Shown here: one piece after another, positions 1 to 64,000 of the stretch
How the letters are laid out: each line of letters begins with the position of its first letter
Position numbering within the stretch: the first letter of the stretch is position 1
Assembly (NCBI RefSeq): GCF_007752535.1
Contig: NZ_CP036426.1
Coordinates: forward strand, 4,402,001 to 4,466,000
DNA length: 64,000 nucleotides
Reading direction: 5' to 3'
Origin: Tautonia plasticadhaerens
GTDB lineage: Bacteria > Planctomycetota > Planctomycetia > Isosphaerales > Isosphaeraceae
Notes under the pieces: model-generated
The model's input: only the letters and a program-made list of their open reading frames with translations
Database searches by the model: none
Told to the model about the DNA's origin: nothing
Made by a program: the position numbers and the translations under genes

Positions 1-145
1 GAGTCATCGGGCCCACCGGGAGTATGGAGCAGGCGTGGGGCGTCTCGGTGATCCCGACACGGTGGCCTCGTCGGGAGCCCCGTCAGGTACGGACTCCGGC
101 CGAGGCCGCTGCCGCTCGGCCCCTATCCCGCCGGCTCGACGCCGA

Positions 146-520
146 TCAGGGGTCCTTGGTCATCCCCGACGCGTCCGAGGGCCCGTCGGCCTGGACCAGC
201 GTGGCGCGGTAGTCCCGGAAAATCTCCAGGGCCTCGTCGAAGCCGTCGGCGGCCACGATCCGATCGAGCGAACGGTGGAAGCCGACGAGAAGCCGGTCGG
301 AGTGGGCGGCCAGGCGGCCGAGCCTCTCGTGCGCCGGGTGGGCCCGGAGGCGGCGGACGGCGGCCTCCGCCCGGCAGCGGCGATGGGCCAGGCGGCGGGC
401 CTCGTCGCAGAGGTCGGCGAGCGGGACCGGGCGCGGAGACGCAAAGCGCAGGGAGATCGGCCGGCCGACGGGTGCGGTGCGCAGGGAGATCGGCCGGCCG
501 ACGGGTGCGGTCGGGGGCAT
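146..520 (-). CDS. Small hypothetical protein with an 11-residue duplicated N-terminus
   Basis: Unrecognised protein of 124 residues. The start chosen is the ATG at 520, preceded by a weak GAGG; a longer reading from about 706 adds a Cys/Arg/Pro-rich stretch that looks non-coding. Residues 4-25 are two copies of the 11-mer TAPVGRPISLR, encoded by a 33-bp tandem repeat. The C-terminal 80 residues look helical and rich in Arg, Ala, His and Leu, with acidic residues spaced as in a real soluble protein (LADLCDEARRLAHRR, then DGFDEALEIFRDYRATLVQ). No signal peptide or membrane segment. It stands alone with about 330 bp separating it from the convergently oriented-by-order MFS gene on the same strand. 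Function unknown; it could also be a spurious ORF, as this genome has many long shadow ORFs. Confidence 0.45.
   Translation of the reverse strand: MPPTAPVGRPISLRTAPVGRPISLRFASPRPVPLADLCDEARRLAHRRCRAEAAVRRLRAHPAHERLGRLAAHSDRLLVGFHRSLDRIVAADGFDEALEIFRDYRATLVQADGPSDASGMTKDP
447..512. repeat. 33-bp direct tandem repeat, two copies
   Basis: Two adjacent 33-bp units (447-479 and 480-512) are identical except for the last base. The length is a multiple of three, so the small minus-strand gene stays in frame and gains 11 residues per unit. Confidence 0.9.
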
Positions 521-849
521 GGGATGGCCCTCGGATTGGAGATGAAAACCGCGACGGGCACGGTGTCGGAGACGGGGCCTGGCGAAAGAGCAAGGCGCGT
601 GCCCAGGCCGTCTCCCCGCGGCCGAATGGCGTCGGAATCCGAGGAGCCGAGCAAAAATCGAGGGGAAGGCGATGTGAAAGGCATCGAAAGGTCGACCGGG
701 AAACACCCTCGGTTGTAGAAATGACCACAGTCACGAACCGGGCCGACGTCTTGATTTCCTGCAAAGATTACAGCCCGGCGTCGGGAGACGGTCGGCCCGG
801 TCCCGGGAGGGTCGCTCACCCCTGGCCGTCGGGGTTCCAGTTCTCCGGC
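521..849. other. Intergenic stretch without a supported gene
   Basis: About 330 bp between the small hypothetical gene and the end of the MFS gene. Bases about 650-770 are less GC-rich than the surroundings and probably hold the promoter of the gene at 146-520. I see no convincing -35/-10 pair, RNA gene or terminator. ORFs crossing it are Arg/Pro-rich shadows. Confidence 0.5.
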
Positions 850-2205
850 TCAGCCGGGCAGTTCCTGGCCTCGGGTCTCGGGAGCGAAGGGCAGCAGGGC
901 GACGCCGACGAGCATCAGCAATGCGAGGAGCGAGGCGGAGTCTTCCAGCCGCATCGACCTCCCCCCCGGTCCCTGGAGCCAGCCGCTCAGGAACAGGATG
1001 GGGGCGGCGAGGAACCGCCCGAAGTTGAAGCAGAAGCCGGCGCCGGTGCCCCGGACCTCGGTCGGGAACAGCTCGGGGAAATAGACCGCATAGCCGGCGT
1101 GCATCCCCAGCGTGAGGAAGCCGAAGACCGGCAGGAACAGCAGAACCGGCGTCACCCCGGAGATCACCTGGAACAGCAACAGCGCCGCGACCAGCCCGCC
1201 GAGGTGGAAGGCGAGGAACGCCCCCCGGCGGCCGAAGCGGTCCGCCATCGGCCCGAAGCAGACCAGGCCGATCCCGCCGCCGGTCGTCACCAGGAACATG
1301 CCGGCCATCTCCCAGTGCTTCAGGGGCCGGGCGAGGGATGCGAGGAGGTCGGCCCGCTCGGAGTCGTCGGCACCCTCGGGCAACTCGGCGAGGGCACGGG
1401 CCTCGACCATCCCCCGGAGGCGGTCCTTGCCGTAGACGTGGGTCCCCCAGAAGGTCGCCAGGCCGACCGTCGCCAGGCCGACCCCGACGAGGGTCCTCCT
1501 CAGCAGCGGGCCCCGGAACAGCCGGCCCAGGGCGCCGGAGCCCCGGGGTTTGGAGGGGTCGGCGGAGGGCCCCCGTTCGGGCTCCTTCAGCGACAGCCGG
1601 ACCCAGAGCACCAGCAGCGCCGGCGCCGCCCCGATCACGAAGCCCCATCGCCAGCCCAGGTCCGGGTTCGCCACCAGCAGCACCCCCGCCGCCGCGGCCA
1701 TCCAGGAGCCGAGCACGCTGGAGGCGTGGAAGATCGACAGCGACCAAGCCCTCGCACGGCGGGGGAAGACCTCGGCCACCAGGGCGGTCGCCACGGCCCA
1801 CTCCCCGCCGGTGCCCAGCGCGACGAGGAACCGGAACGCCGCCATCTGCCACCACGAGGCCGAGAAGGCCGAGAGGCAGGTGGCCATCGAGTACATCAGG
1901 ATCGTCCAGACCAGCACCCGGACCCGGCCGTAACGGTCGCTCAGGCGGCCGAAGACGACCCCCCCCAGGGCGCCTCCGAGCAGGAAGGCGGCGAAGGTCA
2001 GGTTCGTGTAGTAGGGGATCGAGGCGTCCGAGGCCGAGGGCGGGATCAGTTCCGGCATCGCCTCGTTCATGCTGGCGACGAAGATCTGGCCCTCGAAGAC
2101 GTCGAACACCCAGCCGAGCGAGGCGATCACCAGGACGACCCACTGGTAGCGCGAGATCCCCTCGTACCAGGCGCCGGCCTCCGGTGCTCGCTGGTCCAGA
2201 TCCAT
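850..2205 (-). CDS. MFS transporter, metabolite:H+ symporter type
   Basis: Inner-membrane major facilitator superfamily permease, 451 residues, the usual length for a 12-helix member. The loop between helices 2 and 3 carries the MFS signature GRLSDRYGRVRVLV at about residues 74-87, and a second copy of the type MADRFGRRGAF lies in the second half at about 310. The stretch PELFPTEVRGTGAGFCFNFGR near the C-terminus is typical of the sugar-acid/aromatic-acid:H+ symporter branch. A hydrophilic insertion after helix 6 (about residues 260-300) is the central loop. The ATG at 2205 has GAGGGGG upstream. Substrate cannot be read from sequence; the divergent Gfo/Idh/MocA and epimerase genes hint at a sugar derivative, which is inference. 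Confidence 0.88.
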   Translation of the reverse strand: MDLDQRAPEAGAWYEGISRYQWVVLVIASLGWVFDVFEGQIFVASMNEAMPELIPPSASDASIPYYTNLTFAAFLLGGALGGVVFGRLSDRYGRVRVLVWTILMYSMATCLSAFSASWWQMAAFRFLVALGTGGEWAVATALVAEVFPRRARAWSLSIFHASSVLGSWMAAAAGVLLVANPDLGWRWGFVIGAAPALLVLWVRLSLKEPERGPSADPSKPRGSGALGRLFRGPLLRRTLVGVGLATVGLATFWGTHVYGKDRLRGMVEARALAELPEGADDSERADLLASLARPLKHWEMAGMFLVTTGGGIGLVCFGPMADRFGRRGAFLAFHLGGLVAALLLFQVISGVTPVLLFLPVFGFLTLGMHAGYAVYFPELFPTEVRGTGAGFCFNFGRFLAAPILFLSGWLQGPGGRSMRLEDSASLLALLMLVGVALLPFAPETRGQELPG

Positions 2206-2263
2206 CGGTTCGATCCCCCTCGGGCCGACTCGGTGGTGGCTGTCCCCCGGCGGGACGGGGCGC

Positions 2264-2270
2264 TAGTATA
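2264..2270. promoter_or_regulatory. Candidate -10 region in the divergent MFS/oxidoreductase spacer
   Basis: The minus strand reads TATACT (2270-2265), five of six matches to TATAAT, 60 bp before the MFS start. The plus strand reads TAGTAT (2264-2269), 74 bp before the oxidoreductase start. No good -35 on either strand, so only the position is suggestive. Confidence 0.3.
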
Positions 2271-2342
2271 GCCCTCCCCGGGGGCACCCGCAGGGGGCCG
2301 TCGGCCTCGATCAAGAGGCAAGGGGGCGGAGGGGGACGCCGC

Positions 2343-3389
2343 ATGAAGCCCGTCCGGTTCGGCCTGATCGGCTACGGGGCCTGGGGGGTCCACCACGCCC
2401 GGGTCCTCTCCGGCACCGACGGGGCGGCACTCGTCTCGATCGCCGGCCGATCGGCCGACTCCTGCGACGCGGCCCGGCGTGACCATCCCGGCGCAGCCAT
2501 CTACGACGACTACGCCGCCATGCTCGACCGGGAGCAGCTCGACGCGGTCGCCGTCGTCCTCCCCTCCCACCTGCACTCCGAGGCCGGCGCCGCCGTGCTC
2601 CGGTCGGGTCGGCACCTGCTCCTGGAAAAGCCGATGGCCCTGGACCTGGCCGACTGCGACGCGCTGATCAGCCTCGCCCGGGATCGACGGCTGACCCTGG
2701 CCGTCGGCCACGAGTTCCGGCTCTCGTCCCTCTGGGGAGGGGTGAAGCGGATGGTCGACGACGGCGCGATCGGCGTGCCTCGATACGCCCTGATCGAGCT
2801 CTGGAGGCGCCCCTACCGCACCGGGTCCGGGGGATGGCGGTATGACCCCGGCCGGGTCGGCAGCTGGATCCTGGAGGAGCCGATCCACTTCTTCGACCTG
2901 GCCCGGTGGTACCTCTCCGGGCCCGGAGAGCCGGTCGCCGTGACCGCCCGGGGCAGCTCGAAGCGGGCCGACCGCCCCGAGCTGCTCGACAACTTCAGCG
3001 CCTTCGTCGACTTCCCCGGCGGGGCCTATGCCGTCATCTCCCAGACCCTCGCCGCCTTCGAGCACCACCAGGTCGTCAAGCTGACCGGCACCGAGGGGGC
3101 CCTCTGGGCCTCCTGGGGCGGGGCGATGGACCGGACCTTCCACCCGAGCTACTCCCTCAAGTATTTCGACGGCCAGACCGTCGTCGACATCCCGATCGAT
3201 CGCCCGACCGGCGAGGTCTTCGAGCTGGAGGAGCAGGCGGCCATGATGGTCCGGGCCGTCCGTGACGGCACCCCCCCCGCCGTCTCCGGAGAGGACGGAC
3301 GGCGGTCGGTCGCCCTCTGCCTGGCGGCCCGGCGCTCGATCGAGACGGGCGAGACGGTCCGGATGGATCCGACCCTGGACGACCGATGA
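2343..3389 (+). CDS. Gfo/Idh/MocA family oxidoreductase (cytoplasmic)
   Basis: NAD(P)-dependent sugar or cyclitol dehydrogenase of 348 residues. The N-terminal Rossmann fold opens with FGLIGYGAWGVHHARVL (GxGxxG variant, residues 5-21), and the family lysine motif is LEKPMAL at about residue 95. The C-terminal domain has the expected beta-sheet dimerisation region with a conserved PIHFFDLARWY helix (His/Asp) at about 185. There is no signal peptide, unlike the second member of the family at 26748. I chose the ATG at 2343 because GGAGGGGG lies 7 bases upstream and the Rossmann fold begins at once; in-frame sequence further upstream is Arg/Pro junk antisense to the MFS gene. It is followed 22 bp later by an epimerase, so the two probably form an operon. 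Substrate unknown. Confidence 0.88.
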   Translation: MKPVRFGLIGYGAWGVHHARVLSGTDGAALVSIAGRSADSCDAARRDHPGAAIYDDYAAMLDREQLDAVAVVLPSHLHSEAGAAVLRSGRHLLLEKPMALDLADCDALISLARDRRLTLAVGHEFRLSSLWGGVKRMVDDGAIGVPRYALIELWRRPYRTGSGGWRYDPGRVGSWILEEPIHFFDLARWYLSGPGEPVAVTARGSSKRADRPELLDNFSAFVDFPGGAYAVISQTLAAFEHHQVVKLTGTEGALWASWGGAMDRTFHPSYSLKYFDGQTVVDIPIDRPTGEVFELEEQAAMMVRAVRDGTPPAVSGEDGRRSVALCLAARRSIETGETVRMDPTLDDR

Positions 3390-3411
3390 ATCCCCACCGG
3401 GACCCGCCCCC

Positions 3412-4185
3412 ATGCCGCTCGTCCTGATCACCGGGGCCACCGGCCAGGTTGCCAGGGGCGTCCTGCCGATCCTGGGGAGGCGGTTCGACCTCCGCCTGCT
3501 CTCCCCCGACGCGGGGGAGTCGGATCCCCGGCACGTCCGGGCCGACCTGCTCGACCTCGACGCGATCACCGGGGCCATGCTCGGGGTCGACGCGGTCCTG
3601 CACCTCGCCAAGGCGCCGGGCCATCCGGGCACCTTCGAGGACGACGCCTTCAACGACCTCCAGTTCGACGTGAACGTCAAGGGGACCCACCACGTGTTCG
3701 AGGCTGCCCGCAGGGCGGGGGTCCGCCGGGTCGTCTGCGTCAGCAGCCTGATGGTCGTCTGGGGGTACGGCGCCTCGGGGATGGTCCCCGGCGACGCTCC
3801 CCCCCGGCCGGTCGGCACCTATGCCCTGACCAAGGCCCTCGCCGAGCAGGTCGCCGGGCACTTCGGCCGGTCCTCCGACCTGGAGGCCGTCATCCTCCGG
3901 ATCGCCGCCCCCCTCGACCCCGACGACCCCGACCTCGCCCGGTCCCCCGTCCGGCCCCAGCAGGTCCCCCTGCCGGACCTGGCCGAGGCCTTCGCCCTGG
4001 CACTGACCGTCCCCCTCCCCCACGATGAGGTACCGATCGTCACGATCGTCGGCGAGAGCTCCCGACGCCGATGGGACCTCGGGCCCGCCCGACGACTGCT
4101 CGGCTTCGAGCCGAAGATCCGGCTGGACGACCTCGGCGTCTCCTTCGCCGACCCCTTCGACGTGCCCCCGGGATCCGGGAAATGA
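3412..4185 (+). CDS. NAD-dependent epimerase/dehydratase (extended SDR)
   Basis: Short extended-type SDR of 257 residues. It starts with the nucleotide-binding motif VLITGATGQVARGVLP, has a DLLDLDAI acidic patch for the adenine ribose, and the catalytic TYALTK (YxxxK) at about residue 135. At 257 residues it is shorter than GalE-type enzymes (about 320-340), and the substrate domain is reduced, as in uronate dehydrogenase-like or NmrA-like members. The ATG at 3412 is chosen because the Rossmann motif follows directly. It is 22 bp downstream of the Gfo/Idh/MocA dehydrogenase, so the pair may act on one sugar. Reaction unknown. Confidence 0.82.
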   Translation: MPLVLITGATGQVARGVLPILGRRFDLRLLSPDAGESDPRHVRADLLDLDAITGAMLGVDAVLHLAKAPGHPGTFEDDAFNDLQFDVNVKGTHHVFEAARRAGVRRVVCVSSLMVVWGYGASGMVPGDAPPRPVGTYALTKALAEQVAGHFGRSSDLEAVILRIAAPLDPDDPDLARSPVRPQQVPLPDLAEAFALALTVPLPHDEVPIVTIVGESSRRRWDLGPARRLLGFEPKIRLDDLGVSFADPFDVPPGSGK

Positions 4186-4210
4186 TTTGTTGCGTGATGG
4201 CAATCGGTCG

Positions 4211-4238
4211 TTGACTGTGTCGCGATGATCGGGACAAT
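4211..4238 (+). promoter_or_regulatory. Candidate sigma-70-like promoter of the kinase-WD40 gene
   Basis: TTGACT (4211-4216), 16-bp spacer, GACAAT (4233-4238), inside a locally AT-richer stretch after the epimerase stop. Predicted transcription start near 4245, 54 bases before the GTG at 4299. Confidence 0.5.
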
Positions 4239-4298
4239 GTCGAGTGTCGGGGGAGGGCCGGGCGGCCCGGAGGGATCGAGTCGACGCTGGGGGTATCG

Positions 4299-7200
4299 GT
4301 GGACCGGGGCGGGGGGCGAGCCGTGGCCGATTCGAGCAGTTCCGAGGCGCGATCGGGGGCCGGGCAGTCGGGGGGGAGCCCCAGGGACCTCCTGCCGATG
4401 CTGGAGGAACTGGGGCTCGTCCGGGAGGCAGAGGCGGCCGCCGTGCTCGACGCGATCACGGTCGAGGGGGGCGAGCACTCGGTCGACCGGTTCGCCCGTC
4501 GGCTGGCCGGCGAGGGGCTGCTGACGCCCTTCCAGGCGGGGGTGATCGCCCGAGGCAGGGGAGCCGACCTGAGGGTCGGCAACCACGTGCTCGAGCGGCC
4601 GATCGGCTCGGGGGGCATGGGGAAGGTCTACCTGGCCCGGCACCGGACCCTCCGCCGGGAGGCGGCGATCAAGGTGGTCGACTCCTCCTTCGCCCGGGAA
4701 CCGAAGGTGGTCCGGCGGTTCCGGCTGGAGGTCGAGGCGATGGCCCGGCTCGACCACCCGAACCTCGTGCACGCCTTCGACGCCGGGGAGGTCCGGGGCA
4801 GGCCCTACATGATCATGGAGTACGTCGACGGGCCGGATCTCGGTCGGTTGATCCGGGAAGAGGGACCTCTGCCCATCCCCCGGGCCGTCGACGCGGTCAT
4901 CCAGGCCGCCCGGGGGCTGAAGGCGGCCCACGACCGGGGGATCGTCCACCGGGACGTGAAGCCGCACAACCTGCTGATCTCGAAGGATGGCACGGTCAAG
5001 GTCTCCGACCTCGGCCTGGCCCGCCTCGTCGCCGACGTCGGGGGAGGGGGCGAGCCCGACGGCGAGGACCTCCAGCTGACCCGGTTCGGCGCGATGATCG
5101 GCACGGTCCACTTCATGTCCCCCGAGCAGGCCAGGAACTCCAGGTACGCCGACGAGCGGTCGGACGTCTACTCCCTGGGGTGCACGCTGTACAGCCTGCT
5201 GACGGGCAAGATGCCCTTCCGGGGAGGCGCCGCGATCGACGTGGTCCTGGCCCACCGGACCGAGCCCGTGCCGTCGTCGAAGGCGATCCGCCCCGAGGTC
5301 TCGGCGGAGCTGGACGCGATCTGCCGGGGGATGATGGCCAAGGAACCGGGTGACAGGCCCCGGTCGATGGCCGAGGTGATCGAGACGCTGGGGTCCTGCT
5401 CGACGGAGGCCGATCCCGACGAAGGGGGAGATCCCCTGGCCGGGCTGGTACTCGATGTCGGGACCGGCCTGAAGGTGAGGGAAGAGGCCCCGGGGCGGGG
5501 CGGCGTCGCGTGGTGGTCGCGTCCGGCCGTGCTGGGGACCGGGGCGGCCTCGGCCGTCCTGGTGCTGGTGATGGCGGTGATGCGGCCCCGGTCCCGGGAG
5601 GATGACAGCGCGCCGCCGTCCCGCCCCGAGGCGTCGGGCCCGGTGAGCTGGATCACCGAACCGTCCCCCGAGCTTGAGCCCGAGCCGGAGCCCGGATTGG
5701 ATCCGGTGCAGGTCCCGGTCCCGGAGCCCGAATCGAGGCCGATGCCCGGCTCCCCGGTCGACGCGGTCGATTCCCTTCCCGAGTTGACCTCGCCGGAGGT
5801 CGATCTGCTCGCCGAGGTCGGCCCTCCCGGCGAGCGACACGCCTTCGAGGGCCACCGGGGGGACCTGAGGGCCCTGGCGGTCTCTCCCGACGGCACGATG
5901 GCACTGACCGGCGCCAGTGACGGCACGGCGAGGCTCTGGGACCTGTCTGCCGGCTCGATGACCCTCGGCTTCCAGGTCGGGCCGATCGTCGACGCCGTGG
6001 CGATTTCCCCGGACGGCCGACTCGCCATGGTCGGCACCTCGACGGGGCAGGCGTACCTGGTCGACCTGGAACGGCTCCGCTCCCTCCCGCCTTCGGCCGG
6101 AGCCTCGACCGCCATGGAGGACCTGATCGCCCTGCCCGGCCACCAGGGGGCGGTCAACGGCCTGGCCTTCTCGCCCGACGGCAAGTCGGCCATCACGTGC
6201 GGGGCCGACGGGACGGTCCGGCTCTGGGACCCTGGGACCGGGACGCCGATCGACCGGCTCGAGGGCCTCGGAGACGCCGGGGTCTGGTGCGCGCTCCCCT
6301 CGCCCGAGGGCCGATGGCTGCTGACCCTGGGGGGCGACGGCCGGGCCCGGCTCCGGGAACAGTCGAGCGGCTCGATCGCCGCGGGGCCGCTCTGGAGCCC
6401 CGAGGGGGCCCGGGCCGCCGCGTTCGGCCCGGACGGGACCTCGGCGATCGTCGGCGGGATCGACGGAAAGCTCCGGCTCTGGGACCTGAGGACCGACCGC
6501 CTCCGGTGGCGGGTCGACTCCGGGCAGGGGAGGGTCCTCGGCGTGGCCTACTCCGGGGACGGCCGGTCGGTCTCGTCGGTCGGCGAGCGGGACGTGGTGC
6601 TGCGGGACTCGAACTCGGGGGCCGAGCGGCACCGGTTCGAGCTGGACCAGGAGTCCCGGGCGGTCGCCTTCGTGCCCGGCAAGGACTTCGCGGTCTCGGC
6701 CGGGGCCGACGGGCTGCTCCGGCTCTGGGCCCTCCCCCCGGCCGACGGAGACGACGGAGAGGACGGGGCCGTGCCCAGGCCGATCGGTTCCGGCCGGGTG
6801 GTCCGGGCGCCGGGCCCGGGGGCGTGCTCGATCCTGGACGGGGCGGACGACCGGGCCTTCGCCCGATGGCTGGCCGACTGCCGGGAGAAGAACCTGATCC
6901 CGAGGGACCTGGACGCCTTCGACTCCGACGGGATCGCTCTGTTCGGCGGGGTCGCCGAGCCGAACCTCGCCGGACTGCGATGGCAATGCGAGGTGATCCG
7001 GGGCGAGCAGGAGCTGGAGCTCCGGGTCCAGGAGCTCGAGGCCCTCCGGCTCGAGCTGGCCGCGTTCGACGCATGCATGGACGGGCCCGATCCGGTGGGC
7101 GTCTGCCTGTTCGTGCCCGGGGCGGGAGGGCCGTCGCCGTCGTGGTCGATCGGCGTGGTGGCCGACGACGCCGTGGTCGCCTCCTTCCTCGACGAGCGTC

Positions 7201-7595
7201 GGGCCGCCCGACACCGGCCGAGCCGGGTCGCCTCGTACGTCGTCCGCGGTGCGAGGCGGCTGGCGATCCAGTCGGTCCCCGACGACGGTGCCCCCTGGGC
7301 CTTGCACCACGACCTGCCGGCCGACCGCCTCGCCGAGGTGCTCGCCAATGCCAGGAGGCAGGGGCTCCGCCCGGTGTCGGTCGAGGCCGACGCGACCGGC
7401 GGGTCGATCCGCTACGCCCTGCTCCTGGTCGGCGGGCTCCCGGCACCGCCCTTCGTCTTCGACCCGGCCGTCGACGAACTCGCCTGGCACGACCTGCGCG
7501 ATCGTCGGCTCTCGGCCGGGGCCCGCCCCGAGTCGATCTCCACCGTCAGGAACGACGGCCGGGAACGCTCGTTCGCCCTGTGGAAGCGGCCCTGA
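4299..7595 (+). CDS. Membrane-anchored Ser/Thr protein kinase with WD40 repeats and a C-terminal BTRD1-like region
   Basis: Hanks-type kinase of 1098 residues. A short N-terminal helical domain (about 30-90, ending LLTPFQAGVIARG) is the kind seen before planctomycete kinases. Kinase domain about 93-365: glycine loop GSGGMGKVY, K125 in AIKVV, catalytic HRDVKPHN (D219), and DLG (D237) in place of DFG. One hydrophobic segment at about 409-428 would place the kinase inside and the rest outside. WD40-type repeats follow (about 525-800; units such as SPDGTMALTGASDGTARLWD). The last 280 residues contain RPVSVEADATGGSIRYALL and a related stretch near the end, resembling the bacterial tandem repeat domain of polyglycine-hydrolase-like proteins (inference). 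Start is GTG at 4299; GTG at 4323 is equally possible. It converges on the response regulator gene 9 bp downstream. Confidence 0.9.
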   Translation: MDRGGGRAVADSSSSEARSGAGQSGGSPRDLLPMLEELGLVREAEAAAVLDAITVEGGEHSVDRFARRLAGEGLLTPFQAGVIARGRGADLRVGNHVLERPIGSGGMGKVYLARHRTLRREAAIKVVDSSFAREPKVVRRFRLEVEAMARLDHPNLVHAFDAGEVRGRPYMIMEYVDGPDLGRLIREEGPLPIPRAVDAVIQAARGLKAAHDRGIVHRDVKPHNLLISKDGTVKVSDLGLARLVADVGGGGEPDGEDLQLTRFGAMIGTVHFMSPEQARNSRYADERSDVYSLGCTLYSLLTGKMPFRGGAAIDVVLAHRTEPVPSSKAIRPEVSAELDAICRGMMAKEPGDRPRSMAEVIETLGSCSTEADPDEGGDPLAGLVLDVGTGLKVREEAPGRGGVAWWSRPAVLGTGAASAVLVLVMAVMRPRSREDDSAPPSRPEASGPVSWITEPSPELEPEPEPGLDPVQVPVPEPESRPMPGSPVDAVDSLPELTSPEVDLLAEVGPPGERHAFEGHRGDLRALAVSPDGTMALTGASDGTARLWDLSAGSMTLGFQVGPIVDAVAISPDGRLAMVGTSTGQAYLVDLERLRSLPPSAGASTAMEDLIALPGHQGAVNGLAFSPDGKSAITCGADGTVRLWDPGTGTPIDRLEGLGDAGVWCALPSPEGRWLLTLGGDGRARLREQSSGSIAAGPLWSPEGARAAAFGPDGTSAIVGGIDGKLRLWDLRTDRLRWRVDSGQGRVLGVAYSGDGRSVSSVGERDVVLRDSNSGAERHRFELDQESRAVAFVPGKDFAVSAGADGLLRLWALPPADGDDGEDGAVPRPIGSGRVVRAPGPGACSILDGADDRAFARWLADCREKNLIPRDLDAFDSDGIALFGGVAEPNLAGLRWQCEVIRGEQELELRVQELEALRLELAAFDACMDGPDPVGVCLFVPGAGGPSPSWSIGVVADDAVVASFLDERRAARHRPSRVASYVVRGARRLAIQSVPDDGAPWALHHDLPADRLAEVLANARRQGLRPVSVEADATGGSIRYALLLVGGLPAPPFVFDPAVDELAWHDLRDRRLSAGARPESISTVRNDGRERSFALWKRP

Positions 7596-7604
7596 TCCCC
7601 CCGG

Positions 7605-8744
7605 TCAGGCCCCGGAGAGATCCAGGGTCAGGATCGTGATGTCATCCTGGTGCGAGGCCGATCCCGAGAAGGCGACCAGCTCGGCGAGCAGGCCGTCGAG
7701 CAGCTCCGGGCCCCGGCGATCACCCCGCATCAGGGCCTCGACCAGCCTCCCCTGGCCGAACATGCCGCCGGGACCCCGGGCCTCGGTGATCCCGTCGGTG
7801 TAGAAGAGCAGCGAGTCGCCGGGGGAGAGCGCCAGCGTGACCTGCTCGCACGGCAGGTCGAGCAAGGCCGAGGAGAGCAGCGGCCCGGTCGCGTCCAGCA
7901 GCCGGACCATGCCCGAACCGCCCCGGACGGCCGGCTCGGGATGGCCGGCGTTGATGTAGGCCAGCCCCCGGCGACTGGCGTCGACCCGGGCGGTGCAGAG
8001 GGTGACGAACCGGCTCGGCTCGAAGTCCCGGAGCCCTTCCCGGACCCGGTCGATCACGCTCGACGGCTCGAAGCCGTCGACGTGGGAGGCGCGGAACGCC
8101 GCCTTGACCAGGCCGGTCATCATCGCCGCCGAGGCCCCGTGGCCGACCACGTCGGCGATGAGCAGGGCGACCGAGCCGTCGCCCGCCTCGACATAATCGT
8201 AGATGTCCCCGGCCAGCTCCGAGCAGGCCAGGTATCGCGCGGCGATGGCCAGGCCCTCCCGCTCCAGCAAGGGGGGCGGCAGCAGACTCTGCTGGAACCG
8301 CCGGGCCTCGTCCAGCTCCCGCGCGACCCGGCGGAGGTAGCGCTCGCGCTCCCCCCTGAGGAGGCGAAGTTCCAGGCAACGGCCGACGAGGGTCAGCAGG
8401 ACCCGGCGGTCGAACGGCTTCTGGACGAAGTAGAAGGCCCCCTCGTCGATGGCCCGGATCAGGTTCTCGTCCGGCTCCTCGGCATTGCCGGTCATCAAGA
8501 TCACGTCGACGTCGGGCAGGGTCGACTTCAAGGCCCGGGTGACCTCGAAGCCGGTCATCTCGGGGAGCCGGATGTCGACGATCGCGAGGTCCGGGCGCTG
8601 CCGGGCGGCCTCGTCGAGGGCCTCGGCCCCGGTCGAGGCGGTCGAGACGCGATGCCGGCGGCCGAGCACCCGGGAGACGGCCCGGAGGATGCCCGGGTCG
8701 TCGTCGACGATCAGGATGCGGGCGGCGTTCGGGTCGAGGCTCAC
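7605..8744 (-). CDS. Response regulator with C-terminal PP2C-type (SpoIIE/RsbU) Ser/Thr phosphatase
   Basis: 379 residues. Receiver domain 9-125: acidic pocket VDDD (14-16), phospho-acceptor D57 in VDIRLPEMTG, T85 in LMTG and K109 in QKPF are all present. A coiled linker (about 125-165, rich in Arg/Glu) leads to a SpoIIE-like phosphatase domain with metal-binding Asp residues in AGDIYDY and ADVVGHGASAAM and a late HQDD. The expected role is a phosphatase switched by the partner histidine kinase that removes phosphate from an anti-sigma-antagonist or another Ser/Thr-phosphorylated protein. The start is GTG at 8744, which overlaps the stop of the histidine kinase by 4 bases (GTGA), so the two are translationally coupled. 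No anti-sigma or STAS gene lies in the window. Confidence 0.93.
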   Translation of the reverse strand: MSLDPNAARILIVDDDPGILRAVSRVLGRRHRVSTASTGAEALDEAARQRPDLAIVDIRLPEMTGFEVTRALKSTLPDVDVILMTGNAEEPDENLIRAIDEGAFYFVQKPFDRRVLLTLVGRCLELRLLRGERERYLRRVARELDEARRFQQSLLPPPLLEREGLAIAARYLACSELAGDIYDYVEAGDGSVALLIADVVGHGASAAMMTGLVKAAFRASHVDGFEPSSVIDRVREGLRDFEPSRFVTLCTARVDASRRGLAYINAGHPEPAVRGGSGMVRLLDATGPLLSSALLDLPCEQVTLALSPGDSLLFYTDGITEARGPGGMFGQGRLVEALMRGDRRGPELLDGLLAELVAFSGSASHQDDITILTLDLSGA

Positions 8745-10480
8745 GGGCCGCCCTCCGATCGGATGGGGAAGGAGGCCCGGACTCCGGTCCCGGCCCCGGG
8801 CGTGCTCTCGATCGAGAAATGCCCGCGCATCTGCGCCACGATCGACCGGCAGATCGCCAGGCCGAGCCCGTGGCCGTCGTCCTTGGTGGTGAAGAACGGC
8901 TCCCGGATGCGGGCCAGCCGCTCCCGGGTCATGCCGCAGCCGGTGTCTTCGACCGTCAGCTCGACCAGCTCGCCGTCCCGACGGGCCCGGACGGCGATCG
9001 AGCCCCCCGCCCGGCAGGCGTCCCGGGCGTTGCTCAGCAGGTTGAGCAGTAGTTGCTCCAGGTCGGCCTGGACCCCAGTGACGGGGGGGAGGTCCTCCGG
9101 CAGCTCGACGACCAGCCGGATGCCGCCCCGGTCGATGCTCTGTCGGAGGATCGAGAGGGCGTTGTCGACCGCCTGCCGGAGCCGGACGGGGCTGGGGCTG
9201 CGGGCCAGGCCCCGGGCGAATCCGAGCATGCCGCCGAAGATGCGACGGCAGGCCTGGATGGAACGCTCGATCTCGATGAGGTCCTCGGCGGCGACCCCGG
9301 GATCCAGCTCGCCCCGGCCCAGTTCCTCCCGCATCTGCTGGACCAGGGGCAGGACGCCCCCCAGCGCGTTGTTCACGTCGTGCGAGACGCCCCGGGCCAG
9401 GTCGGCCATCGCGTGCTTGCGCTCCGCCTCCAGCACCTTCTGCTCCAGCGACTCGGCCCGCCGGGAGTTCTGCAGGGCCACGGCCGCCTGCGGCAGGAAC
9501 TGGGAGACCAGCTCGACCTCGTAGCGGCCGAAGGAGCCCGGGTGCAGCGCGGCGACTTTCAGCAGCCCGAGCAGGTCGGCCCGGGCAACAAGCGGGGCGC
9601 AGAGGATCGCCCCCTCGGCGGGGACGCCCCGGGGGACGGCGTCGTCGAAGTCGAGCCACTCCGCAAGGGCGGTGGCGTCCGTCCCGGTCCAGTCGGTCCA
9701 GCGCCGGCCGTCCCGGTCGAAACCGCAGACGTGGCCCTCGCACATCAGGCCCCGGAGGGCGGCGGCCGGGGAGAGCCTCCGCCCCACGTTTCGGCCCTTG
9801 GCCTTCTGCCAGGCGACCTGCTCGGCGACCACTTCCAGCGCGTCCGACTCCCCGTCGTAGGTCAGCAAGGTCGCCGAGTGGTCGTAGGCGATCAGCGACT
9901 TCAGCCCGTGCAGGACCTCGTAGAAGAGGTGCTTCGGCCGGCTCTGCTCCAGCACCTTGCGGTCGACCCGGGCCCGGACCTCCCGGACCCGGTCCCGGTC
10001 GATCTGGTCGATCAGCTCGTTGGCGAGGGAGCCGATCGACGAGAACGACTGCCGAGAATCCCAGTGATACTCGGTCCCCGACGATCGCACGGCCAGGGCG
10101 CCCCACATCCGGCCGTGACGCCGGATGCGGGCGAGCATCAGCTCGGGGGGGACGCAGACCTTCTCCCCCCGGAGGAACCCGGCGAGCATCGCGCGGTCCC
10201 ACCCCGAATCGGTGGGGAATTCGAAGAGGAGCCGTGCCTCCCCGCTGCCTTGCTTGACGGTGGCGACGCAGCCCTCGGCCGCCCGGAAACGCTCCATCCC
10301 CAGCCTCAGGGCGGTCCGGAGCACCTTGTCGGCGTCCCGGCCGTCCCGGAACTGGTTGCGGAATCGCCAGAGGTGCGGGAGTAGGTCGTCGGGGGGGCCC
10401 GGGGCGGAGGGCTTCCCCGATGGGGGCCCTTCTCCGCCCCGATCCGAGGCCGATGCCTTCCGAGCCCGAGCCTTGCCCAC
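8741..10480 (-). CDS. GAF-domain sensor histidine kinase
   Basis: Soluble sensor kinase of 579 residues with no membrane segment. Two GAF-like regions are visible, a divergent one at about 35-170 and a clearer one at about 175-340 (ILCAPLVARADLLGLLKVA). After a coiled segment comes the dimerisation/phosphoacceptor helix with H367 in RGVSHDVNNALGG. The HATPase domain covers about 440-575 with an N-box LLNLLSNARDA, G1 box DTGCGM and G2 GHGLGLAI. It belongs to the NtrB-like histidine kinases. It should phosphorylate the overlapping downstream regulator. The ATG at 10480 begins a Lys/Arg-rich N-terminus. A TATGAT hexamer lies about 80 bp upstream on the minus strand (10567-10562). Ligand unknown. 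Confidence 0.92.
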   Translation of the reverse strand: MGKARARKASASDRGGEGPPSGKPSAPGPPDDLLPHLWRFRNQFRDGRDADKVLRTALRLGMERFRAAEGCVATVKQGSGEARLLFEFPTDSGWDRAMLAGFLRGEKVCVPPELMLARIRRHGRMWGALAVRSSGTEYHWDSRQSFSSIGSLANELIDQIDRDRVREVRARVDRKVLEQSRPKHLFYEVLHGLKSLIAYDHSATLLTYDGESDALEVVAEQVAWQKAKGRNVGRRLSPAAALRGLMCEGHVCGFDRDGRRWTDWTGTDATALAEWLDFDDAVPRGVPAEGAILCAPLVARADLLGLLKVAALHPGSFGRYEVELVSQFLPQAAVALQNSRRAESLEQKVLEAERKHAMADLARGVSHDVNNALGGVLPLVQQMREELGRGELDPGVAAEDLIEIERSIQACRRIFGGMLGFARGLARSPSPVRLRQAVDNALSILRQSIDRGGIRLVVELPEDLPPVTGVQADLEQLLLNLLSNARDACRAGGSIAVRARRDGELVELTVEDTGCGMTRERLARIREPFFTTKDDGHGLGLAICRSIVAQMRGHFSIESTPGAGTGVRASFPIRSEGGP

Positions 10481-10611
10481 GGTGCCGCCCGATCGGTCGG
10501 GGAGGACGCCGGGGAGGGGGCCGCACCCCGGCGGTGCGGCGTCGGCCCCGGCGAGTGTCCCATCATACGGCCGGTCGGCGGCGGGTGACTACGGACCGGC
10601 CCGACGATCGG

Positions 10612-11787
10612 TCAGGCCGGGGTCCCGGCCTCCCGCCTCCGGCGCCGGGGGCCCGGGGCGAGGGCGGTCTCGTAGAGGGCGAGATACCGATCGACGTTCC
10701 GGTCCATGCAAACGTATTCCTCCGCCGCCGATCGGGTCGAGGCGGCGAGGCGCCCGGCGAGCGTCCGGTCGGTGAGCACCTCGACGATGCCGTCGGCCAA
10801 CGGTTCGGGATCAACCGGGGTGAGCAGGCCGGCGCCGGTGTCTCCCAGGATGTGCTGGTAGTCGCCGTAGTTGGTCGCCACGATCGGCCTCCCGGAGGCG
10901 AGGTAGACGGCCATCTTCGTCTGCACCGAGTCGTTCTCCCGGCATGCGAGCCGGGGGTGGACGAGCACGTCGGCGCGTCGGGCCAGTGCGGTGACCTGGT
11001 CGGGCGTCCTGCCGGACAGCACGACCAGCCGGTCGCCGTGCCGGCCCAGCCGGGCCCGGTACTGCTCGCCGACCTCGCCCGGGCCGCCGACGAGCACGCA
11101 TCGGGCCTCGGGCACGGCGTCGAAGATCCGGGGGAGGGCGTCGACCAGGATCGGCACCCCCTGGTTCGGGTCCCGGATGTTGCCGACGTACATGACGACC
11201 TTTTCGTCGGGCCCGACCCCCTCGATCTCGGCCGCCGGTCCGGGGGCGTAGTCGGCGAGGTTGACGCCGGGGTGGATCACGGCGACCCGGTCGGCCGGCA
11301 CCCCCTTCTCCTCGACCACGATCCGCTTCACCCCCCGGCCGAGCACGACCACGCCGCTGGCGTACCGGCAGACCTGTCGCTCCAGCGTCCGGTAGGTCCG
11401 GAAGACCAGCCCCCGCCCGAGCCGGTCTCGCTCGACCTCCTCGCCCAGCAGCGAGTGGATCGAGTAGATCATCGGCCAGCCGTGGAGCTTGCAGGCCGCC
11501 AGGGCCCGGCAGGCGCCGCCGTAGTGCTCGGCGTGGACGAGGTCGAACGGGAACCGCTTGCGGATCTCCGCCATCCCGCCGATCCAACGGGAGGGGGGCA
11601 GGGTGAAGGTCGGGGCCCCCTCGAATTCTCCCTCGAAGGGGGCGTCCCAGGGCCGTCGGGCCTTCAGATAGGCGTGGGCGACCTCGATCCCCCGGCGCCT
11701 CAGGGCCCGGAAGATCTGGATCGCCAGCATCGCCGTGCCGTCGGTCTGGCCGACGATCGGGAACGAGGTGACCATCAGGATGCGCAT
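10612..11787 (-). CDS. GT4-family glycosyltransferase
   Basis: Cytoplasmic GT-B glycosyltransferase of 391 residues, the normal family length. N-terminal acceptor domain begins MRILMVTSFPIVGQTDGTA; the C-terminal donor domain has VVMYVGNIRDPNQGVPILVD and a donor-loop region RLACRENDSVQTKMAVYLASG, where the usual EGFGLPxLE is replaced by END...KM. This looks like the branch in which the second glutamate is lost, so activity is probable but not certain. It is transcribed alone, divergently from the nucleotide-sugar epimerase at 12067; both may serve envelope glycan assembly (inference). A TATGAT hexamer sits at 11870-11865 on the minus strand, 78 bp before the start. Confidence 0.87.
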   Translation of the reverse strand: MRILMVTSFPIVGQTDGTAMLAIQIFRALRRRGIEVAHAYLKARRPWDAPFEGEFEGAPTFTLPPSRWIGGMAEIRKRFPFDLVHAEHYGGACRALAACKLHGWPMIYSIHSLLGEEVERDRLGRGLVFRTYRTLERQVCRYASGVVVLGRGVKRIVVEEKGVPADRVAVIHPGVNLADYAPGPAAEIEGVGPDEKVVMYVGNIRDPNQGVPILVDALPRIFDAVPEARCVLVGGPGEVGEQYRARLGRHGDRLVVLSGRTPDQVTALARRADVLVHPRLACRENDSVQTKMAVYLASGRPIVATNYGDYQHILGDTGAGLLTPVDPEPLADGIVEVLTDRTLAGRLAASTRSAAEEYVCMDRNVDRYLALYETALAPGPRRRRREAGTPA

Positions 11788-11924
11788 CTCGGGGACCTCC
11801 GTGCCCGGGTGTCTCGTCTTCCGTGACGCGCCGCCGGCCGATCCGGCCCGAGGGCGCGGCCGTCATCATAGGGCCAGGCCGCTCGGCCGGGGAACCCCAA
11901 ACCGGGATGCCGCTCCGACTGGCC

Positions 11925-11953
11925 TTGCCAGCCCCCGCCGATCGGGCTAGCAT
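11925..11953 (+). promoter_or_regulatory. Candidate promoter TTGCCA-N17-TAGCAT of the epimerase
   Basis: -35 TTGCCA (11925-11930, 5 of 6 matches) and -10 TAGCAT (11948-11953, 4 of 6) with an exact 17-bp spacer. Predicted transcription start near 11960, about 107 bases before the chosen epimerase start. Confidence 0.6.
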
Positions 11954-12066
11954 CCCCCTCGACGCCGGGCGGATCGGACCCGACCGCCCCGAGGATGGAC
12001 ATCGACGGATCGACGCCGGCCCCACCCCGAATTGGCCGGCGGCACTTGCCACGAGGGCAGGACATC

Positions 12067-13134
12067 ATGAAGGTGCTCGTGACCGGCAGCAGCGGCCTGA
12101 TCGGCTCCGAGGCGGTCCGCTACTTCGACGCCAAAGCCGACGTCGTCTACGGCATCGACAACAACATGCGGGCCGACTTCTTCGGGCCCGACGGCGACAC
12201 CTCCTGGACGCTCGGGAGCCTGCGGGACTCCTGCGAGAACTTCGAGCACCGCGACCTCGACATCCGGGACCGGGCCGCCATGCTCCGGGTCATCGCCGAC
12301 ACGACGCCCGACCTGATCATCCACTGCGCCGCCCAGCCGTCGCACGACCTGGCCAAGTCCCGTCCCTTCGACGACTTCGACGTCAACGCCGTCGGCACGC
12401 TCAACCTGCTGGAGGCGACCCGGCTGCACGCCCCCGAGGCCGTGTTCATCCTCATGAGCACGAACAAGGTCTACGGCGACGCCCCCAACGAGCTCCCCCT
12501 GGCCGAACTGCCCACCCGGTTCGACTACGCCCGCCCCGAGGATTACGAGGGGATCGGCGAGTCGCTCCGGATCGACCGGAGCACCCACAGCCTCTTCGGC
12601 TGCAGCAAGCTCGCCGGGGACGTGATGGCCCAGGAGTACGGCAAATATTTCGGCCTGAAGACGGGCATCTTCCGGGGGGGCTGCCTGACCGGCCCCTTCC
12701 ACAGCGCCGTGCCCCTGCACGGGTTCCTCGCCTACATGGCCCGGGTCGCCCTGACCGGCGGCACCTACAACGTGATCGGCTACAAGGGGAAGCAGGTCCG
12801 GGACCAGATCCACAGCGAGGACGTCGTCCGGGCCTTCGAAGCCTTCTATCGGGATCCCCGGCCCGGCGAGGTCTACAACCTCGGGGGCGGCCGGGGCAAC
12901 GCCGCGAGCCTGCTGGAGTTGCTCGACCGCTTCGGACAGCTCGCCGGCCGGCCGATCCCGCACACCTATCAGGAAATCAACCGGGTCGGCGACCACATCT
13001 GCTACATGACCGACCTTCGCAAGTTCCGCTCCCACTACCCCGACTGGGAACTGTCCTTCAGCCTGGACGACATCGTCGACGATGTCTTCCAGACCCTCCG
13101 GAAGCTCCGCCCCGCTGCGGCGATGGCCGGCTGA
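12067..13134 (+). CDS. CDP-paratose/tyvelose 2-epimerase-like NAD-dependent epimerase
   Basis: Extended SDR of 355 residues that should epimerise a nucleotide-linked sugar. NAD-binding TGSSGLIGSEAVRYF (residues 6-20), DIRD at about 75, and the AAQPSHDLA stretch that is characteristic of the CDP-tyvelose epimerase branch. The position of the catalytic tyrosine reads SLFGCSK, so the YxxxK tyrosine is Phe while the lysine is kept. The following GIFRGGCLTGPFHS is a family hallmark loop. Start: ATG at 12067 with GAGGGCAGG upstream, directly before the Rossmann strand; the in-frame ATG at 11995 would add 24 residues without homology. Neighbouring GT4 gene is divergent. A strong hairpin follows the stop. 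Confidence 0.85.
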   Translation: MKVLVTGSSGLIGSEAVRYFDAKADVVYGIDNNMRADFFGPDGDTSWTLGSLRDSCENFEHRDLDIRDRAAMLRVIADTTPDLIIHCAAQPSHDLAKSRPFDDFDVNAVGTLNLLEATRLHAPEAVFILMSTNKVYGDAPNELPLAELPTRFDYARPEDYEGIGESLRIDRSTHSLFGCSKLAGDVMAQEYGKYFGLKTGIFRGGCLTGPFHSAVPLHGFLAYMARVALTGGTYNVIGYKGKQVRDQIHSEDVVRAFEAFYRDPRPGEVYNLGGGRGNAASLLELLDRFGQLAGRPIPHTYQEINRVGDHICYMTDLRKFRSHYPDWELSFSLDDIVDDVFQTLRKLRPAAAMAG

Positions 13135-13166
13135 TCGTCGTCTCCCGGCCCCTCCCACCCCCCTTC

Positions 13167-13200
13167 GACGAGGCCGCCCCGTTGCGGGGGCGGCCTCGTC
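13167..13200 (+). terminator. Hairpin after the epimerase gene
   Basis: Perfect 14-bp arms (13167-13180 and 13187-13200) with a 6-base loop, 32 bp after the epimerase stop. Only TT follows, so it is a GC-rich, T-poor terminator or transcript-end stabiliser. Confidence 0.65.
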
Positions 13201-13386
13201 TTGCGCGGTCGGATCCCGTCGCCCCCTCCCGGGGATGTCCGGCATGGGATCTGCATCCCACTCCGGCCCCCGGGATCACGCCCGCCCCCTCCGAACCCGC
13301 CGGCCTCGCCGACCGAGCCGAGGCCGTCCTCCCGCACCGGGGCCCCCGGGACTCCCGAGACGAGCACCACACCCAGGGGCACGACG

Positions 13387-15501
<2,115 letters not shown>

Positions 15502-15543
15502 CCGCCGTCCTCGCCTGACCACATTTCCGAAGTTCCGCCCAGG

Positions 15544-15573
15544 GGGCGGCGAACCGTCCGAGGTCCGCCGCCC
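15544..15573 (+). terminator. Weak hairpin after the catalase gene
   Basis: 8-bp arms GGGCGGCG/CGCCGCCC with a 14-base loop, 43 bp after the catalase stop. No T-tract. Confidence 0.35.
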
Positions 15574-15739
15574 TCGTCGATTCGGGCAGACAGGGTGATC
15601 TGAAGAGTTGTCGATGAGGTGCAATTGGTCCGATTTTTCCGATTCGACTGCAAGTCCGCCGCGATGACGGCCGATTAGGGAGAAGAGGTAGATCGAGCGG
15701 CCTGCTCGATTCTGAGTTGACATCCCTGGGAATCGGTCA

Positions 15740-16093
15740 ATGAAGCTGCCCAACGCCGAGGACGCGATCGTCGATCCCGAGAAACTCCGGAGCTATTGCC
15801 TCAACCCCGAGCACATCCGGGGCAAGCACAAGGCCCGCGTGTTCGCCTCGGCACTCGGCCTGACGGTGGAGGATGCTGAGGAGCTTCGCCAGATCCTGCG
15901 CTCCGCGGCATCTGACCACGACGCCCAACCAGGCGCATGCGACGAGTACGGGCGACGGTATACTATCGACTCGGTGGTCGAGCGTCTCGGCAAACGAGCG
16001 ATCGTCCGGAGCGCCTGGATCGTCCTGACCGACGAGGACGTCCCGCGCTTGACCACGTGTTTCGTACTCCCGCAGGATGGGGGACGGGGATGA
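15740..16093 (+). CDS. DUF6883-like small protein
   Basis: 117-residue soluble protein. The opening MKLPNAEDAIVDPEKLRSYCLNP, then GKHKARVFASALG and the closing strand pair RSAWIVLTDEDVPRLTTCFV, match what I remember of the DUF6883 family, whose members occur alone or at the C-terminus of polymorphic toxins. Conserved-looking residues are D12, K15, Y19 and the GKHKARVF helix; a nuclease or ligand-binding role cannot be read. The ATG at 15740 lacks a strong ribosome-binding site. Its stop overlaps the next start (ATGA), so both proteins are made together. It follows a 240-bp spacer that is noticeably less GC-rich than neighbouring DNA. Role unknown. Confidence 0.75.
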   Translation: MKLPNAEDAIVDPEKLRSYCLNPEHIRGKHKARVFASALGLTVEDAEELRQILRSAASDHDAQPGACDEYGRRYTIDSVVERLGKRAIVRSAWIVLTDEDVPRLTTCFVLPQDGGRG

Positions 16094-16308
16094 ACCATCC
16101 GATCCAACTTCTCGATGTGGTCGCCCTGACCGAGGACCGCCCCGAAGACAAGCTGGAGAGGGGCCAGGTCGGGACGGTTGTCGAACAACTCGCCCCTGGT
16201 GTCTTCGAGGTCGAATTCAGCGATAATGGGGGGCTGACTTACGCGATGCTCGCCTTGCGGGCGGATCAATTGCTGGTCCTGAGGTATCGCCCGGCGACCG
16301 CCTCCTGA
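16090..16308 (+). CDS. DUF4926-like small protein, coupled to DUF6883-like gene
   Basis: 72-residue protein that looks like a small SH3-like beta barrel: [21 protein letters not shown], then [21 protein letters not shown] and the final [14 protein letters not shown]. This pattern is that of DUF4926, often found next to DUF6883. The start ATG at 16090 overlaps the upstream stop by 4 bases; a longer in-frame reading from 15937 lies wholly inside the DUF6883 gene and is rejected. A small barrel protein coupled to another small protein suggests a complex, either of the toxin/immunity type or a metabolic regulator (inference). Confidence 0.75.
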
Positions 16309-16355
16309 CGCCGAGTCCCACTCACCGATCGCCCCCGACGCTGGTCACGACCCCA

Positions 16356-17603
16356 ATGCTCAACGACACGCCCGACCCCTCCCAGTCCCCCGAGTCCCTC
16401 GGCCCGATGCCGATCGAACTCTCGGCCCGCGTGAAGAACCTGCCGCCCTACCTCTTCGGCAAGATCAACGCCCTGAAGGCCGAGAAGCGGCGGGCCGGCG
16501 ACGACGTGATCGACCTGGGGATGGGCAACCCGACCGACCCCCCCGAGCAGTGGGTCATCGACAAGCTCTGCGAGGCGGCCCAGGACGCCCGGAACCACCG
16601 ATACAGCGTCGCCCAGGGGATCGATAACCTCCGCCGCGAGGTCGCCAGGCGCTACCAGGCCCGCTTCGGCGTGACGCTCGACCCCGACCACGAGGTTGTC
16701 ACCACGATCGGCTCCAAGGAGGGGTTCAGCCACATGTGCCTGGCCCTGCTCGGGCCGGGGGACACGGCCCTGGTCCCCGCGCCGACGTTCCCGATCCACG
16801 CCCATGCCGTGGCGCTGGCCAACGCGAACGTGATCGCCCTCGACATCACCGAGCCCGAGCGGTTCCTCCGCAACGTGGCCGAGATGTGCACCCACCTCTA
16901 CCCCCGCCCCAAGGTGCTGGTGCTGAACTTCCCGCACAATCCGACGGCCACCGTGGTCGAGCCCGCCTTCTTCGAGGAGGTCGTGGCGCTGGCCCGCCGC
17001 TTCCGGTTCGCCGTGATCCACGACTTCGCCTACGGCGACATCGGCTTCGACGGGTATGACCCGCCCAGCTTCCTCGCCGCGAAGGGGGCCTCGGACGTCG
17101 GCTGCGAGTTCACGACGATGTCCAAGGGCTACAACATGGCCGGCTGGCGCGTCGGCTTCGCCGCCGGGAACCGGGCGATGATCGCCGCCCTGAAGTCGAT
17201 CAAGGGCTATTACGATTACGGCCTGTTCCAGGCCGTGCAGATCGCCGCCATCGTCGCGCTCCGGCACGGAGAGGAGGCGCGAAAGGCCCAGGTCGCCGAG
17301 TACCGCAAGCGCCGGGACGTCATGATCGACTCCCTCCGCCGCGTCGGCTGGGCCGTGCCGAGGCCGAAGGCCGGGATGTTCGTCTGGGCGCCGATCCCCG
17401 AGCCCTGGCGGTCCCGGATGGGCTCGATCGACCTGGCCATGAAGCTGATCGAGGAGGCCGACGTGGCCGTCAGCCCCGGCCGGGGCTTCGGCGAGGCCGG
17501 CGAGGGGTTCCTGAGGCTGGCCCTCGTCGAGAACGACCAGCGGCTCCGCCAGGCCGTCCGCCAGATCGGCCGATGCCTGAAGCCCGAGGCGGTCGACGCC
17601 TGA
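16356..17603 (+). CDS. PLP aminotransferase, AlaC/class I type
   Basis: Fold-type I aminotransferase of 415 residues, close to the glutamate-pyruvate aminotransferase AlaC and LL-diaminopimelate aminotransferase branch. The PLP lysine is K257 in [18 protein letters not shown]195 in [10 protein letters not shown] and D223/Y226 in [13 protein letters not shown] complete the cofactor site, and the C-terminal arginine is in FLRLALVEN. The likely reaction is transfer between glutamate and pyruvate or a similar keto acid. The first ATG (16356) gives a 20-residue Pro/Ser-rich tail before MPIELSARV; a start at about 16407 is possible. It lies 47 bp after the DUF4926 gene and may be co-transcribed. 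Confidence 0.9.
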
Positions 17604-17650
17604 GGCCCGCCCCCGCAGCATCAACGCCCCGACCACCCGGACTCCGCGTC

Positions 17651-17657
17651 AAGGAGG
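17651..17657 (+). promoter_or_regulatory. Shine-Dalgarno that decides the VOC gene start
   Basis: AAGGAGG touches the first ATG (17658) with no spacing, but stands 6 bases before the second ATG (17664). The second ATG is therefore the usable start. Confidence 0.8.
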
Positions 17658-17663
17658 ATGACC

Positions 17664-18050
17664 ATGGGATCGCCGTTCAAGCCCGAGGGTTACAACACCG
17701 TCTCGCCCTACCTGATCGTCGACGGTGCGGCCGGGACGATCGAGTTCCTCATCCGGGCCTTCGACGCCGTCGAACTCAGGAGATTCCCGGACCCGTCCGG
17801 GGGGATCAGGCACGCCGAGGTCCGGGTCGGCGACACCGTGATCATGATCGCCGACGGGGCCGACGGCTGGCCGCCGGTCCCCTCCCACGTGCACCTCTAT
17901 TGCCCCGACGTCGACGACTCCTATCGCCGGGCGATCGACGCTGGCGCGATCTCCGTCCAGGAGCCCGTCAGGAAAGGCGACGAGGACCGCCGGGGAGGGG
18001 TGACCGACGCCGGCGGCACGACCTGGTGGATCGCGACCAGGGAAGGATGA
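17664..18050 (+). CDS. VOC-superfamily (PhnB/glyoxalase-like) protein
   Basis: 128-residue vicinal oxygen chelate fold protein. It shows the PhnB-like layout: GYNTVSPYLIVDGAAGTIEFL at the start, an AEVRVGDTVIMIAD strand in the middle, and a second beta-alpha-beta-beta unit ending DAGGTTWWIATRE. Metal ligands are only partly recognisable (H at IRHAEVRV, H in SHVHLYC, none certain), so it may be a small-molecule binding protein rather than an enzyme. Start at 17664 is set by the AAGGAGG spacing. It follows the aminotransferase by 60 bp and is bounded by a hairpin before the convergent lipase-like gene. Confidence 0.85.
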   Translation: MGSPFKPEGYNTVSPYLIVDGAAGTIEFLIRAFDAVELRRFPDPSGGIRHAEVRVGDTVIMIADGADGWPPVPSHVHLYCPDVDDSYRRAIDAGAISVQEPVRKGDEDRRGGVTDAGGTTWWIATREG

Positions 18051-18058
18051 GCCGGCAC

Positions 18059-18092
18059 CCCTCCCGGCTCGACCACTGGCCGGTCGGGAGGG
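18059..18092. terminator. Hairpin between convergent VOC and lipase-like genes
   Basis: 8-bp arms CCCTCCCG (18059-18066) and CGGGAGGG (18085-18092), loop of 18 bases that can pair further. It lies between two convergent stops, so it can act on both. Confidence 0.5.
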
Positions 18093-18093
18093 T

Positions 18094-19827
18094 TCATTCG
18101 GCCCTCCTGCGTTCGGTGAGCAGGCGCTCGGCCATCTTCGAGACGAGCCGTTCCCGGCCCGGCGGCAGCTCGAACGGCTCGGCGGGCCGATCGGCCCGCT
18201 CGATCAGGCGATCCGGGATCGGGGAGGGGAGGCCTTTGGGGCCGTCGACCGTCCTCCGGGTCGGCGGGGGATCGGCCGAGCCGACCCGGGCGAGGCGGTC
18301 GATCTCCCCGGGATCCAGCTCGTCGAGGCCCGGCCGGACGGCGATCCGGCCGAGCGGCAGGAGCGGGTAGAAGTCCGTCCACGGGCCATCCCCGGCGGGG
18401 ACGACGCCCCGGACGAGCATCCGGTAGTGGCCCCTGGGGAGGTCTTCGGCGGAGAGCGCCCAGGAGCCGTCGGGGGCGACGGTCCCCTCGTCGAGCCGGA
18501 GGAACGGGCCTCCGGCTACCGCCTGGGTCAGCAATCGGACCGTCCCGCCGGGGGCGGCGGTGCCGGTATAGGAGGGGGAGCCGACGGCCGTCCGGGTCAG
18601 GTCGCCCGAGGTGCGGTCGGCGGGGGAGGCGACCAGCCTGCCGGTGATCGCCGACAGGTTCACGAAGACCCCCCCCTCGGCCAGGGTCGGGACCACGTTC
18701 TTGTGATACCAGTTCTGCACACCCGAGGGCCCGGTGTGCGTCATGCCGGGGCCGGTCAGGTCGCTGTAACTGGCCCGCCCGACGACCGGGGCCTGGCCCC
18801 AGAGGTTGTGACTCCAGGGCAGGCCGTCCAGCTCGGCCGGGGTGTGCTGGTAGTACACCTCCGCCTCGTCGACGAACTCCGGGACCGTCACGATCGGATC
18901 CCCGGCCATCCACTGGAAGGCCGAGGTCGCCATCCGGGCGATCCAGCCGTCGAAGTCGTCGGTGAAGCTCGCCTGGCCGGGGGCGCCGTTGCTGGCGGCG
19001 TGCGGGTCGAGCATCGTCGCCCGGGTGAATCCGGCGGCGAGCTGGGGGGTGGTCACCCGCTCCAGGGTCAGCAGGGCGGCGCTGTTGACGACCGTCCCCT
19101 GGCTGTGGCCGATCAGGTGCAGGTCGACCGGCTCGTCCCAGGGGAACAGCGTCGAGGTGTGCAGGACGGCGTTGGCCAGACGGGCCCCCTGCTTCGGGGC
19201 GGCCCCGGGGGTGTTGCTCTCCCCGGCCCAGGTGAAGGTGATCACCGCGTCGTAGCCGAGGTCCCGGAGCGAGTCGCCCAGGACCCCCGCCCAGTCCGGC
19301 GGGTAGGACGAGCCCTGGATCCCCCCGTGGGTGACCACGCCGATGACCCGCTTGCGAAACCCGGCGACGTCGTTCGAGGGGTCGGGGTCCCCCAGCGCCC
19401 CCGACGGATCCGCCACCGCCAGCACGAACGGCCGGGCCGGGGTCGGCTTCAGGCCCTCGGGGGCGACCACGGCCGCCGTACCCCGGACGACGGCCGAACC
19501 GTCCCCCTCAACGACGACCAGGGCCGAGCCGACCTTCCGGTCTTCCCCCTCACCGTCGAACGACCCGTCGGCCGACCGGTACAGGCCCAGCTCGACCTCC
19601 CGACGCTCCCCCTCGGCCAGCCCTCGGACCTCGTATGCGACCTCGACCGCCCGGGAGTCCCCCGTCGAGGCCGAGACGACCGCCAGGTCGATCACGTCCC
19701 CGGCCCGGAACTCCCGGCGCTCCAGCCGGTCCGGCCCGGACGGTCCCCGACCCCTCGTCCTCCGGGACCGGTCCGGCCCCGGGAGGGGCCTGCCAATTCG
19801 CTCGCCGATCCATCGGGCGAGGCCCAT
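18094..19827 (-). CDS. Lipase-like alpha/beta hydrolase with N-terminal beta-domain
   Basis: 577-residue protein. Residues about 40-155 form an Ig/CARDB-like beta-region (RAGDVIDLAVVSASTG, ALGDPDPSNDVAGFRKRV); residues 160-400 form an alpha/beta hydrolase with the nucleophile elbow GHSQG (S242) and an acid/histidine pair likely near D274 and H343 or H370 (uncertain). The region after about 410 (GTAAPGGTVRLLTQAVAGG, DGSWALSAEDLPRG) resembles a bacterial Ig-like adhesion module and would suit a secreted enzyme. No clear Sec signal peptide is seen in the first 40 residues, which are Arg/Pro-rich. It may be a surface esterase, but export is unproven. Followed by a convergent hairpin. Confidence 0.75.
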   Translation of the reverse strand: MGLARWIGERIGRPLPGPDRSRRTRGRGPSGPDRLERREFRAGDVIDLAVVSASTGDSRAVEVAYEVRGLAEGERREVELGLYRSADGSFDGEGEDRKVGSALVVVEGDGSAVVRGTAAVVAPEGLKPTPARPFVLAVADPSGALGDPDPSNDVAGFRKRVIGVVTHGGIQGSSYPPDWAGVLGDSLRDLGYDAVITFTWAGESNTPGAAPKQGARLANAVLHTSTLFPWDEPVDLHLIGHSQGTVVNSAALLTLERVTTPQLAAGFTRATMLDPHAASNGAPGQASFTDDFDGWIARMATSAFQWMAGDPIVTVPEFVDEAEVYYQHTPAELDGLPWSHNLWGQAPVVGRASYSDLTGPGMTHTGPSGVQNWYHKNVVPTLAEGGVFVNLSAITGRLVASPADRTSGDLTRTAVGSPSYTGTAAPGGTVRLLTQAVAGGPFLRLDEGTVAPDGSWALSAEDLPRGHYRMLVRGVVPAGDGPWTDFYPLLPLGRIAVRPGLDELDPGEIDRLARVGSADPPPTRRTVDGPKGLPSPIPDRLIERADRPAEPFELPPGRERLVSKMAERLLTERRRAE

Positions 19828-20121
19828 GCGCGACGTCCTCCGCGCGGTTTCTCCGACCCGACGAGGGGCCGACAGTCCCAGTTATCGGGGATCGAACGAT
19901 CCCGACGCCTCCGGCCAGTCGATCGCCCTCGGGAATTCCCTCGCGGGCAGGACCATCGGCACGATCGGCAGGATTCGCCGGGGAATGGCCGGCATCCTAA
20001 CCGATCAGGCGTCGGACGTGGCCCCCGGGTTCGATGCTCGGGGGCGTTCGAGGCGCAAGCCCGTTCAAGCGTCGAAGTTTGGTCGCGTGAAATGAACTCC
20101 AGTCGAGTCGTCCGGGGAGGG

Positions 20122-20790
20122 CTAGGGTCGGCCACCCCGGTCGTCGGGCAGCAGGAGTCGCCGGAGCCGTCGAAGCTCGGGCCGGTCGGTCGGGTCGATC
20201 CCTCCTCCGTCCTTGTCGACGAACCGTTCGTAGGGGCTGATGTCGAAGTCGAGGTAGCAGATCGCCTCCCACGACCTGAGGAACGCGTCGAAGTCGGGGG
20301 CGAGGATGAAGCTCCAGTCGTCGTGCGAGAGGAAGATGACCGACCCGCCGTTGAGGTCGATGGCGATGTGGTCGCCGTTGCCCATGCCGCCGATCGGCAG
20401 GGGGGCCTGGCAGAAGGGGGCGTCGCCGTAGGTCCCTTCCTCGACGAGCTCTCGATGGAATTCGTAGTCCTCGGCGAGGGCCCTGACCCAGGCGAAGTAC
20501 TCCAGGCCGCCCGGGATGGTCGTCGTCTCGAACGCCGACTCCGCCTCTCGGCGATCCTCCTCCCCCTCGGCCTCCCACCAGTAGCCGAAGTCGCAATGGC
20601 CGCTCGCCGACTCCAGGAATGTGCGGAGCTGCCGGGGTAACGCCTGGCCGATGCCCCGCTCCGCCTCGGCGATCTGGTCGGCCGTCGCTGGGGGGCCGAT
20701 CTCGACCCTCGCCTTCATCCGGGGGTGGAGCCGCTCGAACCGGGCGATGAATTGCCCCGCCCGATCGGTCCATTCCTTGTAATTCATCAT
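20122..20790 (-). CDS. SMI1/KNR4-family protein
   Basis: 222-residue soluble protein of the SMI1/KNR4 (SUKH) superfamily. Seen in order: GPPATADQIAEAERGIGQALP (the classic entry helix), LRTFLESASG, then an inserted acidic segment, and a closing GDHIAIDLNGGSVIFLSHDD followed by FDAFLRSWEAICYLD. In bacteria these proteins are often immunity factors against polymorphic toxins or stand-alone regulators. Two consecutive ATGs (20790, 20787) could start it. It follows the cNMP-binding gene by 38 bp on the same strand, so co-transcription is likely. No toxin gene is adjacent. Confidence 0.88.
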   Translation of the reverse strand: MMNYKEWTDRAGQFIARFERLHPRMKARVEIGPPATADQIAEAERGIGQALPRQLRTFLESASGHCDFGYWWEAEGEEDRREAESAFETTTIPGGLEYFAWVRALAEDYEFHRELVEEGTYGDAPFCQAPLPIGGMGNGDHIAIDLNGGSVIFLSHDDWSFILAPDFDAFLRSWEAICYLDFDISPYERFVDKDGGGIDPTDRPELRRLRRLLLPDDRGGRP

Positions 20791-20828
20791 GCGTGATCGC
20801 GCTCCGGGTGCTGCCGTCGGTCGGGGGC

Positions 20829-21362
20829 TCACAGCTTCGATTCGCCGAAGAGCCGGGCCCGGAACCGGTCCCACTCCGTGGCCTCGGACTGGGGGTCGGG
20901 CTGGCGGGAGAGGATGTCGGCGATCCGCTGATCGATCAACTCGAAGTGGCCGGCGAGGACCCGGATGGCGGCGGTGGCCAGCTGCTCGGAGGCCCGGGGG
21001 TCGACGCGGCGGAGCACCTCGTGGGCGTCCCGCTCCAGGACGAGCAGGCGGAGGTCGGTGGCCGCCGTGACGGTCACGAGCTGGGCATTGCGCTGGAAGT
21101 AGGAGGTCTCCCCGAAGGCGGTCGGCGCGTCCAGATCCAGCAGGTATTCCGGCCGGCCTTTGGAGGAGGCCCGGGAGATGGCGACCGTGCCCTCGATGAG
21201 GAAGTGGATGCGGTCGTTGTGGTCCCCTTGCCTCAGGAGCACCCGGCCCGACTCCACGCGATCCTCCACCAGGACCTGGAGCAACGCCTCCCGGGACGAG
21301 GCGTCGAGGTCGGCGAGGAAGGGGGCGGCGAGGAACCGTTCGGCGGCGTCTTTGGAGACCAT
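20829..21362 (-). CDS. Cyclic-nucleotide-binding-domain protein without DNA-binding domain
   Basis: 177 residues, essentially one CAP-like cNMP-binding beta-roll (about 12-130: FLADLDASSREALLQVLVED, LLRQGDHNDRIHFLIEGTVAIS, TAFGETSYFQRNAQLVTVTA) and a short C-terminal helix bundle. There is no helix-turn-helix, so it is not a CRP/FNR regulator. The phosphate-binding PRAATV of true cAMP binders reads NAQLVTV, so the arginine is missing and cyclic nucleotide binding is doubtful. Start: ATG at 21362, with GGGAG nine bases upstream; the TTG at 21371 is less likely. It leads into the SMI1/KNR4 gene. It may sense another ligand or act as a protein-protein module. Confidence 0.82.
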   Translation of the reverse strand: MVSKDAAERFLAAPFLADLDASSREALLQVLVEDRVESGRVLLRQGDHNDRIHFLIEGTVAISRASSKGRPEYLLDLDAPTAFGETSYFQRNAQLVTVTAATDLRLLVLERDAHEVLRRVDPRASEQLATAAIRVLAGHFELIDQRIADILSRQPDPQSEATEWDRFRARLFGESKL

Positions 21363-21704
21363 CCGGCCCAACTCCCTGATGAAGGCGGGATCGCGATCCC
21401 CCGACCCCGGGGCGGGCGAGGGGAGCAGCCCGGGCCGGCCGGGACCGGCCCCCGGGACTCATCCTACCCGGGGGGGGTCGCCGATGCGCGGCGGGTCGCG
21501 GCGATTTTACCGGAGGGGGCGGCGAGGCCCGGAGGGGGCGGTCCTGACGGAAGGGGCGGTCGTGCCCGGCGGGGGGCGGGAATGCAGCCCGGATCGGGCG
21601 ATCGTCGGGGCCCGGGTCGCCGATGGTAACAACCGTCGCCGGGCGGTCGAGGGGAGCCGAGACCGCGCCGGTGCTAGGATGATGGTCGGGCGGAGGGAGT
21701 CGCC
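21363..21704. other. Divergent promoter region
   Basis: 342 bp between the minus-strand cNMP-binding gene and the plus-strand lipoprotein gene. It is very GC-rich with no supported gene. Near its right end an extended -10 element TGCTAGGAT (21672-21680) lies 24 bp before the lipoprotein ATG; no -35 was seen. Confidence 0.45.
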
Positions 21705-22949
21705 ATGCATCGCCGACGATTGTTCGCCCTCGTGGCCTCGGGCCTGGTCCTGGCCGCCTCGGGCTGCGCCGGCCCGGCTCGGAGGGCGGGCATGGTCGGA
21801 GCGTCGGCGGGAGGCCGGGGCATGCCCGGGCTGATCCGACCGGCCGACCCCATCGCCCGGCTCTCCCCGGCCCCGGTGACGGTCGGCCCGTCCCCCTCGT
21901 TGGCGATGCGGGACCCCGGCTCCTACACGATCGCCGCCCGTCCGGCCGGGCGGCCGGGCCCCGACATCCGGCCGAGTGCCGTGGGGCTGACGGTCGGGGG
22001 CGGCCAGCTCGCCGATCGGGGCGTCCCGACAGCCGAGCCACCCCGATCCCCGTTCGCCCCCAGGGCCGTGGTCGCCGATCGGCCCGGATCGGGCCCCGGG
22101 CGGATCACGGATCCGGACCCGATCGCGGGACCGGCCGCCGGCACTCCGCCCGCCCTCGCCGGGGGTGTAGGGGGTTCCGTGCCCCGGGTCGATTCAGGGG
22201 CGGATCCCGAACCGATCGCCGGCCTGGGACCGGCGCCTCCCGGCCCGGGAGAGTCCCTGGCCGACGGGCCGCCCTCGGCCCCCTCACGAGGGCCCGCCTC
22301 GGCTCCCGAGTCCGATCTCCCGATCGGCCCCCCGCCGATGCTGGCCGCCGGCATCGACCTGGAGACCTACGCGGCCCCCCCGGTCGCGACCGACCCCGAC
22401 GCGAGGCTCGCCTCCGGCCGTCGGCCGATCGCCGTGCTGCGGGACGTCCTGACGGGGAACCGGCAGGACCCGGCCCCCGAGGAGGCGGAGCCAGAGCCCG
22501 AGGTCACCATCGAGGTCCCTCCCGACCCGGCCTCCTCCCCCGCCGTCGAGGACGACCCCACCGGGGTCCCGGCCCTCGACCCGCCACCCGGGCCGGAGGA
22601 GCCGGCTCGGGACGACGTCCTCCCCGCCGTCGCCCGGCCGGATCGGGCGATCGCCGAGGGACCCGCGTCTTACGCCGACCCCCACCTCGCCGTCGACCTC
22701 CCGTCCCCGTTCGAGCGGGACCGCCCCGGTCCCCGTCTCCTCTCCCGGGTCCGGCAGCTCGGCAAGCGGCTGATCCCCGGTCGGGACGATCCGGATGACC
22801 GCCGGGCCGGAGTGATCGGGCGGGGGCACTGGTCGTTGCCCCGCCTCGGGCTGCTCCCGAGACCCGAGGAGGCCCCGGACGCCGGGGCCCGGGGCGCACT
22901 CGGGCGGGCCTTGGCGGAGGGCGGACGGCCGGGGGCCGACGGCGGCTGA
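21705..22949 (+). CDS. Proline-rich lipoprotein of unknown function
   Basis: 414 residues with a lipoprotein signal: basic MHRRR, hydrophobic core, and lipobox LAASGC with Cys21. The rest is almost all low complexity, rich in Pro, Ala, Gly, Asp and Arg, with no globular domain and no recurrent exact repeat. It is therefore expected to be a disordered, membrane-anchored periplasmic or cell-surface chain. The ATG at 21705 has GGAGGGAG upstream. It could be a shadow of low-complexity DNA, but the lipobox, the ribosome-binding site and the extended -10 argue for a real gene. Role unknown. Confidence 0.65.
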   Translation: MHRRRLFALVASGLVLAASGCAGPARRAGMVGASAGGRGMPGLIRPADPIARLSPAPVTVGPSPSLAMRDPGSYTIAARPAGRPGPDIRPSAVGLTVGGGQLADRGVPTAEPPRSPFAPRAVVADRPGSGPGRITDPDPIAGPAAGTPPALAGGVGGSVPRVDSGADPEPIAGLGPAPPGPGESLADGPPSAPSRGPASAPESDLPIGPPPMLAAGIDLETYAAPPVATDPDARLASGRRPIAVLRDVLTGNRQDPAPEEAEPEPEVTIEVPPDPASSPAVEDDPTGVPALDPPPGPEEPARDDVLPAVARPDRAIAEGPASYADPHLAVDLPSPFERDRPGPRLLSRVRQLGKRLIPGRDDPDDRRAGVIGRGHWSLPRLGLLPRPEEAPDAGARGALGRALAEGGRPGADGG

Positions 22950-23072
22950 TCGTTCGGCCCGGGGTCCGGTCGCCCGATCCCGGGCGAGGCGATGCCCGCT
23001 GACGTCCCCCCAAGCCCGCCCGGCTCGGGCCCGAGCCGGGGCCCGGGACCTGCCGGTCGTCGCCGGGGATGG

Positions 23073-24251
23073 TCAGGCGGCGTGTTCCCGACGAGAGGGC
23101 AGCAGGCCGCGATCCCGGTAGAACCCGGCGACGGCCTCCACGACCCGGCGGGCCGCCTGCGTGGGGAGCTCGGGATACATCGGCAGGGCGATGGTCTCCC
23201 CGGCGGCCCGCTCCGAGGCGGGGAAGTCGCCGGCCTTGTGCCCGAGCGGGGCGAAGCACTCCTGCAGGTGGAGCGGGATCGGATAGTAGATCTCGCTGCC
23301 GATCTGGGATTCCGACAGCCGGGCCCGGAGCGGATCCCGGAGCTCGGCGTCGACCCGGATGACGAACTGGTTGTAGACGTGCACCCGGCCCGGCAACTCG
23401 GTCGGCAGGGTGACCAGCCCGAGCAGCCCGGCCGCCTCGAACAGGTCGCGGTACGACTCGGCCAGGGCGCGACGGCCGGCGGTCCAGGCGTCGAGGTGCC
23501 GGAGCTTGATCCGGAGGACGGCGGCCTGCAGCGCGTCGAGCCGGGAGTTGAGCCCGACCTCGGCGTGGTAGTACTTCGGCTCCATCCCGTGCACCCGGAG
23601 CCGCTTCATCCGGGAGGCCAGCTCGGCGTCCTCGGTGGTGATCAGGCCGCCGTCGCCGAACCCGCCGAGGTTCTTCGACGGGTAGAAGCTGAACGCCGAG
23701 GCGTGACCGAGCACCCCGGCCCGCTTCCCCTCGTAGCCGGCGCCGATCGCCTGGGCGGCGTCCTCCAGCACCTTCAGCCCCCGGTCGGCGGCGATCGCGT
23801 TGATCGGGTCCATGTCGGCCGCCTGGCCGTAGAGGTGGACCGGGATGATCGCCCGTGTGCGGGGTGAGATCGCGTCGGCCAGCCGGGAGGGGTCGAGGTT
23901 GTAGCTCCCCGGGTCGATGTCGACGAACACCGGCCTGGCCCCCAGTCGCCAGATGACCCCGGCGGTGGCGAAGAAGGTGAACGGGGAGGTGATCACCTCG
24001 TCGCCCGGGCCGATCCCCCAGGCCATCAGCGGCAGCAGCAGCGCGTCGGTCCCCGAGGCGCAGCCGACGGCGTGCGAGGCGCCGCAGTAGGCCGCCACCT
24101 CCTCCTCCAGGCCCGCGACGTTCGCCCCGAGGACGAACTGCTGGCTCTCCATCAGCTCCAGGATCATCGGCTCGACCTCGTCCCGGATGGCCCGATACTG
24201 GGCCTTCAGGTCGAGGGCGGGAACGCTCGGGGTCTCGGCGGGACGAGTCAT
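23073..24251 (-). CDS. DegT/DnrJ/EryC1 (SHS2-type) sugar aminotransferase
   Basis: PLP-dependent aminotransferase of 392 residues that aminates a keto-sugar nucleotide. The PLP lysine is K193 in FSFYPSKNLGGFGDGG; the aspartate and glutamine holding PLP are in LEDAAQAIGAGYEG; the entry helix ALDLKAQYRAIRDEV is typical. The amino sugar would feed glycan synthesis; the polysaccharide cluster at 33-42 kb is a plausible user but is not linked by an operon. The ATG at 24251 has AAGGAG ten bases upstream. It is transcribed alone, divergent from the ClC channel gene. Confidence 0.93.
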   Translation of the reverse strand: MTRPAETPSVPALDLKAQYRAIRDEVEPMILELMESQQFVLGANVAGLEEEVAAYCGASHAVGCASGTDALLLPLMAWGIGPGDEVITSPFTFFATAGVIWRLGARPVFVDIDPGSYNLDPSRLADAISPRTRAIIPVHLYGQAADMDPINAIAADRGLKVLEDAAQAIGAGYEGKRAGVLGHASAFSFYPSKNLGGFGDGGLITTEDAELASRMKRLRVHGMEPKYYHAEVGLNSRLDALQAAVLRIKLRHLDAWTAGRRALAESYRDLFEAAGLLGLVTLPTELPGRVHVYNQFVIRVDAELRDPLRARLSESQIGSEIYYPIPLHLQECFAPLGHKAGDFPASERAAGETIALPMYPELPTQAARRVVEAVAGFYRDRGLLPSRREHAA

Positions 24252-24745
24252 CGTCAATCCACTCCTTGGGCGCCCCGGGCGACCGCGCCCGGACTCCCCC
24301 TCCCTGGGGACGGCTCGGCCGGGCAGGCTATCGCGACGGCCCGGGGGCGTCAAGGCAACTCGACGGCCGCCGTCGCGGAGCGGGGGGGACACCGGCCTCG
24401 GGGGCCCGGGCCTCCCCGACTCGGGCCGGTTGTCGGCCCCGCCCGGTATCCTTACGATGGCGACTCCCGAAGGCGTCCCGCCCGTCCTCCCGGGAACCCC
24501 GACCGGCTCCCCGATCCGATCCGATGGGGAGGGGGTGGAGGGAGGTCTGGCGGGGCTGAGTCGCCGGGGACCGTCCCCCGACGGGGTCCCGGGGCGGACT
24601 CGCCGATCGGCGCCGGGCGATCCCCGGGACGAACGGACCGGCCGAGCAGGGCGATCCCCTCGACCGATCGCCCCGGACGGAGTCCGTACCGGGCCCGGGG
24701 ACCGTCCGCCTCGCCCCCGATCGAACGAAAGACCGAGAACTCCCG
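24252..24745. other. Long divergent intergenic region, no supported gene
   Basis: 494 bp between DegT (minus) and the ClC channel (plus). Continuous ORFs cross it but encode Arg/Pro/Gly-rich nonsense. I see no clear promoter, RNA structure or repeat. It is the longest unexplained gap in the window and must contain both promoters. Confidence 0.5.
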
Positions 24746-26635
24746 ATGCCCCCCGAACCGCCTTCCCCCGGCCCATCGTTCCCGCTGATCAGCCGATTCC
24801 TGAACCACCTGGCGGGCCGGTGGGCCACCCCCGGCTCCGGCCGGGTCGCCGTGTGCAGCCCGCTGGTCGGCCTGGTCTCGGGCCTGGGGGCGGTGGCCTT
24901 TCTCGTGCTGCTGGAGTGGATGCTCCGGGACGTGCTCGGCGACGTGATGGGCCTACGCCCCCCCCCAACCGGCGAGGGGGAGCCGAGCCCGGTCTCCTAT
25001 CCGGGCGCCTGGTGGCTGGTCCTGCTGATCCCGGCCGTCGGCGGCCTGATCTCCGGGCTCCTCGTCTTCACCTGGGCCCCCGAGGCGGAGGGGCACGGCA
25101 CCGACGCCCTGATCCGCGCCTTCCACCGGGGAGGGGGCCAGATCCGGGCCCGGGTCCCCCTGATCAAGGGGGTGGCCTCGATCGTCACCATCGGCACCGG
25201 CGGGTCGGCCGGCTCGGAGGGGCCGATCGCCCAGATCGGCGCCGGCTTCGGCTCGTTCCTGGCGAGGGCCCTCCGCCTGACCCCCGACGAGCGCCGCCTG
25301 CTGATGCTCGCCGGGGCCGCCGGCGGCATCGGGGCGATCTTCCGCGCCCCGCTGGGCGGGGCGCTGTTCGTCTGCGAGGTCCTGTACATGACCGCGGCGA
25401 TGGAGTCGGCGGCGCTGCTGCCGTGCCTGTCCAGCGCGATCGTCGCCTACTCCACCTTCGCCCTGTTCATCACCCCGAGGCCGATCTTCATCGTCCCCCC
25501 CCTCGAATTCCACGGCCTGCTGGAGCTTCCCATCTTCGCCATGCTGGCCGTGGCCTGCGCGGGGCTCGGCTGGCTGTACGTCCGGGTCTTCTACGGCCTC
25601 AGGGACAAGGTCTTCCGCCCGATGCCGCTGCCCCGGCAGCTCAAGCCGGCCGTGGGGGGCCTGATGCTCGGGGCGATGGCCGTGGCCTTCCCCCAGCTCA
25701 TGACCGGCGGCTACGGCTGGGTGCAGTGGGGGGCGATCGGCATGCCGCCGTCGCTGGCCTTGCCGGGGGCGTCGGTCTTCTCGCCGGAGATGGGCGTCTC
25801 CCTGCTGCTCTCGCTCGCCTTGTTGAAGACGATCGCCACGGGCCTGACGATCAGCTCGGGCGGCAGCGGCGGCGTGTTCGGCCCCTCGATCTTCATCGGC
25901 GGCATGCTCGGGGGCGCGATCGGCCAGTTGCTCAACGCGGCCCTGCCGGGCCAGGATCTCAACCACGCCGCCTTCGCCCTGGTGGGCATGGGGGGGTTCT
26001 TCGCCGGGGTCTCGAAGTCGCCGCTGGCCTCGATCGTCATGGTCTGCGAGATGAGCGGGTCGTACAGCCTGCTCGTCCCCCTGATGCTCGTCTGCGGCCT
26101 GAACGTGGGGCTCTCCCGGCGCTGGACGATCTACGAGGAGCAGGTGGCCAGCCCGGTCGACAGCCCGGCCCACCAGGGGGACTTCGTGGTCGACGTGCTG
26201 GAGCGGATCCGGGTCGGCCAGGTCCGGGTCCGGACCAAGGGCCTGGAGGTCGTCCCCGAGGCCACCCCCTTCCCCCAGGTCGTCCGACGGGTCGCCGGGT
26301 CGACCGAGACGCTCTTCCCGGTCGTGGACGACTCCGGCCGGCTCACCGGGATCTTCGGCCTCAGGGATATCCGCCTGGCCCTGCTCGGCACCGACGGCCT
26401 CGGCGAGCTGGTGATCGCCGACGACCTCGCCCACCGTCCCCCGCTGACCGTGACGATCGAGGACGACCTGCACACGGCACTGAAGCGGATGACGGAGCTG
26501 AACGTCGACGAGCTCCCGGTGGTCGCCGCCGAGGGCTCGACCCAACTCATCGGCCTGCTCAGCCGCAGGGACCTGGTGAAGGCCTACACTTCCCAGATCG
26601 AGGCCCTCCGCTCCCCCGATCCGGCCGCCTCCTGA
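24746..26635 (+). CDS. ClC chloride channel/transporter with CBS domains
   Basis: Membrane protein of 629 residues. ClC core about 35-470: the chloride-binding loops appear as GGSAGSEGPIAQIGAG (about 152-167) and SSGGSGGVFGPSIFIGG (about 371-387). The first has GSEGP in place of GSGIP. The proton-glutamate position is filled by Glu in GSEGP, which fits a transporter. C-terminal cytoplasmic part (about 480-625) holds a CBS pair, with FPVVDDSGRLTGIFGLRDI in the first repeat and LPVVAAEGSTQLIGLLSRRD in the second. Expected to move chloride or a related anion across the inner membrane, regulated by a nucleotide bound to CBS. It is followed 112 bp later by the Tat-exported oxidoreductase; no operon evidence. 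Confidence 0.94.
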   Translation: MPPEPPSPGPSFPLISRFLNHLAGRWATPGSGRVAVCSPLVGLVSGLGAVAFLVLLEWMLRDVLGDVMGLRPPPTGEGEPSPVSYPGAWWLVLLIPAVGGLISGLLVFTWAPEAEGHGTDALIRAFHRGGGQIRARVPLIKGVASIVTIGTGGSAGSEGPIAQIGAGFGSFLARALRLTPDERRLLMLAGAAGGIGAIFRAPLGGALFVCEVLYMTAAMESAALLPCLSSAIVAYSTFALFITPRPIFIVPPLEFHGLLELPIFAMLAVACAGLGWLYVRVFYGLRDKVFRPMPLPRQLKPAVGGLMLGAMAVAFPQLMTGGYGWVQWGAIGMPPSLALPGASVFSPEMGVSLLLSLALLKTIATGLTISSGGSGGVFGPSIFIGGMLGGAIGQLLNAALPGQDLNHAAFALVGMGGFFAGVSKSPLASIVMVCEMSGSYSLLVPLMLVCGLNVGLSRRWTIYEEQVASPVDSPAHQGDFVVDVLERIRVGQVRVRTKGLEVVPEATPFPQVVRRVAGSTETLFPVVDDSGRLTGIFGLRDIRLALLGTDGLGELVIADDLAHRPPLTVTIEDDLHTALKRMTELNVDELPVVAAEGSTQLIGLLSRRDLVKAYTSQIEALRSPDPAAS

Positions 26636-26747
26636 CCCCCCGGCGAGGCCACCCCTTGCGTCCCCCCCCCGATTCGGCCAGAGTCGACGAGGGGCGGGGC
26701 ACCGGACCGCCCCGAGCACCCCTCCCGCCCTCGAGCGAGCCATCCCG

Positions 26748-28133
26748 ATGAGCCGAACCAGCCCCGATTCGCCGTCCCGTCGAGGATTCCTCCGGTCGAT
26801 CGGCCGGGCCGCGGCGGCCGGGGTCGCCGTGCCGATGGTGGTCCCCGCCTCCGCCCTCGGCCGGGGAGGCTTCACGGCGCCGAGCGAGCGGATCACCCTG
26901 GCGATGATCGGCACCGGCAACCAGGGGTTCAACGACCTCCGCAGCTTCCTCCGGGACGATCGCGTCCAGGTCGTCGCCGTCTGCGACGTGAACCGGGAGG
27001 GCCCCGGCTACTGGGACGGCAAGGTCGGCGGCCGGGAGCCGGCGAAGCGGCTCGTCGAGGAACACTACGGCCGTCGGGCCGGCTCCGGCTCCTACGCCGG
27101 CTGCGCGTCCGTGGTCGACTTCCGCGAGATCCTCGGCCGCGACGACATCGACGCCGTCGAGATCTGCACCCCCGACCACTGGCACGCCATCCCCGTCATC
27201 GAGGCGTGCAAGGCGGGCAAGGACATCTACTGCCAGAAGCCCCTCTCGCTGACCATCGCCGAGGGCCGGGCGATGAGCGACGCCGTGAAGGAGACCGGCG
27301 TCGTCTTCCAGACCGGCAGCCAGCAGCGCTCCGACCCGAACTTCCGGAGGGCCTGCGAGCTGGTCCGCAACGGCCGGATCGGCGAATTGAAGCGGGTGCT
27401 CGTCGGCCTGCCCGGCGGCCGGCCGAACCTGGCCGGCGAGGGCGGCGACGACAAGAAGACCGCCCCCGTCCCCGAGGGGTTCGAGTACGACTCCTGGCTC
27501 GGCCCCGCCCCCGAGGCCCCCTACGCGCCCGCCCGCTGCCACGTGAACTTCCGCTGGATCCTCGACTACTCCGGCGGCCAGATCACCGACTGGGGGGGGC
27601 ACCACCCCGACTGCGCCCAATGGGGCATGGGCACCGAGCGGACCGGCCCGGTGGAGATCCGCAACGTCGCCGGCACCTTCGAGCCGCCCGACCCCCTCTG
27701 GGACACCGCCACCGCCTTCTCCCTCGACGCCGTCTACGGGAATGGGGTCGTGATGAACATCTCCAACGCCAACCGGATGGGCGTGACCTTCGAGGGGACC
27801 GAGGGGACCGTCCACGCCGACCGAGGCCGGATCGACGCCGACCCGAAGTCGTTGCTCGACTCCGAGATCGGCCCGGGCGAGATTCGCCTCTACGCCAGCG
27901 ACGACCACTTCAGGAACTTCATCGACTGCGTCCACTCCCGGGGGCCGACCGCCGCGCCGGTGGAGGTCGCCCATCGGTCGATCACCGTCTGCCACCTGGG
28001 CAACATCGCCCTGCGGTTGGGCCGGGACCGCCTGCGGTGGGACCCGGACGCCGAGCGGATCCTCGGAGACGACGAGGCGGCGGCGATGCTCTCCCGACCG
28101 TACCGGGATCCCTGGAAATTGCCGGTCGTCTGA
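26748..28133 (+). CDS. Tat-exported Gfo/Idh/MocA family protein
   Basis: 461 residues. A twin-arginine signal (SRRGFLRS at 10-17, followed by an Ala/Val-rich core) directs export of a folded cofactor-bound protein, a usual arrangement in planctomycetes. Rossmann fold ITLAMIGTGNQGFNDLRS at about 45-62, lysine motif CQKPLSLTIAEG at about 164, and WGGHHPDCAQWGMG with paired histidines at about 283. The product is expected to act on a sugar in the periplasm, with NAD(P) loaded before export. Starts at ATG 26748. It is the second member of the family in the window and differs from the cytosolic one at 2343. The kinase gene follows within 20-65 bp. Confidence 0.92.
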   Translation: MSRTSPDSPSRRGFLRSIGRAAAAGVAVPMVVPASALGRGGFTAPSERITLAMIGTGNQGFNDLRSFLRDDRVQVVAVCDVNREGPGYWDGKVGGREPAKRLVEEHYGRRAGSGSYAGCASVVDFREILGRDDIDAVEICTPDHWHAIPVIEACKAGKDIYCQKPLSLTIAEGRAMSDAVKETGVVFQTGSQQRSDPNFRRACELVRNGRIGELKRVLVGLPGGRPNLAGEGGDDKKTAPVPEGFEYDSWLGPAPEAPYAPARCHVNFRWILDYSGGQITDWGGHHPDCAQWGMGTERTGPVEIRNVAGTFEPPDPLWDTATAFSLDAVYGNGVVMNISNANRMGVTFEGTEGTVHADRGRIDADPKSLLDSEIGPGEIRLYASDDHFRNFIDCVHSRGPTAAPVEVAHRSITVCHLGNIALRLGRDRLRWDPDAERILGDDEAAAMLSRPYRDPWKLPVV

Positions 28134-28147
28134 GCAAGGGTTCGGCG

Positions 28148-28153
28148 TATAAT
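28148..28153 (+). promoter_or_regulatory. Perfect TATAAT overlapping the first kinase ATG
   Basis: TATAAT at 28148-28153 overlaps the ATG at 28152. If it works as a -10 box, transcription would start near 28160, past that ATG, and the protein would start at 28197. No -35 at the proper distance; TTGCCG at 28119 is 23 bp away. Confidence 0.4.
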
Positions 28154-28196
28154 GATGGGCCCGATCGTGGCAGTCGAGGGCGGAGTCCATCAACGC

Positions 28197-30512
28197 ATGA
28201 TCCGCATGGAAGACCCCGGCAACCAGCCGTCGTCGATCCCCGGCTTCGAGATGATCCGCCCGATCGGCCGGGGGGGCATGGGCGAGGTCTTCCTCGCCCG
28301 CCAGATCTCCCTCGACCGGCCGGTGGCGATCAAGCTGCTGCACCCGGTCTACCAGGCCCTCTCCGACGAGCGGCTGGTCCGCTTCCGGCGGGAGGCGGAG
28401 CTGATGGCCCGGGTCAACCACCCGAACGTGCTGACGGTCTTCGACCTCGGCCAGGTCTCCGGCCGCCCCTACCTCGTGATGGGCTATGCCGAGGGGGGCG
28501 ACCTCCGCCGCCTGATGCGGGCCGGCGTCCCCATGGCCGCCGACGCCGCCCGGGCCCTCATCGAGCCGGTCGGCCGGGCCCTGGCCTGCCTGCACCGCAA
28601 CGGCATCCTGCACCGCGACCTGAAGCCCGAGAACGTCCTGCTAGACGACGACGGCCGCCCCCTGGTGGCCGACTTCGGCATCGCCGTGCTCCGGGGGGGG
28701 GCCGGTGCCCTCACCGGCACCGGCATCGGCCTGGGCACCCCCGGCTACATCGCCCCCGAGCAGCAGTATCGGCTCAAGATCGACGAGCGGGCCGACCAGT
28801 ACTCGCTGGCCGCCCTCTCCTACGAGCTGCTCACCGGCCAGGTGCCGCTGGGGGTCCCCCGTCCCCCCTCGTCGACCAACGCCGCCCTGCCCGGGGCGAT
28901 CGACTCAGTGCTCCTCCGGGCCCTGGCCGACGACCCCGAGGACCGGTTCGCCGACGTGCCGGCCTTCCTGCAGGCCCTCGACGCCGCCTTCTCCCGGCCG
29001 CCGGCTCCCCGAGGCCGGGGCCGAAAGCCCGCGATGATCGCCCTCGGCTCGACGATCGCGCTCGCGACGTTCGTCGCCGGCGTCCTGCTGGCCCGGTCGA
29101 TTCGGGAGGCCCGTCCCGCCCCCTGGCGGCAGGTCCCGGCCCCTCCGACCGGGCCCGTCGCCCCTCCCTCGGTCGCCTCCGGGACGACCCCCACCGAACT
29201 CACCGCCCGGGGGTCGGGGCCCGGTCCCGAGTCCGAACCGGATCCGGGAGTCGGGGCCGGGCCGGGGCCGGCCGCCGGGGCCGATCCGGGGCCGGCCGCC
29301 GGGGCCGATCCGGGCCGGGCCATCGCCGACGCCGAGCCGGCCGACCGGCTCGTGCCGTTCCTGGAGGACCAGCTCGAGCGATTCGCCGTCGCCTCCCCCG
29401 CCCCCAGGCCCCCCGGGGGCGATTGCCCCCGGGAGGCCTGGCTCGACGCCATCGACACCCTGCTCGGCCACGGGCCGCTCGCCGGCCGCCTCAAGGCCCG
29501 GATCGACGAGATCGCCTTCCAGATCTGGGACGACAACGGCAGGCCCGAGGGGACCAGCGATGCCGACTGGCTGGAGGCGAGGCGGCGGCTCTTCGAGTCC
29601 GACGGCCTCGACCCCCTGATCCAGCAGCTCATCGGCGAGGAGGCCGTGGCCCTCTGGGAGCGCAAGGGCCAGCCGGAAGGGAAGGACGAGGAGAACTGGT
29701 TCCAGGCCCGCCATCGGCTCGTCGACGAGGGCCTGCTCCTCCCGGCCCGGGTCCGGGACAACCTGGAGAACACCTTCCTCCTCGTGCCCGCCGGGGAGTT
29801 GGACGTGCCCGACCAGCCGGGGGGCCCGGGCCCGACCCTGGTCGTCGATCGGCCGTTCTACCTGGCCGACCGCGAGGTCACCGTCGGCCTGTTCGCCCGG
29901 TTCGTGCAGCTGACCGGATACCGGACCACCGCCGAGGTCGAGGGCTCGGCCATCGGCTTCGACCCCGAGACCGGCGGGGAGGTGCGAGGCCCCCAGTATC
30001 GCTGGCGGAACCCCGGCTACCCCGGCGGCGTGGCCGAGGACCACCCCGTCGCCCAGGTCAGCTGGGACGACGCCATCGCCTTCTGCCGGGAGGCGACCAG
30101 CCGACTCGGCACGTCCTATCGCCTGCCGACGGAGCGGGAATGGCGGTACGCCCGCCACCTCGCCCGACGCCGGGCCCGGGAGGCCGGGGAGGCCCCGGGG
30201 GCGCTGGCCGACGAGGCCTGGTATCTCGACAATTCCGACCGGGCCGCCCACCCCGTCGGCTCGAAGCGGCCCGACGGCCTCGGCTTCTACGACCTGCTGG
30301 GCAACGCCGCCGAGTGGTGCGCCGATTCGTGCGAGGTCGTCGACCCGAGGCAGCCCGACGCCCCCCCCGGGCCGGGCCATCCCGTGCTCGGCGGATCCTG
30401 GATCAACACCGCCGACCAGCTCCGCCCCGGGGTCCGCCCCTGCTTCCCCCCCACCTTCTATTACCCTTCCATCGGCTTCCGGCTCTGCGTCGACCTGCCC
30501 GACGTCCGCTGA
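28197..30512 (+). CDS. Ser/Thr protein kinase with two DUF2934 domains and a C-terminal FGE-sulfatase-like domain
   Basis: 771 residues from the ATG at 28197 (786 from 28152). Kinase about 15-270: glycine loop GRGGMGEVF, K46 in AIKLL, catalytic D141 in HRDLKPEN, DFG D159, and TPGYIAPEQ activation segment. One membrane segment at about 279-299. Then an Ala/Gly/Pro linker with a doubled PAAGADPG unit, and two DUF2934-like units (436-466 AFQIWDDNGRPEGTSDADWL; 479-510 AVALWERKGQPEGKDEENWF). The last 245 residues match the formylglycine-generating-enzyme (SUMF1) fold, with ADREVTVGLFARF, SYRLPTEREWRYARHLARR and GGSWINTAD; no Cys pair of a true FGE was recognised, so it is probably a ligand or carbohydrate-binding version. 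Orientation: kinase inside, FGE outside. Substrate unknown. Confidence 0.88.
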   Translation: MIRMEDPGNQPSSIPGFEMIRPIGRGGMGEVFLARQISLDRPVAIKLLHPVYQALSDERLVRFRREAELMARVNHPNVLTVFDLGQVSGRPYLVMGYAEGGDLRRLMRAGVPMAADAARALIEPVGRALACLHRNGILHRDLKPENVLLDDDGRPLVADFGIAVLRGGAGALTGTGIGLGTPGYIAPEQQYRLKIDERADQYSLAALSYELLTGQVPLGVPRPPSSTNAALPGAIDSVLLRALADDPEDRFADVPAFLQALDAAFSRPPAPRGRGRKPAMIALGSTIALATFVAGVLLARSIREARPAPWRQVPAPPTGPVAPPSVASGTTPTELTARGSGPGPESEPDPGVGAGPGPAAGADPGPAAGADPGRAIADAEPADRLVPFLEDQLERFAVASPAPRPPGGDCPREAWLDAIDTLLGHGPLAGRLKARIDEIAFQIWDDNGRPEGTSDADWLEARRRLFESDGLDPLIQQLIGEEAVALWERKGQPEGKDEENWFQARHRLVDEGLLLPARVRDNLENTFLLVPAGELDVPDQPGGPGPTLVVDRPFYLADREVTVGLFARFVQLTGYRTTAEVEGSAIGFDPETGGEVRGPQYRWRNPGYPGGVAEDHPVAQVSWDDAIAFCREATSRLGTSYRLPTEREWRYARHLARRRAREAGEAPGALADEAWYLDNSDRAAHPVGSKRPDGLGFYDLLGNAAEWCADSCEVVDPRQPDAPPGPGHPVLGGSWINTADQLRPGVRPCFPPTFYYPSIGFRLCVDLPDVR

Positions 30513-30545
30513 TCCCCCCCGGCCGGGCCGGGGGTCCGGTCGGGC

Positions 30546-32048
30546 TCATCCCGTCCGGTAGTGGCGCCGGACGGTCTCGACCGCGTGCCGCCAGCGCCGC
30601 ATGGCCCTCCGTCGCCAGATCCGGTCGCGACGCGGCTCGAACGCCTCGCCGCCGGACTCGAGCAGCTCGGCGACCGCCCCCGCGTCCGGCCAGAGCCCGA
30701 CCCCCAGCCCCGCCAGGGCCCCGGCGCCCAGCGCGGTCGCCTCGGTCTGGGGGCTGCGATGCAGGGGCAGCCCCATCAGGTCGGCCTGGAACCGGAGGAA
30801 CGGGTCGGACCGGGCCATGCCGCCGTCGGCCCGGAGCGATTCGAGCGGCGTCGGCAGGTCGGCGTTCATCGCCTCCACGAGGTCGACGATCTGGTAGGCC
30901 ACCCCCTCGATCACCGCCCTGGCCAGGTCCGGCACCGTCGTGCCCCGGGTGATGCCGAAGATCGTCCCCCTGGCCTCCGGCTCCCAGTGCGGGGCCCCCA
31001 GGCCGGTCAGGGCGGGCACGAACAGCACCTCGCTGTCCGGGGCCGCCTCCTCCGACAGCGGGTTGATCTCCGGGGCCGCCCCGATCGCCTTCAGGCCGTC
31101 CCGGAACCACTGCACCGCCGCCCCGGCGATGAACACGCTCCCCTCCAGCGCATACTGCTGCGCCTGCCCCGGCGGGGTGGCGGCCGGGGTGGTGACCAGC
31201 CCCGCGGTCGACCGGACGACCTCCGTCCCCGTGTTCACCAGCAGGAAGGCCCCCGTGCCGTAGGTGCACTTCGCCTGGCCGACCTCCACGCATCCATTGC
31301 CGAACAGGGACGCCTGCTGGTCCCCCGCGATCCCGGCGATCGGCAGGCCGTCGGGCAGGTACCCCAGCCCGCTCGTCCGGCCGACCTCGCCGGAACTCGG
31401 CACGATCTCGGGCAATATCGCCGGGGGGATCCCGAAGTACTCGCAAAGGTCGTCGGCCCATCGGCCGGCCCTGAGGTCCATCAAGAGGGTCCGGGAGGCG
31501 TTGGTCACGTCCGTCGCGTGCAGCTTGCCCCCGGTCAGGTGGCGGAGCACGAGGCTGTCGACGGTGCCGAACGCCAGGTCCCCGGACTCGGCCCGCGTGC
31601 GGACTCCCGGCAGGTGCTCCAGCATCCAGGACAACTTGGTGGCCGAGAAGTACGAGTCGAGCAGCAGGCCCGTGCGCCCGGCCAGCCAGTCGGCCCGGCC
31701 GGAGAGGCTCCGGCAGAGGTCGGCCGTCCGGCGGTCCTGCCAGACGATCGCCGGGCCGACGGCCTCGCCGGTGCCCCGGTCCCAGAGCACGGTCGTCTCG
31801 CGCTGGTTCGTCAGGCCGATGGCCGCGATCCGGTCGGCGCCGACCTTCGCGTCCGCCAGGGCGTCGGAGACCGTCCGGCCGATCGAGTCGACGATCGCCG
31901 CCGGGTCGTGCTCCACCCATCCGGGCTTCGGGTACGTCGGCGGCACCTCGACCTGTCCCTGGCCGACGGGCCGGAGCCTGGTATCGTAGACGACGGCCCG
32001 GGTGCTCGTGGTCCCCTGGTCGATCACCAAGATGCGGTCGCGGGCCAT
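30546..32048 (-). CDS. glpK: Glycerol kinase
   Basis: FGGY-family kinase of 500 residues that phosphorylates glycerol with ATP to sn-glycerol 3-phosphate. N-terminal phosphate loop DQGTTSTRAVVYDTR; the glycerol-site RE...W motif is in NQRETTVLWDRGTG; the FGGY signature lies in the stretch QYALEGSVFIAGAAVQWFRDGL-equivalent positions, and the C-terminal ATP site is LRADGGMARSDPFLRFQADL. Length is the normal 500. The ATG at 32048 has GGAGGAGCCTCCC-like sequence upstream. It is transcribed toward the kinase-FGE gene, ending 34 bp from it. No glpF or glpD lies nearby. Confidence 0.95.
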   Translation of the reverse strand: MARDRILVIDQGTTSTRAVVYDTRLRPVGQGQVEVPPTYPKPGWVEHDPAAIVDSIGRTVSDALADAKVGADRIAAIGLTNQRETTVLWDRGTGEAVGPAIVWQDRRTADLCRSLSGRADWLAGRTGLLLDSYFSATKLSWMLEHLPGVRTRAESGDLAFGTVDSLVLRHLTGGKLHATDVTNASRTLLMDLRAGRWADDLCEYFGIPPAILPEIVPSSGEVGRTSGLGYLPDGLPIAGIAGDQQASLFGNGCVEVGQAKCTYGTGAFLLVNTGTEVVRSTAGLVTTPAATPPGQAQQYALEGSVFIAGAAVQWFRDGLKAIGAAPEINPLSEEAAPDSEVLFVPALTGLGAPHWEPEARGTIFGITRGTTVPDLARAVIEGVAYQIVDLVEAMNADLPTPLESLRADGGMARSDPFLRFQADLMGLPLHRSPQTEATALGAGALAGLGVGLWPDAGAVAELLESGGEAFEPRRDRIWRRRAMRRWRHAVETVRRHYRTG

Positions 32049-32224
32049 GGGAGGCTCCTCCGGGCGGGCTTCGACGGGGTCGCGGGCCGGCGATGCGGGG
32101 CCGGCCGGCCGGGCGGGCCGCCCCCGACCCCGGGGCGACGCCGCTCAGGTCGGCCAGCATCCATCAGACCGGGCCGGGACGCAAGACGGGGCCGAGGCCC
32201 CGCCAGCAAGAGGGGATCCAATCG

Positions 32225-32761
32225 ATGGGACCGACGCTCCTGAACTGGCCCGTCCTGCTCGGCCAGGCGGCCGAGATGGCGACCGACGCCGCCGCCGTGG
32301 CCGGCGACCTCGGCCCGATGCGCGGCGTGCCGATCGTCGTGATCCTGCTGCCGATCGCCATCGTGGCCCTGATCGTCCTCGTGCCGGTCGTCATGGGCAT
32401 CCGGGCCGAGCAGCACAAGCGCGAGATGGAGCACGCCGAGCGGATGAGGGCGATCGAGCTCGGCCGGCCGATCCCCGGCGAGGCCGGCTGGTGGAGCCCG
32501 GCCCGGACGGCCGTCGGCATCGGCGTCGGCGTCCCGCTCGGCATCTTCGGGATCGCCTTCGTGGCCTCGATGATCACCGCGCAGGCCGCGCCGTTCATCT
32601 GGCCCTCGGCCGGCGGGATCGGCTTGGCCGCGGTCATCTGCGGCACCATCCTCGCCAGCAGGCTCCCCGATCCCCGGGGCCCCTCATCCGCCAACGGCAA
32701 CGGCACCAAGCCTTACGTCGACCCCGACGCTTACGACGCCGCCGAGCATCAGCACGCCTGA
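32225..32761 (+). CDS. Small two-segment membrane protein A
   Basis: 178-residue protein. Hydrophobic segments at about 34-58 (IVVILLPIAIVALIVLVPVV) and two more in the C-terminal half (about 97-118, 122-141). Between them is an amphipathic, charged helix HKREMEHAERMRAIELGRPIP. The tail ends PYVDPDAYDAAEHQHA. It is clearly related to the next gene. ATG at 32225 with AGAGGGGATCC upstream. The layout recalls DUF6249-type proteins (inference). It may sit in the inner membrane with the charged helix in the cytoplasm. Function unknown. Confidence 0.75.
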   Translation: MGPTLLNWPVLLGQAAEMATDAAAVAGDLGPMRGVPIVVILLPIAIVALIVLVPVVMGIRAEQHKREMEHAERMRAIELGRPIPGEAGWWSPARTAVGIGVGVPLGIFGIAFVASMITAQAAPFIWPSAGGIGLAAVICGTILASRLPDPRGPSSANGNGTKPYVDPDAYDAAEHQHA

Positions 32762-32836
32762 ACGATCCTCGACGGCCACCCCCGATCGTCCCTCGGCCAT
32801 CACCACCACCGACCCCCGAGCGAGGCCCCGACCCCC

Positions 32837-33283
32837 ATGGACGATGCGAACATGATCCCGATCGTGGCGATCCTCATGCCCCTGTTCCTGGTGCCGACCG
32901 TGATGGTCCTCCGCCAGGCCTCCCGCAAGCGCGAGTGGCAGCACCGGGAGCGGATGAAGGCGATGGAGATGGGCCTGCCCGCCCCGGGGGCCGAGGCCTG
33001 GTCGGGACGGGCGGCGATCGCCATCGGCGCGGCGATGCCGGTCGCCGTCTTCGTCGTCGGCTGGTTCGCGAACATGACGACGCACAACGACGACGTCTGG
33101 GTCCCCGTCGCGCTGGTGGGCGGCGCCGGGGTGCTCGGCGGCCTCCGGCTGGCCGGCAAGAACATCGGCTCGATGATCCGGCCGACGCCCCGGCCCCAGC
33201 CCCGCCCCTCCGCCTTCGCCCGGGGAACCGCCAAGCCGCCCTTCGACCCCGACGCCTACGACGCCATCGCCCGGCACGGCTGA
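32837..33283 (+). CDS. Small membrane protein B, paralogue of the upstream gene
   Basis: 148 residues. One hydrophobic segment near the start (IPIVAILMPLFLVPTVMVL), the charged helix RKREWQHRERMKAMEMGLPAP, two further segments at about 58-80 and 90-105, and a tail ending PFDPDAYDAIARHG. The charged helix and the tail match those of the preceding gene, so the two are tandem paralogues with diverged membrane regions. It has a shorter N-terminus. 75 bp separate them, so they are likely co-transcribed. Convergent with the glycosyltransferase operon. Function unknown. Confidence 0.75.
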   Translation: MDDANMIPIVAILMPLFLVPTVMVLRQASRKREWQHRERMKAMEMGLPAPGAEAWSGRAAIAIGAAMPVAVFVVGWFANMTTHNDDVWVPVALVGGAGVLGGLRLAGKNIGSMIRPTPRPQPRPSAFARGTAKPPFDPDAYDAIARHG

Positions 33284-33336
33284 ACCCGCCCGATCGGCGA
33301 GGGCCCGACGCGACGTCCGGGGCCTCCTGATTCGTC

Positions 33337-33624
33337 TCAGGCGGCCTCGGCCGTCGCCCCGATTCCCTCGGCCCCGGCCCGCCCCTCGGCGAGCTGGATC
33401 CGCAGTTGCTCCACCTGCATCTCCAGCCGGGCGATCTCCCGGACGCAGCTGTTCAGCGAGATGTTCATTTCATGATGCGAGACGTTCAGCGCGTGCAGGT
33501 GCTGCGCGATCGGGTCCCGGATCGTCCCCCCCAGCAGCGCGTCGAGCTTGCGACGGACGGGCCGCCGCACCACGTCGGTCAGGCCCCAGACCTTCTTGAT
33601 CGAAGACTTGATCAGCCGCTTCAT
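33337..33624 (-). CDS. Small coiled-coil protein at the end of the glycosyltransferase operon
   Basis: 95-residue protein with a basic N-terminus (MKRLIKSSIKKVWGL) and a heptad-like region at about 55-85 (REIARLEMQVEQLRIQLAEG), so probably a short coiled coil. No membrane helix. The ATG at 33624 overlaps the stop of the upstream glycosyltransferase by 4 bases (ATGA), so it is made in step with it. This suggests a partner or scaffold for the glycosyltransferase or the ABC exporter (inference). Confidence 0.7.
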   Translation of the reverse strand: MKRLIKSSIKKVWGLTDVVRRPVRRKLDALLGGTIRDPIAQHLHALNVSHHEMNISLNSCVREIARLEMQVEQLRIQLAEGRAGAEGIGATAEAA

Positions 33625-36113
33625 GTCGAGGTCCCTCCGGCGCCGGGCGAGCCGGCGAATCGACCCACCGCCTCGCCGGGCGCACACCGCTCGATGAGAT
33701 CGGCGTAGGCCCGGGCGGCGATCTTCCAGTCGTGATGCTTCCGGACGTGGTCGACCGCCGCATCGGCGATCGCCCGACGTCGGGATTCGTCCCGGGCCAG
33801 CGCGACCATCCGGTCGGCCAGGCCGTCCTCCCCGTCCCGTACCGGGTCCCATCGGACGACGGCCGACGGGGGGTAGTCGCGGAAGGTGGCGACGTCGGTG
33901 ACGATCGTCGCCACGCCGCAGCGGAGGAAGTCCAGCAGCGAGGCCGAGGTCTCCCCGTAGGTCGGAGGCCTCCTCAGGCCGAGCCCCACGTCGACCGAGC
34001 CGACCAGCCTCCCGTAGTCCTCCCTCGACGCCTTGCCCAGGAAGAGGGTGCGGTCCCCCACCCCCGACTCCCGGGCCAGGGCCAGGGCCCGTCCCCCTTC
34101 CCAGTCCTTGCCGACGAACAGGAGGAGCGCCCGATCGACCCGCCCGAGGACGTCGGCGAAGGCCCGGATCGCCTCCTCGTACATCTTCATCGAGGTCAGG
34201 TTGCCGAAGCAGCCGAACACGACCGCGTCGCCCGGGATGCCGAACCGCCTCCTCGTCTCCGCCACCTGCCCGGGGCCGGGGACGTCGATCGACGCCCCCA
34301 TCGGCACCACCACCGTCCGGTCCAGGTACTCCGGCAGGGCCGCCCGCACCAGGTCCCGGCAGTAGGGCGAGTGCACGACCACGAACCGGGACCGCTCGAA
34401 GATCTCCCGGTTCATGTGCACCCCTCGACGCGTCGCCGCGCCCTGGATGCCCCCCGGCTCCGATCGCCAGGCCTCCACGTCCTCGTCCGGCCCGATCGCC
34501 CCGGCCTCACGCTCCGCCTCGACGACCCGGTCGAAGTGGCCGGGGCGTACGTCCGGCTGGTGGCCGTACCAGAAGTGGAATCCGGACAGGTTGAAGTCAT
34601 GCAGGACGGTGATGCCGGGATGCTCGCGCAACAGTTCGTAGACCGATCGGTGGTACCACGAGTTCCCCATCTGGTAGACGACCGCGCGGTGGGGCAGCAC
34701 CTCCACCCTGCGGGCGAACGCGGCACGGTCGACGCAGCGGAACCGCCGGTCTCGCAGGCCGAGCTCGGGGACGTAGTCGCCGTCGTGATACAGGTCGACG
34801 GAGGCGTGATCGAGCAGCGCCCCGGCCAGCCTCGCCGCGTAGTCGGCGATCCCCGTCTCCTTGGGCGGCAGCGGCGAGACGAGCCCCACCCTCGGCCGAT
34901 CCGGGCCGATCCGGAGGTGCGGCCTCGGCGTCCGGCCGCCGATCGCCCCCAGGATCGCCGACCGGGCCTCCCTGCCGACGTCGTCCCACGACAGGCCCGC
35001 CGTCCGATCCAGGGCCTTCTTCCCCATCGAGGTCGCCAGTGCCGGGTCTTCCAGGAGCCGGCCGAGCGCCGAGCGGAGCCCCGCCGAGTCGCCCGGGTCG
35101 ACCAGCAGGCCCGCGTCGCCAACGAGGTCGCACTGCGACGAGTTCCGCCCGCCGATCACCGCCGCCCCGCTCCGCATCGCCTCCAGCAGCGGCAGCCCCA
35201 GCCCCTCATAGAGCGAGGGGAAGACGAACGCGGAACAGCGACGATAGAGCGTCTTCAACGTCCCGTCGTCGACGACCCCGAGGATCGCAACCTGGTCGCT
35301 TACGCCTCGATCCGCCGCGTACGCCGATATCCGCCCCTGATACGCCGCGCCGAAGTCGCCGACGAGGACGAGGGTGCTCGACTCCGGGGCCTCCGGGCCG
35401 AGGCCGGCGAAGGCGTCGATCACCCCCCAGACGTTCTTCCGATCGTCCCGGCCACCGACGTGGAGCACGAACGGCCCGGACACGCCGACCCGCCCGAGTG
35501 CGACGCCGTCCGGGCCCTCGTCGCCCCCGCCCGGGTCGGCCGGGCGGAAGTCCGGGTCGAGCGCGAAGGGCAGGGCGGCGACCCGATCGCCCCGGAGCCC
35601 GAGGCGAGATATGGCGTCACGCCGGGTCGACCCCGAGATCGCGAGGAACCGGTCGTAATGGCGGATCGCGTCCAGCCGCCTCCCATACCGACGGCGGACC
35701 CCGGGGTCCCCCAGGTACGATCCCGGGAACAGCAGCGGGATCAGGTCGTAGAGCACCGCCACGATCGGCACCCCGCCCGGCACCCGGGGAGGGGGCTCGA
35801 ACCCCGGGGACAGTTCGAACGGGTTGAGGAGCAACAGCGCATCGAGCCCGTCCGGGTTGTGGGCGGCGATCCGGGCCAATCGGCCCCGGATCGTGTCGTC
35901 CTCCTCGTCCCGGCCGATCTCGACCGACCGGACGCGACGGCCGTCGATCGGCGGGACCCGGTCACTCGGCAGATCCCGGCAGCGGTAGAGCACGAACTCG
36001 TCCCCGGGGCGGTGGCCCGCCAGGGACCGGAGCAGTTCGGCCGCGTATCGGCCGACGCCCCGGTCCCGGCTCCCCCCGGACTGGAGCGGCAGCAGGTCGA
36101 CGCCCAGTCGCAT
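33621..36113 (-). CDS. Double GT-B glycosyltransferase (two GT4 domains), second gene
   Basis: 830 residues, twice the usual GT4 length. First half (1-about 400): MRLGVDLLPLQ, then FVLHVGGRDDRKNVWGVIDAF and the donor motif PSLYEGLGLPLLEAM with both glutamates. Second half (about 410-830): PLPPKETGIADYAARLAGALL at its start, a phosphate-binding VFGCFGNLTSMKMYEEA, and a GETSASLLDFLRCG donor loop. Likely adds two sugars of a repeat unit. It is paralogous to the gene at 36113-38584 with the same domain order. Start ATG at 36113 overlaps the upstream stop by one base (TGATG); the in-frame reading extending to 36923 is antisense-type junk and rejected. Confidence 0.9.
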   Translation of the reverse strand: MRLGVDLLPLQSGGSRDRGVGRYAAELLRSLAGHRPGDEFVLYRCRDLPSDRVPPIDGRRVRSVEIGRDEEDDTIRGRLARIAAHNPDGLDALLLLNPFELSPGFEPPPRVPGGVPIVAVLYDLIPLLFPGSYLGDPGVRRRYGRRLDAIRHYDRFLAISGSTRRDAISRLGLRGDRVAALPFALDPDFRPADPGGGDEGPDGVALGRVGVSGPFVLHVGGRDDRKNVWGVIDAFAGLGPEAPESSTLVLVGDFGAAYQGRISAYAADRGVSDQVAILGVVDDGTLKTLYRRCSAFVFPSLYEGLGLPLLEAMRSGAAVIGGRNSSQCDLVGDAGLLVDPGDSAGLRSALGRLLEDPALATSMGKKALDRTAGLSWDDVGREARSAILGAIGGRTPRPHLRIGPDRPRVGLVSPLPPKETGIADYAARLAGALLDHASVDLYHDGDYVPELGLRDRRFRCVDRAAFARRVEVLPHRAVVYQMGNSWYHRSVYELLREHPGITVLHDFNLSGFHFWYGHQPDVRPGHFDRVVEAEREAGAIGPDEDVEAWRSEPGGIQGAATRRGVHMNREIFERSRFVVVHSPYCRDLVRAALPEYLDRTVVVPMGASIDVPGPGQVAETRRRFGIPGDAVVFGCFGNLTSMKMYEEAIRAFADVLGRVDRALLLFVGKDWEGGRALALARESGVGDRTLFLGKASREDYGRLVGSVDVGLGLRRPPTYGETSASLLDFLRCGVATIVTDVATFRDYPPSAVVRWDPVRDGEDGLADRMVALARDESRRRAIADAAVDHVRKHHDWKIAARAYADLIERCAPGEAVGRFAGSPGAGGTST

Positions 36114-38584
36114 CAGGCCACCCCCTCCCCGACGACCCGGGGCGACCTCGGCAGGCAGAGGCCCCGGTACGCGTCGATCAGCCGATCCCAGGAGTGCTCC
36201 GCCCTCGCATACGCCAGCGCGCCCCGGCCGACCCGAGCTCGACGCTCGTCGTCGAGGACGGCCATCCTCATGGCCGCGCCGAGCTGCGCGATCCCCGAAG
36301 CCTCGTCGTTCCAGGCGATCTTGATGACCGCGTCGCGGGGGTATCCGGCGAAGGTGCCCACGTCGCAGACGATCGTCGGCAGGCCTCGGCGGAGCAGGTC
36401 GAGCAGCGCGGCGGAGCTCTCGCCGTTGGTCGGCGGCCTCCGCAGGCAGAGGCCGACGTCGAACGCAGCGATCGCCCGCTCGTATTCCTCGTCCGGCAGG
36501 TGGCCGAGGAACCGGACCCGGTCGGCCACGCCGAGGCGGTCGGCCTCCCGGGCCGCCTCGCCGCCGCCGAGGTCCCGGCCGAGGAAGACGAGCACGGCGC
36601 CCGGGTCGTCTCCCAGGCTGCCGGCGAACGCCCGGACCGCCTCGCGGTTCAGCTTCGTCGGGTGCAGGATGCCGACCGCCCCGATCACCACCGCACCGTC
36701 CTCGACTCCCAGGGCCCGGCGGGCCTCCCGCCGAGGTCCGGGCCCGATCGGCGCCGCGTCGCAGCCGATCGGGGCGACGTGCACCTTGGCGGCCAGCCAC
36801 GGGTAGGCCGAGGCGATCCGCCCCTTGCTGTCCTCCGAGTGGACGATCACGCCCGTCGCGCGCTCCAGGATCCGGCGGTTCATCGTCACGCCTCGGCGGA
36901 CCATCTCCTCCTGGAGGTCCCACGTCCCCGGCACCCAGCCGGCGACCAGTCCCACCAGCTCCGGATCCCTCGCCTGGCCGGAGTAGGACAGCTCCTCGAC
37001 GAGGTGCGCGTTCATCCGCCCGGCGATCAGCCCGAAGCTCGCGTGGAAGCCGGGCAGGGCGTGGTCGTGCAGCACGGCGACGCCCGGATGCTTCAGGAAC
37101 GTCTCATACAGGTACGCGTGGTAGGACGAGTTCCCGAACTGGTAGACGACCGACTCGTAGCCGAGCAGGGCCCGCCTCCGCTCGAAGGTCGAGGCGTCGA
37201 GGCAGGCGAACCGGCTCGACGCGTCGGCCAGGACCGGCCGGTCATCCGGGGCGTGGTAGAGGTCGATCAGGGCGTCCTCACGCAACGATTCGCAGACGCG
37301 TTCGGCATAGCGGGCGATCCCCGACTGCACCGGGGGCAGCGGCGAGAACATCGCGATCCGGGGGCGCCCCGGGGGCCCGATCCCCCGACTCGTCGACCCG
37401 CCGACGATCCGGGGACGTCGTCCATCGTCGAGGGCCCGGAGGGCGCGATCGGCCACGTCGTCCCAGCGAAATTGCTCGGACCGCGCACGCCCCTGCGCCC
37501 CGAGCCGGCGACGGAGGGCCGGGTCGTCCAGCAGCCGCTCGAGGTGGGCGGCCAGGTCGCCCGGCTCGGCCGCGTTGGCGAGCAGCCCGGCGTCCCCCAC
37601 CACCTCCGGCTGCGACGAGTTGTCCGCCGCCACCACCGGCGCCCCGAGCTGCATCGCCTCCAGGATCGGCAGGCCGAACCCCTCGTACAGCGACGGGAAG
37701 ACGAACGCGGCGCAGCGACGATAGAGCGTGTCCAGCTCGTCCTGCCCCACGGAGTTCGTCAGCACCAGGCGGTCGTCGATCCCTGCGGCCTTCGCGTGGT
37801 CCCGGAGTTGATGGATCTCCTTCTCGATGAGCGAACACGTGACGACCAGTTGCGTGGCCGACCGCTGTCGGGCCGGCAGCAGGGCGAAGGCGTCGATCAG
37901 CCCCCGGAGGTTCTTCCTGGGGTCGCTGCTGCCGAGGCAGAACAGGAACGGCCGGTCGATGCCCAGGCGGTCGAGCACCGCCGCGTCCCGGGCCGGGTCG
38001 CCGCCCGGGTCCCGGGGCGACTCGCTGGCGGTGCCGATGGCGTGGACCCGGTCCGGGGGGAGCCCGAGCAGGCGGATGGTGTCCAGCCTCGTCGCCTCGG
38101 AGATCGCCAGGAACCGATCGTAGCGCGCGAGCCTCCCCAGGTGGCCGTAGAACCACCGGCCGACCTCCTCGCTCGTGAGGTAGGTCTCCTGGAACAGGAA
38201 CGGGATCACGTCGTAGACGACCGCCGCGGCCCTCGTCCGGCCGACCGGCCGGTGGGGCAGGCCGTAGAATTGCCAGGTCTCGAAGGGGCTGAGCAGCAGG
38301 AACCAATCCAGGTCGAGCCGCCCGGCGTCCTCCCGCAGGGCACGCTCGATGGCGTGCTGGAGCGTGTGCTCCTCGCGGCCGAGCTCCCGGCGGACCTCCC
38401 GGATCGTCGTCCGGGACGAGGTCGGCAGGGCGTCCCGGGGGAGGTCCTCATACGTGTACAGGACGTACTCGTTCGCCCGATCGGCCTCGAGCATCGCCGC
38501 CAGCAGGCTGCGGGCGTACCGGCCGATGCCTCGGCCCCGGCTGAACGGGGACTGGATGGCCAGCGCGTCGACCCCGATTCGCAC
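36113..38584 (-). CDS. Double GT-B glycosyltransferase (two GT4 domains), first gene
   Basis: 823 residues with two fused GT-B units. First unit: MRIGVDALAIQSPFSRG, donor helix FLFCLGSSDPRKNLRGLIDAF, and PSLYEGFGLPILEAMQLG with the EX7E pair. Second unit begins near residue 405 (PLPPVQSGIARYAERVC) and has VIGAVGILHPTKLNREAVRAF and a TNGESSAALLDLLRRG loop. It and the next gene match along their whole length, so one arose from the other. GTG start at 38584 with a strong GGAGGAGG seven bases upstream. The operon order (permease, ATPase, GTs) suits an ABC-dependent polysaccharide pathway. Confidence 0.9.
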   Translation of the reverse strand: MRIGVDALAIQSPFSRGRGIGRYARSLLAAMLEADRANEYVLYTYEDLPRDALPTSSRTTIREVRRELGREEHTLQHAIERALREDAGRLDLDWFLLLSPFETWQFYGLPHRPVGRTRAAAVVYDVIPFLFQETYLTSEEVGRWFYGHLGRLARYDRFLAISEATRLDTIRLLGLPPDRVHAIGTASESPRDPGGDPARDAAVLDRLGIDRPFLFCLGSSDPRKNLRGLIDAFALLPARQRSATQLVVTCSLIEKEIHQLRDHAKAAGIDDRLVLTNSVGQDELDTLYRRCAAFVFPSLYEGFGLPILEAMQLGAPVVAADNSSQPEVVGDAGLLANAAEPGDLAAHLERLLDDPALRRRLGAQGRARSEQFRWDDVADRALRALDDGRRPRIVGGSTSRGIGPPGRPRIAMFSPLPPVQSGIARYAERVCESLREDALIDLYHAPDDRPVLADASSRFACLDASTFERRRALLGYESVVYQFGNSSYHAYLYETFLKHPGVAVLHDHALPGFHASFGLIAGRMNAHLVEELSYSGQARDPELVGLVAGWVPGTWDLQEEMVRRGVTMNRRILERATGVIVHSEDSKGRIASAYPWLAAKVHVAPIGCDAAPIGPGPRREARRALGVEDGAVVIGAVGILHPTKLNREAVRAFAGSLGDDPGAVLVFLGRDLGGGEAAREADRLGVADRVRFLGHLPDEEYERAIAAFDVGLCLRRPPTNGESSAALLDLLRRGLPTIVCDVGTFAGYPRDAVIKIAWNDEASGIAQLGAAMRMAVLDDERRARVGRGALAYARAEHSWDRLIDAYRGLCLPRSPRVVGEGVA

Positions 38585-38610
38585 GGTGTCCTCCTCCAGG
38601 TGCTCGATGC

Positions 38611-38656
38611 GGGTCGGGTCGGGTCGGGTCGGGTCGGGCCGGGCCGGGGGGGAGTC
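38611..38656 (+). repeat. (GGGTC)n G-run array, G-quadruplex-prone
   Basis: Five copies of GGGTC (38611-38635) followed by two GGGCC and a run of seven G. G-triplets every five bases on the plus strand could form a quadruplex. It lies just upstream of the glycosyltransferase start on the opposite strand, where the mRNA would be C-rich. Confidence 0.7.
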
Positions 38657-38680
38657 GGGCTGCCCCCCCGGGCGGCCCCG

Positions 38681-39454
38681 TCAGGCCGCCTCGGCCGGAT
38701 GTCCCGCGGAGACGGGCTGGGCCTCTCCGACGTGATCATAATAACGTTCAATCACAGCGCCGATCGGCCCGTCGGCCTGGACCACGCCCCGGTCGATCCA
38801 GATCCCCCGGGTGCAGATCCGGGCCAGCGCGTCCATGTCGTGCGAGACGACGATCACGACGTTCGAGCGGTCGATCACGCTCATGATCCGGTCGTGGGCC
38901 CTGGCCTTGAAGGTCGCGTCGCCGACGCTGAGCGTCTCGTCCAGCAGCAGGATGTCCGGGTCGACCTCCGTCGCCACGGCGAACGACAGGCGGGAGAGCA
39001 TGCCGCTGGAGTAGTACTTCAGCGGCAGCGAGGAGAACTCCCTCAGCCCGGAGAACTCCCAGATCCGGTCGATCCGGGCGCGCATCTGCTTGCGGTCGAA
39101 GCCCAGCAGGGCGCCGTTGAGGTAGATGTTGTCCTCGCCCGACAGCTCGTAGTTGAACCCGGCCCCCATCTCGATCAGCGGCGCGACCCGCCCCTCGACC
39201 TTCAGGCGGCCGCCCGACGGCGGGTAGATCCCGGCCAGGACGCGCAGCAGGGTGCTCTTGCCGGCCCCGTTGGGCCCGACGATCCCCACCCGCTCCCCCC
39301 GGCCGATCGCCAGGTCGATGCCGCTGAGCGCCCAGAATGACGCCTGGTTGCTCCCCTCCCTGCGGAGGAACAGGTCGATGCAGGCACGCTTGAGCGAGTA
39401 ATACTTGTCGTTGTAGGTGGTGAACCGCAGCGACACGCCCCGCAGCTCGATCAC
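38681..39454 (-). CDS. ABC transporter ATP-binding protein, polysaccharide export (Wzt/KpsT/TagH-like, short form)
   Basis: 257 residues from the GTG at 39454. Complete nucleotide-binding domain: Walker A GPNGAGKST, signature YSSGMLSRL, Walker B ILLLDETLSVGD, switch histidine VSHDMD. The N-terminal FTTYNDKYYSLKRACIDLFLRR is typical of polysaccharide-export NBDs. It ends just after the NBD, with no carbohydrate-binding extension as in Wzt, so the pathway is likely capsule- or teichoic-type. An in-frame ATG at 39541 would overlap the permease by 47 bp and add a run of glycines; less likely. Pairs with the permease encoded directly upstream. Confidence 0.93.
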   Translation of the reverse strand: MIELRGVSLRFTTYNDKYYSLKRACIDLFLRREGSNQASFWALSGIDLAIGRGERVGIVGPNGAGKSTLLRVLAGIYPPSGGRLKVEGRVAPLIEMGAGFNYELSGEDNIYLNGALLGFDRKQMRARIDRIWEFSGLREFSSLPLKYYSSGMLSRLSFAVATEVDPDILLLDETLSVGDATFKARAHDRIMSVIDRSNVVIVVSHDMDALARICTRGIWIDRGVVQADGPIGAVIERYYDHVGEAQPVSAGHPAEAA

Positions 39455-39494
39455 CGCGCCGCCGCCCCCGCCCCCGGGGCCCGCCGGCCCCGAT

Positions 39495-40370
39495 TCAGAG
39501 CCGGAAGACAAGCCTGTCCTCGTACGACTTGAACGTGACATAGCCGATTCCCAGGACGACCGCCGCGATCCCGGCGGTGGAGGAGACAAGCACCCACGAC
39601 GGCCAACTGGCATCGTAGATGACGACGTGGAAGAACCGGATGAACGCGTACGCCGGGTTGAGCCAGAACCGCCAGGCCAGGTCCTCCGGCAGCGAGTCGA
39701 TCGGGTACATGATCGGCGTGGCGAAGTACCAGGCCTGGATGATCACCGACAGCAGGTGGCCGAAGTCCCGGTAGAAGGTGTTGATCGTCGACGCGATCAG
39801 GCTCAAACCCAGGATGAACGCCGAGAACAGCAGGAACCCGACCGGCACCAGCACCAATGACGGCGTGAGTCGCACCCCGAGCGGCACCATCAGCAGGAAC
39901 AGCGCCGTCATCGACGACGCCTGCATCATGCTGTTCAGCAGCAGCCGGGAGAGGGGGAAGATCAGCTTCGGGATGTAGATCTTCCGGATCAAATACTCGT
40001 TGGAGATGATGCAGGTCGACGACTCCGTCACCGTCATGTTCAGCAGCGTCCACGGCACCATCCCCGAGAAGAGGTACAGCGCGTAGTCGACCCCGCCCTT
40101 CTCGAACCGGAAGATCGTCGAGAAGACGACCGACATGACGGCCATCATCAGGATCGGGTTGAGCAGCGTCCACATGAAGCCCAGCAGCGACCGCTGGTAG
40201 CGCACCCTCAGGTCCTGGGCGACGAGGTTCGTCAGCACCGCCCGGTAGCGATACAGCTCCCGGGCGTCCCGATGGAGGGTGGCGAACCAGTTCACGCCGG
40301 GCAGCCCGTCGCCGTCCGGGGGGAAGACCTGGGGGATCGGCGCCGTCGGCGACGAGACCTGTGTGGCCAT
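39495..40370 (-). CDS. ABC-2 type permease, polysaccharide export (Wzm/TagG-like)
   Basis: 291-residue integral membrane protein with six hydrophobic segments, the family norm. It begins ARELYRYRAVLTNLVAQDLRVRY, the entry amphipathic stretch of ABC-2 polysaccharide exporters, and contains RKIYIPKLIFPLS and a final conserved YSLNP-type segment (here NPAYAFIRFFHVVIYD). Together with the following ATPase it should carry a lipid-linked polysaccharide across the inner membrane. ATG at 40370 with GGAAGTG upstream. It is followed 40 bp later by the ATPase. Confidence 0.92.
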   Translation of the reverse strand: MATQVSSPTAPIPQVFPPDGDGLPGVNWFATLHRDARELYRYRAVLTNLVAQDLRVRYQRSLLGFMWTLLNPILMMAVMSVVFSTIFRFEKGGVDYALYLFSGMVPWTLLNMTVTESSTCIISNEYLIRKIYIPKLIFPLSRLLLNSMMQASSMTALFLLMVPLGVRLTPSLVLVPVGFLLFSAFILGLSLIASTINTFYRDFGHLLSVIIQAWYFATPIMYPIDSLPEDLAWRFWLNPAYAFIRFFHVVIYDASWPSWVLVSSTAGIAAVVLGIGYVTFKSYEDRLVFRL

Positions 40371-40465
40371 TTCGATTCACTTCCGTGTGAATGGAGGCGG
40401 GGCCGGGGCCTGCTCGTTCCGGGTCCGGGCTCACGGGGCCGGGCGACGCCCGGCCCGACTCCCGA

Positions 40466-41851
40466 TCATCGGCCGATCGCTCCCGATCGGCCGACTGGAC
40501 CGGCGGCCGACGGCCCTCGGACCGCCCGGATCATACGGGATTCGCCCGGCTTGGGAAGACCAACCCGCGCGGTTCCCGACGCCAGGCCGGAGGCCCAGGC
40601 GGCCATCAACGGCTCGATCGGCACGTGGAACCGCGCCGAGACGATCGTCAGGGCGTGGAACGCCGCGATCAGCGCCGCCGCCAGCAGCGTCGGCGCCATC
40701 CGCCGTCGGAGGCCCGGGCCCATCGCGATCCAGCCGAGCACGGCCAGGGTCGTCAGGCCGAGGTGGCCCGCCCGGTAGACCAGGCTCCGGGTCTTCGGAT
40801 TCGTCTCGTCCCACAGGACGAACGCCCGGAACCGATCCAGGCAGAGCCTGGGGTAGCGGGCCGGGTCGGCCCGGAGGTCGTCCAGGGCCCGTCGGAACAG
40901 CAGCCGGGACCGGGCGGGCTCGCCGAGGGCCCCGAGCGTCCGGTAGTCCTCGGCCGTCAACGCGACGTCGTCGATGTAGCCGGCCTCGTGCCTCGCCTCC
41001 CAGAACGCCCGGTTGCGGTCCGCGAGGCTGCCCCCCCCCTCGTCGAGGATGCGGTCGACCGAGGGGCGCACCACCTTGTCCGTCCCCTCGCTGATCGCGC
41101 AATTCCCCTGCCAGAAGGCGTAGCCGAAGGTGCTCTTCACGGGCACGAACTCGCCGTGCACGCGGTAATTCCGGGCGACCCAGGGCGAGACGACCAGCGC
41201 CGCCACGATCCCGATCGTCGCCAGCGGCCGGATCGACCCGGCCGCCCCCCGGCCCCGCACCATCGCCCAGGCCATCCCGGACGAGATCAGCCCGAGGATC
41301 GGGTCGGTGAGCACCAGGATCCCCAGAACCGCCCCCGCCCCGATCGCGTCCCCCCGCCGGCCGGTCCGGGCCGATCGGTAGGCCATCGCGAGCGAGGCCG
41401 TCACCAGCAGCGCCGCCAGCCCCGCCACCTGGACGTGCGTCGCCGAATAGACGAGCGTCGGGTGGACCGCCGCGATCAGGCCGGCGACGACCGCCATCCT
41501 CGGCCTCCCCGGCGCCAGCTCCCGGACGAGGGCCATCGTCGCGAGGGCCGTCAATCCCCCGAGGATCGCCTGGCCGAGTTGCAGGAGCAACAGGGCCTCG
41601 GGCGTCTCGCCCCCCCCGACCCCGAACGCCGCCGCGACCAGCACCGGGTAGGTCGGCGCCTGCTGCGAGGTCGGCCCGTCGTCGCCGAGGAACCGGATCG
41701 AGAACCCCCGGCCGTCGAGGAGGTTCGCGGCGATCTCGCCGTGTTCATACGTGCTCCGGGGCACGGTATGGCTCTGGAGCACCAGCACCGCCGCGACCCG
41801 GGCCGCGACGGCGAGCAAGGCGACCGCGATGATCGCGCGATGGTGTGACAT
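40466..41851 (-). CDS. GT39/ArnT-like membrane glycosyltransferase
   Basis: 461 residues with many hydrophobic segments (about 9-28, 90-110, 122-145, 180-200, 217-235, 370-392, 395-415). An HGEIAANLLDGRGFS loop with acidic and polar residues after helix 1 matches the dolichol-phosphate-mannose/undecaprenyl-phosphate glycosyltransferase (PMT/ArnT) type; a conserved Asp is likely in the GDDGPTSQQAPTYP region. It would transfer a sugar from a polyprenyl carrier outside the cytoplasmic membrane. Start ATG 41851 with GGGAG upstream, preferred to TTG 41860. It leads the operon, 95 bp before the permease; the C-terminal 50 residues are Arg/Gly-rich. Confidence 0.75.
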   Translation of the reverse strand: MSHHRAIIAVALLAVAARVAAVLVLQSHTVPRSTYEHGEIAANLLDGRGFSIRFLGDDGPTSQQAPTYPVLVAAAFGVGGGETPEALLLLQLGQAILGGLTALATMALVRELAPGRPRMAVVAGLIAAVHPTLVYSATHVQVAGLAALLVTASLAMAYRSARTGRRGDAIGAGAVLGILVLTDPILGLISSGMAWAMVRGRGAAGSIRPLATIGIVAALVVSPWVARNYRVHGEFVPVKSTFGYAFWQGNCAISEGTDKVVRPSVDRILDEGGGSLADRNRAFWEARHEAGYIDDVALTAEDYRTLGALGEPARSRLLFRRALDDLRADPARYPRLCLDRFRAFVLWDETNPKTRSLVYRAGHLGLTTLAVLGWIAMGPGLRRRMAPTLLAAALIAAFHALTIVSARFHVPIEPLMAAWASGLASGTARVGLPKPGESRMIRAVRGPSAAGPVGRSGAIGR

Positions 41852-42060
41852 CTTGCGCAACTCCCGTCCGGCTCCTCGATGTCCCGGGACGGGGCACTCT
41901 GACGGCGACCGGCGCGGCGGTCAACCCGGATTCAGGCCGGGGGCGGCACGGGGAGTGCACCATCGAGGCCGGGATGACCCCCTCGCACGGGCGGTGCCTC
42001 GTCAGGCCGACCGGCCCGGTCGCGAGGACGGGTCGGATCGGGCCGGGGAGCGATCGAGCG

Positions 42061-43080
42061 ATGAGGACGAGCACCAAACTGGGCCTCGGGCTGCTGGCCG
42101 GGGTGGGCGTGTCGTACGCGGCGAGGTCGTGGCTGAGGGGCCGACGCCGGATCGAGCTGCCCGGTCGGGTGGTGGTGATCACCGGGGCGGCCAACGGGCT
42201 CGGCCTCCTGGTCGCCCGGGAGGCGGCCCGACGCGGGGCCCGCCTCGCGCTGGTCGACCAGGACGGCGAGGGGGTCGATCGCGCGGCCAGGGAACTGGTC
42301 GGCGAGGGGGCCCCCGAGGCGCTCGCCGTCCCGATCGACGTCGCCGACCGGGACGCCGTCGAGGCGATGATGGCGGGGGTGGTCGGCCGATTCGGGCGGG
42401 TCGACGTGCTGATCAACAACGCGGCCCTGATGATGGTCGCCCCGCTGGAGTCGGTCACCCTGGACGACCTCCGCCGCGTCCTGGGCGTGAATTTCTGGGG
42501 GGGCGTCTACTGCACCCTCGCGGCCCTGCCGCACATGAGGGCGCAGGGGGGCGGCCGGATCGGCAATGTCGTCTCGATCGGCGGCCGGATCGCGCCGCCG
42601 CACATGCTGCCGTACTCGGCCGCCAAGTTCGCGTTCTCGGGCTTCACGAAGGGGATTCAGTCCGAACTCGCCGACGAGAACATCCTCGTCACCGGGTTCT
42701 ACCCGGCGATGATCCGCACCGGCGGCCACACCCACGCGCTGATCAAGGGGGACCGCGAGGCCGAGTACGCCTGGTTCGCCGCCGGGGACGTGACCCCGAT
42801 CACCGCCAGCTCGGCCCATGCCGCCGCCGTCCGGTTCCTCCAGGCCATCTGCGACGGCGATCCCGAGGCCCCCGTCTCCGCCGCCGCCCGCCTCGGGCCG
42901 ATCGTCGAGGCGATCGCCCCCGGCTGGTTCGCCGAGCTGAACGCGCTGGTCGAGCGATCCCTCCCCCGCGCCGAGACGGCCCTCCAGCGTCGCGGCCCCG
43001 CCGTCCCCGGGTCGCAGATCCCCGGCCGGATCCCCGAGTTCCTCAGCCGCCTCGTCCCGGACCGGGCCCGGCCCGATTGA
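42061..43080 (+). CDS. Short-chain dehydrogenase/reductase with an N-terminal membrane anchor
   Basis: 339 residues. A hydrophobic/basic N-terminus (about 1-30, LGLGLLAGVGVSYAARSW) could anchor the protein. SDR core: TGAANGLGLLVAREAARRG (cofactor), NNAALM, the catalytic serine in VVSIGGRIA and PYSAAKFAF (YxxxK). The C-terminus is longer than a classical SDR and partly basic. Acts on an unknown alcohol/ketone. Start ATG at 42061 with GGGAGCG upstream; the longer ORF from 41845 overlaps the divergent gene. Ends in a perfect 17-bp convergent hairpin. Confidence 0.86.
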   Translation: MRTSTKLGLGLLAGVGVSYAARSWLRGRRRIELPGRVVVITGAANGLGLLVAREAARRGARLALVDQDGEGVDRAARELVGEGAPEALAVPIDVADRDAVEAMMAGVVGRFGRVDVLINNAALMMVAPLESVTLDDLRRVLGVNFWGGVYCTLAALPHMRAQGGGRIGNVVSIGGRIAPPHMLPYSAAKFAFSGFTKGIQSELADENILVTGFYPAMIRTGGHTHALIKGDREAEYAWFAAGDVTPITASSAHAAAVRFLQAICDGDPEAPVSAAARLGPIVEAIAPGWFAELNALVERSLPRAETALQRRGPAVPGSQIPGRIPEFLSRLVPDRARPD

Positions 43081-43121
43081 TCGAGCCCGGGCCCGGGGTC
43101 CGACGAGGATCGGGCGGGCGA

Positions 43122-43162
43122 GGCCGGGGGATCGCCGACGATGGATCGGCGATCCCCCGGCC
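43122..43162. terminator. Perfect 17-bp hairpin between convergent genes
   Basis: Arms 43122-43138 and 43146-43162 are perfect complements, 7-base loop. It lies 41 bp after the SDR stop and 3 bp after (by strand) the DUF1501 stop, so it is a bidirectional terminator. No T-run on either side. Confidence 0.8.
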
Positions 43163-43164
43163 GG

Positions 43165-44622
43165 TCAGGCGATCAGCTCGGGGATCACCCGGGCCGGCTC
43201 GACCCCGGTGAGCTTCTGGTCGAGCCCCTGGTAGCGGAAGGTGAACCGCTCGTGGTCGAAGCCGAGGAGCTTCAGGACCGTGGCGTGGAAGTCCCGGATG
43301 TGGACGGGGTCCTTCACGATGTTGTAAGAGAACTCGTCGGTCTCGCCGTAAACGGTGCCCGGCTTCGAACCGCCGCCGGCCATCCACATGGTGAAGCAGC
43401 GCGGGTGGTGGTCCCGGCCGTAGTTGTCCCGGGTGAGGCCGCCCTGGCAGTAGATCGTCCGGCCGAACTCGCCCCCCCAGATCACGAGCGTCTCGTCCAG
43501 CAGGCCCCGGGCCTTGAGATCCTGGATCAGGCCCCAGCAGGGGCGGTCCACGTCGCCGCACTGGTCGGGCATGCGGTTGGCGAGGTTGCCGTGGTGGTCC
43601 CAGTTGTTGTGGTAGATCTGCACGAACCGCACCCCGCGCTCCACCATCCGCCGGGCGAGCAGGGCGGTGTTGGCGAAGCTGCCCGGCTTCCGCACGTCGG
43701 GGCCGTAGAGGTCGAAGGTGGCCGCCGACTCGCTCGCGAGGTCGGTCAGCTCGGGGACGCTCGCCTGCATCCGGAAGGCCAGCTCGTACTGCTGGATCCG
43801 GGTGGCGATCTCCGGGTCGCCGAGCCGCTCGTGCGCCCGCTCGTTCAGGGCCCCCAGGCCGTCGAGCGTCGTCCGGCGGACGTGGTCGGGCACGCCGTCC
43901 GGGTTGTTGATGTAGAGGATCGGGTCACCGGCGGTGCGGAAGGAGACCCCGGCGTGCTCCCCCGGCAGGTAGCCCGACGACCAGAGCCGGCCCGAGATCG
44001 CCTGGATCTGCTCCGTGTTCGACGGCCGGGCGACCAGCACCACGAATGTGGGCAGGTCGTCATTCTCCGATCCGAGCCCGTACGACGCCCAGGACCCCAG
44101 GCAGGGCCGGCCGGTCACCATGTTGCCGGTCTGCATGTAGCTGATGGCCGGCTCGTGGTTGATCGCCTCGGTGTGCATGCTCCGGATGACGCACATGTCG
44201 TCGACCATCCGGGCCGTGTTCGGCAGCATCTCCGAGACCCAGGTCCCCGACTCGCCGTGCTGGGCGAATTTGTACTTCGACGGGGCGATCGGGAACCGGG
44301 CCTGGCCGCTGGTCATCGTGGTGAGCCGCTGGCCCATCCGGATCGACTCGGGCAGATCCGTGTCGAACAGGTCGGCCATCGTCGGCTTGTAGTCGTACAG
44401 GTCCATCTGGGACGGGCCGCCGACCATGTGCAGGTAGATCACCCGCTTCGCCTTGGGCGCGAAGTGGGGTCCGACGGGCATCGACTGCGAGTCGGGGCCC
44501 GCCGCCGCCGCCGACCGTCCGCCCAGCAGCGAGGCCAGCGCTGCCATGCCGACGGCGTTCGCCCCGCGGCCGAAGAAGTGGCGTCGGGTCTCGTGCCGGG
44601 CGTGTTCGCGGAGCGGATCCAT
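43165..44622 (-). CDS. DUF1501 protein, Tat-exported (sulfatase-like fold)
   Basis: 485 residues, the usual length of planctomycete DUF1501 proteins. Twin-arginine signal ETRRHFFGRGANAVGMAAL; then YLHMVGGPSQMDLYDYKP (N-terminal conserved metal-type motif), HGESGTWVSEMLPN, GRDHHPRCFTMWMAGGGSKPG and a late phosphatase-like GGEFGRT. The family is related to alkaline phosphatase/sulfatase folds; its substrate is unknown. It follows the DUF1549/DUF1553 gene by 52 bp, the pairing usually seen in this phylum, so they likely act together outside the cytoplasm. Start ATG at 44622 with GAGGAACG. Confidence 0.94.
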   Translation of the reverse strand: MDPLREHARHETRRHFFGRGANAVGMAALASLLGGRSAAAAGPDSQSMPVGPHFAPKAKRVIYLHMVGGPSQMDLYDYKPTMADLFDTDLPESIRMGQRLTTMTSGQARFPIAPSKYKFAQHGESGTWVSEMLPNTARMVDDMCVIRSMHTEAINHEPAISYMQTGNMVTGRPCLGSWASYGLGSENDDLPTFVVLVARPSNTEQIQAISGRLWSSGYLPGEHAGVSFRTAGDPILYINNPDGVPDHVRRTTLDGLGALNERAHERLGDPEIATRIQQYELAFRMQASVPELTDLASESAATFDLYGPDVRKPGSFANTALLARRMVERGVRFVQIYHNNWDHHGNLANRMPDQCGDVDRPCWGLIQDLKARGLLDETLVIWGGEFGRTIYCQGGLTRDNYGRDHHPRCFTMWMAGGGSKPGTVYGETDEFSYNIVKDPVHIRDFHATVLKLLGFDHERFTFRYQGLDQKLTGVEPARVIPELIA

Positions 44623-44674
44623 GGTCGTTCCTCGGTGCGATTCGTCAACGGGAGGGGGCCGGGCCGTCGGGCGA

Positions 44675-47600
44675 TTACTTGGTGAGGACCTCGTCCAGGT
44701 TCATCAGCTGGTTCGCCAGCATCGTCCAGGCGGCCAGGGTGCCCGGGTCGAGCGTCGGGTCGGCCGGCGATTCGCCGACGGCGACCAGCGCCTTCGCGTC
44801 GCCCGGGTTCCCCTCGTAGTGGGCGAGCAGGTCGCCCAGGGATTCCCTGGCGATCGACCCCTCCTCGGCTTCCAGTGGCCGTGCGAGCAGCCGGAGGGCC
44901 ATCGAGGCGATCCGCTCGTCGTCCGACGCCTCCCGGTCCCGCAGGACCCGCTCGGCCAGGTGCCGGGCGGCCTCGACGAACTGCACGTCGTTGAGGGTGA
45001 CCAACGCCTGGAGCGGCGTGTTGGTCCGCTCCCGGCGGACGGTGCAATACTCCCGGCTCGGGGCGTTGAACGTCTCCAGCGAGGCCGGCGGCGCGGCCCG
45101 CTTCCAGAAGGTGTAGAGGCTGCGGCGGTAGAGGCCCTCGCCGCGGTCCCGCTCGTAGAACCGGGTGTTGCTCTCCGGCATGGCGACCGCGTCCCAGACG
45201 CCCCCCGGCTGGTACGGCTTCACGCTCGGACCGCCCAGCTCCTCCACCAGCAGGCCGCTGGCCGCCAGCGCGTAGTCGCGGATCATCTCGCCGTCCATCC
45301 GGAACCGGGGGCCGCGGGAGAGCAGGCGATTCTGCGGGTCGCGTTCCAGTTTCTCCGGGGTGACGGCGCCCGACTGGCGGTAGGCGGCCGAGCAGACCAT
45401 GAGCTTGTAGAGTTTCTTCATGTCCCAGCCAGATTCCCGGAACTCGACCGCCAGCCAGTCGATCAGCCCCGGGTGCGACGGCAGTTCCCCGGTGACGCCG
45501 AAGTCCCCGGCGGTGGCGACCAGGCCGGTCCCGAAGAGTTCCTGCCAGGCCCGGTTGACGGCGACCCGGGCGGTCAGCGGGTGGTCCTCCCGGAACAGCC
45601 AGCGGGCCAGGCCCAGCCGGTCGCCCGGCTGGTCGTCGCCCATCGGGGGCAGGATCTCGGGGGTGCCCGCCGAGACCTCGTCGAGGCGCCGGTCGTACTC
45701 GCCCCGGTGCAGGACGAAGGCCTTTGCCGGCCCGGGGCGCTCCGTCGTCACGTGGGCGATCGTCCCCCGGGCCTTGATCTCGGCCCCCTCGGCCTCCAGG
45801 GCGGCGAGCCGGGCCTGGAGCCCCGCGCTCGCCTCGTCGACGAAGGCGAGCCACCAGTCGAAGGCGGCGTCCACCTCGGGGGCCGGCCACCCGTCGGCCG
45901 GGGCCATCGCCAGCCGGACGGCGCGGTCTCCCCCCGAGAGCCGGGCCAGCTCGACGGTCGACAACGCCCGGTCATAGACCCGCACGTCCCGGATCGTCAC
46001 GCCGTCGAGCCGGCTCGAGTTGCTCCGCCGGCCGACCTCCAGGGGCACCTCGGCCCGGGTCGTCCCCGAGAGCGAATCGGCCGCCACGTCGACCGCCTGG
46101 GGCTGGCCGTCGATGGCGACGGTCAGCCCCGAGGCCTTGCCCGAGCCGTCGTAGGAGATGACGACGTGGGTCCACGTGTCCCGGGGCACCTCGGCCCGGG
46201 AGACGACCTTCAGCGCGTCCCCGGGCCAACGGTGGACGAGGTGGCCGCCGACCCGGTTGTTCTCCAGCCAGAGGTCCCAGCCCCGGAAGCCCTCGCCGTC
46301 GTCCATCCGGGCGACGATCGCGCCGCTCATGTTCCGCCGGGGCACCTTGATCCAGGCGGAGGCGGTGTAGGGGGCGTCCCGGTCGAAGTCGCCCGCCCCG
46401 GCGATCTCCAGTGCGTTGGCCGGCCCCGGGACGATCCCCTCGCCGAGCCGGGCGAGCAGCGTCTCGCCCTCGGTCGGGAGGTGTGACGCGATCGACTCGG
46501 GCGTCGCCCCGGCGAGCCAGCGGTCGAACTCGGGCCGGGCCTCCTCCTTTCGAGAGTCGGCCTCGGCGCGGGCCCCGGCCAATTCGGCCTCCAGCTCCTC
46601 CCAGCGGGTGCGGTCGCGGGGGGCGGGCACGGGGATGATCGGGGGCGTGTCCCGGATGTTGCCGTCCAGGGCCCCCTGGGTGGTGTTGTTGAAGAAGGCG
46701 GCCAGCTCGTAGAACTCGCGCTGGCTGATCGGGTCGAACTTGTGGTCGTGGCAGACGGCGCAGCCGGCGGTCAGGCCGAGGAAGACGGTGCCGAAGGTCT
46801 CGGTGCGGTCCCGGGTGTAGCCGACGAGGTTCTCCTCCGGGATCGTGCCGCCCTCGTTCGTGGTGATGTTGCAGCGGTTGAAGCCGGTGGCGACGAGCTG
46901 GTCCAGGGTGCGGTCGGGCAGGAGGTCCCCGGCGAGCTGCTCCACCGCGAACCGGTCGTACGGCAGGTTGCGGTTGAAGGCGTCGATGACCCAGTCGCGG
47001 TACGACCACATCTCCCGCTCGTTGTCGAAGTGCAGGCCGTGCGTGTCGGCATATCGGGCGGCGTCGAGCCAGTACCGGGAGCGGTGCTCCCCCCATCGGG
47101 GAGACGCGAGCAGGCGGTCGACGTACGCCTCATAGGCGTCGGGCGAGGTGTCTTCCACGAACGCCTCGACCTCTCCCGGCTCGGGAGGCAGGCCCGTCAG
47201 GTCCAGGCTGACGCGGCGGGCCAGGGTGCGGAGGTCGGCCTCGGGGGCGGGGGCGAGCCCGGCCTCGTCGAGCTTCGAGAGGACGAAGGCGTCGATCGGG
47301 TTGCGGATCCAGGTCGGGTCGGAGACCACCGGCAGCCCGGGACGATCGGGCGGGATGAACGACCAGTGCGGCTCGTATTCGGCCCCTGAGGCGACCCAGC
47401 GGCGGAGCGTCTCCTTCTGCTGGGCCGTCAACGTTTTGTGCGACGAGGGGGGCGGCATCGCTTCCAGCTCGTCCTCGGACTCGACCCGGTAGATCAGCTC
47501 GCTGGCGTCGGGGTCGCCGGGGACGATGGGGGCGTAGCCCCCTCGGTCGGCGAAGGCGTCACCCGGGCGGTCGAGCCGGAGGTCGGCCTCGCGAGAGGCG

Positions 47601-47773
47601 CTATCCGGGCCGTGGCAGGCGAAGCAGTTCTCCGAGAGGATCGGCCGGATGTCCCGGTTGTACCTCGGATCCTCGTCGGCGAGGCCCGTCGAGGCGAGGC
47701 CGGCCAGGCCCAGCAGGGCGAGCGCGACGGCCCCTCGGGCCGGGCCTCGGTGGTCTCGGGGGCGAAGGCTCAT
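44675..47773 (-). CDS. PSCyt1-DUF1549-LamG-DUF1553 protein, exported cytochrome-like
   Basis: 1032 residues with a Sec-like signal (AVALALLGLAGLASTG). Planctomycete cytochrome PSCyt1: CFACH heme site, then the DLRLDRPGDAF stretch. DUF1549 (PSCyt2): VSLDLTGLPPEPGEVEAF, RYADTHGLHFDNE, and a second CAVCHDHKFDPIS motif. A LamG-type concanavalin-fold domain is inserted at about 480-610 (ASAWIKVPRRNMSGAIVARM, LEVGRRSNSSRLDG). DUF1553 (PSD1): LARWLFREDHPLTARVAVNR, NRLLSRGPRFRMDGE, and FNAPSREYCTVRRERTNTPL. Two CxxCH heme motifs suggest electron transfer coupled to a hydrolase-like domain, with LamG for glycan binding. Start ATG 47773; the longer reading is junk. First gene of the pair with DUF1501. 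Confidence 0.94.
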   Translation of the reverse strand: MSLRPRDHRGPARGAVALALLGLAGLASTGLADEDPRYNRDIRPILSENCFACHGPDSASREADLRLDRPGDAFADRGGYAPIVPGDPDASELIYRVESEDELEAMPPPSSHKTLTAQQKETLRRWVASGAEYEPHWSFIPPDRPGLPVVSDPTWIRNPIDAFVLSKLDEAGLAPAPEADLRTLARRVSLDLTGLPPEPGEVEAFVEDTSPDAYEAYVDRLLASPRWGEHRSRYWLDAARYADTHGLHFDNEREMWSYRDWVIDAFNRNLPYDRFAVEQLAGDLLPDRTLDQLVATGFNRCNITTNEGGTIPEENLVGYTRDRTETFGTVFLGLTAGCAVCHDHKFDPISQREFYELAAFFNNTTQGALDGNIRDTPPIIPVPAPRDRTRWEELEAELAGARAEADSRKEEARPEFDRWLAGATPESIASHLPTEGETLLARLGEGIVPGPANALEIAGAGDFDRDAPYTASAWIKVPRRNMSGAIVARMDDGEGFRGWDLWLENNRVGGHLVHRWPGDALKVVSRAEVPRDTWTHVVISYDGSGKASGLTVAIDGQPQAVDVAADSLSGTTRAEVPLEVGRRSNSSRLDGVTIRDVRVYDRALSTVELARLSGGDRAVRLAMAPADGWPAPEVDAAFDWWLAFVDEASAGLQARLAALEAEGAEIKARGTIAHVTTERPGPAKAFVLHRGEYDRRLDEVSAGTPEILPPMGDDQPGDRLGLARWLFREDHPLTARVAVNRAWQELFGTGLVATAGDFGVTGELPSHPGLIDWLAVEFRESGWDMKKLYKLMVCSAAYRQSGAVTPEKLERDPQNRLLSRGPRFRMDGEMIRDYALAASGLLVEELGGPSVKPYQPGGVWDAVAMPESNTRFYERDRGEGLYRRSLYTFWKRAAPPASLETFNAPSREYCTVRRERTNTPLQALVTLNDVQFVEAARHLAERVLRDREASDDERIASMALRLLARPLEAEEGSIARESLGDLLAHYEGNPGDAKALVAVGESPADPTLDPGTLAAWTMLANQLMNLDEVLTK

Positions 47774-48160
47774 GCGGGTGCTCCGTCTTCGGTCTCTCGG
47801 CCCGGCCCGGGCCTTCGGGGGTCGATCGGCGGGGAGGCCCAGGCGGTCGTCCCGGCCCCGGCAGTCCGGGGGAAGGGGGGCGCATGGCCGGTCCCTGGCC
47901 GGAAGGGCCTCGGCGGTCGATGGCGCCGGCAAGGCCCCGGCCCCGAGACTCGGCCCGGGGCAGGGGGAGGACGGCAGGGCTCGGCTCGCGGGGATCCGGT
48001 GGGGGAAGGTCGGGCATCCGCGACTCGACGACGCGGGAGTGCCTTCATCGACCCTACATGCCGATGGGTGTGTCTCGCAAGCAGATTCTCGGGGGAATCG
48101 ACCCCCGATGCAATCGGATCAACGCCGGGCCGTCTCGTCGGGGAGGAGGCCCGGGCGCGA
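47774..48160. other. Spacer upstream of the PSCyt1 gene
   Basis: 387 bp between the start of the PSCyt1 gene and the end of the next minus-strand gene. It must hold the promoter of the PSCyt1-DUF1501 pair. I see no clear promoter pair, RNA or repeat. Confidence 0.4.
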
Positions 48161-49666
48161 TCAGTCCGACCAGGAGAAGCCCCGGCGGTGGGCCGACTCG
48201 GGGATCAGCCTCAGCGCCTCGGCCAGGGCCGAGGCCGAGGCGTCCCGGGAGGCCAGGGACCGCATCCGTCGACGGCCCGCCTCGGCCATCCGGTGGTAGC
48301 GGTCGCGGTCCCGGTCGGCGACCCGGGCGGCCTCGATCAGGTGGTCGTGCAACTGCTGCCAATTCAGGCGGTGCCAGGACGTCTCGAACCGGGGCTCGGG
48401 GTCGTGGGGGATGTAGGTCGGCTCGGGGTGGCTGGGGATGACGAAGGCGACCTGGTCGTCCAGGTAATCCTCCATCGCCGTGTGCCTCGGGGCGATCCCC
48501 GGCCGGCCGGCGGCCAGCGCCTCCTGGAGCGGCAGGCAGGCCCCCTCGGCCTTGCTCGTGTTCAGGTAGTAGGTCGTCGCCCGGTTCAGCGAGGCGAGAT
48601 CCTCATCACTCAGGTAATCGGTGATGGCGACCACCCGGCAGGAGTGCCGGATGTTCATCCGCTCGTACCGGGTCCGCAGCTCCTTCAGCTCGAAGTACTC
48701 GCGGTCCGGGTTGGTGGCCAGCTTCAAGACGAGCGTGGCGTCGGGCCGGTCCTGGAAGGCGAGCAGGAAGGCGGAGACCAGGTCGTCGATGTTCTTCCGG
48801 CGGTCCCCCAGGTTGAAGATGCTGGTGAACACCAGGCCGTCGAGGCGCAGGGTCGCCAGCGGGGGCCGGAGGATCCGGGTGGCGGCGGTCCGGCGGACCA
48901 GGCGGTTCTTGGCCTGGAAGAGGGCCTCGGCGGCCTCCTCGCTCAGGTACCGCATCACCTTCGCCTTGTAGAAGTCCCGGCCGCCCCGATAGGCGTCGCC
49001 GGTCAGGCGCTGCCAGGCCGGCCGGTCCGGGTCGTCGGCGGCCGAGAGCCGGGGGCGGGGGGGGGCCTGGTCGTCCCCCGAGGGGGGGCGGCCGTCGAAG
49101 ACGACGTGGCGGCATTCCAGCTCGAAGGCCCAGCCCGGATCCCAGTCGGGGACGGCGAAGGCCGAGTCGGGCAGCGGCACGGGGACGACCGCCACCGGGG
49201 GCCGCAGGCCGGACCGCCTGAACGTCGACGCGGTGAACCGGCAGGCGGCGATCACCAGGTCGGTGCGGTCGAGGATCCGCTTCCAGTTCTGCCGGGTGTC
49301 GAGGCCCAGGTCGCGGTCGGGGAGCTTCGGGAACTCCCAGAACGGGAAGGCGACGGTGGGCACGTCCGGCGTCAGGTAGGCGTTGTGCGGCGGGTGGAGG
49401 CAGAGGTGGATCGGCGTCAGGCCCTGCTCCCTGGCCCGACAGGCCCGGTAGGAGAGGCTGCTCTCGGGCTGCTCGACCACCTGCCAGGGGCCCAGGCGGT
49501 CGAGCACCGGCGCCATCGCCTTGAGGACGAAGGCATACGAGTAGTCGGCGTTTCCCATGTTCCGCCGGATGTCCTTCGCCCCGGCCGTGGTGCTGACCAG
49601 GAAGCAGGGGGCCCCCGGCCGGGGGTCCGCGGCGGGACGGGGCGTCGAGCCGATGGCTGCGTTCAT
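48161..49666 (-). CDS. GT4-like glycosyltransferase, divergent
   Basis: 501 residues. N-terminal part has HLCLHPPHNAYLTPDVP and the WEFPKLPDRDLG stretch; the donor domain has GLVFTSIFNLGDRRKNIDDLVSAF, ADYLSDEDLASLNRATTYY-like helices and a KAEGACLPLQEALAAGRPGIA loop with Glu pair, as in GT4 enzymes. About 100 residues longer than the family norm. A possible role is decoration of a surface glycan or protein; it is not in an operon with other sugar genes. ATG at 49666 with GGGAGGAACC upstream; upstream in-frame sequence is discarded. Confidence 0.82.
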   Translation of the reverse strand: MNAAIGSTPRPAADPRPGAPCFLVSTTAGAKDIRRNMGNADYSYAFVLKAMAPVLDRLGPWQVVEQPESSLSYRACRAREQGLTPIHLCLHPPHNAYLTPDVPTVAFPFWEFPKLPDRDLGLDTRQNWKRILDRTDLVIAACRFTASTFRRSGLRPPVAVVPVPLPDSAFAVPDWDPGWAFELECRHVVFDGRPPSGDDQAPPRPRLSAADDPDRPAWQRLTGDAYRGGRDFYKAKVMRYLSEEAAEALFQAKNRLVRRTAATRILRPPLATLRLDGLVFTSIFNLGDRRKNIDDLVSAFLLAFQDRPDATLVLKLATNPDREYFELKELRTRYERMNIRHSCRVVAITDYLSDEDLASLNRATTYYLNTSKAEGACLPLQEALAAGRPGIAPRHTAMEDYLDDQVAFVIPSHPEPTYIPHDPEPRFETSWHRLNWQQLHDHLIEAARVADRDRDRYHRMAEAGRRRMRSLASRDASASALAEALRLIPESAHRRGFSWSD

Positions 49667-49909
49667 CCGAAGGTTCCTCCCTCGTCCTCGCGGCCTGAGA
49701 CGCGATCGGCCCGGTCCCTGGGCCTGGGTTCGGTCGAGAGAGGATAACCGGGCGACGTTCCCCGTCAATGCCCGATGGCCGAGGGCGGAGGGGGGATGGC
49801 CGAGGCGTCGGGGCCCGATGGCGGACGGTCCCGGGGTTACGGGCCCGGGCCCGTCCCGTCTCCACCGGGATCCCTCATCCGCCGTCCGCCATCGGGTCTC
49901 AGGCCACGC

Positions 49910-50134
49910 TCAAGTCGACGAGTCGCCCTGGTCCGGCGACTTGGTCGACGCCCCGCCGACGGCCCGGCCGCCGGAGGGGACCTCGTCGATGGCCTCGCGG
50001 AGGGCACGCTTCTCGGCCTCGTCGCGGCCGACGCCCTGGGCGACCAGGCGTTCCTTGATGTGCTCGGCCCGGCGCTCCTGGGCGGCGTTGACCTTGTTCG
50101 GGCTGATCCCGTCGGGCATGCTCGATCGGGCCAT
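49910..50134 (-). CDS. Small charged helical protein, plasmid-stabilisation-like
   Basis: 74 residues. A strongly amphipathic charged helix NKVNAAQERRAEHIKERLVA is followed by GVGRDEAEKRALREAIDEVP and a Gly/Ser-rich tail. The pattern Q-RRAEHI-E-----G---EAE-RA resembles small proteins annotated as plasmid stabilisation or KGG/ChaB-like in other bacteria (resemblance only). A perfect AAGGAGG (50148-50142) lies seven bases before the ATG at 50134, the best ribosome-binding site in the region, so it is likely well translated. Divergent from the next gene. Confidence 0.72.
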   Translation of the reverse strand: MARSSMPDGISPNKVNAAQERRAEHIKERLVAQGVGRDEAEKRALREAIDEVPSGGRAVGGASTKSPDQGDSST

Positions 50135-50240
50135 GATCCGGCCTCCTTCCCTGCTCGTCTCGTCTCGAATCGGCCCCGGCGGGGCCGGCGTACGGGTCTT
50201 CGCGGGGAGACTCATCGGGCAAACCCGATGCCGGCCTCCC

Positions 50241-50269
50241 TTCGCGCCCCGACCCCGGTCGCCTACAAT
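50241..50269 (+). promoter_or_regulatory. Candidate weak promoter of the small gene at 50292
   Basis: TACAAT (50264-50269) with TTCGCG (50241-50246) 17 bp upstream. The -35 is poor. Confidence 0.35.
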
Positions 50270-50291
50270 CGGGCGGTGATCCGAGCGTCCC

Positions 50292-50702
50292 TTGGACCCG
50301 ATCCGACCCGACCCGAAGCAATTCGAGGCGAACCGACCCGTGTCCACCAGCAGCAACTACGACCTCGCGCCGGCCGAGACGGCGCCGGCCCGATCCCTCG
50401 TCCCCAAGAACCCGTCCTATCCCCAGCGGGTCCACGTCTCCCAGCGGCCGGAGCTGGAGGCGACCCTCCGCCGGTGGGATGCCCGGATCGCCGAGGCCCG
50501 TCGCAAGCTCGACGTGCTCGGCCAGTCCGCCGAGCGGCCGAAGTACGACCGCCTCTACGCCCAGATGCTCGGCGCCCGGGACCAGCTTTCCGAGGCCGTC
50601 CGCCGCATGCCGATGGAGGCCGGCTACCTCTTCGAGGAGGACGAGCACAAGCTCCACGAGGCCGTCGCCGCCCTGGAGCGCCTCTTCCGGAAGTGGGGCT
50701 GA
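50292..50702 (+). CDS. Small hypothetical helical protein
   Basis: 136 residues from a TTG at 50292, or 120 from the GTG at 50340 which is about as likely. Mostly helical after residue 50: RPELEATLRRWDARIAEARR, SEAVRRMPMEAGYLFEEDE and the final LHEAVAALERLFRKWG. No signal or membrane segment. It looks like a real soluble gene with coding-type composition, but I do not recognise a family. It ends 68 bp before the convergent ceramidase-like gene. Confidence 0.65.
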   Translation: MDPIRPDPKQFEANRPVSTSSNYDLAPAETAPARSLVPKNPSYPQRVHVSQRPELEATLRRWDARIAEARRKLDVLGQSAERPKYDRLYAQMLGARDQLSEAVRRMPMEAGYLFEEDEHKLHEAVAALERLFRKWG

Positions 50703-50770
50703 TCGGGCCCCATCCGAGGAACGACCCCGGGGGACGAGGTTCCCCTCGACCCCCGGGCCGGGTGCCCGCC

Positions 50771-52099
50771 TCAGTCGTCCTCGTCCTGGTCCTCTTCTCG
50801 CTTCGAGAAGACCTGGAACACGTCGCCGATCACCTGATCGGCCAGCCGGTCGAGCACCTCGTAGAAGATCGGCTCCGCCTCCGGGGCGAGGGGAGATGAC
50901 ACCGGCTCGTACCCGCCGACGGCGTACGAGTCGGCCGTGGCGATGTAGCCCACGTGACCGTTGGCATACCCGACGACGATCGGCACGGCCCGGTCGGCGA
51001 TGATCCGCTCCAGGTTGAAGCCGAACTCCACCATCGGCTCCCCCGGCATGGTCAGCAGCAGGTACGGCCCGACCTTCATCGCCATCAGCTCGGCCGAGAC
51101 GGGGCCGTCCTTGCCGGGCAGTTCGACGACCTCGCTGGCGCAGCGGATCCGGTAGTAGCCCGGCCGATCCTCCAGCTCCTCCCGGACCACGCTCGACGCC
51201 AGGGCCCGCACGACGGCCCCCCCCAGGTCCCGGCCCGCCCACTGGAGGTCCGCCTCGTCGGCGCAGCGGTACGGGTGGCCGGGCAGGTTCGGCCGGATGT
51301 CCCCGGCGCAGCCCTGCAGGAACATCGCGGTCGTCTCGCCGCCGTAGCACAGCTCGACGAACCGCCGGGCCTCCCCCGGGAAGTCGGCGCTCATCCTCGG
51401 GTAGCCGTCGGGGTAGGGGGGCGTGCCGTCGTCCCCCCAGGTGAAGAAGCAGGGGTGGCAGACCGCCTGGATCAGCACGGCCTCGGGGGTCAGCGACCGG
51501 CCGTCGTCGAACCGGAGGACCTTGACCCTCGGGTCGTTCGGCCCGTCGGGGTTGAGCCGGACGACCGCCTGGCCGTTGATCACCTTGCGGCGGTTGATGC
51601 CGAAGCCGATCCGGTCCTCGGCGTAGCCGACCGAGACCGTCCGCATCGCCGAGCTTGCCTCCCGGGCCGCCCGCCGGATCGCGTCGTCGACCATCCGGGC
51701 CCAGGACGACTCCGGCTCGTAGCCCGGCCCGGAGTGGTTGTGCGAGACGGCCACCATGACGTGATCGCCCGGCACCCCCGCCTCCTCCGAGACGGCCTTC
51801 CTCGTGGCCTCGACCAGCTCGTCCCAGGCCGAGAGCAGGTCGAAGGTGACGATCGCCGCCCGGGTCTCCCCGTCGTCGAGCACCAGCACCTCGGCCCGGA
51901 TCGGGTCCCGGACCCCGACCACGTGCCTCGGGTGCCCGACCACGTCCATGCCCCCCTCGGGCATCTCCGGCGTGATGTCGGCCCGGGCGGCCCCGGCCTC
52001 CAGGTTCGAGTCGACCGGGAACGTCCCGTCCTCCCCCGCCGGGGAGCGGCCGGCGCAGGCGAAGGCGACCAGGGCGACGATCGGCAAGACGCGCATCAT
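50771..52099 (-). CDS. Neutral/alkaline ceramidase-like protein, secreted
   Basis: 442 residues. Signal peptide MMRVLPIVALVAFACAG; then the family's opening AGAARADITPEMPEGG, and VAVSHNHSGPGY with the Zn-type histidine and the nucleophile serine region of neutral ceramidase N-terminal domain proteins. Later, GGETTAMFLQGCAGDIRPN matches the second metal-site loop. It lacks the C-terminal Ig-like part of the full 700-residue ceramidases, so it is a short bacterial relative, of uncertain substrate. It is 7 bp after the double hydrolase on the same strand and is likely co-transcribed. Confidence 0.88.
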   Translation of the reverse strand: MMRVLPIVALVAFACAGRSPAGEDGTFPVDSNLEAGAARADITPEMPEGGMDVVGHPRHVVGVRDPIRAEVLVLDDGETRAAIVTFDLLSAWDELVEATRKAVSEEAGVPGDHVMVAVSHNHSGPGYEPESSWARMVDDAIRRAAREASSAMRTVSVGYAEDRIGFGINRRKVINGQAVVRLNPDGPNDPRVKVLRFDDGRSLTPEAVLIQAVCHPCFFTWGDDGTPPYPDGYPRMSADFPGEARRFVELCYGGETTAMFLQGCAGDIRPNLPGHPYRCADEADLQWAGRDLGGAVVRALASSVVREELEDRPGYYRIRCASEVVELPGKDGPVSAELMAMKVGPYLLLTMPGEPMVEFGFNLERIIADRAVPIVVGYANGHVGYIATADSYAVGGYEPVSSPLAPEAEPIFYEVLDRLADQVIGDVFQVFSKREEDQDEDD

Positions 52100-52106
52100 G
52101 GGGGGA

Positions 52107-54437
52107 TCACTCCGAATCGGTGCGGCCTCTCGGCCAGTCCAGGTGCCGGGTGAGGAAGTCGAACGTCGCCTCCCCCTGAATGAGATGCCCGCCGTTGAAG
52201 AAGGTGATCTCCGACCGGTCGCCGATCCCGAGCGCGTCGTAGAGCCGCCTCACCTTGGCATACTCGTACGCCACCCACTCGTCGGGCGCCACGCCGTCGG
52301 CGTGCCCCCGCTCCACCATGAACGGCCGGGGGGCGATCAGGCCCGCCATCTCGGCGTAGTTGTAGCCGGAGGCGAGGTCCCACTCGTACATGTCGTACTC
52401 GATCGTGTACATGTAGCTCAACCGGCGGTCGAGGTCCGTGCACTTGACGACCCACTCGTTGAAGTCGGCCGAGCAGATCGACAGGCAGTACCCGTCCACC
52501 AGCGCCGGGACCCGCATCGCCGTCTTGCCGCCGTAGGAGAGCCCGTAGAGGGCGATCCGGTCGGCGTCCACGTTCGGCAGGGTCCTCAGCCATTCCAGCG
52601 TCCGCTCGTGCTGGCGGACGATGATCGAGAACAGCGACGCCTTCAGCGGGTGCGCCTTCCGCTGGAGCTGCCGGAACCGATCCACGCCGATGTAAGGGTT
52701 CTGGGGTGCGTAGACGACGTACCCCCGATCCGCCAGCGCCGCCCCGTAGGAGTTGTAGGGCGACTCCACGCCGGGGATCACGATCGGGTCCGGCGTCCCC
52801 TCCAGCCCGTGCTGGCAGACGACCACCGGCCGACGCTCGCCGTCTCGCAGGTCCTTCGGCAAGAGGAGGATCCCCGAGGCGACCACGTCCGGAAGCACGG
52901 GGATCTCGACGGCATATCCCTCGAACCCCGGCTCGTCGAGCACCTTGACCGACCTCGGCTCCAGGGGCTCGGACGCCTCCGGGATCGAGCCGATCACCTC
53001 CTCGCGGAACGTCTCTCGGAAGGGGCTCGTCGAGGAGGCCCAGGACTCGGGCGAGGAGGCGTCGGCCTCCGACCAGAGGTCGTAACGCCGCAACTCCGAG
53101 GTCCGGATCGACGCCTGCGTGTGGCCTTGCAGCGCCCGGACCCATCGTCCCATCCGGGCAACGGGATCGGGCGGGGGGGAGGTCGAGATCCAGCGGGGCT
53201 CGGCGGGCTCGGGGCGCCCGACCCGCCGGCCGAGCAGGGCGTCGAGGAAGGCTCCCCGGGCATGATCGCCCGCGTTGAGCGGCCGGCCATCGGCATCGAC
53301 CGGGCCGATGGAGAGGCTCGGCGTCTTCAACTCGCCGAGGAGGCCTCGCAGCCGCTCCCACTCCTCGACCGCCTCCCGGACGCCGATCGGCTCGATCCTG
53401 CCGGAGGCGGCCTGCGATCGGCCGTCGACCGGGGGCGGGGGGCCGTCGACGGTCGGCCCGCCGCAGGGCTCGACGGCGAGCGCCCGGGGGGCGATCAGCG
53501 AGGCGATCTCGGCGTCGCCGAACTCGTCGAGCAGCCCCCAGACGTCCCGATCGATCGGCTCTCCCCAGACCCCCCGCCGATCGCCGAAGGCCCCGGCGAC
53601 CCAGGCCCCGTCGATCCGGGTGTCCAGCGCCGCCGAGTACAACGCGATCATCCCGCCCTCGCCGTGCCCGACCACGCCGATCGGCACCCCCGGCGCCCCA
53701 TCCCGGCAGAACCAGTCGACCGCCGCCCGGACGGCGTCCACCTCGTAGCCGATCGGGTGCCGGCCCGCCTCGAACCCCTGGCGCCAGATCCATTCTCGGT
53801 GCGACAGGTTGGTCATCGCCACGTCGGGGTTGCCCGAGGAGGTGGTGGACCGGTCGAGCAGCACCGGGACGACCACCCGACACCCGGCCTCGGCCAGCAG
53901 TCGGGCGACCTGGGACCCGGGAGGCAGCCCCTCGGCCAGCCCGACGAACGCCTCGGGCGTCACGTCGCAGTCCGCCATCGCCACCACGTCGGCGATCGCT
54001 TCCCCCTCGGGTTCGAGCAGCAGGCCCTCGGCCTGGACGTCGGCATAGACGTCCCAGCGGACGGCCAGCACCCGGAAGCCCTCGGCCCTCGCCAGCTCGG
54101 CCGGGGCCTCGGTCGAGCCGGCCAGGTGCATCGCCACCGGGGCGACCCGGGGGTCGACGGCGCCGACGATCCGCCCCAGGCGCCCTCGGTTCGGCTCGAC
54201 GGACCTGGCATAGGCCTCGGGGGAAGACGTATCCCGGTCCCAGTGCCGGGCCCTCCGCCCGACGCTCGATGCCGTCTGGCGGTCGAGGAACCGGTGCAGC
54301 CCCTCGACCATCGCGGCGGCGGCCTCGTCGGTCGACCCCCGATCCCCCCAGGGCGCGGTCCCCGGCAACTCCTGGGAGGCCGCCCGGTCCCCCATCAGGC
54401 CCGGCAGGACGATCAAGACGGCGGCGACGCGGTTCAT
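52107..54437 (-). CDS. Protein with two alpha/beta-hydrolase domains (dienelactone/acetyl-xylan-esterase type)
   Basis: 776 residues with an N-terminal signal (MNRVAAVLIVLPGLMGDRAAS). Two alpha/beta hydrolase units: the first, about 150-380, with nucleophile GHGEGG and IAPRALAVEP; the second, about 520-770, with CQHGLEGTPDPIVIPG, nucleophile GLSYGG, and IAPRPFMVERGHADGV carrying the Asp/His side of the triad, then NGGHLI. The second looks complete; the first has GHGEGG in place of GxSxG (Glu at the nucleophile position), so it may be inactive. Probably a secreted esterase on acylated polysaccharide. It is followed by the ceramidase-like gene. ATG at 54437 with GAGGAGG upstream. Confidence 0.85.
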   Translation of the reverse strand: MNRVAAVLIVLPGLMGDRAASQELPGTAPWGDRGSTDEAAAAMVEGLHRFLDRQTASSVGRRARHWDRDTSSPEAYARSVEPNRGRLGRIVGAVDPRVAPVAMHLAGSTEAPAELARAEGFRVLAVRWDVYADVQAEGLLLEPEGEAIADVVAMADCDVTPEAFVGLAEGLPPGSQVARLLAEAGCRVVVPVLLDRSTTSSGNPDVAMTNLSHREWIWRQGFEAGRHPIGYEVDAVRAAVDWFCRDGAPGVPIGVVGHGEGGMIALYSAALDTRIDGAWVAGAFGDRRGVWGEPIDRDVWGLLDEFGDAEIASLIAPRALAVEPCGGPTVDGPPPPVDGRSQAASGRIEPIGVREAVEEWERLRGLLGELKTPSLSIGPVDADGRPLNAGDHARGAFLDALLGRRVGRPEPAEPRWISTSPPPDPVARMGRWVRALQGHTQASIRTSELRRYDLWSEADASSPESWASSTSPFRETFREEVIGSIPEASEPLEPRSVKVLDEPGFEGYAVEIPVLPDVVASGILLLPKDLRDGERRPVVVCQHGLEGTPDPIVIPGVESPYNSYGAALADRGYVVYAPQNPYIGVDRFRQLQRKAHPLKASLFSIIVRQHERTLEWLRTLPNVDADRIALYGLSYGGKTAMRVPALVDGYCLSICSADFNEWVVKCTDLDRRLSYMYTIEYDMYEWDLASGYNYAEMAGLIAPRPFMVERGHADGVAPDEWVAYEYAKVRRLYDALGIGDRSEITFFNGGHLIQGEATFDFLTRHLDWPRGRTDSE

Positions 54438-54709
54438 CGGCAATCCTCCTCGGGTCGGATCCTCCCCGACTTCGATATCCCCTCCGCCCCCCCGACTCAA
54501 GGGCCGGGCGGCCCGATGCCCCCATCTTCCTCCTCGGGAGGGGAAGATCCCCCTCTCCCCGCCCCTCGAGTCCCCGAGTCTTCCCCCTCCCCCCTCGGCC
54601 CGGATTCCTCCCCGGCCGGGGAACCGCACTCCGGCCCTAACGATGGTCTCCCTCGGGCGATACGACGCGAAAATGGTCCGGGATGTGCGTCAGGCCGAGG
54701 CCCGGCGAC

Positions 54710-54738
54710 TTGCAAAATCGCGCAATGCGGTGTAAACA
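54710..54738 (+). promoter_or_regulatory. Candidate promoter of the VPVT-repeat gene
   Basis: TTGCAA (54710-54715), 17-bp spacer, TAAACA (54733-54738), inside a markedly AT-richer stretch of about 200 bp. The -10 is weak. Predicted transcription start near 54745, giving a leader of about 110 bases. Confidence 0.45.
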
Positions 54739-54855
54739 GTAAAAGAGTGCCGCCTGACAAAAATGGACCATTCGGGAAAAATGGAATATCCGGGCGGCTT
54801 CTGAAGACAGGGATGGCGAGGTAATCCCAGTCCCCCCCCTCGCGGAGCACTGACG

Positions 54856-55488
54856 ATGCATCGGATGTTGAGTCGAGCCCTCGTGCTCTCGGCCGCGACG
54901 ATCGGCCTGACGGCGGCCCAGACGGCCTCGGCCTGCCACGGCTGCGGCAAGCCGGCGGCCCCCTGCGTGCCGATGGTGCCGCAGACGGTCACCAGCTATT
55001 GCACGGTGACCGAGACGGTGATCGACCGCGTGCCGGTCACGGTCATGAAGACGACCTTCCGGACCGAGCAGGTGCCGGTGGAGGTCCCGGTGACGCGCTG
55101 CGTCGTCGAGGAGATCCCGGTCACGAAGATGGTCACCCGGGTGCACAAGGTGACCGAGATGGTGGCGAAGCCGGTGAAGCGCTGCGGCCACCACGGCCAC
55201 TGCGGCGGCTGCGTGACGATGGTCCCGGTGACGCGCTGCATCCCCGAGAAGGTGCCGGTCACGAAGTACGTCAAGAAGCCCCGGCCGGTCACCGAGATGG
55301 TGACCCGACTCAAGACGATCCGGGTGCCGGAACAGGTGCCGGTGACGGTCACCAAGTGCGTGCCCCGCCAGGTGGTCCGCCAGGTGCCGGTGACCAGGAC
55401 CGTGATGGTGCCGGCCGTCTACGCCCCGGCCTCCTACGCCGCGGCCCCCCAGGCCGCCCCGAGCGGCCAGGCCTCGCCGCAGGGCTGA
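54856..55488 (+). CDS. Exported VPVT/VTxM-repeat Cys-containing protein
   Basis: 210 residues with a signal peptide (core LSAATIGLTAAQTASAC). Then CHGCGKPAAPC and about ten imperfect repeats of a short beta-strand unit such as VPVTRC, IPVTKMVTRV, VPVTKYVKK and VPVTVTKC, rich in Thr/Val with Cys and Lys. A central CGHHGHCGGC cluster could bind metal. The pattern is that of planctomycete extracellular repeat proteins. Expected to be a cell-surface or envelope structural protein, perhaps crosslinked by disulphides. ATG at 54856 with GCGGAGC upstream; own promoter region and a strong hairpin after the gene. Confidence 0.85.
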   Translation: MHRMLSRALVLSAATIGLTAAQTASACHGCGKPAAPCVPMVPQTVTSYCTVTETVIDRVPVTVMKTTFRTEQVPVEVPVTRCVVEEIPVTKMVTRVHKVTEMVAKPVKRCGHHGHCGGCVTMVPVTRCIPEKVPVTKYVKKPRPVTEMVTRLKTIRVPEQVPVTVTKCVPRQVVRQVPVTRTVMVPAVYAPASYAAAPQAAPSGQASPQG

Positions 55489-55531
55489 CGCGGGCCGTCC
55501 CGCACGATCCGACCGTTCGTCCCTCGGCCTC

Positions 55532-55568
55532 GGGCCCGGGGCGCCCCTGCCGGGGGCGTCCCGGGCCC
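55532..55568 (+). terminator. Strong hairpin after the VPVT gene
   Basis: 16-bp arms (55532-55547 and 55553-55568) with a single G-U wobble and a 5-base loop, 44 bp after the stop. No T-run. Confidence 0.7.
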
Positions 55569-55709
55569 CTCGCGTTGCCGGCCCGACGGGTGGCGGGGGG
55601 CCGGGCTTGCGGGCGTGCCCGCCCGGGGGGAAAATGCGGCCTTGGGCCGGGCCGATCCGGCCCCGACTCGTCGCAATCGAACGACCGGTATCGCGTGGGG
55701 GAGCCCGTC

Positions 55710-56108
55710 ATGGCCCAGTGCCAGACCAATCCGGACGGCCGCTGCACGATGGAGCCGCCGTGCCCGCCCGGCGAATGCTACCTGGGCTCGGTCCTGATGA
55801 AGGAGCACGCCGCCGCCGCCGCCTCGGTCCGGGAGGACCCGACGGTCGCCCGGTATCTCGCCGGCGTGACGCTCCCCTACGCCCGGGAGCCGGTCGTCGA
55901 GGGGGAGCAATGGGAGCGCACCAAGCTCTCGCTGCTCAACGCCGTGCTCGACACCCTCGTGCCCGGCGCCCGGCTGGTCGTCGAGGCCGAGGAGGATTCC
56001 GGGGAACCCCGGCGTGTCTACCTCGGCCGGGGCCCCGCCTTCGACCGGCCCCGGGACCTCGCCGCCACGCTCCGCCAGCTCGCCGACCGCCTCGACGGCG
56101 TCGAGTAG
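55710..56108 (+). CDS. Small hypothetical protein with Cys-rich N-terminus
   Basis: 132 residues. MAQCQTNPDGRCTMEPPCPPGECYLG carries four Cys (a possible metal site), followed by a helical body with HAAAAASVREDPTVARYLAG and KLSLLNAVLDTLVPGARLVVEAEED. No recognised family; no signal. Chosen start is ATG 55710 with GGGGGAG upstream. It ends 69 bp before the convergent PHA-type gene with a hairpin between. The composition is coding-like. Confidence 0.65.
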   Translation: MAQCQTNPDGRCTMEPPCPPGECYLGSVLMKEHAAAAASVREDPTVARYLAGVTLPYAREPVVEGEQWERTKLSLLNAVLDTLVPGARLVVEAEEDSGEPRRVYLGRGPAFDRPRDLAATLRQLADRLDGVE

Positions 56109-56125
56109 GATGACGCCCTCCCTCG

Positions 56126-56158
56126 CCGGCCCGGCGGCCTCGCCCCGGGCCGGGCCGG
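56126..56158. terminator. Hairpin between two convergent small genes
   Basis: 9-bp arms CCGGCCCGG (56126-56134) and CCGGGCCGG (56150-56158), loop of 15 bases. Lies between convergent stops. Confidence 0.4.
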
Positions 56159-56177
56159 TCGGCGGCCGTCTCCCGCC

Positions 56178-56468
56178 TCACGCCAGTTGCTTCCGGATGA
56201 TCTCCTTCAGGCCCGTCGCCATCCGGCCCCCGAGCAGCCCGGAGAGCAGGGGCAGGTCGATCGACGCGTGGATCCGCTCCGCGTCGACCCGCATCTCGGC
56301 CAGGGCCCCGGTGGCCGAGAGCCGCACGGCGTCCCGATCGGGGGACCACTCGACCTTCTGGATCATCGGCCCGTAGCGCCGTTTGGCTTCGTCGACGGCC
56401 ATCTCCAGCCGGGCCTTCGCGTCGGCCTCGGTGCGCTCGTGCTTGATGGTGAACTCGATCAGGGGCAT
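56178..56468 (-). CDS. Polyhydroxyalkanoic acid system (PHA granule) family protein
   Basis: 96 residues. The pattern IEFTIKHERTEADAKARLEMAVDEAKRRYG, SATGALAEMRVDAERIHASIDLPLL and MATGLKEIIRKQLA matches the small PHA_gran_rgn family (PF09650), which links to polyhydroxyalkanoate granules in some bacteria. Start ATG 56468; it overlaps the end of the ceramidase-like gene by 10 bp. No phaC or phasin in the window, so a role in granules is not proven here. Possibly a general START-like small-molecule-binding protein. Confidence 0.82.
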   Translation of the reverse strand: MPLIEFTIKHERTEADAKARLEMAVDEAKRRYGPMIQKVEWSPDRDAVRLSATGALAEMRVDAERIHASIDLPLLSGLLGGRMATGLKEIIRKQLA

Positions 56469-57964
56469 GGCGGGCGGGCCTCTCCGGGGTCGATCCGGGC
56501 GGGAGTGGTCCGATCGGCCCCCTCCCGATCGGATCCGGAGCAACTGTCGGGCCCTCGGCCGTCGGGTACCCCCTGGATCGCCCGGCCCAGCGCCTCCATC
56601 AGGATCGGGGCGGCCTGGGGGCCGACGCTGTTTATCTCGCCGTACTGGGCCCGGTCCCGGCCGTAGGCGAAGGGGGCGACCCGGTCCCACTGGCGACGGG
56701 GGATGATGTAGCCGACCTCGTCGTTGGCCAGGCCGAGGATCAGGCCCTGGCCCTCGGGCAGCAGCCCCAGCACCGAGGGCTCGACCGCCGCATCGGGGAA
56801 ATCGGCATTCGGGTCGGCCGGGTCCTCGACCTCCCCCGAGACCAGCTCCGGGTACAGCTCTCCCGGGATCCCGGCCACGTGCAGGGCACCCAGCCGGAGG
56901 TAGGCCACCTCGGTCAGGACCGCCAGGGGGCCGAAGATGTTCCTCCGGCCCAGCGCCTTGCCCGGGGAGAACGGGTCCCCCGTCCAGCGGTAGCCGAGTC
57001 GGTCGAGCACCCCGGCCGCCCTCGCCACCCGGTAGAGCGTGTTCTCCAGCGGCAGGGCCACGTCGACCGTCGAGACGGCGAAGGGGGTCAGCGCGATCGG
57101 CCCGGCCCCCCCGATCGCCTCGTCGGCCAGGTCCGCCACGGCCTCGCCGTAGGCCTCGGCGAAGGCGAACTCCCCCTCCCGGTAGGAGGCACCGTCGGGC
57201 GTCTTCAACACGTCCTCGGCCGCCGACATCAGGCCGCCGATCGCCCCGCTGAAGTACGCCACCGGGCAGCCGTGCCGGGCCTCCAGCGCCGCCACGGTGG
57301 CATACGGGAAGTCGGCCGTGACCAGGGTATTGTGGCTCCCCAGGTTTTCGGGGTGGCAGTTCCACTGCACGAGGAGCCCGATCGGCTCCCCTCCTCCGGG
57401 AGGGGAGAATCGGAGGACCCGGAGCACGCCGTCCTTCACGACCGGCGTGCGGCTGTCGGCCAGCAGCGACGCGTCCTCGGCGGTCCCGTATTCGGCGATC
57501 GCGGGGGAGAGCGACGCCTCCGCCTCCCTCACGGACGCCACGATCCCGTCTCCCACCCGCTTCACATACTCGGGGTCCACCCCCGAGGTCGTCGGCCCCG
57601 GCCCCCAGAGGCCGATCACGTCCGGCCCCTCGTGGTTGTGGGTCGAGGCGACCAGGACGTACGAGAACCCTTCCAATCGCTCCCGAGCCGCCAGCGTCAC
57701 CTCGTGCTGGAGGCCGATCAGGTCGACCGACACCAGCGCGATCCGATGCTCCCCGTCCTCCAGCACGACCGCCCGGGACCAGAGCGGGTCGTGCACCCCG
57801 GTCGCCTCGCGGCCCTGCCCGAATCCGGCCAGGTAGACCGGCTTCGAGCCCTCGCCGACCCCCGGCGTGATGTCCGCCCGGCCGAAGCCGACCCGCAACC
57901 CCTCCGCCCCCGACGCCGCCCCGGCCAGCCAGGCCAGGATGATCGCCCCTCGAAGTCCCACCAT
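56459..57964 (-). CDS. Neutral ceramidase-like protein, secreted, second copy
   Basis: 501 residues. Signal peptide (AIILAWLAGAASGAEG), opening LRVGFGRADITPGVGEG, VASTHNHEGPDVIG, and a later NCHPENLGSHNTLVTADFPY. It is a second member of the family of the gene at 50771 but longer and not a close copy. Likely hydrolyses an amide of a lipid or unknown substrate outside the cell. ATG at 57964 with GGGGAGGAG upstream. The C-terminal 40 residues are low complexity. It overlaps the PHA-type gene and may be co-transcribed. Confidence 0.88.
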   Translation of the reverse strand: MVGLRGAIILAWLAGAASGAEGLRVGFGRADITPGVGEGSKPVYLAGFGQGREATGVHDPLWSRAVVLEDGEHRIALVSVDLIGLQHEVTLAARERLEGFSYVLVASTHNHEGPDVIGLWGPGPTTSGVDPEYVKRVGDGIVASVREAEASLSPAIAEYGTAEDASLLADSRTPVVKDGVLRVLRFSPPGGGEPIGLLVQWNCHPENLGSHNTLVTADFPYATVAALEARHGCPVAYFSGAIGGLMSAAEDVLKTPDGASYREGEFAFAEAYGEAVADLADEAIGGAGPIALTPFAVSTVDVALPLENTLYRVARAAGVLDRLGYRWTGDPFSPGKALGRRNIFGPLAVLTEVAYLRLGALHVAGIPGELYPELVSGEVEDPADPNADFPDAAVEPSVLGLLPEGQGLILGLANDEVGYIIPRRQWDRVAPFAYGRDRAQYGEINSVGPQAAPILMEALGRAIQGVPDGRGPDSCSGSDREGADRTTPARIDPGEARPPCP

Positions 57965-58050
57965 CGTCGCTCCTCCCCGCCTCGGGCCGAGACTGCCATG
58001 CACGGGGATCACATGGTGGGCCATCGGGCCGCCCGGTGCCAGGGGGAGGG

Positions 58051-58141
58051 GGATCCCACGCAGGGCCGCAGCGAAGCGGAGCGAGAAGGATCATCTCCTC
58101 CCTCCCTCCTCTCTGCGCCTCCGCGGCTCCGCGTGGGCTCC
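58051..58141. repeat. Imperfect inverted repeat, likely dispersed intergenic element
   Basis: Arms about 58055-58082 and 58111-58137 match at about 20 of 27 positions, separated by a pyrimidine-rich centre. The right arm CTCTGCGCCTCCGCGGCTCC belongs to a family of 'CTCTGCGCCTCCGCG' intergenic repeats that recur in planctomycete and other genomes (recalled, not searched). Confidence 0.5.
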
Positions 58142-58230
58142 CCCCCCGGTTGCCCTTCCCAAGACCTCCCCCGATGGCGACACTGGCGCCCATGCCGGCT
58201 CGGGTCGAGCCGGGTCGAGGAGCCCCCGCG

Positions 58231-58815
58231 ATGGAACCGTTCGTGACGATCGTCTCCGGCCTGCCCCGGTCGGGCACGTCGATGATGATGCGGATGCTGG
58301 AGGCCGGCGGCATGCCCGTCGTCACCGACGCCGTCCGCGAGGCCGACGTCGACAACCCCCGGGGATACTACGAGTTCGAGCCCGCCAAGAAGACCAGGGA
58401 CGACCCCTCCTGGCTCGACTCGGCCCACGGCAAGGCCGTCAAGATGGTCTACCAGCTCCTCTACGACCTGCCCGCCGACCGGCACTACCGCGTCCTCTTC
58501 ATGCGGAGGGAGATGGACGAGGTCCTCGCCTCCCAGCGCAAGATGCTCTCCCGGCTCGGCCGGGACGACGGCGGCATCTCCGACGACAAGATGTCCGCCC
58601 TCTTCCGCTCCCAGCTCGCCAAGTTCGAGGCCTGGGCCGCCTCCCAGTCCCACCTGGCCATCCTCGACGTCGACTACAACCGGATGGTCTCCGACCCGCT
58701 CCCCCTGGCCGAGTCCGTCAACGCCTTCCTCGGCGGCGTCCTCGACGCGAAGGCGATGGCCGGCGTCGTCGAGCCGGACCTCTACCGCAACCGGGCAGAC
58801 AGGGCAAATCGCTGA
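58231..58815 (+). CDS. Sulfotransferase-like P-loop protein
   Basis: 194 residues. PAPS-binding loop VSGLPRSGTSMMMRMLEAGG near the N-terminus and a second site in LAILDVDYNRMVSDPLPLAES. Short relative of sulfotransferase-like families (usual 250-300). May move sulfate to a glycan or protein, or be a related nucleotide-binding protein. ATG at 58231 with GAGGAG upstream; the longer ORF reading through the intergenic repeat is rejected. Convergent with the next gene. Confidence 0.8.
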   Translation: MEPFVTIVSGLPRSGTSMMMRMLEAGGMPVVTDAVREADVDNPRGYYEFEPAKKTRDDPSWLDSAHGKAVKMVYQLLYDLPADRHYRVLFMRREMDEVLASQRKMLSRLGRDDGGISDDKMSALFRSQLAKFEAWAASQSHLAILDVDYNRMVSDPLPLAESVNAFLGGVLDAKAMAGVVEPDLYRNRADRANR

Positions 58816-58857
58816 GCGAAGACGACCCAGGATCGGCGGTCCTCCCTCGGAAGGTGT

Positions 58858-59208
58858 TCAGTCGAGGTCCGGGACCGCTGCCCCAGGTTCGACTTCGATC
58901 CGCCTGCGGGCCAGATCGATCGACAACCATCCGGTCGCATCCTCGGGAGGGACGAGCGACGACCAGGGGATCTCGTCCCGAGTCCTGACGGCTCGGGGAA
59001 GCACGAGGGCGAATTCCCACTCCTCCTGGGAGTGCCCCCGGCAGATCCAGGCCCGCCCTTCGATACGTGCAGCAACGTTGTCGAAGTGGTAGGCATTCGG
59101 GATGAATCTGTCGCACCAGAGCGAACGCAGCGAGTTGTCGGGCATGCCCGACAACTCGCGAATGACTCGATACTCCAGGCAGGGCCAGAACGCGTCCTCG
59201 TTCAACAT
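58858..59208 (-). CDS. Small hypothetical protein containing a 30-bp palindrome in its coding sequence
   Basis: 116 residues, no family recognised. WCDRFIPNAYHFDNVAARIE and EEWEFALVLPRAVRTRDEIP read as a folded protein, and the tail is acidic. A perfect 30-bp palindrome falls at residues about 18-27 (encoding ELSGMPDNSL). It is convergent with the sulfotransferase and lies after pepA on the same strand, 56 bp downstream of its stop. A function cannot be stated. Confidence 0.6.
   Translation of the reverse strand: MLNEDAFWPCLEYRVIRELSGMPDNSLRSLWCDRFIPNAYHFDNVAARIEGRAWICRGHSQEEWEFALVLPRAVRTRDEIPWSSLVPPEDATGWLSIDLARRRIEVEPGAAVPDLD
59130..59159. repeat. 30-bp perfect palindrome
   Basis: The 15-bp arms 59130-59144 and 59145-59159 are exact reverse complements with no central gap, centred on GGCATGCC. 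It is inside the small minus-strand ORF. Confidence 0.85.
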
Positions 59209-59264
59209 CTCTCCCCGTTGCTACACGGTCGGCCCTGGCACTCCCTGGGCCGATCCATCGAGGT

Positions 59265-60752
59265 TCAGGCGCTTGCCGCGTCCTCCGCCATCCGGACCAG
59301 CGTCCTCACGAAGCAGCCCGTCCCGCCGGCGTCCTGCGAGGGGGAGTCGGAATCGGCCCAGGCGGGGCCGGCGATGTCCAGGTGGGCCCAGGGGCGGCCG
59401 CCGACGAACTCTTCGAGGAACTTCGCCGCGATGATCGCCCCACCCCACTTCGAGCCGACGTTCTTCAGGTCGGCCACCGGGCTCTTGAGCGACTCCCGGT
59501 AGTCGCCGTCCATCGGCATCCGCCAGAGCCGTTCCCCCTCGGCCGAGGCGGCGGCGCGGACCAGCTCGGCCGTCTCGTCGTCATTGGCGAACAGCCCGGC
59601 CACCTTCTGCCCCAGGGCCGCCATGCACGAGCCGGTCAGCGTGGCCAGGTCGATGATTCGGATCGGTGCCTGCTCGCTGGCCAGGCAGAGGGCGTCGGCC
59701 AGGATCAGCCGGCCCTCGGCGTCGGTGTTCATCACCTCGACCGTCTTGCCGTTGCGCATCGTCAGGACGTCCCCCAGCTTCATCGCCCGGCCGCCGGTCA
59801 GGTTCTCGGTCAGGGGCAGATAGCCCCGGACGTTCACCCGTAGGTTCAGGCGGGCGATCGCCGTCATCGCGGCGGCCACGATCGCGGCGCCGCTCATGTC
59901 GGCCTTCATGTCCTCCATCGAGGCGGAGGGCTTCAGCGACAGGCCCCCCGAGTCGAACGTGACCCCCTTGCCGACCAGGGCGGTCGTCGGCGCGTCCGGG
60001 CCCGCCCCCTGCCATCCCAGGAGGACGAAGCTCGGGGGCTCGTCCGACCCCGCCGCCACCCCGAGCAGCCCTCCGAGCCGCTCCCGCCGGATCCGGGCCT
60101 CGTCCCAGACCTCCACCGACAGCCCGGCGGCGCCGGCCTCGTTGCGGAGCCGGTCGGCCAGCAGCCTCGGGGACTTCCGGGCCGGGGGCAGGTTGACCAG
60201 CTCCCTCGCCAGGTTCACCGCCCGGCCGACGACCTCCCCCCGGCGGACGGCGTCCTCCAGCAGCGTCGCGTCGGCCGTCGAGCCGGGGGGCACGATCAGC
60301 CGGAGTCCCTCGAAGGGGTGTCGCCCCGGCTCCGACTTCGCCAGGCCCGGCCCGCTCAGGCCGACCGTCACCCCCTGGACCAGGTGCGAGGCCACCTCGC
60401 TCGGCATCCCCGCCCCGGGCAGGACCACGCCGACCACGCCCCGGGGCTTGCCGCCGAGCCGCTTGCCCAGGAGCGTCCCCATCTCGAAGGCCTCGCTCGC
60501 GCCGAAGACCTCCCCCGGCCCGAGCCCGAGCACCAACATCGACCCGGCCGACACCCCGCCCGGCCCGTGGATCGGCACCGCCTCGCCGCCGGAGCCGGAG
60601 AGGTCCTTCGACTCGACCAGCCGGGCGATCACCCCGGCGGAAGGCGTCTCCCGGAGCCAGGCCGGGGCCACGGGGGGATCCTCGAACAGCCCGACGACGA
60701 GCCAGTCGACCTGGGAGCGGGCGGGGTCCTCGGCGACGATCCGGATCTGCAT
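59265..60752 (-). CDS. pepA: Leucyl aminopeptidase (M17)
   Basis: 495 residues, the family norm. Catalytic C-terminal domain with the M17 signature NTDAEGRLILADAL; metal-binding VGKGVTFDSGGLSLKP and an ADMSGAA helix; the bicarbonate/Arg site is in EGRL. N-terminal macro-like domain about 1-170. Releases N-terminal residues from peptides in the cytoplasm, using two metal ions. ATG at 60752 with AAGGAACGCC upstream. Divergent from the PEGA lipoprotein. Confidence 0.95.
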   Translation of the reverse strand: MQIRIVAEDPARSQVDWLVVGLFEDPPVAPAWLRETPSAGVIARLVESKDLSGSGGEAVPIHGPGGVSAGSMLVLGLGPGEVFGASEAFEMGTLLGKRLGGKPRGVVGVVLPGAGMPSEVASHLVQGVTVGLSGPGLAKSEPGRHPFEGLRLIVPPGSTADATLLEDAVRRGEVVGRAVNLARELVNLPPARKSPRLLADRLRNEAGAAGLSVEVWDEARIRRERLGGLLGVAAGSDEPPSFVLLGWQGAGPDAPTTALVGKGVTFDSGGLSLKPSASMEDMKADMSGAAIVAAAMTAIARLNLRVNVRGYLPLTENLTGGRAMKLGDVLTMRNGKTVEVMNTDAEGRLILADALCLASEQAPIRIIDLATLTGSCMAALGQKVAGLFANDDETAELVRAAASAEGERLWRMPMDGDYRESLKSPVADLKNVGSKWGGAIIAAKFLEEFVGGRPWAHLDIAGPAWADSDSPSQDAGGTGCFVRTLVRMAEDAASA

Positions 60753-60834
60753 CGCTCGGCGTTCCTTCCGTCTCGATCCTGCTGCGGCGAAGGGACACAT
60801 TCTTCCCTCCCGCCCCGCCCCGCGCCAAGCCGGC

Positions 60835-60863
60835 TTGCCGATCGGGCGGGTCGCCGCTAGAAT
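60835..60863 (+). promoter_or_regulatory. Candidate promoter TTGCCG-N17-TAGAAT of the PEGA lipoprotein
   Basis: -35 TTGCCG (60835-60840) and -10 TAGAAT (60858-60863, 5 of 6 matches) with a 17-bp spacer. Predicted start near 60870, 174 bases before the lipoprotein ATG. Confidence 0.6.
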
Positions 60864-61043
60864 CCGGCCTCGCACGTCTCGACCGGGCGGGCTCGGACCA
60901 TCCCGGGCCCCCGGACTCGGGCTCCCGGCACCGGGCCTCCGACCTCCCTCCGCCGATCCTCCCCCTTCGCCCGGAGCCCGGAATCGATCGGATCGGACCC
61001 GCCCCCGGCCCCCGGGAGGCCGGTCGAACGCGGAGGTCGACCG

Positions 61044-61508
61044 ATGCAGACGCGACCGGGCCCGCCGACTCGACGGCTGGCCGTCCTGACCCTCGCCCTG
61101 ATCAGCCTGGCCGCCGCCGGCTGCGTCGAGCGGCGCTACACCGTCCGCACCGACCCCCCCGGCGCCCTCGTCTCCATCAATGGCGAGGAGGCCGGCATCA
61201 GCCCCGTCTCGGTCAACTACGAGTACTACGGCGACCGCCGGGTCACCATCCAGGCCGAGGGCTACGAGACGATCAACACCTCCGTCCCCGTCCGGGCCCC
61301 CTGGTGGGACAACGCCCTCACCGGCTTCGTCTCCGAGAATCTCATCCCCTTCACCCTCCGGGACGAGCGTGACTTCCGGTTCACCATGGCCCCGGCCGTC
61401 ACCCCCCCCACCGGCGACCTCATCGGCCGGGGCCTCCAGCTCCGCCAGCAGTCCCTCCAGCCCGCCCCCCAACGCCCCGGCTCGTTCTGGCGCTTCTTCG
61501 CGTTCTGA
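61044..61508 (+). CDS. PEGA-domain lipoprotein
   Basis: 154 residues. Lipoprotein signal with lipobox LAAAGC (Cys at about 28); a PEGA-like beta domain follows (YTVRTDPPGALVSINGEEAG, VSVNYEYYGDRRVTIQAEGY). C-terminal tail rich in Gln/Pro. PEGA domains bind to cell-surface or peptidoglycan-associated ligands; a structural role at the membrane is plausible. ATG 61044 with GCGGAGGTCGACC upstream. Confidence 0.9.
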   Translation: MQTRPGPPTRRLAVLTLALISLAAAGCVERRYTVRTDPPGALVSINGEEAGISPVSVNYEYYGDRRVTIQAEGYETINTSVPVRAPWWDNALTGFVSENLIPFTLRDERDFRFTMAPAVTPPTGDLIGRGLQLRQQSLQPAPQRPGSFWRFFAF

Positions 61509-61539
61509 ACCCGATCACCCGCCCCCTCCGCGCCGTCAT

Positions 61540-61568
61540 TTGCCTTCTGTACCGACGAACAGTAAAAT
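61540..61568 (+). promoter_or_regulatory. Candidate promoter TTGCCT-N17-TAAAAT of the radical SAM gene
   Basis: -35 TTGCCT (61540-61545), 17-bp spacer, -10 TAAAAT (61563-61568, 5 of 6). Predicted start near 61575, about 47 bases before the ATG. Confidence 0.6.
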
Positions 61569-61621
61569 GCGCCCGTACACCAAGCGTGCGCCGACTCGTC
61601 GGGGACGGAGGGAGGCGGCCG

Positions 61622-62674
61622 ATGGCGGACGGAGCGACGATCGAGGCCCCCGTGCCGGTGCCGGCCTCGGCCGGGCCCGGCCCTTCGGGGCGTGAACTGC
61701 CGGGATTGACCCGGGTCCGGCGCCGGGGGCCGCTGTTCCGGCCCGCCCGGGGGGGCCCGGCGAACCCCGGCCTCTTCGGCCTGGACCTGACGGCGGGGTG
61801 CGCCCTCGGCTGTTCGTTCTGCTACGTCCGGGGGACCGTGCGCGACCCGGGCCCCGGCCGACTGCTGTTCGACCCCGACGTCTCCTCGCTCGTCGGCCCG
61901 GCCCTCGACGCGATGGAGCGGCCCCCGGCCCGGGTCGTCCTCAGCCCCAGCAGCGACCCCCTGCCGCCGATCCGGGAGGTCCGGGAGGCCACGCTCCGGG
62001 TCATCGAGACGCTGCTCGGCCGGGGGATCGGGGTCGTGCTGATGACCCGAGGGCGTGTCACCCGGGACGTGGTCCGCCTGCTCCGCTCGGCCCCGGGCCT
62101 GTGCCGGGCGGCGGTCGGCGTCTCGACGCTCGGCCGGACCCTGTCCCGGGCCCTGGAGCCGATGGCCCCCCCCGGCCGGGCCCGCCTGGCGGGGATCGCC
62201 CGGCTGATCGAGGCCGACGTCCCGGTCGAGGTCCGCCTGGAGCCCCTGATCCCCGCGCTGACCGACACCCGGGAGAACCTCCGCCCCCTCTTCCGGGAGC
62301 TGGGCCGGATCGGCGCCCGAGACGTGCTGGCGCACTACGCCTTCCTCCAGCCCGCCGTCATCCCCTCGTTGCGAGAGGCCCTGGCCCCCCTCGGCCATTC
62401 CGAGCGCCTGGTCGACCTCTACGAGGGCGGCCCCGTCTTCTCCCTCGGCGAGGCCGGTGCCACCAAGCACCTCCCCCTGGACGCCCGCCGCGACGGCCTC
62501 GCCCGCGTCATCTCCTGGGGGGCCGAGTCCGGCCTGATCGTCCGCACCGGATCAAGCCAGAACCCCGACCTCCCCCGGCTCGATCCCTCGACGCCTCCCC
62601 CGAGCCAACCAGCACCCCCGAGGCGAACGGAGAAGGGCAGGGGACGCCGTCCCGAGCAGGCCGTGACGACCTGA
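61622..62674 (+). CDS. Radical SAM protein (SplB-related family)
   Basis: 350 residues. The [4Fe-4S] binding motif CALGCSFC (CX3CX2C) appears at about residue 59-66 after GLDLTAGC. PSSDPLPPIREV and VEVRLEPLIPALTD are conserved elements of the Rv2578c/SplB-type group, which cleaves S-adenosylmethionine to a radical. Substrate unknown. ATG at 61622 with GGAGGCGGCC; the ORF further upstream is discarded. The last 30 residues are Pro/Arg-rich. Convergent with aroA, with a hairpin between. Confidence 0.88.
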   Translation: MADGATIEAPVPVPASAGPGPSGRELPGLTRVRRRGPLFRPARGGPANPGLFGLDLTAGCALGCSFCYVRGTVRDPGPGRLLFDPDVSSLVGPALDAMERPPARVVLSPSSDPLPPIREVREATLRVIETLLGRGIGVVLMTRGRVTRDVVRLLRSAPGLCRAAVGVSTLGRTLSRALEPMAPPGRARLAGIARLIEADVPVEVRLEPLIPALTDTRENLRPLFRELGRIGARDVLAHYAFLQPAVIPSLREALAPLGHSERLVDLYEGGPVFSLGEAGATKHLPLDARRDGLARVISWGAESGLIVRTGSSQNPDLPRLDPSTPPPSQPAPPRRTEKGRGRRPEQAVTT

Positions 62675-62678
62675 CGCC

Positions 62679-62709
62679 GGGTCGGCCGGGGCCGTCGCCT
62701 GGCCGACCC
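62679..62709. terminator. Hairpin between convergent radical SAM and aroA genes
   Basis: 9-bp arms GGGTCGGCC (62679-62687) and GGCCGACCC (62701-62709), 13-base loop, between the two stops. Confidence 0.6.
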
Positions 62710-62715
62710 ATCTAC

Positions 62716-64000
62716 CTACCGTCTCAACTTCCCCAGGTCCTCCCAGAATCCCGGGTAGGTCTTGGCGACGCACCCGGGATCCTCGATCGTCACCCCCTCG
62801 GCCTTCAGGCCGACCGTGGCGAAGGACATCGCCATCCGGTGGTCGTCGTAGGTGGCGATCCGGGCGGGGGCGATCGAGTCGGGCGGGAAGATGACCAGGC
62901 CGTCGGGGTGCTCGTCGACCCCGGCGCCGAGCTTGCGCAGCTCGGCCGCCAGCGCGGCGATCCGGTCGGTCTCCTTGTGGCGGATGTGGGCGACGTTGCG
63001 GATCCGGGTCGGCCCGTGGGCGAACAGGGCCACCGCGGCCAGCGTCATCACCGTGTCGCTGATCGCGTTCATGTCCACGTCGATCCCCACCAGGGGAGCC
63101 CCGCCGGTCACGGTGATCGACGACTTCGACCGGTCGACGGCGCAGCCCATGTGCTCTAGCAGGTCGACGAACCCCACGTCCCCCTGGATCGACCCCGTCC
63201 CCAGCCCCTCGACCGTGACCGACCCGCCCGCGATCGCCGCCGCCGCGAAGAAGTAGCTGGCGGCCGAGGCGTCGGGCTCGATCGCGTAGGTCCTCGCGGT
63301 GTACGGCGCCGGCTCGACGTTGAACCGCTTGAAGTCCCGGTTGCTGATCCTCCGGCCGAAGGCGGCCATCACGTCCAGCGTCATGGCGATGTACGGCTTC
63401 GAGACGAGCGTCCCCTGCACCTCCACCGTGGTCGGCCCCTTGGCGCAGGGCAGGGCCATGAGCAGGCCGCTGAGGAACTGGCTCGACACGTCCCCCCGGA
63501 CCTCGGCGAAGCCGCCGTCGAGCCCGTCGGCCTGGACCACGACCGGCGGGCACCCCGTCCCCAGCTCGCTCCGGGCGTCGGCCCCCAGGCGGTTGAGCGC
63601 CAGCAGGAGGTCGGCCACCGGCCGCTCCCGCATCCGGGGGACGCCGTCGAGCCGGAAGGTCCCCCGGCCGACGCTCACCATCGCCGTCAAGAACCGCAGG
63701 GTCGTGCCCGAGTTGCCGACGAACAGCTCGGCCTCCCGGGCGGGGAAGTGCCGTCCGCAGCCCTCGACGACCACCGTCGCCGCCTCCCGGTCGTGCTCGA
63801 CCGCCAGGCCGATCGCCCTCAGCCCCTCGGCCATCACCCTGGTGTCGTCGCTATCCAGCGCCCCCGTCAGCGTGCTCCGGCCCCGGGCCAGCCCGGCGAC
63901 CACCAGCGCCCGGTTGGTCAAGCTCTTGGATCCCGGCACCCGGATCCGGGTCTCCGGCGGGTGGGGCAGGGGGGAGACGGTCAGCTCGGCGGGGTACTCG
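62716..64000 (-). CDS. aroA: 3-phosphoshikimate 1-carboxyvinyltransferase (EPSP synthase), 5' end outside the window
   Basis: At least 428 codons; the reading frame stays open to the edge, where residues EYPAELTVSPLPHPPETRIR precede VPGSKSLTNRALVVAGLARG. Also seen: LFVGNSGTTLRFLTAMVS, SSQFLSGLLMALP, RHKETDRIAALAAELRKLGA and DDHRMAMSFATVGLK, the signatures of EPSP synthase. It catalyses the sixth step of the shikimate pathway, joining phosphoenolpyruvate to shikimate 3-phosphate. The true start lies beyond position 64000; the GTG at 63939 is an internal codon of the conserved PGSKS block. End is TAG at 62716. Confidence 0.95.
   Translation of the reverse strand, partial: EYPAELTVSPLPHPPETRIRVPGSKSLTNRALVVAGLARGRSTLTGALDSDDTRVMAEGLRAIGLAVEHDREAATVVVEGCGRHFPAREAELFVGNSGTTLRFLTAMVSVGRGTFRLDGVPRMRERPVADLLLALNRLGADARSELGTGCPPVVVQADGLDGGFAEVRGDVSSQFLSGLLMALPCAKGPTTVEVQGTLVSKPYIAMTLDVMAAFGRRISNRDFKRFNVEPAPYTARTYAIEPDASAASYFFAAAAIAGGSVTVEGLGTGSIQGDVGFVDLLEHMGCAVDRSKSSITVTGGAPLVGIDVDMNAISDTVMTLAAVALFAHGPTRIRNVAHIRHKETDRIAALAAELRKLGAGVDEHPDGLVIFPPDSIAPARIATYDDHRMAMSFATVGLKAEGVTIEDPGCVAKTYPGFWEDLGKLRR

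Follow-up and report, generated by a model that had tools for sequence, protein, structure and literature searches.

Organisation of the operon

What do two adjacent dual glycosyltransferases and a small helical protein, encoded by genes with overlapping stop and start codons, do together? The question is raised by GT1, GT2 and a small gene, which form the 3' end of a wzm-wzt (O-antigen-type ABC exporter) operon in the window, by which we mean the whole 64-kb stretch of DNA analysed. The arrangement is a variation on a known scheme, the ABC-transporter-dependent polymerase system of WbdA (multi-GT protein) and WbdD (coiled-coil protein). It differs in that two dual GTs stand in tandem, the second halves carry a changed EX7E motif, Wzt is devoid of the Wzt_C domain, and the place usually taken by a terminator is occupied by a small helical protein that has no catalytic domain. 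Both the exporter upstream and the established WbdA/WbdD scheme had been overlooked in the earlier note. Genes were called with a codon-usage-based caller, giving 48 genes in the window and 853 neighbourhood proteins in relatives. The relevant genes are the following:

48161-49666, minus strand: GT4-like protein, 501 aa (Glyco_trans_1_4, E 5e-7)
40466-41851, minus strand: membrane protein with a weak PMT_2 (GT-C type) match (PF13231, E 7e-4, below cut-off)
39495-40370, minus strand: wzm-like ABC permease (PF01061, E 1.4e-14)
38681-39454, minus strand: wzt-like ABC ATPase, 257 aa, without the Wzt_C carbohydrate-binding domain (PF00005 present, PF14524 absent)
36113-38584, minus strand: GT1, dual GT-B glycosyltransferase, 823 aa, GTG start (ORF, Pfam, AlphaFold model)
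33621-36113, minus strand: GT2, dual glycosyltransferase and GT1 paralogue, 830 aa, ATG start (ORF, Pfam, alignment)
33337-33624, minus strand: small gene, all-helical protein of 95 aa (ORF, sequence-only structure prediction)

The linkage of the adjacent GT genes and the small gene by overlaps of 1 and 4 bases, described previously, is exact in its coordinates. The GT1 stop and GT2 start share one base at 36113 (TGATG), and the GT2 stop and the ATG of the small gene share four (ATGA, 33621-33624); GGAGGAGG lies a few bases 5' of the GTG start of GT1. The order of the three genes and both overlaps are repeated in three other genomes of the genus (L035, L036 and L037), in which orthologues of the membrane protein at 40466-41851 occupy the matching upstream place. 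Across three genome pairs, dN/dS ranged from 0.04 to 0.35 for wzm, wzt, GT1, GT2 and the small gene (0.15, 0.04 and 0.17 for the last), and all five genes are under purifying selection. Because order and overlaps are kept in the genus and dN/dS is low, the arrangement is more than chance, and GT1, GT2 and the small gene are not chance ORFs. The product of 48161-49666, whose homologues adjoin the dual GT in L041, L042 and L046, is possibly an adaptor GT.

Architecture of the glycosyltransferases

GT1 and GT2 had been proposed to be full-length paralogues, each with two complete GT-B halves, and both proposals were borne out. Identity is 42% across GT1 residues 1-810 (E 2e-160). The AlphaFold model of GT1 (pLDDT 86.3, pTM 0.65) contains separate GT-B domains at residues ~1-392 and ~407-813, and Pfam detects two Glycos_transf_1 stretches in each protein, which for GT2 are the basis of the assignment. 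The halves are as follows:

37415-38584, minus strand: GT1 first half, residues 1-390, canonical GT4 with RKN and EX7E (E301, E309); YD replaces HD
36149-37363, minus strand: GT1 second half, residues 408-812, HD (506-507), K644 and an altered EX7E (G721-E722 ... D729)
34944-36113, minus strand: GT2 first half, residues 1-390, canonical GT4 motifs
33669-34901, minus strand: GT2 second half, residues ~405-815, HD, K and a YGETS motif

In the GT1 model, the first half aligned with GlgM (6tvp; Z 36.1, rmsd 3.0, 360 aligned) and the second half with SenB (8jjq; Z 28.1, rmsd 2.9, 305 aligned). The VIA rows of the structure comparison were filled mainly by the GT1 first half. The top Foldseek match, the capsule multienzyme 8qoy, was rejected as a likeness of GT1 for its poor alignment (TM 0.35, rmsd 14.3). 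Canonical EX7E is absent from the second module, where G721 and D729 stand at the positions of E301 and E309, respectively. The result is GX7D with E722 shifted by one place, within the motif (N/Y)GE(S/T)SA..LLD. A loss of all catalytic features from the second halves, considered at the outset, did not occur, as the His-Asp pair, the Lys and the GE[ST]S motif are retained.

Two dual GTs in tandem were found only in the window's genus; other genera carry a single GT, dual or reduced, with the small gene. In the trees, GT1 and GT2 fall into two old and separate clades, each fully supported and containing all four genus genomes, with unresolved branching relative to other genera. The two clades were never sisters in the first-half, second-half or whole-protein trees, and a recent tandem duplication is not supported.

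Distribution in related genomes

A survey of 45 genomes of the family identified the GT in 18, the small gene in 20 and both in 18. In all 19 units that could be observed, the small gene immediately follows the GT, and in 10 of them the two overlap by 4 bases. GT-small linkage is therefore conserved in related genomes, and the absence of linkage elsewhere, which the earlier note had named as a possible outcome, was not observed. The unit immediately follows wzt in 8 of 19 genomes (G000-G003, G010, G018, G020 and G027), while wzm-wzt is ~6-26 kb away in G011, G021, G023, G028 and G033 and on another contig or not seen in G004, G012, G019, G032, G053 and G438. An extra small copy right behind wzt, with no GT between, was observed in L041 and L159 (genomes G021 and G033), which hints at a link to the transporter.

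Outside the family, one genome (G053) contained the small gene. A small copy (E ~1e-8) that may be a relic occurs in G017 and G031, two genomes that lack both the GT and a close Wzm. Weak matches in G036 and G039, both in unrelated surroundings, and a third one in G033 were dropped as chance. A draw of 392 genomes across the phylum returned only the window's own match to the small family; since 11 candidates were scored per genome and other known positives were missed, this draw is no proof of absence. In openly licensed PMC papers and listings, nothing was found on the small family or on the dual GTs of these bacteria.

The small helical protein

From its sequence alone, the small protein is predicted to form a single helix (residues 2-94, pLDDT 82), in which a basic amphipathic N-terminal part with W..T....RRP is followed by a coiled-coil-like part. 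No Pfam or NCBIfam match was obtained for the window copy, and none of the 18 family members contains a methyltransferase or kinase domain; a Pfam scan of the operon genes and nearest neighbours likewise revealed neither domain. The earlier designation of a coiled-coil gene stands in part: a single helix is predicted and heptad periodicity was significant (p<0.05) in 10 of 18 copies, but fell short of significance in the window copy (p=0.35) and in its three orthologues from the genus. Among the small proteins, 3 of 18 matched the TolA coiled-coil trimerisation family (TolA_bind_tri; best E 1e-4), and PDB profile matches of the small family were mainly generic coiled coils (best E 0.005). In 12 of 18 proteins, a set in which the L044 sequence is incomplete at its start, the N-terminal hydrophobic moment was higher than in shuffled sequences (p<0.05; window copy 0.035), and the window protein has a net charge of +4 across its first 18 residues.

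WRxTxPLR is a motif that we take to belong to the methyltransferase proteins of the terminator slot. The pattern W[RK]xTxPxR, picked after the sequences had been viewed, occurs in 13 of the 853 neighbourhood proteins (shuffle mean 0.2), namely five small proteins and eight methyltransferase proteins immediately preceding a multi-GT gene. The strict form is present in 5 of 23 distinct small proteins, with L044 as a sixth after start correction, and is not matched by the window protein, which reads WGLTDVVR. Profile comparison on the motif was weak (best small-family E 0.12). Its position also differs, after a long coil-like stretch in the slot proteins, whose coiled coils were assessed by eye, and before the coil-like part in the small family.

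Wzt type and chain-end terminators

The Wzt_C domain missing from the window Wzt was identified in 5 of 5 Wzts tested from multi-GT loci with wzm-wzt and a methyltransferase protein. It was found in 0 of 5 tested elsewhere, a group made up of the window, L038, L046, L093 (a locus covered in its earlier genes only) and L099, which was included as a locus with no methyltransferase next to wzt but has a LicD protein there. Six relatives encode an FkbM methyltransferase close to wzt or the small gene. In G018 and G053 it immediately follows the small gene, in G004 it is the next gene after wzt, and G010, G019 and G032 have one in the vicinity. FkbM proteins also occupy the terminator slot of L079, L088 and L095. 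In view of the six relatives with FkbM, the system is not described here as terminator-free throughout, and a terminator may still be part of it at another place. A pattern search, as distinct from a genome profile search, detected no FkbM start pattern in the 48 window genes or in L035-L037 (19-20 kb each).

Comparison with known systems

A multi-GT polymerase with a coiled-coil, membrane-associated scaffold is an established scheme, described for WbdA/WbdD (PMC11231755), and the non-catalytic C-terminal region of WbdD is reported to bring WbdA to the membrane (PMC3482155). As in the polymannose O-antigen systems of E. coli O9a and K. pneumoniae O3 (WbdA/WbdD with Wzm/Wzt), the window contains wzm-wzt beside a dual-GT protein, and the GT first half is homologous. 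The literature describes a coiled-coil protein in these systems that collects the polymerase at the membrane; its counterpart would be the helical small protein. Two WbdA-type features were observed: at least two GT4/GT-B modules in one chain of ~815-840 aa, with the fold taken from the GT1 model, and linkage to wzm-wzt, present in the window and genus and direct in the 8 of 19 GT-small genomes listed above. In contrast to the WbdA/WbdD system, the window has two dual GTs with a different second-half type, a Wzt without Wzt_C, and a partner of 95 aa that lacks kinase and methyltransferase domains and carries its basic helix before the coil-like part.

By hhalign, A1 matched the WbdA-position protein L158_6 with a probability of 100 over columns 26-763, strongly in the first half and poorly in the second. 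This protein, encoded in Klebsiella spallanzanii in a locus of the order wzm-wzt-(methyltransferase/kinase protein)-dual GT-GT-GT, is probably WbdA, judging from gene order, and its second module keeps GEGFGLPLIEA where the window GT has the altered EX7E. Several phyla contain named relatives in which both halves share 26-35% identity with GT1, often encoded right behind wzm-wzt and a methyltransferase protein. The multi-GT loci of Massilia, Rugamonas, Ramlibacter, Marinobacterium and others encode the same two half types in one protein (31-35% identity to GT1) and have wzm-wzt upstream, as in the window. Unlike in the window, these proteins are 1020-1368 aa long and preceded by a methyltransferase protein, and Wzt_C is present where tested (L081, L086).

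The K. pneumoniae O2a/O1 galactan systems (WbbM, WbbY, Wzm-Wzt), whose GTs are compared here by their literature description, also use dual-GT polymerases, two of them in O1. The galactan models NF050108 (Wzt) and NF050109 (Wzm) were the top matches of the window proteins, yet both scored below cut-off (222.7 bits against 400 and 76 bits against 380, respectively).

Proposed mechanism and alternatives

The balance of evidence tips slightly towards a transporter-coupled polysaccharide polymerase in which the small protein serves as membrane scaffold for GT1 and GT2. GT1 and GT2 would be WbdA-like dual transferases of GT4 type that work in the cytoplasm and extend an undecaprenyl-linked glycan (lipid-linked repeat). 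Wzm-Wzt would export this glycan, presumably uncapped, to give a cell-surface product; the domain with which other Wzts recognise a chemically capped chain end is missing here. The small protein may anchor at the inner membrane via its basic amphipathic N-terminal helix, and its helical region may oligomerise and hold the GTs in a complex at the membrane or transporter, replacing the scaffold part of WbdD. A more specific version, which we regard as speculative and rather doubtful, would make the small family a minimal terminator-free scaffold. Its membrane helix, bearing a WbdD-like motif for polymerase recruitment, and a short oligomerising helix would then couple two dual polymerases (four active sites) to a Wzt without a chain-end sensor, and chain length would be set by complex geometry or export rate, not by capping.

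A four-sugar repeat does not follow from the presence of four modules. A single WbdA module is reported to add two or three residues (PMC11231755), so the number of modules does not give the repeat length. The multi-sugar repeat of fixed order that the earlier note had suggested for four modules is accordingly not supported in that form; an arrangement in two blocks is roughly as plausible, and canonical EX7E is missing from the second halves. In such a two-block arrangement, GT1 and GT2 would each polymerise their own repeat successively on one chain, as do WbbM (O2a) and WbbY (O1) in K. pneumoniae, each described as a dual-GT polymerase (PMC11231755, PMC10629545). This is quite possible, though it falls short of an even chance: each gene alone has the complete dual-polymerase architecture, other genera have a single GT and the small gene, and the two clades are old and distinct, but the fixed tandem order with its one-base overlap in 4 of 4 genus genomes favours, without proving, joint function. 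It is unlikely that the second halves are pseudo-transferases, serving as binding or structural domains and leaving two of four modules catalytic. The replaced EX7E points in that direction, as do second halves that are truncated or motif-poor in several relatives and reduced to stubs, while the small gene persists, in L044, L048, L050, L051, L052 and L213. Against this, conservation of H506-D507, K644, E722 and S724 reaches 90% or more in a set of 21 sequences from several phyla, the GT-B fold matches SenB at Z 28, and second-half dN/dS (0.10-0.26) is similar to that of the first halves.

The small protein could also be the recruiting half of a WbdD-like function, with capping by an FkbM-type methyltransferase encoded away from the operon here. 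The FkbM genes of the six relatives and the three terminator slots agree with this arrangement, which nevertheless seems somewhat unlikely given the negative pattern search in the window and L035-L037 and the Wzts without Wzt_C in the window, L038 and L046. A role as transporter accessory, regulator or export coupler instead of GT scaffold would fit the G021 and G033 copies located directly after wzt, but is doubtful in view of the 19 of 19 GT units followed by the small gene, including loci far from wzm-wzt. Finally, GT1 and GT2 might be adaptor or side-chain transferases, with Wzy-type polymerisation elsewhere. The genome encodes two Wzy_C proteins above cut-off, and 11 of 19 genomes have a GT-small unit that lies apart from wzt or was not seen next to it. 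This explanation is nonetheless improbable, as no other multi-GT protein accompanies wzm-wzt within the 64-kb window and ABC-dependent export is normally paired with cytoplasmic polymerisation.

If the scaffold reading is true, ABC-dependent glycan assembly can use a separate small protein as its coiled-coil scaffold, and the roles combined in WbdD would be split into polymerase recruiting on one side and chain measuring and capping on the other, in a small, testable system. A 2012 genome survey suggested that planctomycetes, owing to their protein wall, would not need O-antigen, and pointed out that Rhodopirellula baltica lacks the pathway (PMC3422733). This suggestion contrasts with the distribution of the Wzm-like permease described here, which was matched in 41 of 45 family genomes at E<=1e-30 and in 37 at E<=1e-70; the exported product need not be an O-antigen.

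Organization of the operon

The operon in the window contains the following genes upstream of a 95-aa small gene:

40466-41851, minus strand, GT-C-like membrane protein, upstream of GT1 in the same direction
39495-40370, minus strand, Wzm-like permease, upstream of GT1 in the same direction
38681-39454, minus strand, Wzt-like ATPase, just upstream of GT1 in the same direction
36113-38584, minus strand, GT1, 823 aa, two Glycos_transf_1 stretches (Pfam)
33621-36113, minus strand, GT2, 830 aa, two Glycos_transf_1 stretches (Pfam)

The glycosyltransferases GT1 and GT2 exhibit 42% identity over nearly their full length and have one base in common at their junction (TGATG), while GT2 and the small gene have four (ATGA). 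The small gene, whose product has no Pfam match, is the last of the operon, and a gene at 32837-33283 converges on it. The earlier note had described a full-length paralogous pair and a small gene joined by 1-base and 4-base overlaps, and its observation, including the placement of all three genes, is confirmed. It had made its proposal depend on genomic linkage elsewhere, and the order GT-C, wzm, wzt, GT1, GT2, small gene, together with both overlaps, was found in three other genomes of the genus. Across three genome pairs, dN/dS ranged from 0.09 to 0.28 in the GT halves and from 0.04 to 0.17 in the small gene.

A short GACCC tandem repeat (38585-38680) lies between wzt and GT1, just 5' of the GT1 ribosome-binding site. 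Two tRNA-Ser predictions (40625-40721 and 45799-45896, minus) fall within protein-coding genes and are probably spurious. Additionally, a GT4-like protein is encoded at 48161-49666 (minus), with homologues adjoining the dual GT in L041, L042 and L046; it may serve the same pathway as an adaptor transferase.

Structure of the glycosyltransferase halves

The AlphaFold model of GT1, built from a 21-sequence alignment (pLDDT 86.3), depicts two GT-B domains, as the earlier note had read from the sequence. The first resembles GlgM (6tvp; Z 36.1, rmsd 3.0, 360 aligned residues) and the second SenB (8jjq; Z 28.1, rmsd 2.9, 305 aligned residues). First halves retain R223-K224-N225 and E301/E309, and Tyr124 occurs in almost all of 15 first-half rows, with His at this position in a Klebsiella WbdA-like protein. 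Second halves likewise keep predicted catalytic features: H506-D507, K644, E722 and S724 are conserved at 90% or more in a set of 21 sequences that spans several phyla. The functions of such residues in GT4 enzymes are well established. Because of this conservation, and because half-against-half profile alignment places E301 onto G721 and E309 onto D729, the second halves appear, at the sequence level, to be a GT4 type of their own, conserved but with a displaced acid.

Distribution and placement of the small gene

Of the 45 genomes of the family that were searched, 18 match the dual-GT profile (E<=1e-60), and all of these are among the 20 that match the small profile (E<=1e-4); the profiles were derived from some of the same loci, with G438 as an independent case. 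The 18 GT genomes and G053 yielded 20 units (a single GT or tandem pair, with two contig-end pieces of G018 counted as one). The small gene lies directly 3' of the GT in 19 of the 20; in the remaining unit (G032), the GT extends past the contig end and the small gene is on a different contig. The overlap is four bases in 10 of these 19 units, L044 and L213 among them, and a gap of 6-63 bases is observed in the other nine.

The GT-small unit directly follows wzt in 8 of 19 genomes; wzm-wzt lies ~6-26 kb away in five further genomes and is on a separate contig or not seen in six. A further small copy sits right after wzt in G021 and G033. At four loci of genomes without the GT (L201, L203, L206, L211), wzm-wzt occupies the same family-wide setting, with no GT- or small-like genes after wzt. 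We read the GT and small gene as a module added onto an older exporter. Weak small-family members (L162:1306-1746, L163:5838-6269) persist in the customary wzm-wzt surroundings, in genomes that have neither the GT nor a close Wzm.

The small protein and a shared motif

The coiled-coil character proposed for the partner stands in part. AlphaFold, from the sequence alone, predicts one helix, and heptad periodicity is significant (p<0.05) in 10 of 18 copies, but in none of the four from this genus. The N-terminal end is basic, and its amphipathicity reaches p<0.05 in 12 of 18 copies (0.035 for the window copy). According to PMC3482155, WbdA is brought to the membrane by the non-catalytic C-terminal region of WbdD, and PMC11231755 describes coiled-coil proteins as membrane-associated scaffolds.

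The pattern W[RK]xTxPxR, chosen after the sequences had been seen, is present in 13 of the 853 proteins called in the neighbourhoods (0.2 in shuffles): five small-family members and eight methyltransferase proteins encoded directly before a multi-GT gene (slot proteins). The window copy (WGLTDVVR) does not match it. A profile built from the eight methyltransferase proteins scored 21 of 24 small entries at all; among the remaining proteins, two further slot proteins (L088_9, L079_7) ranked top, followed by small-family members, all with E of 0.12 or worse, and the top small-family entries L052_6 and L097_7 are the same gene present twice. The AUC was 0.81 versus 0.54-0.68 for eight column-shuffled decoys, with five small entries in the top 20 versus 0-3. 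The shared motif is a sequence-based lead for a common recruiting function, rather than proof of homology.

Comparison with WbdA/WbdD and possible terminators

The interpretation offered in the earlier note is partly supported. The window system is predicted to work like the assembly machine of WbdA (multi-GT polymerase) and WbdD (coiled-coil terminator). However, it is not classed as a member of this type, since tests found neither the canonical second-module motif, nor a terminator domain in the partner, nor the carbohydrate-binding domain Wzt_C. The decay of second halves also speaks against a WbdA/WbdD-like machine: in L044_6, L213_2, L048_8, L050_6, L051_4 and L052_7 the second half has shrunk to a stub of varying length, with the first half and small gene retained.

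Among 10 of the many Wzts, Wzt_C was missing in those of the window, two other family loci (L038, L046), L093 and L099, and present in all five tested whose loci encode a methyltransferase slot protein. Its lack fits export without recognition of a capped chain end. The FkbM start pattern was absent from the 48 called window genes and from L035-L037, loci of the same genus. Against a terminator-free reading, six relatives encode FkbM methyltransferases close by: G018 and G053 have one immediately 3' of the small gene, G004 has one right behind wzt, and in G010, G019 and G032 one lies in the vicinity of the small gene. FkbM proteins also fill the terminator slot in L079, L088 and L095. Because of these six relatives, "terminator-free" may hold for this operon alone, or not at all. 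The candidate terminators that adjoin the small gene or wzt, or lie close to one of them, are:

L043:6916-7941, FkbM methyltransferase (Pfam)
L161:1588-2847, FkbM methyltransferase (Pfam)
L208:3392-4585, FkbM methyltransferase (Pfam)
L050:2217-3344, FkbM methyltransferase (Pfam)
L160:3718-4776, FkbM methyltransferase (Pfam)
L044:12278-13420, FkbM methyltransferase (L044_9 of G019, pattern alone)

Relatives with both half types

Among the matches listed, named relatives carrying both half types range from Massilia and Marinobacterium to Synechococcus and Paenibacillus. Many of the 29 annotated loci, drawn from the best 80 of 578 confirmed stretches, display the order wzm, wzt, methyltransferase protein, multi-GT protein. 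Klebsiella spallanzanii (L158) has a WbdD/WbdA-like gene order, and its dual GT matches the dual-GT profile with probability 100. A gammaproteobacterial locus (L093:6143-10586) comprises wzm, a short wzt, an 85-aa gene without a Pfam match, possibly a parallel small partner, and a dual GT. An MBOAT acyltransferase near the dual GT (L041:7107-8522, Pfam on the L041 copy; genes of similar start in L039, L040, L042 and L047) suggests glycan acylation. In some loci the MBOAT-type gene also has several neighbours of 360-400 aa with similar starts, again close to the dual GT.
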